24,518 nucleotides of DNA, from IMG/VR virus record IMGVR_UViG_3300046455_000333, positions 1 to 24,518 of that record; one strand, given 5' to 3'. A model generated the notes under the pieces. It was given only the letters and a program-made list of their open reading frames with translations. It was not told the DNA's origin and made no database searches. Below, in pieces: positions 1 to 24,518 of this stretch. Every line of letters starts with the position of its first letter. Positions within the stretch are counted from its first letter, which is position 1. The DNA is from a virus. Made by a program: the position numbers and the translations under genes.

Positions 1-1206
1 CTCGGCGCCGCCCTGTTCGCGCTCGACGTCGACAAGGCCAAGAGCAGCATGGACGGGGCCGCAGGGTCCGCGGGCAAGATGGGTGACCAGCTCCGGGACA
101 ACGCCTCTACACAGGTCGAGCAGTTCAAGCGGCATGCCACACAGGCGTTCGTCGAGCTGCTCGGAACCAAGGTCGTTCCGATTCTGACCAAGGTCGGCGG
201 GTACCTCCAGGAGCACGGCGACGTCGCTAAGGTCCTCGCTGCGGCAGTGCTCGGCCTCGGCGTCGCGTTCGGTATCGCCACCGTGGCTGTGTGGGCGATG
301 AACTCCGCGCTACTCGCCAACCCGATTTTCTGGATCATCGCTGGAATCGGGCTCGCGGTCGCTGGCCTCGTGATCCTGTTCGTCACGTACTGGGACCAGA
401 TCAAAGCGGCGACGCTCGCGGTCTGGGACTGGATCGTCGCGAAGATCATGTGGGTTAAGGACGCCCTGATCTTCATGTTCATGAACTTCACGCTCCCTGG
501 CCTGCTGCTCTCTCACTGGGACTCCATCCGCGCCGGGGCCGTGGCAGCGTGGAACGGCATTGTGGGGTGGCTCGCGGCGATACCCGGGCGTGCCAGTAGC
601 GCGCTCTCGTCGATGGGCACGTACCTGACGACGGTCGCGCGCAACGGCTGGACCAGCTTCAAGACGGCCACCGTGGGCAAGGTCGTTGAGTTCATCTCCT
701 ACATCCGCGGCATCCCCGGGCGCGTCAGATCCGCGCTCGGCAGCATGAACTCACTGCTCGTCAACAAGGGCCAAGACCTCATCCGCGGCCTGGTGGCCGG
801 TGTGAAGCGCATGGGTGGTTGGCTGCGCTCGCAGCTCATCAGTTTCGCCAAGGCCATGATCCCCGGGCCCATCGCGAAAGCCCTCGGTATCAACTCGCCC
901 TCACGCGTGATGCGTGACCAGATCGGTCGATGGATTCCGGCGGGAATCGTCGACGGCGTCGAGGCCGGCGCCCCGGCGGTCGAGGCCACCATGCGGAACC
1001 TGGTCAGTGTCCCCACCGCGGGGCAGACCACCGCCGGACGGGTCGCGGCCTCGACCGGGACGGCCATCGCGGCGAGCAACTCCAGCGCCCCGGCGCCCCG
1101 CCTGATCCTCGACGTCACCGGCGCTGACACGCAGTGGAAGGCACTCATGCGCCGCATGGTGCGCGTCGACGGCCGCGGGAACGTACAGCTCGCGTTCGGC
1201 TCCTGA
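1..1206 (+). CDS. Tape measure protein, C-terminal part (5' end outside window)
   Basis: The reading frame is open from base 1 to the TGA at 1204-1206, so only the last 401 or so residues are present. Two long hydrophobic stretches (bases about 226-297 and 318-390) are followed by amphipathic Trp- and Gly-rich repeats such as AAWNGIVGWLAAIPGR, and by a conserved-looking segment SPSRVMRDQIGRWIPAGIVD near base 895. These are typical of the C-terminal half of siphovirus tape measure proteins, which set tail length and are thought to help DNA cross the host membrane. The next gene is a minor tail protein, which fits the usual late-gene order. The ATG at 49 is internal. The true start, and any tail assembly chaperone frameshift pair, would lie upstream of the window. 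Confidence 0.9.
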   Translation, partial: LGAALFALDVDKAKSSMDGAAGSAGKMGDQLRDNASTQVEQFKRHATQAFVELLGTKVVPILTKVGGYLQEHGDVAKVLAAAVLGLGVAFGIATVAVWAMNSALLANPIFWIIAGIGLAVAGLVILFVTYWDQIKAATLAVWDWIVAKIMWVKDALIFMFMNFTLPGLLLSHWDSIRAGAVAAWNGIVGWLAAIPGRASSALSSMGTYLTTVARNGWTSFKTATVGKVVEFISYIRGIPGRVRSALGSMNSLLVNKGQDLIRGLVAGVKRMGGWLRSQLISFAKAMIPGPIAKALGINSPSRVMRDQIGRWIPAGIVDGVEAGAPAVEATMRNLVSVPTAGQTTAGRVAASTGTAIAASNSSAPAPRLILDVTGADTQWKALMRRMVRVDGRGNVQLAFGS

Positions 1207-1237
1207 CACCCCCACACCCCCCGTAAGGAGCCGTCCT

Positions 1238-3334
1238 GTGGCGTTCCCTGATACCTCGCTCGGCGTCCGCGTCGAGTTGTACGTCGCTGGTGCATGGCTC
1301 GACATCACCGGCGACGTCTACACGTCCAACCTGATCACCATTACCCGCGGCAAGCAGGACGAGGCGGCGCGCACGGACGCCGGGACGTGCACGCTGCTGC
1401 TGAAGAATCCGACGGGCCGCTTTTCGTCCCGCAATCCCCGCTCGGACCTGTTCGGACTCATCGGCCGCAACACCCTGATACGGGTGTCCATCCAGCCCGG
1501 CGCGGTGCGGCTCGTACGGTTCGTGGGCGAGGTGTCCTCGTGGCCGCCGGAGTGGTCTACGGCGCGGTACGTGACCGTGACCGCGACGGCCGCTGGCATC
1601 CTGCGGCGCCTGGGGCAGGGTGCCTCCCCGCTCGCCTCGCCGATGCGCCGTGAGTACGCCTCCCCGACGCGGACGCACATCGTCGCGTACTGGCCGATGG
1701 AAGATGGGAGCTCGGCGACGTCGTTTGCCTCGGCCATGCCCGGCATCCCGCCGATGGCCGTGGCCACGCCCGGCGTCAAGCCTGCCGCGTACACCGCGTA
1801 CGCCGCTTCCGACGCGCTGCCCACCCTCGGCGACGGCGCCCTCGCAGTGAAGGTGCCCGCATACACGTCCACGGGCGAGCACGCGTTCCGGCTCTTCGCG
1901 GCGTTCCCCGACACGGCGCCGAGCACAGAGCAGACCATCGCCACCATCACCACGACCACCGGCTACAAGTGGGTGCTGTCCTGGTACACCGACGGAACCC
2001 TCACGCTCCACGGGTACAACAAGGCCGGCACGGTGATCGAGTACACCACGTGGGGTGGAGTCGTCACCGGGACACAGAGCCATATCGGCATCGACCTGGT
2101 GCAGACCGGCGCGACTTTCGAGCGCCATGGCTACCGCCTCGACATCACCGACTTCTCCCACCTGCACGGCATCAACCAGACGTTTACTGGCACGCTCGGC
2201 CGCATCGCCACGATCACACTCGGCGGCGCGACCATCGGAGACGTCGCAGTCGGGCATGTGGCGCTCGCGGATGCGACCTCGGCGTATGCCTCGACCGGTA
2301 ACGCGATCGTCGGTTACGCGGGCGAGAGAACCATCTCGCGCATCGTCCGCCTGTGCGGCGAGGAAGGCATACCGGTCCAATACGCAGGCGTGCCGGACCT
2401 GCCGTCAACGCCGCTGGGCCCGCAGTCCGTCGCCTCTCTGCTCGACCTGCTACAGGAAGCCATCGACGCGGACGGGGGCCGCCTGTACGAGCAGCGTGAC
2501 GGGCTCGCCCTGGCCGCACGCAGCCGCGCCACCCTGTACACGCAGACGCCCGCGCTCATCCTCGACTACGCGTCCAAGCAGGTCGCCGCCCCGCTCGCAC
2601 CTGTCGACGACGACGCGCACGTACACAACGACGTCACCATCACCCGCGACGGCGGAAGCTCGGGGCGCGCCATCGCCGAAACGGGCCCCCTGTCCGTTCA
2701 GGCACCGCCGAACGGCGTCGGCCGGTACACCACCTCGACCACCTTGAATCTGTACACCGACGACCAGTGCGAGCCGTTTGCGTACTGGTATCTGTACGTC
2801 GGGACGCGGGACGCACCGCGCTACCCGCGCGTGGCTGTCGAGGTCCACAAGGCGCCCGACCTCGCCGAGCAGGTCGCCGCCGTCGACATGGGCGCGCGGG
2901 CCGTCATCACCAACCCCCCGCCATGGCTCCCGCCCGAACAGATCGAGCTACTCGTCGAGGGATACACCGAGGTCCTCGGCGTCTACACGTGGGATATCGA
3001 GTTCAACGCCTCGCCTGGCGAGCCGATGCTCGTCGCCACGGCCGACGACGCGGCGTACGGCATCGCCGACACCGACGGGACCGAGCTCGCCCTCGCCGCG
3101 GACGCCGACGACACCGCGCTCACGGTCACCGTGACCGCGGGCCCGGCATGGGGCGCCGCTGGTCTGCCGTACGACGTCGTCTGCCGCGGCGAGCGCATGA
3201 CCGTAACCGGCGTCACCGCGCCGACGTCGACGACGCGCGTTCTCACCGTCACCCGAGGAGTCAACGGGCTCACGGTCCCCCTTCCTGCTGGCGCCGAACT
3301 GTCCCTCGCCCACACCGCGTTCGCGCCCCTGTAA
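1238..3334 (+). CDS. Minor tail protein with LamG-like region
   Basis: A 698-residue protein starting at GTG 1238, with AAGGAG at 1225-1230 as ribosome binding site. Residues 1-120 (VRVELYVAGAWLDITGDV onwards) have the beta-rich pattern common at the N terminus of actinophage minor tail proteins that follow the tape measure gene. Residues about 148-345, from YWPMEDG, look like a LamG/concanavalin-type beta-sandwich, often used for ligand or sugar binding. The rest resembles baseplate or distal-tail scaffold sequence. It lies 31 bases after the tape measure stop and 13 bases before the beta-helix protein, in a tail operon. A role at the tail tip in host recognition is inferred. No separate Dit gene is visible, so this protein may cover part of that role. 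Confidence 0.85.
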   Translation: MAFPDTSLGVRVELYVAGAWLDITGDVYTSNLITITRGKQDEAARTDAGTCTLLLKNPTGRFSSRNPRSDLFGLIGRNTLIRVSIQPGAVRLVRFVGEVSSWPPEWSTARYVTVTATAAGILRRLGQGASPLASPMRREYASPTRTHIVAYWPMEDGSSATSFASAMPGIPPMAVATPGVKPAAYTAYAASDALPTLGDGALAVKVPAYTSTGEHAFRLFAAFPDTAPSTEQTIATITTTTGYKWVLSWYTDGTLTLHGYNKAGTVIEYTTWGGVVTGTQSHIGIDLVQTGATFERHGYRLDITDFSHLHGINQTFTGTLGRIATITLGGATIGDVAVGHVALADATSAYASTGNAIVGYAGERTISRIVRLCGEEGIPVQYAGVPDLPSTPLGPQSVASLLDLLQEAIDADGGRLYEQRDGLALAARSRATLYTQTPALILDYASKQVAAPLAPVDDDAHVHNDVTITRDGGSSGRAIAETGPLSVQAPPNGVGRYTTSTTLNLYTDDQCEPFAYWYLYVGTRDAPRYPRVAVEVHKAPDLAEQVAAVDMGARAVITNPPPWLPPEQIELLVEGYTEVLGVYTWDIEFNASPGEPMLVATADDAAYGIADTDGTELALAADADDTALTVTVTAGPAWGAAGLPYDVVCRGERMTVTGVTAPTSTTRVLTVTRGVNGLTVPLPAGAELSLAHTAFAPL

Positions 3335-3347
3335 GGAGGCCCCCGCC

Positions 3348-4949
3348 TTGACCACAGCAACACCTATCGCCCAGTGGCTTCCTGGGATGGCGATCACGTC
3401 CGGGCGCCTTCAGTACATGCTCGAACAGGCGTTGAGCGGCGGGAACACGATCAACGTGTCCGCGTACGGCGCCACCGGCGATGGCGCCACCGACGACACC
3501 GCAGCGATACAGGCCGCCCTCGACGCGGCGTACACCCGCGGTGGCGGAGTGGTCGTCATCCCGCCGGGCGGCACGTTCTGTGTCTCGACGTTCCTGGTGG
3601 TGCGGGACAACACCGTGATCAGCGCCTACGGGGCGACGATCAAGAGCATCGGAAACACGGGCCTACTGCGGAACTTCCTGTCGTCTGAACTGTTCAACGC
3701 GTACGCCGGGCACTCGCACATCCTTGTGCAGGGTGGCACGTGGGACAACAACGCGAGCGACGGGGTCACGGGCACCGTCACGGCGGAGACGGACTGTTTC
3801 AATTTCATCCACTGTTCCGACATCACCATCCGTGACGTCACCATCAAGAACGTGTCCAGCGCGCACGCAATCGAGTTCAATGCGACCGACAACGGACGTG
3901 TCCTGAACTGCCGTTTCCTCGGCTACAGAGACAACAGCGGCACGAGCGCCCGGCAGTTCAGTGAGGCCGTGCAACTCGACATCGCCGTATCCGGATCGTC
4001 GAGCATCGGCAATTTCGACAACACCGCGTCCCGCAACATCCTCGTTGCGAACTGCTACTTCGGACCGTCCGAGCGCCTCGGCGTATGGGGCCGCGCGGTC
4101 GGCTCCCACACCACCCGCGCGAGCGTGTTCTACGACAACGTGCAGATCATCGGATGCCGGATCGATGGGACCTTGCAAGAGGGGATTCGCGGGTTCGCGT
4201 GGCGCCGATGCGTCATCGCCGACAACATCATCACGGGCACGGGGTACAGCGGAATCCTGCTGACCGTCCCCGACCCCGCCACGTACAGCGTCACCACCTA
4301 CGGCGCAGCGATCACCGGCAACATGGTCCAGGGCGCCGGGACCGACAGCGGTATCCGCGTCATCGCGTTCTCTGCGACGCCGTACTCGAACGTGCGTATC
4401 GAGGGCAATGTGATCGAGGGCAGCTCGACCGGCGCAAACGGAATCCACACCGAACAGTGCGCCCGTCCCGGCATCTCCGGTAACACGATCCGCTCGACCG
4501 GCTCGACCGGCATTTTCGCGACAGGCTGCCTCGGCCCGCAGATCACCGGCAACGGCTTGCGTGACATCGGCACCAACGGCATCAACGTGACCGGCTGCAC
4601 CGGCGGGCAGGTCTCGACGAACACCGTCGACTCGACCTCGACCAACCACGGCATTTTCGTGACCACCTCGACAGACATCGCCGTTCAGTCCAACGTGATC
4701 CGGGCCGCCGCCTCGGCCGGCGTGCGATGTGGAGCAACCGCCGTCCGTACGTTCGTCACCGGCAACCAGGTACGCGGCGGCGTGAACGGCGTGACGTTCG
4801 ACGCGACCGCAACCGGCTGCATCGTCGCGGGCAACGACCTATCGGGCAACAGTTGGTCCGCCGCCACGGCCGTTGTCGTGTCGACCGCCGCCCCCAAAAC
4901 GACGTGGGCCGCCGGTACGGCCGTGCCCGGCGACAACCTCATCTTCTGA
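3348..4949 (+). CDS. Beta-helix tail protein (pectate-lyase-like fold), tail spike or fibre
   Basis: A 533-residue protein starting at TTG 3348, just after a strong AAGGAGG at 3333-3339. Residues 35-60 hold the sequence VSAYGATGDGATDDTAAIQ, the hallmark of the Pectate_lyase_3 N-terminal region. The rest is a long run of short imperfect repeats of the type N.I.G...GI.....C, rich in Asn, Gly, Ile and Thr, as expected for right-handed parallel beta-helix coils. Phage proteins of this type form trimeric tail spikes or fibres that bind, and sometimes cleave, surface polysaccharide. Catalytic residues cannot be assigned by eye, so depolymerase activity is only possible. The gene ends the tail operon and is followed by a hairpin with a T-run (4965-4993). 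Confidence 0.8.
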   Translation: MTTATPIAQWLPGMAITSGRLQYMLEQALSGGNTINVSAYGATGDGATDDTAAIQAALDAAYTRGGGVVVIPPGGTFCVSTFLVVRDNTVISAYGATIKSIGNTGLLRNFLSSELFNAYAGHSHILVQGGTWDNNASDGVTGTVTAETDCFNFIHCSDITIRDVTIKNVSSAHAIEFNATDNGRVLNCRFLGYRDNSGTSARQFSEAVQLDIAVSGSSSIGNFDNTASRNILVANCYFGPSERLGVWGRAVGSHTTRASVFYDNVQIIGCRIDGTLQEGIRGFAWRRCVIADNIITGTGYSGILLTVPDPATYSVTTYGAAITGNMVQGAGTDSGIRVIAFSATPYSNVRIEGNVIEGSSTGANGIHTEQCARPGISGNTIRSTGSTGIFATGCLGPQITGNGLRDIGTNGINVTGCTGGQVSTNTVDSTSTNHGIFVTTSTDIAVQSNVIRAAASAGVRCGATAVRTFVTGNQVRGGVNGVTFDATATGCIVAGNDLSGNSWSAATAVVVSTAAPKTTWAAGTAVPGDNLIF

Positions 4950-4964
4950 CCTCGCCCACCCCGT

Positions 4965-4993
4965 ACGCCCGCGCACCGCGCCGGGCGTTTTTT
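4965..4993 (+). terminator. Intrinsic terminator between tail and lysis genes
   Basis: A perfect 7-bp stem (ACGCCCG at 4965-4971 with CGGGCGT at 4982-4988), a 10-base G/C loop and a run of T from 4988 to 4993. It lies just after the tail protein stop and just before the endolysin ribosome binding site (GGAGG, 5002-5006). It would end or attenuate late transcription at this boundary. It has the clearest U-tract in the window. Confidence 0.8.
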
Positions 4994-5010
4994 CATGCCC
5001 CGGAGGCATC

Positions 5011-5940
5011 ATGAGCAGCTACTCGCACGGCATCGACGTGTCCGCCTACCAGCCGGCCCAGAACTGGGCGAAGCACAAGGCGGACGGAATGGTGTTCGGC
5101 TTCGCCAAGGCGTCCGAGGGGCAGAAGTCCCACGACCCCAGGTTCGCGGCCCACATCGCGGGCATCAAGGCCGCGGGCCTGGTCCCGGGTGGCTATCACT
5201 TCGCGTGGCCGAACCAGGACGCCGCGGCCGAGGCCGCTAACTACATCGCCGCCGTCAAGGCGCATGCCGGCCCCGGGTTCCTGCACTGGCTCGACCTGGA
5301 GGAGTACAGCGACGGCCGCAACTACAAGGGGCGCAGCGCCGCGCAGATCAAGGCGTACGCCGCCGCATGGATCAAGGCCGTGCAGGCAGCGTTCCCCGGG
5401 CAGCGCGTCGGTATCTACACGTCCGCTGCGGACATCGGCGCCGGACACGTCCCGGCCGACGTGCCGCTGTGGTTCCCGGCGTACCCGGGCGCGAGCGTCG
5501 ACACCTACGCCGAGGCCGAGCACCACGCGCGGCCGGCGCCGCACGGCCGGACCGTCGCCCTGTGGCAGTTCACCTCTACCCCGGTCGACCGGTCCGTCGC
5601 CTACCAGTCCCCCGAGGCGTTCCGCGCGTGGGCGAAGGGTGAGAGTGCGAGCGGCAGCTCGGGCACGCCGAGCAAGCCGTACACCCCGCCGCCGTTCCCC
5701 GCGGGCCTCGCCCCGGGCAAGAGCCGGCCGTCGGCCGTGGCGCTTCAGCGTGCGCTGAAGAGGGCCGGATGCCTGAACGCGAGCGTCCCGGAGTCTCCGA
5801 ACTACGGGCCCAAGACTCAGGGGGGTGTCGCCCGCTTCCACAACGCGCACCCGCAGTATCGCGCCGCCGGCTCGACGCACGACGTCGCCATCGGGCCCAA
5901 GGGTTGGGCCGCCCTGTTCCGCCTCGCCTACGGCAAGTAG
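5011..5940 (+). CDS. Endolysin: GH25 muramidase with C-terminal peptidoglycan-binding-like domain
   Basis: A 309-residue protein from ATG 5011, chosen because GGAGG lies 5 bases upstream; the longer open frame upstream runs through the terminator. Residues 1-210 are a glycoside hydrolase family 25 (lysozyme type) domain: GIDVSAYQ at 7-14 with Asp9, and LDLEEY at 94-99 giving the Asp95-x-Glu97 catalytic pair. YTSAADI and LWQFTSTPVDRS (about 184-195) also fit the family. A Pro/Ser-rich linker at 210-230 leads to a C-terminal region (about 233-309, AVALQRALKRAGC...YGPKTQGGVARFH) resembling a peptidoglycan-binding domain. The enzyme would cut the N-acetylmuramic acid to N-acetylglucosamine bond at lysis. 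No signal peptide is seen, so release should depend on the holin downstream. Confidence 0.93.
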   Translation: MSSYSHGIDVSAYQPAQNWAKHKADGMVFGFAKASEGQKSHDPRFAAHIAGIKAAGLVPGGYHFAWPNQDAAAEAANYIAAVKAHAGPGFLHWLDLEEYSDGRNYKGRSAAQIKAYAAAWIKAVQAAFPGQRVGIYTSAADIGAGHVPADVPLWFPAYPGASVDTYAEAEHHARPAPHGRTVALWQFTSTPVDRSVAYQSPEAFRAWAKGESASGSSGTPSKPYTPPPFPAGLAPGKSRPSAVALQRALKRAGCLNASVPESPNYGPKTQGGVARFHNAHPQYRAAGSTHDVAIGPKGWAALFRLAYGK

Positions 5941-5953
5941 GGCACCGCAAAAC

Positions 5954-5990
5954 CTCGAGGTTTGTCGTCACCGTGACGACAACACTCGAG
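5954..5990 (+). repeat. 37-bp interrupted palindrome downstream of endolysin
   Basis: Symmetrical around C5972: CTCGAG, 2 bases, TTGTCGTCAC, 1 base, GTGACGACAA, 2 bases, CTCGAG. Both the 10-bp inner and 6-bp outer arms are perfect. It lies 13 bases after the endolysin stop and before the holin. It could be an operator for a dimeric protein or an RNA hairpin. There is no T-run, so a classical terminator is unlikely. Confidence 0.75.
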
Positions 5991-5998
5991 CCTGCCCC

Positions 5999-6025
5999 GC
6001 CCGCCCGGCACCGCGCCGGGCGGGC
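5999..6025 (+). terminator. GC-rich hairpin before holin gene (no U-tract)
   Basis: Perfect 11-bp stem GCCCGCCCGGC (5999-6009) with GCCGGGCGGGC (6015-6025) around a 5-base loop, directly before the AAGGAG of the holin gene. No T-run follows. It may work as an attenuator, an RNA-stability element or a weak terminator. Confidence 0.5.
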
Positions 6026-6045
6026 CGCCCAAGGAGCCCCCCACC

Positions 6046-6306
6046 GTGAGCCTCTCTCCCGCCCAGCGCGCCATACGCACCGGCATTCAGACCCTGCTCG
6101 CCGTCGCCGCCCTGGTCCCGCTCGCCGCGACGGCCATCGCCGACAACGGCACCCTGTCGAACGCGCTCCCGTGGCTCGCCGCCGCAGCGCCGACCGCCGC
6201 CGCCCTCGCCGCCGGGTTCGCCCGCGTCATGGCGCTGCCCGCCGTCGAGCTCGTCCTCGACCGTTTCGGCCTCGGCCTGGTCGACGACGGGAGCAACGAC
6301 CAGTGA
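6046..6306 (+). CDS. Putative holin (small membrane protein)
   Basis: An 86-residue protein from GTG 6046 with AAGGAG at 6031-6036. Two hydrophobic helices are visible: about residues 14-34 (GIQTLLAVAALVPLAATAIA) and about 42-65 (LPWLAAAAPTAAALAAGFARVMAL). A short charged C-terminal tail follows (DDGSNDQ). Small size, two membrane segments and position directly after the endolysin fit an actinophage holin, which makes holes in the cytoplasmic membrane and times lysis. The sequence does not name a specific holin family. The stop overlaps the GTG of the next gene (6303), so the two are translationally coupled. Confidence 0.75.
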   Translation: MSLSPAQRAIRTGIQTLLAVAALVPLAATAIADNGTLSNALPWLAAAAPTAAALAAGFARVMALPAVELVLDRFGLGLVDDGSNDQ

Positions 6307-6569
6307 CCGACCCCACCCCGCATCTCCCCACCGACCCGGCCGTTGCCGTGGCGCTCGCCGAGCTCCGCGGCACCGTCGAGACCGGGTTCGCCACCGTCAA
6401 CGGGAGTTTGGCCCTGCTCGCGCAGCGCACCGACCAGACCGACAAAACCCTCGGCGAGCACGGAGAGCGCCTCACCGCCCTCGAACGCAACCGGTGGCCA
6501 TTGCCCGCCCTCGCCGCCGTCACAGGCCTCGGCAGCATGGCCGTGACCCTGTGGCAGTCCGCGCACTGA
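6303..6569 (+). CDS. Small protein with coiled coil and C-terminal membrane anchor, lysis cassette
   Basis: An 88-residue protein from GTG 6303, overlapping the holin stop by 4 bases. An N-terminal helical stretch with heptad-like spacing (VALAELRGTVETGFATVNG and TLGEHGERLTALERN, about residues 13-65) leads to one hydrophobic segment near the C terminus (about 67-84, LPALAAVTGLGSMAVTLW). This layout, a coiled coil plus C-terminal anchor, resembles XhlA-type proteins that sit beside holins. It may act with the holin or as its antagonist. This assignment rests on position and architecture only. Confidence 0.65.
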   Translation: MTDPTPHLPTDPAVAVALAELRGTVETGFATVNGSLALLAQRTDQTDKTLGEHGERLTALERNRWPLPALAAVTGLGSMAVTLWQSAH

Positions 6570-6580
6570 ACGCAGCACAA

Positions 6581-6619
6581 CGCCCCCCGTACGGCCCTCA
6601 CCGGCCGCGACGGGGGGCG
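6581..6619 (+). terminator. Terminator between convergent lysis operon and GntR gene
   Basis: Perfect 10-bp stem CGCCCCCCGT (6581-6590) with ACGGGGGGCG (6610-6619), a 19-base loop and a short CCTTT after it. It lies between the last lysis gene and the 3' end of the oppositely oriented GntR gene, so it may act in both directions. Confidence 0.7.
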
Positions 6620-6630
6620 CCTTTGTCGTA

Positions 6631-7389
6631 TCAGGAGCGGGCCGGAACGGTGCCGTACACAGCCACCCAGCGATCACCGCGCATGACGACGTCCGCCGTC
6701 TCGACCGGCCGGCCCGTGGCCTGGTCGTAATAGGTCCGCTCGACGAACAGCACGGGCGCCGCCGGGTGGATGCCGAGCACCGTCGCCTCGGCCCGCGTCG
6801 CACCGCGCGAGCGCACCCGCTCGACCGCCTCGCCCACGTCGACACCGATCACCCGCATCCGTGCCGCGACACCGATTCCGGCGTAAGGGCCCGCCTCGGG
6901 GAGCACGATCATCGACTGCCCGGTAACCGCGATGGGCTCCCACGACGTCGCGAGCTGCACCGGCACGCCATCGGCCAGGTACACATACTCGGTCCGCATC
7001 ACGGGCTCACCCTCACGGATGCCGAGACGCTCGGCCGTGGCCGCGTCCGCGACCGCCGTCGACGAGTCGTGGCTCCACGTTCCGGCCGCGCCCTGCTCGG
7101 CAACACCCTGCCCGAAGGGACTGTCTTCCGGCTGCTTGCGATGCCGGCGCACGAGCAGCTCGGGCGCCTCGGTCCCGCGAACGTAGTGGCCGGCCCCGTG
7201 CCGGGAGATCACTAGGCCGTCCTCGACCAGGACCGTGTACGCCCGCGCGCCGACCGAGGGCGACACGTCATGCGCGCGGCCGAGCTCGGCCACGGACGGG
7301 AGCCGATCACCGGGCGCGAATTCGCCGCCGACGATCCGGCCGCGTAGCTCCTCGGCGATCACGAGGTACGGCGGCGCCGAGTCGGCCAC
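6631..7389 (-). CDS. GntR-family transcriptional regulator with UTRA domain (HutC type)
   Basis: A 252-residue protein on the - strand from a GTG start (7389-7387) with GGAGG upstream (about 7396-7400). Residues 5-72 form the GntR winged helix (IAEELRGRIVGGEFAPGDRLPSV, then a helix-turn-helix and the VEDGLVISRHGAGHYV wing). Residues about 100-245 match a UTRA effector-binding domain (ERLGIREGEPVMRTEYVY, then PVLFVERTYYDQATGRPVE). HutC-type members bind DNA as dimers and release it on binding a small ligand, which cannot be guessed here. It sits between lysis and integration genes, where temperate phages often carry cargo. It is divergent from three small genes and probably controls them and itself through the repeat at 7423-7440. 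It is less likely to be the lysogeny repressor, since an XRE gene with matching operators lies at 10543-10986. Confidence 0.9.
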   Translation of the reverse strand: MADSAPPYLVIAEELRGRIVGGEFAPGDRLPSVAELGRAHDVSPSVGARAYTVLVEDGLVISRHGAGHYVRGTEAPELLVRRHRKQPEDSPFGQGVAEQGAAGTWSHDSSTAVADAATAERLGIREGEPVMRTEYVYLADGVPVQLATSWEPIAVTGQSMIVLPEAGPYAGIGVAARMRVIGVDVGEAVERVRSRGATRAEATVLGIHPAAPVLFVERTYYDQATGRPVETADVVMRGDRWVAVYGTVPARS

Positions 7390-7422
7390 GGGTGCCCTCC
7401 AAACGGCGAGTTACGAGAGTGA

Positions 7423-7440
7423 CGTACCTGACAGAGTACG
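7423..7440. promoter_or_regulatory. Candidate GntR operator, inverted repeat CGTAC-N8-GTACG
   Basis: Perfect 5-bp arms 8 bases apart in the 112-base gap between the GntR gene and the divergent small genes. GntR-family dimers often bind such short inverted repeats beside their own gene. The site overlaps a candidate rightward -35 element. This is inference from position and symmetry. Confidence 0.45.
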
Positions 7441-7457
7441 CAGCACGGCGCTACTCT
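7428..7457 (+). promoter_or_regulatory. Candidate promoter for the small cargo genes
   Basis: CTGACA at 7428-7433 and TACTCT at 7452-7457 with an 18-base spacer, about 45 bases before the ATG at 7502. The -35 lies within the candidate GntR operator, which would allow repression. The -10 is a weak match. Confidence 0.35.
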
Positions 7458-7501
7458 TCGAGATGAGTTCCGCTCTTCTCGCAGAGTCGGGGGACCCCGT
7501 C

Positions 7502-7738
7502 ATGCCTTCACGTCCAACCGTCGAAACGCTGCGCTCGGCCATCGAGCACGCGGCCTGTGACGTGTCCACCGTGAGCAATCGCGGCGCGTACGTCCGCGTC
7601 TATGTGGCCGCGCCCCGGAGTCCCGAGGCGTTCCGGGCCCTGCTCGACGTCCTGCTCACCGCGGACGCGTGGGGGAGCAGCGACGGCACGGGAACGCTCC
7701 GCATGTGGGCCGCTCTGGTCACGAGGGGCCAGTCATGA
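7502..7738 (+). CDS. Hypothetical protein, first of three small genes divergent from GntR
   Basis: A 78-residue protein from ATG 7502. This start is chosen because a G-rich GTCGGGGGA ribosome binding site lies just upstream; the in-frame ATG at 7463 has none. The sequence (MPSRPTVETLRSAIEHAACD...) looks like a compact alpha/beta fold with helices at both ends and a strand around GAYVRVYVAA. I do not recognise a family. The stop overlaps the ATG of the next gene (7735), so it belongs to a three-gene operon divergent from the GntR regulator. Confidence 0.65.
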   Translation: MPSRPTVETLRSAIEHAACDVSTVSNRGAYVRVYVAAPRSPEAFRALLDVLLTADAWGSSDGTGTLRMWAALVTRGQS

Positions 7739-7944
7739 GCCCGCGCCCGAAGATCCCGCCGGCGGACGAGCTGACGTACGCGCAGCACCAGGGTTGGGCG
7801 TGCGTCTACTGCGGAGCCACGCTGCGGGACGGCGTCAGCGTGGGGCGGGCGTTCGCGCAGATCGCCGAGGCGCACACGCTCGATATCGAGGTGTACGCCT
7901 GCAAGGTGCCGTGCATCCGGTTCACGGGAAGGCGGACGCGATGA
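7735..7944 (+). CDS. Small cysteine-containing hypothetical protein
   Basis: A 69-residue protein whose ATG overlaps the previous stop by 4 bases. WACVYCGATLRDG (residues about 22-34) has a CxxC pair of zinc-knuckle type, and a second Cys pair (ACKVPC, about 55-60) lies near the C terminus. The four cysteines could bind one zinc ion. No family is recognised. The stop overlaps the ATG of the next gene (7941). Confidence 0.6.
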   Translation: MSPRPKIPPADELTYAQHQGWACVYCGATLRDGVSVGRAFAQIAEAHTLDIEVYACKVPCIRFTGRRTR

Positions 7945-8126
7945 TTCCCGCGGTCCCGATCTGCTGCCGATGTGATCAGAGCATCCAGCCCACCGAGCAG
8001 GCTCGCGAGCACGTGCACGACCGGCCGTCGGGGGCGCCACTCGTTGAGTACAGCCATATGGGCTGGCGGTGCCCTGCGCCCGTTCGTCACCCCGCTCCCG
8101 CCGCCGGCGTTGAGGAGCGCCGGTAG
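7941..8126 (+). CDS. Small cysteine-rich hypothetical protein
   Basis: A 61-residue protein starting at ATG 7941 (ATGA overlap). It begins MIPAVPICCRCDQSI, with a CxxC pair, followed by HVHD, HMGWRC and further His residues that could complete a zinc site. It is the last gene of the cargo-like operon. A two-part hairpin (8133-8169) and a clear terminator (8178-8208) follow directly. The function is unknown; a small zinc-ribbon protein is plausible. Confidence 0.6.
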   Translation: MIPAVPICCRCDQSIQPTEQAREHVHDRPSGAPLVEYSHMGWRCPAPVRHPAPAAGVEERR

Positions 8127-8132
8127 CGGGAA

Positions 8133-8208
8133 GGGCTCGCGGTTGGCCGTTCCATCCGGCCGTGAGCCCGCATAAGGACGACCCCCGTGCGCCGATGCCG
8201 GGGGTCGT
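8133..8208 (+). terminator. Terminator region of the cargo operon: two consecutive hairpins
   Basis: The first hairpin has two-part arms, GGGCTC (8133-8138) with GAGCCC (8164-8169) and GGCCG (8145-8149) with CGGCC (8157-8161). The second is a perfect 10-bp stem ACGACCCCCG (8178-8187) with CGGGGGTCGT (8199-8208), followed by the T-rich TTCTGTTGTT. The second is a convincing intrinsic terminator. Confidence 0.75.
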
Positions 8209-8336
8209 TCTGTTGTTAGGGCGCGGTGAACTCGACGGATGCCCCAGCCGTGCAACCGAGAAGGGAGCGACACGCGGCACCCCCTGTGCCGCGCTGGTTG
8301 TTGGTGCCAGGATCGGGGAGGGGTTGACCAGGGCGC

Positions 8337-8365
8337 CGGACGGCCGGAAGATCGGACGGCCGGAA
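8337..8365. repeat. Direct repeat of 13 bp, CGGACGGCCGGAA
   Basis: Identical copies at 8337-8349 and 8353-8365, 16 bases apart start to start. Each contains the short palindrome CGGCCG. They lie about 60 bases from the candidate attP. They could bind an accessory factor such as a recombination directionality factor, but no function is shown. Confidence 0.6.
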
Positions 8366-8421
8366 ATTGGTCTACACCATGCGACGACGATGACCGCGTG
8401 TTGGGAGTCTTGGGAATGAGT

Positions 8422-8477
8422 AACGAGCGTCCGTCCATCGCCAACATGCTCAAGTAAGCAAGTGACGGACGCTCGTT
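8422..8477. other. Candidate attP for the serine integrase (56-bp dyad)
   Basis: Perfect 14-bp arms AACGAGCGTCCGTC (8422-8435) and GACGGACGCTCGTT (8464-8477) flank a 28-base centre. The exact centre falls on the dinucleotide CT at 8449-8450. In the inner part 7 of 13 mirrored positions are also complementary. Large serine integrases use attP sites of about 40-55 bp with imperfect dyad symmetry around a non-palindromic 2-base crossover, usually beside the integrase gene. The site lies just downstream of the integrase stop. The alternative is a terminator for convergent transcripts, but the long centre and absence of a T-run argue against it. Confidence 0.55.
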
Positions 8478-8492
8478 GCCTGACCTGGGGTT

Positions 8493-10175
8493 TTACGCCT
8501 CCGCGGTGATGGCCTGGTGCTCGGCGCGGTCGTCGGCGCGGTGGCCGATCGGCTCCGGTTCCGGGTCCCACACTGGTACGGGCACGGCGTACGCCTCGGT
8601 CGACTCGGCACTCGGCCCCGTGCCCTTGGGGTACGCCCACACTCCGCGGATGAGCTCGCGCAGCATGTTGCGGCGGGTGGCTACGGGAGTGATGTCCCAC
8701 CGCTCGACCAGGCCGCGCATCACGGGTACGAGTGCGGCGCGGTCGACGTCCTGCTCGTCGGCCTGGTGCTCGTCGAGCTCGGCAAGCTGCCGCGTGTTGG
8801 CGAGCTGGTCGGCCGTGAGCCGGTCGCGCTCGCGGATGTATGAGTCCTCGGGGATGATCCCCCGTCCGACCAGACTCGTTTGCCGGTCGAGCTCGGCCTC
8901 GATCTCCGCGAGCCTGTCGCGCAACAACTGCTTGGCACGGGCGGCACGGTCGGCTGCGGCGCCGGCCTTCTCGGTCCGCTCGGCCTGGTGCGGGATGGAT
9001 GCGGCCTCGGCCTCGATCTCGTCGGCCCACTCGGCGAGCCGGTCGACGACGGCCTGTTCGGCGACGGTCCGCCGGATGTATACGCCGTCGCACGTGGCGC
9101 TGTCCTTGTGCTCACTGCATCGGAAGACGTATCCGTTCTTGCGGATGAGCACTCCCCCGGCGCCGCGCGTCGAGCTGCCACCGATCGAGCAGGCGCCGCC
9201 GCAGCGTGCGCACCGCACAAGCCACGACAGGGCGTACGCGGGTGTCTGGCTGCGCGGCCTGCTGGCGGCCTCTTTGCGGCGCCGCTGGTACGCCTCCCAC
9301 ACGTCCTCGGGGAGGGTGACCTCCTGTGATCCGGGGAGCCAGATGCGGCGCATGCATTTGGCGGCGCGGTGACTCGGCTCCTCCGGGTCCGCTGGCGGAC
9401 AGTCGCAGTCCTCGGGGTGGGTGCGGATGAATCCGGCCGCGAACCCCGAGTCGAGGTAGCGGGTGAGACCGGTCTGTTTCCAGGGCTTCCCGCGGGTGCC
9501 GAGATAGCCCTCGCGGCCGAGCCACTGGCAGGCGGAGTTCATCGGCTCGCCGTCGGCGACGCGTCCGTACACGTTGGTGACGACCAGGCCGAGCGTCTCG
9601 TCGGGGGTGTAGAGCTCGGGGTGAAGGGTGCCGTCCTCGTCGAGGCGGCGGCGGTGCCACACGTACCCCCACCGTTGGCCGCCGGTGGCGGGCAGGCCTC
9701 GGGCGAGGCGGTTCTCGCGGGTCTCCTGCCACTGCTCGCCGATCCGGTCCGACTCGAACTCGGCGAACTTGAACGCCATTCCCTGTTGGAGCCGGCCGAA
9801 CGCTGTGCGGGTGTCGGCGGCCTCGGTCGCGGACTCCAGTCGTCCCCCGGCGTGTTCGAGGCGGGCGAGGTTGAGCGCGTTGCCGTGGCGACTGCGGCCG
9901 AAGCGGCTGTATCGCCACACGGCGATGCCCCGGGCCTCTTTGTCCTCGACCCTCTTGAGCGCGCTCATGATCTTGCGTTTGAAGTTGCGGCCGGTCTGGT
10001 CGAGGTCTTCGACCCAGTCGATGATCCGTTTGTTGTTGCGCTCGGCCCACGCTGTGATCGCGGCGCGCTGGATGTCCGGGCTGATCTTGTCTTCGTAGTA
10101 GGTGCTGACGCGGATGTAACCGACAAACGGCTCGCGCAGAGGGCGCGAGCCGGTGAACGTCGTTGGTTGGGTCAC
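8493..10175 (-). CDS. int: Large serine recombinase, phage integrase
   Basis: A 560-residue protein from GTG (10175-10173). Residues 17-150 are the resolvase catalytic domain: GYIRVST with nucleophile Ser24, DLDQTGRN (57-64), and VWRYSRFGRS (86-95) with the conserved arginines. A recombinase domain follows (about 165-300). A zinc ribbon has Cys322, Cys325, Cys353 and Cys362. A long coiled coil (about 395-460) then controls synapsis. An insert around 253-275 (HPEDCDCPP...KCMRR) adds three more cysteines. The protein would integrate phage DNA at an attB site, without host factors. Its start overlaps the stop of the membrane protein gene upstream, so both are translated from the repressor operon. 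The candidate attP lies 15 bases past its stop. Confidence 0.95.
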   Translation of the reverse strand: MTQPTTFTGSRPLREPFVGYIRVSTYYEDKISPDIQRAAITAWAERNNKRIIDWVEDLDQTGRNFKRKIMSALKRVEDKEARGIAVWRYSRFGRSRHGNALNLARLEHAGGRLESATEAADTRTAFGRLQQGMAFKFAEFESDRIGEQWQETRENRLARGLPATGGQRWGYVWHRRRLDEDGTLHPELYTPDETLGLVVTNVYGRVADGEPMNSACQWLGREGYLGTRGKPWKQTGLTRYLDSGFAAGFIRTHPEDCDCPPADPEEPSHRAAKCMRRIWLPGSQEVTLPEDVWEAYQRRRKEAASRPRSQTPAYALSWLVRCARCGGACSIGGSSTRGAGGVLIRKNGYVFRCSEHKDSATCDGVYIRRTVAEQAVVDRLAEWADEIEAEAASIPHQAERTEKAGAAADRAARAKQLLRDRLAEIEAELDRQTSLVGRGIIPEDSYIRERDRLTADQLANTRQLAELDEHQADEQDVDRAALVPVMRGLVERWDITPVATRRNMLRELIRGVWAYPKGTGPSAESTEAYAVPVPVWDPEPEPIGHRADDRAEHQAITAEA

Positions 10176-10528
10176 TGTGCCTTCTGTTCGTGTCCGTCGT
10201 CGGCCCAGATCGGGACGTCGGCGTTCAGGGGGATTACGTTGTCGGGCCGGTCGCCGAGGGCTTCGCCCGGTCCCGGTTGACCGTGGTTGCTCTGGTCGAG
10301 CAGGCCGCGGGCGACGTGGTCGAGGGCGCGCATGTATCCGGCGGTGTCGGCCTTCTGTATCTGGTCCTCTCGGAGTTGGTGATGCATCCGGACGTAGAGG
10401 GGTATCGAGAGGAGTGCAAAGAGCAGGCCTGTGCGCGCGAGAGTGATGCTGTCGAGGTAGGTGCCCAGTCCGCCGAAGAGGATTCCGCTCGTAAAGCAGG
10501 TGTAGGCGAGGGTTCGGCGAACTGTCAT
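10172..10528 (-). CDS. Small two-helix membrane protein co-transcribed with integrase
   Basis: A 118-residue protein from ATG (10528-10526). Residues about 7-23 (LAYTCFTSGILFGGLGT) and 30-46 (LARTGLLFALLSIPLYV) are hydrophobic helices, followed by a soluble, charged tail of about 70 residues (RMHHQLREDQIQKAD...). The stop overlaps the integrase GTG, so the two are translationally coupled; the repressor ends 15 bases upstream. A perfect 12-bp palindrome GAGAGCGCTCTC (10529-10540) covers the ribosome binding site and might limit translation. The family is not recognised. Its place between repressor and integrase suggests expression in the lysogen, for example as a superinfection exclusion protein, but that is conjecture. 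Confidence 0.7.
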   Translation of the reverse strand: MTVRRTLAYTCFTSGILFGGLGTYLDSITLARTGLLFALLSIPLYVRMHHQLREDQIQKADTAGYMRALDHVARGLLDQSNHGQPGPGEALGDRPDNVIPLNADVPIWADDGHEQKAQ

Positions 10529-10542
10529 GAGAGCGCTCTCTT

Positions 10543-10986
10543 TCAGTGTTCCGCGGTGCGTTGTTCGTCTTCTGGTGGTGGGTTGCGCTGGAGTGTCTGC
10601 GTCATGGCGAGGAACAGCCGGCGTTGCTGCGCGTCGGTGATGCCGAGCTCGTCAGCGGCCTGATCGGGCGTGATGCGGCGCCCGCCGGCGGGCGGGGTGT
10701 TTACGGCGGACAGTTCGCTCGGGTTGAGGATTCCCGCGCGGACGAGTACCTCGCCGAGGGAGATATGAAGCGCTTCGGCGAGCTGCGCGAGCACTTGGGT
10801 ATTCGTGGCGCCTTGACCGGAGAGGATGCGACTGATGGTCGCGCGTCCGATGCCGGATTCTTCGGCGAAGCGGCTTTGTCCGCCGCCTCGGATGCCGAGG
10901 TCATACCCGCGGCTCTCTAGCTGCTGGCGGAGCCACAGCGCGAAGCTTGCGCGCGCCTGCTCGTCGGTGGGGGAAGTACGTTCCAT
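10543..10986 (-). CDS. XRE-family HTH repressor, probable lysogeny repressor
   Basis: A 147-residue protein from ATG (10986-10984). Residues 14-85 are an XRE/Cro-CI helix-turn-helix domain: QSRFAEESGIGRATISRILS (37-56) carries the recognition helix, followed by LAQLAEALHISLGEVLVRAG. The C-terminal part (about 95-147) is short and has no LexA-type peptidase motif, so this is not a self-cleaving repressor. The start codon lies inside the palindrome GTTCCATGGATGGAAC (10980-10995). A -10-like TATGTT (complement of 10993-10998) ends 7 bases before the ATG, so the mRNA may be leaderless and autoregulated. The divergent gene at 11282 is Cro-like. It heads an operon with the membrane protein and integrase. 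Confidence 0.88.
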   Translation of the reverse strand: MERTSPTDEQARASFALWLRQQLESRGYDLGIRGGGQSRFAEESGIGRATISRILSGQGATNTQVLAQLAEALHISLGEVLVRAGILNPSELSAVNTPPAGGRRITPDQAADELGITDAQQRRLFLAMTQTLQRNPPPEDEQRTAEH

Positions 10987-11014
10987 GGATGGAACATACC
11001 GTGCGTGAGCGGAA
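10980..11014. promoter_or_regulatory. Repressor operator pair at its own promoter
   Basis: Read on the - strand, site 1 (complement of 10981-10994) is TTCCATCCATGGAA, a perfect match to the consensus TTCCRTYCAYGGAA. Site 2 (complement of 11001-11014) is TTCCGCTCACGCAC, an 11 of 14 match. The centres are 20 bases apart, about two helical turns. Site 1 covers the repressor start codon, and site 2 lies in the -35 to -10 interval of the leftward promoter. Confidence 0.6.
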
Positions 11015-11176
11015 ACAGGCGAGGGTCTCGGATGGCTTACGCACTGTCTTGTCTTGATTACGGCGCATCACTACCCCTGTCGCCCTTGCTGCTCGAACGC
11101 TTGCTCGATCATGTAGGCCAACAATGCGTGCGTCAAGCATGTACCCACGGTTAAGTGCCTATGAATCTCAGACCTC

Positions 11177-11194
11177 ACATGTGAAGGACATGTG
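11177..11194. repeat. Two ACATGTG repeats one helical turn apart
   Basis: ACATGTG at 11177-11183 (extended to the palindrome CACATGTG at 11176-11183) and again at 11188-11194. They lie just upstream of the rightward promoter and do not match the TTCC palindrome. They may bind the Cro-like protein or an activator. Confidence 0.45.
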
Positions 11195-11206
11195 TTGTCA
11201 ATGGGG

Positions 11207-11236
11207 TTGCCGTGATCGTTCGGTCATGCGTAATGT
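11207..11236 (+). promoter_or_regulatory. Rightward early promoter
   Basis: TTGCCG at 11207-11212 and TAATGT at 11231-11236 with an 18-base spacer, about 45 bases before the Cro-like gene. The -10 runs directly into the operator starting at 11236, so bound repressor would block it. Confidence 0.5.
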
Positions 11237-11253
11237 TCCACTCGTGGACGGAA
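11236..11253. promoter_or_regulatory. Repressor-type operator at the rightward promoter
   Basis: Two overlapping matches to TTCCRTYCAYGGAA: + strand TTCCACTCGTGGAC (11236-11249) and - strand TTCCGTCCACGAGT (11240-11253), each 11 of 14. The block GTTTCC, reading on the - strand, is shared with the sites at 11001-11016 and 17469-17484. Confidence 0.55.
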
Positions 11254-11281
11254 ACAGACCGCCCGCGGAAGGACTGACGGC

Positions 11282-11500
11282 ATGTATGACCGAACAGATC
11301 TAGTCACCGCCGCACGAAACATGGGCGACCACGGCCCCGTAGACCTCGCCAAGCGCTTGAAGGTTGCACGCAACACGGCATGGCGCCTGTGGCACGGCCA
11401 CACCGCGCCGTCCGCGTACCTCGCCGCGAGCGTCGAACTCGCCTACGGAGTGAGCGCCCGTCAGCTCATCCAGCCCGCCCCCGAACAGGCCGCCGAATGA
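11282..11500 (+). CDS. Cro-like small HTH protein
   Basis: A 72-residue protein from ATG 11282 with GGAAGGA just upstream. Residues about 20-40 (VDLAKRLKVARNTAWRLWHGH) form a helix-turn-helix, followed by a helix and VSARQLIQP as in XRE-type DNA-binding proteins. It is the first gene of the rightward early operon, divergent from the repressor, where lambda-like phages carry Cro. It probably binds the switch region and turns down repressor synthesis. The role comes from position and size. Its stop overlaps the ATG of the next gene. Confidence 0.75.
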   Translation: MYDRTDLVTAARNMGDHGPVDLAKRLKVARNTAWRLWHGHTAPSAYLAASVELAYGVSARQLIQPAPEQAAE

Positions 11501-11712
11501 ACGCCGTCTCCCTCGACGCCCACCGCGCCCGGAGCGAAGCCGTTCGCAACGCCGCCCGCATCTGGCGCGCCGGATGCGACGCGATGGACCAACTCAGCAT
11601 CTCCGCCGCCGTCGAAGCCTGCTACAGCCCCGGCGGCACCGACCGCGCCGAGCTCGCCCGCCTCATCCGGGCCGACCGCGCCGCCCGCGCCGCTCACCGC
11701 GCCGCCGCCTGA
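11497..11712 (+). CDS. Small helical hypothetical protein
   Basis: A 71-residue protein from ATG 11497 (ATGA overlap with the Cro-like gene). It is Ala- and Arg-rich and predicted helical (AHRARSEAVRNAARIWRAGCDAMDQLS, then DRAELARLIRADRAARAAHRAAA). No family is recognised. Coupling to the Cro-like gene puts it among the first proteins made after infection or induction. A hairpin follows at 11723-11753. Confidence 0.6.
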   Translation: MNAVSLDAHRARSEAVRNAARIWRAGCDAMDQLSISAAVEACYSPGGTDRAELARLIRADRAARAAHRAAA

Positions 11713-11722
11713 ACAAACCAAA

Positions 11723-11753
11723 GGGCCGCCCCGGATTGCCCCCGGGACGGCCC
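11723..11753 (+). terminator. GC-rich intergenic hairpin
   Basis: Stem GGGCCG (11723-11728) with CGGCCC (11748-11753), continued after one mismatch by CCCGG (11730-11734) with CCGGG (11742-11746). No T-run follows. It separates the first two early genes from the next group, perhaps as an attenuator or processing site. Confidence 0.45.
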
Positions 11754-11784
11754 ACCACGACCGCCACCAGAGAAGGGCACGATC

Positions 11785-12165
11785 GTGAACAGCACCCAGG
11801 CTACCCGCGTCCCCCGCGTCGCCCAGGCCATCGCCGGCGCCGCCGCCGGACGCCGCCACATCGTCCGCGCCGCCATCATCGGCCGCCAGCTCGAACAGAT
11901 CACCCCCGGAATCGTCCGCGTGCGGATCGTTCCCGTGTGGACGGACCGCGATGGAACCGGCCGTGTCCGCACGTGGGTTGCCCTCGACGACGCCCTCGGC
12001 GCCGTCGCCGGGACCCGCGAACAGCACCGCGCCGCGCACGGTCTGATCACCCGTATGCACCCCGGGGCCGACTGGACCCGCGCCCACACCTACGACGCCC
12101 GCACCGGCGAGCTCACCCTCGACCAGTCGTGCGCCCCGGCCGAGCTCACCGCCGAGGCCATCTGA
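11785..12165 (+). CDS. Hypothetical early protein
   Basis: A 126-residue protein from GTG 11785 with AGAAGGG upstream. The N-terminal half (VAQAIAGAAAGRRHIVRAAIIGR) is helical. The middle has strand-like sequence (GIVRVRIVPVWTDRDGTGRVRTWVALDDA). A histidine-containing helix and a short hairpin-like end (YDARTGELTLDQSC) follow. No family is recognised. The stop TGA overlaps the ATG of the next gene by one base. Confidence 0.6.
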   Translation: MNSTQATRVPRVAQAIAGAAAGRRHIVRAAIIGRQLEQITPGIVRVRIVPVWTDRDGTGRVRTWVALDDALGAVAGTREQHRAAHGLITRMHPGADWTRAHTYDARTGELTLDQSCAPAELTAEAI

Positions 12166-12605
12166 TGATCACACCCCAACTCACCGTTGACGGCACCGCC
12201 GTTCAGCTCCCGATCCAGGGCCGCGCCGCCGCCCTGGTCGACGAGATCGCCCTCGCCTACGCCGAGGACCCCGTCAACGTTGGGCACCTGCTCGCCGCCC
12301 ATGCCGGCAGCGTCCTGCGCCTCGACTTCGCCGAGTGCTCCGAGGACGCCCCCGACTACGCAATCGCCATGCGCGCCGCCGAGGCCGACGGAACCCGCGA
12401 GGCCCTGCTCGACGAGTGCCCCAGCGCCCCGCGCCTCGACGAGGTACTCGACCCCGAGTCCGCGATCAGCCTCGCGACCCGCCTCACCAAGTTGGCCGCC
12501 GCCGTCCGCCGCCGCTACCCGGACGCCGCGCCCACGCTCGCGGGCCCCCTCGCCAAGTTCGCCGCCACCATCCGCCGCCACCAGACCCGGAGCGCCCGCC
12601 CGTGA
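12165..12605 (+). CDS. Hypothetical acidic early protein upstream of ERF
   Basis: A 146-residue protein from ATG 12165. The N-terminal half is acidic (ALVDEIALAYAEDPVNVGHLL and LDFAECSEDAPDYAIAM), and the C-terminal part is a basic helix (ISLATRLTKLAAAVRRRYPDAAPTLAGPLAKFAATIRRHQ). The family is not recognised. It overlaps the ERF gene by 4 bases (GTGA), so it is likely part of the recombination cassette, perhaps as an accessory factor. Confidence 0.6.
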   Translation: MITPQLTVDGTAVQLPIQGRAAALVDEIALAYAEDPVNVGHLLAAHAGSVLRLDFAECSEDAPDYAIAMRAAEADGTREALLDECPSAPRLDEVLDPESAISLATRLTKLAAAVRRRYPDAAPTLAGPLAKFAATIRRHQTRSARP

Positions 12606-13630
12606 CCGTCACCACCCTGCCGCTTGCCCAGCAGCCCGCCGCCGAACTGCACCTCGCCCCGGCCGCCGTTCCGGCACCGCTCTACCAGGCCGCGCCCGCC
12701 GGCACCCCGGCCGAGACGCCGCGAGTGTTCGCCGCCATCGCCGCCGTCATGCGCGACGTGATGCCCGTCGCCAAGGACAAGGAGAACCAGCAACAGCGTT
12801 ACAAGTTCCGCGGAGTCGACGACGCGATGTCCGCCATGGCCGGACCGATGCGCGCTCACGGCCTGTTCATCCTGCCGAGCATCGCCGACCATCACGCCGA
12901 GCGCCGCGGCGAGAAGATGACGCACGTCAACATCACCATGCGGTACCACGTCTATGGACCCGCGGGTGACTGCCTCACCGCCGAAGTGCCGGGCGAGGCG
13001 AGCGACTTCGCCGACAAGGCGACCAACAAGGCCCAGTCCGCAGCGCTCAAGTACCTGTTGTTCACCCTGTTCATGATCCCCGTGGACGGCCGCAGCATCG
13101 ACGACGGCGACCGCGATCACCCCGTGGAGCCGACCAACGAGCACCGCGCCGAGCGCCGCCAGCAGCAGCAGCGCCGGCAGCAGGGCCGCCAGCAGGGCCA
13201 GGAACAGCCGCGCCGCAGCAACCGGGCCGAGCCGGGCCCGTGGGAGCAGCAGGCCCCGCAGCAGCCCACACAGCAGGCCCAGAACCGGGACTACGTCACC
13301 GCGGCGCAGCAGGCCAACAGCCCCGAGCAGTTCGCCAAGGTGCGGGCCGCAGCGGAGAAGGCCGGCGCCCCGGCCGAGTACCTCGCCCGCCTCGACAAGG
13401 TGGCCGCCGACAAGCGGGCCGCCGCCCAGGGCACTCAGCAGGCGCCGCCGAACGCGGAGCAGGCCGCCCAGGCCGCCGAGGAGCGGCTCCGCCTCACCGC
13501 GTCGCGCGCCAACCTCCCGACCCTCGACGCCGATTTCGAGCGCGTCTACGGACTGCCCATCGCCCAGGCCACGGCCGCCCAGCTCGACAACTTCCGTGCC
13601 CAGATCGAGGCCGCCGGGGGCAACCAGTGA
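12602..13630 (+). CDS. erf: ERF-family single-strand annealing recombinase
   Basis: A 342-residue protein from GTG 12602, which overlaps the previous stop. Residues about 40-170 fit the ERF superfamily core: VFAAIAAVMRDVMPVAKDKEN, then YKFRGVDDAMSAMAGPMRAHG, and FADKATNKAQSAALKYLLFTLFMIP. ERF proteins such as that of P22 form rings on single-stranded DNA and anneal complementary strands, serving genome circularisation and recombination. The middle (about 180-240) is a Gln/Arg-rich low-complexity linker. The C-terminal part has two helical modules and may bind partners or SSB. It is longer than the P22 protein because of this tail. It overlaps the next gene by 4 bases. Confidence 0.88.
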   Translation: MTVTTLPLAQQPAAELHLAPAAVPAPLYQAAPAGTPAETPRVFAAIAAVMRDVMPVAKDKENQQQRYKFRGVDDAMSAMAGPMRAHGLFILPSIADHHAERRGEKMTHVNITMRYHVYGPAGDCLTAEVPGEASDFADKATNKAQSAALKYLLFTLFMIPVDGRSIDDGDRDHPVEPTNEHRAERRQQQQRRQQGRQQGQEQPRRSNRAEPGPWEQQAPQQPTQQAQNRDYVTAAQQANSPEQFAKVRAAAEKAGAPAEYLARLDKVAADKRAAAQGTQQAPPNAEQAAQAAEERLRLTASRANLPTLDADFERVYGLPIAQATAAQLDNFRAQIEAAGGNQ

Positions 13631-14250
13631 GCGACGTCGAGACCAAGGCGCAGGCGCCGGACCCCGAGCACCTCGCCGCCGTACTGCGCCGCCGCCAGGC
13701 CATGCGCGCCCGCCTCGACGCCGCCGAGGTGCTGTTCGAGGACGTCAACCGCGAGGCCACCCGCCTGCTCGCCGAGCAGTACAAGGCCACCAAGAGCACC
13801 AAGGCCGACGTCACGCTCGGGGGCGAGGACGACACCAAGTTCGCCACCGTCACCCGCGTCGGAGGCGAGGCCGAGGCCCGCGTCATCGACCGCGCCGCGT
13901 TCGAGGCATGGGTTCGCGACACGTACCCGGATCACCACGGTTTCCGGATCATCCCGGCCCGGACCGAGGTCACCGTCGATACCGCGTTCACTGACCGCGT
14001 GTTGGCCGACGCCACGGCCGCCAACTCCGCCCGGTACGCGGACCCGGACACCGGCGTGATTCACGAGGTACCCGGAGTGGCGATCCAGCCGACCCGGTCC
14101 GCGTACTTCCGGTGGCTGTTCACCCGCAGCAGCAAGCGCCAGGCCCTCGACGGCCGCGAGCTCGCCGCCGAGGCGATCCAGGCCGGCCGCCTCGACCTCG
14201 ACGCGCCCCTCGCCATCGAGGCCCCGGCCGCCGAGGACGCCGCCGCGTAG
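13627..14250 (+). CDS. ERF-linked hypothetical protein
   Basis: A 207-residue protein from GTG 13627, coupled to ERF by a GTGA overlap. The N-terminal 60 residues are a charged helix (AAVLRRRQAMRARLDAAEVLFEDV), followed by a beta-rich middle (ADVTLGGEDDTKFATVTRVGG) and a region ending in AYFRWLFTRSSKRQALDGREL. I cannot name the family. Coupling to ERF suggests a recombination partner, such as a nuclease inhibitor or an accessory annealing factor. No nuclease motif is visible. A strong hairpin (14259-14284) follows. Confidence 0.6.
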   Translation: MSDVETKAQAPDPEHLAAVLRRRQAMRARLDAAEVLFEDVNREATRLLAEQYKATKSTKADVTLGGEDDTKFATVTRVGGEAEARVIDRAAFEAWVRDTYPDHHGFRIIPARTEVTVDTAFTDRVLADATAANSARYADPDTGVIHEVPGVAIQPTRSAYFRWLFTRSSKRQALDGRELAAEAIQAGRLDLDAPLAIEAPAAEDAAA

Positions 14251-14258
14251 ACCCGCCC

Positions 14259-14284
14259 GGCCCGCCCCCACCGTGGGGCGGGCC
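14259..14284 (+). terminator. GC-rich hairpin after the ERF cassette
   Basis: Perfect 10-bp stem GGCCCGCCCC (14259-14268) with GGGGCGGGCC (14275-14284) around a 6-base loop, directly after the stop at 14250. No T-run. It may reduce expression downstream or protect the 3' end of the transcript. Confidence 0.5.
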
Positions 14285-14305
14285 CGCACCCCCGGAGACA
14301 CCGCA

Positions 14306-14896
14306 ATGCCGCTTCCCGCCACCACCGTCGACCGTCTCGCCGACCTGTTCCGCCACGGCGCCAGCAACCGCGCCGCCGCCCTCGCCCTCGGAATCAGCAA
14401 GGACACCGCCGCCCGCTATCGCGCCGCCCTCGAAATCGGACCGGCCCCCAAGCGCCCCGCCGCCAACCGCTCGACGCTCACCGTCGAGGAGAAGTTCGCG
14501 ACCTACACCCGGCCCGTCGAAGGCGGACACCTCGAATGGACCGGCCGCCACCACAAGGCCAACGGCACGCCCGTATTCACCCACCGAGAGCAGACCTACA
14601 CCGCCCGCTCGATCGCGTTCCGGATCGCCACCGGCCGCGCCCCCGAGGGATACGTCACCCCCGAGTGCGAGAACCCCGAGTGCGTCGCCCCCGCGCACGT
14701 CGCTGACGAGCCCGGACGCACCCGCGCCCGCGCTCAGTTCGCCGCCGTCCTCGGCATCGCGACGACGCTCGTCGAGTGCAGCCGCGGCCACGACACGGCC
14801 ACCCACCGCCGCTACGACCGCGCCGGCCGCGCCTACTGCGGCACCTGCCACGCCGACGCCAAGCGCGCCCGCGCCGCCGTCGAGGCCGCCGCATGA
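14306..14896 (+). CDS. HTH protein with degenerate HNH-like zinc domain
   Basis: A 196-residue protein from ATG 14306. Residues 7-42 are a helix-turn-helix (LADLFRHGASNRAAALALGISKDTAARYRAAL). Residues about 60-190 line up with the HNH protein encoded at 17530-17988. Here CENPECVAPAHV (121-132) stands for [12 protein letters not shown] there, and CSRGHD with YCGTCHADAKR (158-187) for CHRGHE with QCRTCARTR. The Asp-His pair before the first Cys and the later HREN motif of that protein are missing here (VTPE and ADEPGRT). The fold and zinc cysteines seem kept while catalytic residues are lost. It may therefore be a DNA-binding regulator rather than a nuclease. It overlaps the next ATG by 4 bases. 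Confidence 0.7.
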   Translation: MPLPATTVDRLADLFRHGASNRAAALALGISKDTAARYRAALEIGPAPKRPAANRSTLTVEEKFATYTRPVEGGHLEWTGRHHKANGTPVFTHREQTYTARSIAFRIATGRAPEGYVTPECENPECVAPAHVADEPGRTRARAQFAAVLGIATTLVECSRGHDTATHRRYDRAGRAYCGTCHADAKRARAAVEAAA

Positions 14897-15135
14897 GCGC
14901 CGCCCGAGCTCGCCTCGACCGCGCCGCCCGCATGCTCGCCAGTCCGCCACCGGAGCCGGTACCCGGACAACTCGCCGTCGAGGTCGAGCAGTCCACCCCC
15001 ACAGACAAGCCCCCGAAGGTCTGCGAGTACGGCAACCCGCGATGTGGCGCCGTCCCCGTCCGCCCGTACATCGGTGGCCTGTTCTGCGACACCCACCCCG
15101 CCGGCCGACGCCCCACCACCCCCAAGGAGCAGTGA
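14893..15135 (+). CDS. Small putative zinc-binding protein
   Basis: An 80-residue protein from ATG 14893 (ATGA overlap). The N-terminal helix (ARARLDRAARMLA) and a Pro-rich linker lead to a C-terminal knuckle, VCEYGNPRCGAVPVRPYIGG then LFCDTH, with three Cys and one His spaced as a possible zinc site. No family is named. It lies 6 bases before the replication initiator gene and is surely in the same operon. Confidence 0.6.
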   Translation: MSAARARLDRAARMLASPPPEPVPGQLAVEVEQSTPTDKPPKVCEYGNPRCGAVPVRPYIGGLFCDTHPAGRRPTTPKEQ

Positions 15136-15141
15136 CCCCCC

Positions 15142-16056
15142 GTGACCCTCGACGCGTACGACTGGACGTGGCGATACGCCCGCTCACGCGGTAACGCGCG
15201 CCTCGCCGTCCTCGCCGTCGCGGACAAGACCACCGGCCCCGACGCAACCGCACGCCTCGGCCTCGCCGAGACACAGCGCCGCCTCGGAGGAGTGGGCAAG
15301 GGCGTAGCCGTCAAGGCCCTCGCCGACGCCGTCGCATCGGGCGATCTGGAGATCAGCGAACCCGCCAAGGGCAGCCGTGCCGTCCTGTACCGCATCCCCG
15401 GAGCCGTCGACTACGACCGCCGTACCGGTCCGGAATCCGGACCACAAACGGCCACCGCGGACCGGTCCGGAATCCGGACCACTACCGGTTACCGGTCCGG
15501 CAGCCAGACCAGTAAGGCCGTCCCTAGTGGTCCGGAATCCGGACCGGTAGCCGAGGGGCCCGACGACGGTTTGTGGTCCGTAATCCGGACCGCTAGTGGT
15601 CCGGAATCCGGACCACATCACCCACCCATAGATAGAAAGAGTGAAGGAGTGAGGGAGGGAGCGCCCGCGCTCGACCTCGCCGCCGGAGGAATCCCTCCGT
15701 TCGCTCGCCCCCTGGTCGACCAGATCACCGCGGCCGAGGTCTACGTCGGATGGGACCTCACGCCGAACGAGTGGCTCCGCCTCGACGCGATGCTCCGCCG
15801 CTCCGGTGCCGACATGCTCGCCCGGCACGCCGTCACCCTCGCCGCCCGCCAGGCCGTCAGCTCGGCCCGGTACTTCCTGCGGGCGTGGACGTCGCTCCCG
15901 CCGGCCCCGACCGAGGGCACCGTCGCCGCGACCCCCGTCGCCGGGCCCGCCGGGAACGTGATCCCCCTCGACCGCACCCAGCCCCGCAAGGGCCGCGCTG
16001 CACAGTCCGTCGACCACCTCGCCGCCGCTCTCGCCGCCATGGAGGCCCAGCAGTGA
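15142..16056 (+). CDS. Replication initiator with N-terminal winged helix; origin iterons within the gene
   Basis: A 304-residue protein from GTG 15142. Residues about 18-88 form a winged helix-turn-helix (ARLAVLAVADKTT, LAETQRRLGGVGKGVAVKALADAVASGDLEI, SRAVLYRI), as in phage replisome organisers of lambda O/DnaD type. Residues about 96-158 are low-complexity sequence encoded by six copies of a 17-bp palindrome. The same repeat is read in different frames (GPESGP in three copies, SGIRT or VIRT in others), so the DNA and not the peptide is conserved. Residues 185-304 hold a helical C-terminal region that may contact the loader or helicase. The gene sits 4 bases before the probable loader gene, with a GTGA overlap. 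Confidence 0.75.
   Translation: MTLDAYDWTWRYARSRGNARLAVLAVADKTTGPDATARLGLAETQRRLGGVGKGVAVKALADAVASGDLEISEPAKGSRAVLYRIPGAVDYDRRTGPESGPQTATADRSGIRTTTGYRSGSQTSKAVPSGPESGPVAEGPDDGLWSVIRTASGPESGPHHPPIDRKSEGVREGAPALDLAAGGIPPFARPLVDQITAAEVYVGWDLTPNEWLRLDAMLRRSGADMLARHAVTLAARQAVSSARYFLRAWTSLPPAPTEGTVAATPVAGPAGNVIPLDRTQPRKGRAAQSVDHLAAALAAMEAQQ
15427..15614. repeat. Iteron array, probable replication origin
   Basis: Perfect copies of GGTCCGGAATCCGGACC lie at 15427-15443, 15464-15480, 15529-15545 and 15598-15614. Variant copies lie at 15494-15510 (three changes) and 15575-15591 (one change). Each is a palindrome with 8-bp arms around one base. Several are flanked by TAGT or ACTA, extending the symmetry. 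Start-to-start spacing is 37, 30, 35, 46 and 23. An A-rich stretch (about 15628-15650, CATAGATAGAAAGAGTGAAG), the least GC-rich part of the gene, follows and could be the unwinding element. The layout is lambda-like, with the origin inside the initiator gene. Confidence 0.75.
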
Positions 16057-16739
16057 TCCCCCGCGAAGTCGCCGCCCTGCTCGCGTACGTCGTCCGCCTC
16101 GACCCGCGCCTCGCCCTCGACGACCAGGCCGCCGCCGCCGAGCGCCTCGCCCAGTGGGCCGACCTGCTCTCAGACGTTCCTGCCCAGGCTCACGGATGGG
16201 ACGCCGCCCGCGTCGCCCGCGATTACATCGCCCGCAACCCGTACCGCATCCAGCCGTCCGACGTGTCCCGTCCGTGGCACGCCCACAAGGCCGACCAACT
16301 ACGCCGCCACGTCGGCACGTTCGAGCCGACCGCACACCCGCGCCTCGACCCCGACGACGTCGAGGGATACCGCCGCGCCCTCGCCGCCGAGCGCCTCGCC
16401 ATCGCGACCGGCGACCAGGCCCCGACCACGCACCGCGCCATCACCGCAGGACCGGCCGCCGCCGAAGTCGAGCGCCGCCTCGCCGAGCTCGGCACGTACA
16501 TGCCCCGCACCATCGCCCAGGCCCTCGCCGACTACCGACCCCGCCGCGCCCAGCGCGAGGAGCTCGCCACGGCCGGCCGAACCGACCCGCTGAACGTGCA
16601 GTGCCCGCACGAGCACTGCCGCGCCCCCAAGGGCGACCCGTGCCGCAACAGACACCGCGTTCCCCGCCCCAAGGCCCACCCGTCCCGCCTCGACGCCGCC
16701 CAGGCCGCCGAGAACTCCCGACAGGAGACCGCCGCATGA
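16053..16739 (+). CDS. Probable replication accessory protein (helicase-loader-like) with C-terminal zinc finger
   Basis: A 228-residue protein from GTG 16053, overlapping the initiator stop by 4 bases. Residues 1-90 are helical (VAALLAYVVRLDPRLALDDQAAAAERLAQWADLLSDVPAQA, then AARVARDYIARNPYRIQPSDV), a pattern often seen in proteins next to phage initiators. Residues about 190-222 hold a zinc motif (CPHEHCRAPKGDPCRNRHR, then HPSR) of the type common in actinophage DNA-binding proteins. Position directly after an initiator carrying iterons suggests a lambda-P-like role, loading the replicative helicase. No ATPase motif is visible, so a DnaC/DnaI-type AAA+ loader is excluded. Confidence 0.6.
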   Translation: MIPREVAALLAYVVRLDPRLALDDQAAAAERLAQWADLLSDVPAQAHGWDAARVARDYIARNPYRIQPSDVSRPWHAHKADQLRRHVGTFEPTAHPRLDPDDVEGYRRALAAERLAIATGDQAPTTHRAITAGPAAAEVERRLAELGTYMPRTIAQALADYRPRRAQREELATAGRTDPLNVQCPHEHCRAPKGDPCRNRHRVPRPKAHPSRLDAAQAAENSRQETAA

Positions 16740-17203
16740 ACCCCAAGCGTCCCGACCGGGCCCCGCACAAGCGCCGCCACCACGCCGGCGACCACACCCA
16801 GAACACCAGCGGGTACCGGGTCACCGGCAGTTGGAACAGTCGCCCCGACCGGCCCGCCATCCGCAGCACCCAGGACCGTCACCAGGCCCGCCGCCTCGCC
16901 AACACCATGGCCGAGCAGGGCGCGTATGTGGTCGTCGAGCAGCACCTCGCCCACGGCCAGTGGCGGACGCTGTACGAGGTCGACGGGCCCGCCCTCGCCG
17001 CCGAGCAGCGCGCCGCGGAGAAGGCGGAGCGCCGCCGTGTCGCCGCCGAGCGCCGCGCCGCCGTCGAGGCCCAGCTCGCCCGCCAGGCCGCCGCCGACAA
17101 GACCGCCCGCGAACGCGCCGCCCTCGAACGGCTCATGGTTCAGCCGCCCGTCCCGCGGGACGCCACCGGCCGCGTCACCGCCCGCCACACGACGGGAGCC
17201 TGA
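16736..17203 (+). CDS. Hypothetical basic coiled-coil protein
   Basis: A 155-residue protein from ATG 16736 (ATGA overlap). The first 40 residues are basic and His-rich ([17 protein letters not shown]). A compact middle ([19 protein letters not shown], then [10 protein letters not shown]) is followed by a long Ala/Glu/Arg-rich helix ([20 protein letters not shown]...) likely to form a coiled coil. The family is not recognised. The basic N terminus suggests nucleic-acid binding. Confidence 0.6.
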
Positions 17204-17206
17204 CCA

Positions 17207-17392
17207 ATGGCCGCCCCCCTCGCCGCGCTCGCCGTCATCCGGGCCGCGCTACAGGACGCCCCCACCGCCGAGTTGCTCACGCGCCCCGGCTGGACCACTC
17301 AGCGCCTCGCCGTCGCCCTCGAACTCGCAGGGTGGACGATCACCCCCGCCCCGCCCGTCCACGGCCCGCAGAAGCCCGCACAGTCGATCTGA
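17207..17392 (+). CDS. Small hypothetical protein at end of replication operon
   Basis: A 61-residue protein from ATG 17207, three bases after the previous stop. [24 protein letters not shown] is helical. [22 protein letters not shown] could be a short helix-turn-helix-like pair. No family is recognised. The gene is followed by a strong hairpin (17406-17441), which closes this transcription unit. Confidence 0.5.
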
Positions 17393-17405
17393 CCTCGCCC
17401 GGCCC

Positions 17406-17441
17406 CCCGGGGTGTTCAGGGATTCCCACGGACACCCCGGG
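17406..17441 (+). terminator. Hairpin closing the replication operon
   Basis: Perfect 10-bp stem CCCGGGGTGT (17406-17415) with ACACCCCGGG (17432-17441). The 16-base loop can form a small inner GGGA/TCCC stem. No T-run. It lies directly before the operator pair of the next unit, so it marks a transcription boundary. Confidence 0.55.
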
Positions 17442-17451
17442 AAGCTATCGT
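17423..17451 (+). promoter_or_regulatory. Candidate promoter of the HNH-SSB unit
   Basis: TTCCCA at 17423-17428 and TATCGT at 17446-17451 with a 17-base spacer. The -10 ends 7 bases before an in-frame ATG at 17458, the same geometry as TATGTT before the repressor ATG. The operator at 17449-17464 overlaps the -10. Confidence 0.4.
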
Positions 17452-17484
17452 CCATCCATGGACGATCCGTTTCCGTTCACGGAA
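17449..17484. promoter_or_regulatory. Distal repressor operator pair before the HNH gene
   Basis: CGTCCATCCATGGACG (17449-17464; core 17450-17463 matches the consensus at 12 of 14) and TTCCGTTCACGGAA (17471-17484; 14 of 14). The centres are 21 bases apart, close to the 20-base spacing of the repressor's own pair. The 12-mer TCCATCCATGGA is identical to that at the repressor start. Confidence 0.6.
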
Positions 17485-17529
17485 CGGAATTGTCCCCGGG
17501 CACTGACTACATCCAGCGGAGGTTACGAG

Positions 17530-17988
17530 ATGCGCCCCACGGCCCCCGTCGCCGAACGGTTCGCCAAGTTCGTCAACACCGCCGGCCCCGTGCCCCTCAT
17601 CCGCGGCGTACACGGCCCATGCCACCAGTGGGGCGGATCGCTCGACGACAACGGATACGCCCGTTTCTGGCTCGACGGCCGCAACCGCCGCGCCTATCAC
17701 GTCGCCTACGTCGAGGCCCACGGCCCGATACCCACAGGCCTCGACGTCGACCACCACTGCCGCAACCGCGCATGCGTGAACCCCAACCACCTGCGGGCCC
17801 TCACCCACCGCGAAAACGTCCTCGCCTCCGGCAACGTCGCCGCCTACCGCGCCGCACAGACCCACTGCCACCGCGGCCACGAGTTCGACGAGGTCAACAC
17901 CATCCGCCGCAAGAACGGCACCCGCCAGTGCCGCACATGCGCCCGCACCCGCTACGCCACCCCCAACACCCTTGGAGAAGCCGCCTGA
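17530..17988 (+). CDS. HNH endonuclease
   Basis: A 152-residue protein from ATG 17530, preceded by GGAGG at 17518-17522. An in-frame ATG at 17458 inside the operator would add 24 residues from a leaderless transcript. Residues 28-100 are an HNH domain of the phage HNH_3 type: [38 protein letters not shown] with Asp74-His75, [12 protein letters not shown] (77-88) and LTHREN (91-96). A C-terminal zinc ribbon (CHRGHE, then CRTCARTR) follows. Such enzymes nick or cut DNA in replication, recombination or packaging, or are homing-like. A related protein lacking the catalytic residues is encoded at 14306-14896. Its stop overlaps the SSB ATG by one base. Confidence 0.85.
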
Positions 17989-18473
17989 TGTCTGGCGAAA
18001 CCCTCATCACCTTCACGGGCAACGTCGTTGCCGATCCCGAGCTGAGGTTCACCCCCGGCGGCGCCGCCGTCACCAACTTCCGCATGGCCTCGACGCCCCG
18101 CATGTTCGACAAGCAGGCCAACGAGTGGAAGGACGGCGAGCCCCTGTTCCTGTCCGTCGCCGTATGGCGCCAGCAGGCCGAGCACGTCGCCGAAACCCTC
18201 ACCCGCGGCATGCGCGTGATCGTCGTCGGCCGCCTCACCCAACGCCAGTACGAAGCCACCGACGGCAGCAAGCGCAGCAGCTACGAAATCCAGGCCGACG
18301 AAGTCGCCCCCAGCCTGAAAAACGCCACCGCCACCGTCACCAAGGCCGGACAGAACAACAGCAGCACCTCGACCGGCGGATACGGCCAGCAGAACCAGCA
18401 GCGCAGCGGATACGGCCAGCAGCAGCCCCAAGGCGACCCGTGGGCGACCAACAGCCAAGAGCCCCCGTTCTAG
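17988..18473 (+). CDS. ssb: Single-stranded DNA-binding protein
   Basis: A 161-residue protein from ATG 17988 (TGATG overlap with the HNH gene). Residues 1-112 are the OB-fold domain: [51 protein letters not shown] and [17 protein letters not shown] Gly/Gln/Ser-rich linker follows ([19 protein letters not shown]). The end, NSQEPPF, is like the bacterial SSB tip (usually DDEPPF in actinobacteria) that binds partner proteins, but less acidic. It protects single-stranded DNA in phage replication and would work with ERF. A double hairpin (18478-18510) follows. Confidence 0.95.
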
Positions 18474-18477
18474 CCCT

Positions 18478-18510
18478 ATCTGAGGGCGCTACTCAGATGG
18501 GGCGCCCTCA
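18478..18510. terminator. Overlapping alternative hairpins between SSB and a - strand gene
   Basis: ATCTGAG (18478-18484) can pair with CTCAGAT (18492-18498). Alternatively TGAGGGCGC (18481-18489) can pair with GCGCCCTCA (18502-18510). The two are mutually exclusive. No T-run. The element lies between the convergent SSB gene and the - strand gene, whose stop (18489-18491) is inside it. Confidence 0.55.
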
Positions 18511-18674
18511 GCAATCTTGCCGAGGACGTCCGCGACAGCGAGGTAGGCCAATGCCGAATAGACGTCGCCCTGGTCTGGCTTCGCCACAGAGGCCATCCGA
18601 TGCGAGTCCGACTTGCTCTGCGCATATTTCCGCGCAGAGCGAATGGCAGCCATCAACTGATCAGCGTCCGTCAT
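18489..18674 (-). CDS. Small hypothetical protein on opposite strand (possible moron)
   Basis: A 61-residue protein from ATG (18674-18672) on the - strand, with CGGGG just upstream. The sequence is balanced and protein-like: helices MTDADQLMAAIRSARKYAQS and VYSALAYLAVADVLGKIAEG, joined by a polar loop. Codon use is unlike its neighbours, with many A/T third bases (GCT, GAT, TTG, TCT, ATT, CCA, TAT). It interrupts an otherwise all-rightward operon and has its own terminator-like hairpin. These are marks of a moron acquired recently. No family is recognised. Confidence 0.5.
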   Translation of the reverse strand: MTDADQLMAAIRSARKYAQSKSDSHRMASVAKPDQGDVYSALAYLAVADVLGKIAEGAPSE

Positions 18675-18814
18675 GCCCCGACGGTCGCACCGCGCAAGCC
18701 GCCTCGCATACCGACATGCCGAAGCCGAATGCGTGATCTCACCGCACCGCGACCGGACGCCGCGCCGCCCACGCGCGCGAGCAGCTTGACCACCCCAGAC
18801 CAGGAGACCGCACC

Positions 18815-19459
18815 GTGCCTACGCCCAAAGCCCTCGCCGCCGCCGTCAAGTCCCTCGCCGAGGCCGGCATGTGTGGCTACACCCTCATGACCGGTCAGCC
18901 GTGCCCCGTCCACGACAACGGCGCCCCCGCCCAGGCCACCATCACCGTCAAGCCGCAGGCCGCCGACCCCGACCTATTGACGATCGAGGTCGACTCCCAG
19001 GGCATCCCGCCGGCCGCCATCGCGCACGCGCTGCGCCACGCCGCCGAGCAGCTCGACAAGCAGGCCCGCGCCGCCGAAGCCGAGCAGGCCGTCACGCAGC
19101 AGATCACCGACGCGGTACGCCGCGCCCTCGCCGACGAGCACCCCGCCGACCGCGAGCAGCCGCGCCCGCACCCGGAGAAGGCCGCCGCCGAGGACGACCC
19201 GCGCCCCGTCATCACCATCGACCTTGCCCAGCCGATCGCACCGGCCCCCGAGTCGCGACGCGACGAAACCGTGTTGTGCGCCCACCACTACGGCCTCATG
19301 CGCGATTCCTGCCCCGGATGCGACGCCGAGCAGGAAGTCCCGCACGAGGCCGACCCCGTCACCGTCCGGCCCACGTGGGCAAAGCGCGACATGCGCCGTT
19401 GCCGACGCTGCGCCCTGGTCCCCTCGCACGCCATCCACCGCGCCGGGACGCAGCAGTGA
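18815..19459 (+). CDS. Hypothetical protein with cysteine/histidine motifs
   Basis: A 214-residue protein from GTG 18815 with AGGAG upstream. The N terminus has MCGYTLMTGQPCPVH (about 19-33), a Cys/His motif. Then come a beta segment (ATITVKPQAADPDLLTIEVDSQG), a helix (AAIAHALRHAAEQLDKQARA) and an acidic linker. Near the C terminus are LCAHHYGLMRDSCPGC (about 153-168) and RRCRRCALVPSHAIH (about 193-207), two more possible zinc sites. The family is not known. It overlaps the next gene by 4 bases (GTGA). Confidence 0.6.
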   Translation: MPTPKALAAAVKSLAEAGMCGYTLMTGQPCPVHDNGAPAQATITVKPQAADPDLLTIEVDSQGIPPAAIAHALRHAAEQLDKQARAAEAEQAVTQQITDAVRRALADEHPADREQPRPHPEKAAAEDDPRPVITIDLAQPIAPAPESRRDETVLCAHHYGLMRDSCPGCDAEQEVPHEADPVTVRPTWAKRDMRRCRRCALVPSHAIHRAGTQQ

Positions 19460-19746
19460 GCGCCGCCGACACCGTCGCCCAAATCGCCGCCGCCCTCGGA
19501 GTCTCGACCGCGCTCGGCGTCCTGATCACCCGCCGCGACCCGGGCCCCCTCGCCCGCCGCAGCCCCGCGAGCAGCGCCGCCCGCCGCCGCGCCCAAGACG
19601 ACCGCGACCTGTTGCGCCTCGCCCGCAACGCCGACCGCAAGGACCGCAACGCCGTGAACCCCTCGCCCCTCGCCAACGACGAGCGCTCCCCCGACTGGTG
19701 CCATCGCCACGGATGCCACCGCAGCGCATGCCCGACCCCCGACTAG
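19456..19746 (+). CDS. Small hypothetical protein, possible N-terminal membrane helix
   Basis: A 96-residue protein from GTG 19456. Residues 2-24 (AADTVAQIAAALGVSTALGVLIT) could be one membrane-spanning helix, followed by a basic region (ARRRAQDDRDLLRLARNADRKDR) and a Cys/His-rich end (DWCHRHGCHRSACPTPD). The family is not recognised. It overlaps the next gene by 19 bases in another frame. Confidence 0.5.
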   Translation: MSAADTVAQIAAALGVSTALGVLITRRDPGPLARRSPASSAARRRAQDDRDLLRLARNADRKDRNAVNPSPLANDERSPDWCHRHGCHRSACPTPD

Positions 19747-19904
19747 GCCCGCCGGAACGGGCGCCCCTGCTCGCCGGGGCGCCCCTCGACGACGAGGCGT
19801 GGCGCGACCTGTACGACCGCGCCCGCCGCGCCCGCATCCCGCCCGGAACCCGCATCACCGCCGACCTCGCCCGCCAGCTCTTGACCCCCGAGGAGCGCCC
19901 GTAA
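19728..19904 (+). CDS. Small hypothetical protein
   Basis: A 58-residue protein from ATG 19728, starting within the end of the previous gene. LDDEAWRDLYDRARRARIPPGTRITADLARQLLTPEERP reads as two amphipathic helices joined by PPGTRIT. Its stop TAA overlaps the next ATG by one base, which supports translation. The family is unknown. Confidence 0.5.
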   Translation: MPDPRLGPPERAPLLAGAPLDDEAWRDLYDRARRARIPPGTRITADLARQLLTPEERP

Positions 19905-20209
19905 TGGCCCGCAGACTCGTCAACGACGATCACCAGATGTTCCGCGTCCTGGTCGTCGCCCGGCAGCGCCGCGACAACCCCCAGTGGGAACGCGGGAACC
20001 TCGACTCCCCCCGCTTCCTGTGGGACGGCCCCGAGCAGACCGCGGCGTACGGCCCGTACAACACGCTCGGCGCCGCCCGCGGACAGCTCACGTTCCACAC
20101 CGTCGACATCGACGGGAACCCCAGGGCCGGCGTCGTGTCCGGTCGCATCGAGCAGGCCGTGACCGTGTGGACGCCCGTCGGCACCGCCGCCGAGGAGGCC
20201 ACCAAGTGA
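19904..20209 (+). CDS. Hypothetical protein
   Basis: A 101-residue protein from ATG 19904 (TAATG overlap). It seems a compact beta-rich protein: MFRVLVVARQRR, FLWDGPEQTAAYGPYNTLGAARGQL, LTFHTVDIDG, and EQAVTVWTPVG. The YGPYNTLGAARGQL stretch followed by strands fits a small domain that actinophages often carry without known function. It overlaps the next GTG by 4 bases. Confidence 0.6.
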   Translation: MARRLVNDDHQMFRVLVVARQRRDNPQWERGNLDSPRFLWDGPEQTAAYGPYNTLGAARGQLTFHTVDIDGNPRAGVVSGRIEQAVTVWTPVGTAAEEATK

Positions 20210-21195
20210 CCCGCCGAACCATGGCCGAGCGTAAGCGCCGCGCATCCGAACGCGACGCCCGCCGCGAGTCCCTGCTCGTCCTGCTCTCCCGCACCCGCCG
20301 CGGCGTACCGCTCACCGACGCCGAGGCCGGACTCCTGTTCGCCCACGTCGAGGTAGAGCTCGCCGAGGCCGACGAACTGCGCCGCACCGTCGCCGGACAG
20401 CAGACCGCCATACAGGCCACAGGCCGCCGCGCCGAGGCAGCCGACGCCGTGATCGTCGAGGTAGAGAAGGACCGCGACCAGGCGCGCGCCGAGCTCGCCG
20501 AGCTCCAGGCCGCCGCCAAGCAGGCCCAGCAGCGCGCCCGCGTCGAGCGCGCCGCCCCGGACGCCGACCACGCCGCCATGAACCGGCACCTCGACACCAT
20601 GCGCACCCGCGCCAAGCAGGCCGAGGCCGCCCTCGCCCGCGTCCGCGACACCACCCACCGCATGCGCGCCACATCACCCCAGGGCGCAGCAGCCATCTAC
20701 GCCGACCGCATCGAGCAGGCCATCGCCGACGACCCGTACGCCCTCACCCCCGAACAGACCGCCGCACACCTCGCGTTCGGCGCCGCCGCCGACAGCACCG
20801 AGGCCCGCCTCGCCGAGCAGCAGCGCGCCCACGAGATCGAGCTCGCCACCGTCCGTCGGAACGCCAAACAGCTCGGCGAGGCCCTCGCCGTTACCCGGTC
20901 CAAGCTGCACGACACCCGCGCGCGCCGCGACGATGCCCGCGCCGGGCGAGAGGACGCCGAGCGCCGCGGCGACCGCGCCGAGGAGCAGCTCGCCGCCGCG
21001 CATCGCCGCGGCGACGGATGGCGCAACCACGCCCTTGAGGCCGACCACAGGGCCGACCGGTACCGCACCGCATGGTTCGCCGCCCGCCGCGACCGCAAGG
21101 CCGACCGCGCCGCCATGGCCGCCGAACTCCCGCTCGTCGAGGCCGCCCGGAGCCTGCTCACCAGCCGCGCCCCGCAGCAGCTCGCCCGCCCGTGA
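20206..21195 (+). CDS. Long coiled-coil protein
   Basis: A 329-residue protein from GTG 20206 (GTGA overlap; ATG 20221 is also possible). Nearly the whole sequence is helical and highly charged, with heptad patterns: VEVELAEADELRRTVAGQQ, VIVEVEKDRDQARAELAELQ, and LGEALAVTRSKLHDTRARRD. A break around YADRIEQAIADDPYALTPEQTAAHL (about 163-190) may hold a small globular part. No ATPase or nuclease motif is visible. A structural or DNA-associated role is possible. A strong hairpin follows at 21203-21228. Confidence 0.6.
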   Translation: MTRRTMAERKRRASERDARRESLLVLLSRTRRGVPLTDAEAGLLFAHVEVELAEADELRRTVAGQQTAIQATGRRAEAADAVIVEVEKDRDQARAELAELQAAAKQAQQRARVERAAPDADHAAMNRHLDTMRTRAKQAEAALARVRDTTHRMRATSPQGAAAIYADRIEQAIADDPYALTPEQTAAHLAFGAAADSTEARLAEQQRAHEIELATVRRNAKQLGEALAVTRSKLHDTRARRDDARAGREDAERRGDRAEEQLAAAHRRGDGWRNHALEADHRADRYRTAWFAARRDRKADRAAMAAELPLVEAARSLLTSRAPQQLARP

Positions 21196-21202
21196 CCGCC
21201 AC

Positions 21203-21228
21203 GGCGCCCCGCACCACCGCGGGGCGCC
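21203..21228 (+). terminator. GC-rich hairpin after the coiled-coil gene
   Basis: Perfect 10-bp stem GGCGCCCCGC (21203-21212) with GCGGGGCGCC (21219-21228) around a 6-base loop. No T-run. It lies between the stop at 21195 and the ATG at 21251. Confidence 0.5.
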
Positions 21229-21250
21229 CGCTCGACCAGGAGCCACGCCC

Positions 21251-22111
21251 ATGAACACCGCGCCCGCCATCCGCCCCGACGCCGCCGACTACCTCACCCG
21301 CGCCCAGGCCGCCGCCGACCTCACCGCGATACGCGAGCAGTGGGGCGACCTGCTCGCCGCCATCGAGCGTCCGCCGGCCGCCGAGTGGCCGCCCCGCGAA
21401 ACCCGCTCATTCCTCGACCGCGCCACCCTCGACGAGCCCCAGGACGACGAGCCGACCGGGCGCAGCCTCGGCCGTCTGCCGCTCACCATCCGCGAGCACC
21501 CCGCCCCGCTCAACCTTGACGCCCTCGCCGCGGCCATCGACACCGAGCGCGCCCTGTTCGACCTCGCCGACACACTCGCCGCCGCCGTGCAGCGCTCCAT
21601 ACGCCGGCACCTTGTTGGCCGCCCAACGGCCGAGGCGACGCTCGTACGGTGGGCCGAGGACCGCGCCGACCGTGACGACCCGGCCCGATGGCACTACCAG
21701 GCCCCTACGTCGCCCGGAAGCCGCGCGTACGGGCTGCATTGGGCCGCCGTGTGGGTTGAGGGCCGTGTGTTGGGCGAAGACCTCGACCGCGACCTGTTCA
21801 CGTCCGTACCGGCCCGCCTGCTCGACGAGGCCGCCGCCGTGGCGCGCCGGGCGCGGGCCGACGTCGAGCGGGCCCTACAGCGCGACGGCCGCACCGTGCA
21901 CATCGACACCCCGTGCCCGTACTGCCGGGGCGAGCTCACCGGCGCCACGCAGATGGGGGGCGAGCCGTTCGTGTGGTGCGACCGGGGCGAGGCGTGCCCG
22001 GCCCCCGTGATGCTCGACCGGCGCCGGCGGATGTGGCGGGGCGCCGACATGGTCACGTTGTGGGTGGCGATGGACGCGGCCCGGAAGCGGGCCGAGGAGC
22101 AGCAGGCGTAA
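21251..22111 (+). CDS. Hypothetical protein with C-terminal zinc ribbon
   Basis: A 286-residue protein from ATG 21251. The N-terminal two thirds are helical (YLTRAQAAADLTAIREQWGDLLAAIERPP, then LNLDALAAAIDTERALFDLADTL), with a Trp-rich middle (LHWAAVWVEGRVLGEDLDRDLF). Residues about 224-255 form a zinc-ribbon-like motif: TPCPYCRGELTG, then WCDRGEACPAPV. The end is helical (DMVTLWVAMDAARKRAEEQ). Many actinophages have such proteins in early regions, of unknown function; DNA or protein binding through the ribbon is likely. Confidence 0.65.
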   Translation: MNTAPAIRPDAADYLTRAQAAADLTAIREQWGDLLAAIERPPAAEWPPRETRSFLDRATLDEPQDDEPTGRSLGRLPLTIREHPAPLNLDALAAAIDTERALFDLADTLAAAVQRSIRRHLVGRPTAEATLVRWAEDRADRDDPARWHYQAPTSPGSRAYGLHWAAVWVEGRVLGEDLDRDLFTSVPARLLDEAAAVARRARADVERALQRDGRTVHIDTPCPYCRGELTGATQMGGEPFVWCDRGEACPAPVMLDRRRRMWRGADMVTLWVAMDAARKRAEEQQA

Positions 22112-22115
22112 CACC

Positions 22116-22146
22116 CGGGGCGCGCCGAGCAGTTGGGCACGCCCCG
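22116..22146 (+). terminator. Hairpin before the promoter at 22160
   Basis: Stem CGGGGCG (22116-22122) with CGCCCCG (22140-22146), 17-base loop, followed by TTCC. It lies 5 bases after the stop at 22111 and 14 bases before a candidate promoter, so a new unit likely begins here. Confidence 0.5.
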
Positions 22147-22159
22147 TTCCTCGCACCCC

Positions 22160-22189
22160 TTGTGAACCCAGTTCAGAACAAGGTACAGT
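22160..22189 (+). promoter_or_regulatory. Candidate promoter for the zinc-module gene
   Basis: TTGTGA at 22160-22165 and TACAGT at 22184-22189 with an 18-base spacer. The surrounding stretch is less GC-rich than its neighbours. A short inverted repeat GAAC-CCA-GTTC lies in the -35/spacer region. The gene starts about 50 bases downstream. Confidence 0.5.
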
Positions 22190-22239
22190 CGAGCCCTCGC
22201 CGGACGTCACCCGGCACACCGACCAAGGGAGCAACCCCC

Positions 22240-23112
22240 ATGGACCTGTACCGCTACACCACCAACGCCAGCCGCGGCGCCTTCCACTACGTCCGCGAGG
22301 TCGCCGGCGGCATGCTCATCGCCCTCTGTGGCCGCAACACCGACACCATGCGCCCCCTCGCCGAGCTCGCCGCCCACACCGAGTGCAAGCGCTGCACCGC
22401 CAAGCGCGCCGATCTCACCACCCAGGCACCCACCGAGGCCGCGCCCGTCGAGGCCGTCGCCGCCGAGCAGGCCGAGGCCACCCTGTACCGGCCCGCCGCG
22501 CCCCGAAGCCGCGGCGTCGGACACCACCGCCGCCCCGGCACCTCCGCGAGCTACTGCGGACGGACCGTCGAGGCCGCCCCGTCCGCCGCCGCCATGTTCA
22601 CCGGCGAGTGCAAGCCGTGCGCCAAGGCCGAGCGCGCCGACCGCGTCGCCGCCGAGCAGCGCGCCGCCGCATTCTCGGTCGCCGCCCCGTCCATCACCGA
22701 GCGCGCCGGAGTCCGGTACTGCACCGTCGGCACCGGGCGCCGCGTCCACCTCTCGAACAACGACGACACGCTGTGCGGACGCGAGGTCACCGAGTACACC
22801 GACGGGTCCGCGTTCGTCGAGGGCCGCGAGCTGTGCGCACCGTGCGACCGAGCCGCCGAGGAGCGCGCATACGCCCGCGCCCTCGCCGCCGCCTCCCCCC
22901 TCGCCGCCGCCGCGGTCGCCCTCGCCGAGACCGTCGAGCAGGACGACGCCGAGACCGCCGAGGACGTCGAGGCGCAGCAGGCCGCCGCCCTGGTCACCGA
23001 GGCCGAGGCCACCGCGGGCACGTGGCGGGGCGAGTGGATCGGCCCCCGCGTCGCCGACACCCTGTTCACGCTCGACACCGCGCCCACCGAACAGGGCGCC
23101 CTTTTCGCGTAA
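22240..23112 (+). CDS. Protein with three tandem CGR/CxxC zinc-type modules
   Basis: A 290-residue protein from ATG 22240 with AAGGGAG upstream. Three similar modules are visible. Each has a His-containing strand, then CGR, then about 20 residues, then CxxC: residues about 14-55 (FHYVR, LCGR, ECKRC), about 96-130 (GHHRRPG, YCGR, ECKPC) and about 165-205 (RRVHLSN, LCGR, LCAPC). Each could bind one zinc through His and three Cys. The C-terminal third is Ala/Glu-rich and acidic, ending in FTLDTAPTEQGALFA. The repeat suggests a multivalent nucleic-acid or protein binder. It has its own candidate promoter (22160-22189) and a hairpin after the stop. Confidence 0.65.
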   Translation: MDLYRYTTNASRGAFHYVREVAGGMLIALCGRNTDTMRPLAELAAHTECKRCTAKRADLTTQAPTEAAPVEAVAAEQAEATLYRPAAPRSRGVGHHRRPGTSASYCGRTVEAAPSAAAMFTGECKPCAKAERADRVAAEQRAAAFSVAAPSITERAGVRYCTVGTGRRVHLSNNDDTLCGREVTEYTDGSAFVEGRELCAPCDRAAEERAYARALAAASPLAAAAVALAETVEQDDAETAEDVEAQQAAALVTEAEATAGTWRGEWIGPRVADTLFTLDTAPTEQGALFA

Positions 23113-23118
23113 CCCACC

Positions 23119-23144
23119 GGGCCCGCCTCGACCGGGGCGGGCCC
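23119..23144 (+). terminator. GC-rich hairpin after the zinc-module gene
   Basis: Perfect 9-bp stem GGGCCCGCC (23119-23127) with GGCGGGCCC (23136-23144), 8-base loop, no T-run. It starts 7 bases after the stop. Confidence 0.5.
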
Positions 23145-23169
23145 CCACCGAAGGACAGGACACGGAACC

Positions 23170-23625
23170 ATGAGCAGCGACGAGCAGCAGCCCCCCGAGC
23201 AGCAGGCCCGCGATATCGAGTCCCTGCTCGGTCGCGCGCGCCTCGCCGACCGGCCCAGCATGACCCCGGCAGACAAGTTCCGCGCGCAGACCCTCGCCGC
23301 CCTTGCCCAGTTCGAGCGCGAGAGCCGCGCCGCCGTCGAGGCCGGCCGCGACCCGTTCGAGCACGCGCGCCACATCGCCGACGACTACGCCGCAGCGAAG
23401 GACGACGCCGAGCAGCTCGCCGACTACCTCGACCGCCTCGGCGCCGAGCTCACCCTCGCCGACGTACGGGCGTTGCGCCTCGCCGCCCAGGCCGCCGCCG
23501 ACATCACCCCGTGGCTGGTCGAGCAGGCCGCCGCCAAGGGAATGAAGGCACCCGGCATCGCGCACGAGCTCGGAGTCGCCGAGTCGTACGTCTACCGCCT
23601 CTTGCGCCAGCGCCCGCAGAAGTAG
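23170..23625 (+). CDS. Small protein with C-terminal helix-turn-helix
   Basis: A 151-residue protein from ATG 23170 with AAGGACAGGA upstream. Residues 1-100 are helical and acidic (RDIESLLGRARLADRP, then FEHARHIADDYAAAKDDAEQLADYLDRLG). Residues about 118-150 (WLVEQAAAKGMKAPGIAHELGVAESYVYRLLRQR) are a helix-turn-helix with a clear recognition helix. It may be a late regulator of the early-to-late switch or a DNA-binding partner in packaging. The specific family is not recognised. Confidence 0.65.
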   Translation: MSSDEQQPPEQQARDIESLLGRARLADRPSMTPADKFRAQTLAALAQFERESRAAVEAGRDPFEHARHIADDYAAAKDDAEQLADYLDRLGAELTLADVRALRLAAQAAADITPWLVEQAAAKGMKAPGIAHELGVAESYVYRLLRQRPQK

Positions 23626-23640
23626 CCCGCACACAGACGC

Positions 23641-23677
23641 GGGCCCGCACACGGTGACGTCACCACCGGGCGGGCCC
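23641..23677 (+). terminator. Nested hairpin between two HTH genes
   Basis: Outer stem GGGCCCGC (23641-23648) with GCGGGCCC (23670-23677), enclosing the perfect 12-bp palindrome GGTGACGTCACC (23653-23664). No T-run. The inner palindrome could also be a protein site. Confidence 0.5.
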
Positions 23678-23700
23678 GACTAACCACGGGAGCAACCCCC

Positions 23701-24087
23701 ATGGCCACCACCCACCCTACCGACACCCTCGACCGCGCCACACGCCGCGCCACCGTGCGCCGCCTCGCCGACGAGGGGAAGTCGAACCGCGCCATCGGAC
23801 GCGAGCTCGGTATCGGCAAAGACACCGTGGCGCGCGACCTCGCCGCCACGACCGCGACACCCGCGCCGGACACCGCGCCACAGGATGCGACACCCGCCGC
23901 GACCAGCGGCGCACGCCGTGCGCCATGGCTCTTGCACGACCTCGAACCGGCGCTCATCCAAGATCTGAACGTGTTGACCGATCCGCGCACCGGCGCACTC
24001 ATCGAGCCAGTGCGCCGGTACCTACGCGCCGCCGCCCGCGCCGTCCGCGCCGACATGGAGTCGCGCCTTACCGACACAGAGGAGTGA
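23701..24087 (+). CDS. HTH protein
   Basis: A 128-residue protein from ATG 23701 with GGGAGCAACCCCC upstream, the same leader as the gene at 22240. Residues 12-48 are a helix-turn-helix (RATRRATVRRLADEGKSNRAIGRELGIGKDTVARDLA) of the type found in resolvases and small terminases. A Thr/Pro/Ala linker follows, then a helical C-terminal region (WLLHDLEPALIQDLNVLTD, then EPVRRYLRAAARAVRADMES). It may be a transcription regulator. A small terminase subunit is possible from the adjacent genes, but no portal or large terminase is in view to confirm that. Confidence 0.65.
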   Translation: MATTHPTDTLDRATRRATVRRLADEGKSNRAIGRELGIGKDTVARDLAATTATPAPDTAPQDATPAATSGARRAPWLLHDLEPALIQDLNVLTDPRTGALIEPVRRYLRAAARAVRADMESRLTDTEE

Positions 24088-24126
24088 CCACGCCGACCGG
24101 TCGCGCCGACCGTCGCGCGCACCCAG

Positions 24127-24156
24127 TTGCGCCGTTATCAATCCGTGACCTAGAGT
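24127..24156 (+). promoter_or_regulatory. Candidate promoter before the last HTH gene
   Basis: TTGCGC at 24127-24132 and TAGAGT at 24151-24156, 18-base spacer, in the only A/T-richer stretch of the 177-base gap. The 18-base spacing is the same as in the candidates at 11207 and 22160. Confidence 0.45.
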
Positions 24157-24207
24157 TGGCCGCGTCTCCGCCGTGCCCGGACACCGGGCGCCGCGTCCGC
24201 AGACCGT

Positions 24208-24240
24208 ACGCCCCGCCGACACCCCCCACGGCGGGGCGTT
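24208..24240 (+). terminator. Leader hairpin (attenuator type) between promoter and last gene
   Basis: Perfect 10-bp stem ACGCCCCGCC (24208-24217) with GGCGGGGCGT (24230-24239), then TTCTGC. It lies downstream of the candidate promoter and 25 bases before the next ATG, so it may attenuate that transcript. Confidence 0.5.
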
Positions 24241-24264
24241 CTGCATGCCCCGGGAGGTGACCGC

Positions 24265-24518
24265 ATGGCCGCCCGACCCATCGACGCCAAGGACCGCGCC
24301 GCCGTCAAGCGGCTGCACAAGCAGGGCAAGAGCCGCAACGACATCGCCCGCGCCATCAAGCGCAGCCCCTCGACCGTGTCGAAGATCGCTGCCCAGTTCA
24401 CCCCGCCGCTCACGTTCGAGCGGGGCGCCGAGGTAGTCGCCGCCACCGAGGCCCGCCGCATCGACCTCGCCGCGCGCCGCGTCGCCCTCGCCGAGCAGCT
24501 CCACCAGGACGCCGAGAA
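24265..24518 (+). CDS. HTH protein, 3' end outside window
   Basis: Starts at ATG 24265 with GGGAGG just upstream and stays open to the window end, giving 84 residues. Residues 6-45 are a helix-turn-helix (DAKDRAAVKRLHKQGKSRNDIARAIKRSPSTVSKIAAQF), similar in layout to the preceding HTH protein. Residues 50-84 are helical (AEVVAATEARRIDLAARRVALAEQLHQDAE). This could be a small terminase subunit or a regulator; the missing end and neighbours would decide. Confidence 0.65.
   Translation, partial: MAARPIDAKDRAAVKRLHKQGKSRNDIARAIKRSPSTVSKIAAQFTPPLTFERGAEVVAATEARRIDLAARRVALAEQLHQDAE

Follow-up and report, generated by a model that had tools for sequence, protein, structure and literature searches.

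A palindromic iteron array inside the initiator gene of Streptomyces phages is a probable theta replication origin

Introduction

Why should a phage gene carry, in the middle of its coding sequence, six copies of a 17-bp palindrome? The gene in question is part of a stretch of viral DNA, 24,518 nucleotides in length (IMG/VR virus record IMGVR_UViG_3300046455_000333, positions 1 to 24,518), that is referred to here as the window. An initial annotation, made from the letters of the window, proposed that the repeats form a replication origin inside the gene for its own initiator, as in phage lambda. The analysis described below largely supports that proposal. The window also encodes a serine integrase and a Cro/C1-type repressor (8493-10175 and 10543-10986, minus strand) and is, for this reason, assigned to a temperate phage. 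The gene order of the window resembles that of phage SV1.

Results

Six iterons are located within 188 bases of one open reading frame

The iteron unit, GGTCCGGAATCCGGACC, is a 17-bp palindrome with an 8+1+8 layout. Perfect copies are found at positions 15427-15443 (iteron 1), 15464-15480 (iteron 2), 15529-15545 (iteron 4) and 15598-15614 (iteron 6); no strand is assigned to any of the six sites. Iteron 5 (15575-15591) has one mismatch to this sequence and is positioned 23 bp from iteron 6. Iteron 3 (15494-15510) is the most degenerate, with three mismatches, and its counterpart in two relatives (L027 and L112) has one. Our recount thus agrees with the initial annotation, which gave four perfect and two variant palindromes in 188 bases. 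The entire array (15427-15614) falls within the ORF at 15142-16056. Elsewhere in the 24.5 kb window there are no sites with three or fewer mismatches to the unit (chance expectation 0.21), and the array count was never matched by shuffles (0/100). The codon phases of the six iterons are 0, 1, 1, 0, 1 and 0. Hence, two frames are used and the peptides encoded by the iterons differ (GPESGP versus SGIRT or VIRT), as had been noted on first reading.

Related initiator genes contain the same kind of array

A search with an alignment of the winged-helix domain (see below) yielded 19 bacterial and 80 viral loci. At least four 17-bp palindromes, and usually six, were present in 86 of the 97 non-redundant initiator ORFs. 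In most loci the array starts at ORF nucleotide 282-309. Certain spacings recur (37/30/35/46/23, 36/30/24/46/23, 34/33/35/22/23 and 17/17/23/22/23) and the final spacing is 23 bp in 65 of 86 homologs, as it is in the window. The spacings have no consistent helical phase; only the last, of 22-23 bp, stands out. The iterons of the homologs are read in two or three frames. Arrays were also recovered, in 93 homologs, using a repeat finder that is blind to symmetry. The median copy number was 6, compared with 2 in codon-shuffled ORFs, and the mean net symmetry of the repeats was 5.6, compared with 1.9.

The iteron letters vary among phages, and both arms change together so that the site is still symmetric. 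The classes are GGTCC..GGACC, GGGCC..GGCCC, GGCCC..GGGCC, GCCCC..GGGGC and GGTAC..GTACC. When the window was compared with eight relatives, iteron positions were approximately 2-5 times less diverged than the spacers (for example, 3% versus 14%, and 9% versus 49%). The initial annotation had suggested looking for the 17-mer at the corresponding position in related phage genomes. Arrays of this kind are indeed found there in SV1, Picard, Eklok, ToastyFinz and SoJo, and in viral and bacterial contigs. For the complete SV1, Eklok and ToastyFinz genomes, clustered iterons are confined to the initiator gene and there are no families of scattered copies; SV1 and Eklok each have one isolated match, with three mismatches, outside of this gene. 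No homolog of the winged helix was found in the plasmid collection.

Some sites depart from the general pattern. The Eklok iteron, GGTCGGGAATCCCGGAC (L036, 4273-4461), is not fully symmetric; one arm is seemingly shifted by one base, and this is so in four identical copies. In L134 and L136 the iterons (GGTCGGCTCACCCGACC) have symmetric arms with a different centre, and residue 57 of the recognition helix is Thr. Single, isolated, exact copies of the 17-mer occur in L009 (5461-5477) and L024 (2968-2984), with no array in the stretch covered.

The array separates a winged helix from a C-terminal domain

The ORF at 15142-16056 (plus strand) encodes a protein of 304 amino acids. Its assignment as a replication initiator is based on a PHROG match, on homologs in Streptomyces phages and on an AlphaFold2 model. 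The best PHROG match is phrog_6643, 'replication initiation protein' (E 4e-40). No Pfam family was matched at E below 0.03, the lambda O families of Pfam and PHROG gave no match, and PF06970 (RepA_N) was absent among Pfam matches at E<=1. Homologs are encoded by the Streptomyces phages SV1, Picard, Mojorita, ToastyFinz, SoJo, Tubberson and Eklok. In these phages the neighbouring genes are one for an annealing protein on one side (annotated as ERF or RecT in several cases) and one for SSB on the other. One depositor annotated a homolog as a RepA-like initiator and the gene after it as a helicase loader.

The AlphaFold2 model, built on 37 sequences, has a confident winged helix at residues 3-84 (pLDDT mostly 83-95, element order HHEHHEE), which agrees with the N-terminal winged helix named in the initial annotation. 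Residues 98-175 are disordered and residues 186-249 form a helical C-terminal domain. The N-terminal domain (residues 1-84; 15142-15393, plus strand) is common to all loci that carry an array. Within it, the recognition helix (residues 53-66; 15298-15339, plus strand) was placed using the model and the residue-base co-variation described below, and includes V57 (codon 15310-15312, plus strand). In the model, the disordered stretch is the part of the protein encoded by array DNA. With such a linker, the amino acids could change while the DNA is conserved.

A Foldseek search of the PDB with the model gave no significant match. The RepA_N N-domain structures 4PQL and 4PT7 are among the winged-helix fold matches (Z 7.0-7.2, VIA-align), a score that unrelated winged helices equal. 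Among the relatives, L058 has a significant PF13730 (HTH_36) match (E 6e-11), and L083 and L046 score E-values of 0.016 and 0.051; the window initiator itself has no such match.

An A-rich segment and a predicted helicase loader follow the array

Immediately downstream of the array is an A-rich run, CATAGATAGAAAGAGTGAAGGAG. On the basis of AT and A content past the array across homologs, we designate positions 15615-15655 (plus strand) a candidate DNA unwinding element. Averaged over 85 loci, the first 30 bp past the array are 48% AT and 35% A, against a background of 28% AT, a modest and short enrichment. In 66 of the 85 loci, the 40-mer with the highest AT content in the ORF begins no earlier than 10 bp before the end of the array and no later than 80 bp after it, and the peptides encoded by the A-rich segment differ among loci. 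The A-rich stretch reported in the initial annotation is therefore present in the window and recurs in homologs. Cumulative GC skew, calculated for SV1, Eklok, ToastyFinz and the window, does not switch at the array and is evidence neither way.

The next gene (16053-16739, plus strand; phrog_8924) encodes a protein with an N-terminal helical domain, similar to G39P and lambda P, and a C-terminal zinc finger (PF24623). The model is mostly helical and the first 73 residues resemble SPP1 gp39. Alignment with gp39 (1NO1) gave a Z of 9.8 over 66/67 residues with an rmsd of 1.5. Alignment with lambda P, in the DnaB-P complex (9OA1), gave a Z of 8.6, and the next unrelated row scored 3.4. Values this high are possible by chance for small helical domains, yet the top two rows are both phage helicase loaders. 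The ORF is predicted, from its modelled fold, to encode a helicase loader of the SPP1 G39P or lambda P type; a loader-like gene was also what the initial annotation placed here. Among relatives, the gene after the initiator is loader-like, or encodes an IstB/DnaC-like ATPase or DnaB, in all 84 loci whose sequence extends that far and in 71 of another 72, the 'loader-like' label of more distant relatives being derived from BLAST to representatives rather than from structures.

Recognition helix residues co-vary with iteron bases

We compared the winged-helix alignment with the half-site consensus of each array, weighting sequences at 80% identity. The top residue-base pair was V57, in the recognition helix, and iteron base 3 (APC-corrected MI 0.449; runner-up 0.245). 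The identities follow a simple rule. With R or K at residue 57, base 3 is G; with V, I, L or T it is T; with Q or E it is C. This holds for 77 of 84 loci. The window is of the Val type, SV1 of the Arg type and L071 of the Gln type. When weighting was done at 65% identity, which leaves only 7 clusters, the pair lost its lead in the corrected ranking. Hence, a test with independent pairs is the better control. Base 3 differed in 9 of 9 phylogenetically independent pairs that differ in residue-57 class, with both members obeying the rule in 6 of the 9. Conversely, base 3 differed in 1 of 17 control pairs of the same class (Fisher p about 3e-6).

For an out-of-sample search we used 393 Streptomyces genomes, 88 of which had a match. 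The rule was correct in 56 of 58 new arrays; 50 of these have Arg and a single clade contributed most of them. When old and new arrays were pooled (142; effective number 63), residue 57 with base 3 ranked first, residue 54 with base 4 second and residue 53 with base 2 fifth. Because the recognition helix co-varies with the letters of the iteron, these comparisons argue strongly, if indirectly, for symmetric binding of the array by the initiator itself.

The homologs in the 88 Streptomyces genomes (L163-L238; for example L165, L188 and L186) mostly belong to the Arg57 clade. Here, the half-sites are GTGCCGG or GGGTCGG, many of the proteins have a longer linker, and a loader-like gene adjoins. 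Three other loci (L103, L105 and L106) encode Arg57, yet their half-site pools contain equal A and G at base 3 (GGACCGGAATCCGGCCC). To judge from these sites, the three initiators may tolerate an asymmetric target.

The array travels with the winged helix

BLAST shows clear homology between the window's winged helix and its counterparts in L083, L046, L093, L123 and others, with E-values of 1e-11 to 1e-29 in most comparisons. For the C-terminal domains, similarity was undetectable by pairwise BLAST in several of the same comparisons. The array travels with the N-terminal winged helix; the C-terminal domains do not. Single-linkage clustering of the C-terminal domains merged nearly everything, probably via chimeras, and was replaced by the pairwise comparisons.

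Phages Raleigh and Darolandstone have the C-terminal domain alone in common with the family. At the N-terminus they carry another domain, and the gene region equivalent to the array contains a different short repeat, of the GCGAATCGTC type. The initiator genes of Darolandstone (L041, 3401-4351) and Raleigh (L042, 3398-4348) are annotated 'mucin-2', and the next gene, in the loader position, is annotated 'cell surface glycoprotein'. Both names look like annotation errors.

Discussion

The locus has the layout of an intragenic origin. Repeated sites are located inside the initiator ORF, between the DNA-binding and C-terminal domains, an A-rich segment flanks them, and a gene for a helicase loader or helicase is adjacent. 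The locus is best read as a theta origin of the type known from lambda O, SPP1 gp38 or RepA_N. We put at almost nine in ten the probability that, within a phage theta replication origin lying inside the initiator gene, the array is the part bound by the initiator. Initiator dimers would bind each 17-bp palindrome by means of the N-terminal winged helix, with one recognition helix per half-site. Several bound dimers may then form a complex, similar to the O-some, and so open the A-rich DNA that directly follows the array on its 3′ side. Delivery of host DnaB would fall to the C-terminal domain together with the loader encoded by the next gene. Some relatives encode a DnaB of their own at the loader position.

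Dimeric winged-helix proteins bound to palindromes are typical of repressors, and MarR- and Fur-type regulators are among the fold neighbours of the initiator. The array might, on these grounds, be an intragenic operator with which a winged-helix regulator represses or times its own operon, with replication starting elsewhere. We consider this improbable. The six sites are some 290-470 nt inside the ORF, rather than at a promoter, and are followed by an A-rich segment; the PHROG match is an initiator, and a helicase loader, DnaC-like ATPase or DnaB is encoded next in nearly all loci. A regulatory use of these sites is nonetheless conceivable. Repeat arrays can also be centromeres or pac sites. 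However, the iteron letters track the recognition helix encoded by the array's own gene and no further protein is needed, which makes a partition, packaging or recombination site for another phage or host protein less probable still. The palindromes are GC-rich, could fold as RNA stem-loops in the initiator transcript, and change in ways that preserve pairing. We rejected this reading as very unlikely; A.C mismatches outnumber G.U mismatches on the coding strand (272 versus 114), which is the opposite of selection for RNA pairing, and an RNA model leaves residue-base co-variation unexplained. Despite the recurrence of GPESGP in several copies, a protein-level repeat or mobile palindromic element with no role for the DNA can practically be dismissed, given iterons read in two or three frames, a predicted disordered product, iteron DNA that is kept while spacers change, and no scattered copy families in three complete genomes.

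The preferred reading, an intragenic theta origin, has close precedents. The lambda origin consists of four imperfect inverted-repeat iterons of 17-19 bp, in different phases, at nucleotides 348-432 of the 900 in gene O. O binds each iteron as a dimer, and additional iterons lengthen the O protein (PMC7466680). The layout claimed in the initial annotation is thus that of lambda: iterons in several phases in the middle of the initiator gene, then an A-rich segment, then a loader gene. The same note held palindromic iterons to be unusual. Since those of lambda are inverted repeats bound by O dimers, this is contradicted, and such sites are not unusual for origins of this kind. The window differs from lambda in having six GC-rich and perfectly symmetric iterons with wider, uneven spacing, and in its Streptomyces hosts. 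In SPP1, oriL is within gene 38, so that repeats and an AT-rich DUE are inside the initiator gene, with gp39 as the loader and gp40 as a DnaB-type helicase (PMC6316719). The location of the origin is shared with the window, and the window loader model matches gp39. Conversely, the SPP1 repeats are described as direct, there is a second origin (oriR), and homology between the initiators was not detected.

In the RepA_N plasmid pSK41, the boxes bound by the N-terminal winged helix of Rep are located midway along the rep gene itself, and the protein segment that ori encodes is a linker that can be dispensed with; the C-terminal domain varies, is host-specific and is reported to bind DnaG primase (PMC5703833). 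The winged helix, sites within the gene, linker encoded by ori and variable C-terminal domain are all shared features. However, the window initiator has no RepA_N Pfam match, and RepA_N plasmids are from Firmicutes. For pPR9 Rep, the N-domain and origin have been swapped jointly for a phage-like HTH_36 module (PMC5703833). A Nocardiopsis relative (L058) has a PF13730 winged helix together with six palindromes, although the window protein falls short of PF13730. Lastly, RepA of mycobacteriophages Miko and Rachaly is an HTH initiator with an origin proposed just upstream of, or inside, its gene (PMC7157519). This resembles the window in being an actinobacteriophage initiator with an HTH and a proposed origin at or in the gene. 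It differs in that the authors saw no repeats in the region examined, and in the extrachromosomal state of the prophages (PMC7157519). By analogy, the origin would work as the lambda and SPP1 origins do, with an initiator from a family of its own. We use that label because the layout fits lambda, SPP1 and RepA_N but the initiator is in neither the O nor the RepA_N Pfam families.

More tentatively, and at slightly short of even odds, the winged helix and iterons could together be one portable initiator-origin cassette that recombination has joined to several C-terminal domains, unrelated to one another, and to three kinds of helicase partner. A simple code, pairing residue 57 with base 3, residue 54 with base 4 and perhaps residue 53 with base 2, would underlie the diversification of specificity, so that the replication compatibility of phages might be read from sequence alone.

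In the literature searched we found no description of such origins in Streptomyces phages, and the Samy prophage paper has no phage-origin data. The kind of origin is already known; the initiator family and the residue-base rule appear to be undescribed in that literature. Our analysis locates a likely replication origin for a set of phages and prophages of Streptomyces in which we found no published one. Each gene encodes a DNA-binding domain and also contains the sites for it, so that the co-evolution of protein and DNA is naturally recorded in the family; about 140 pairs of initiator and sites yield a rule, linking residue to base, by which new cases are predicted. This makes it possible to test the specificity of initiators, the compatibility of phages and the exchange of origin modules, and could provide compact origins for Streptomyces vectors.
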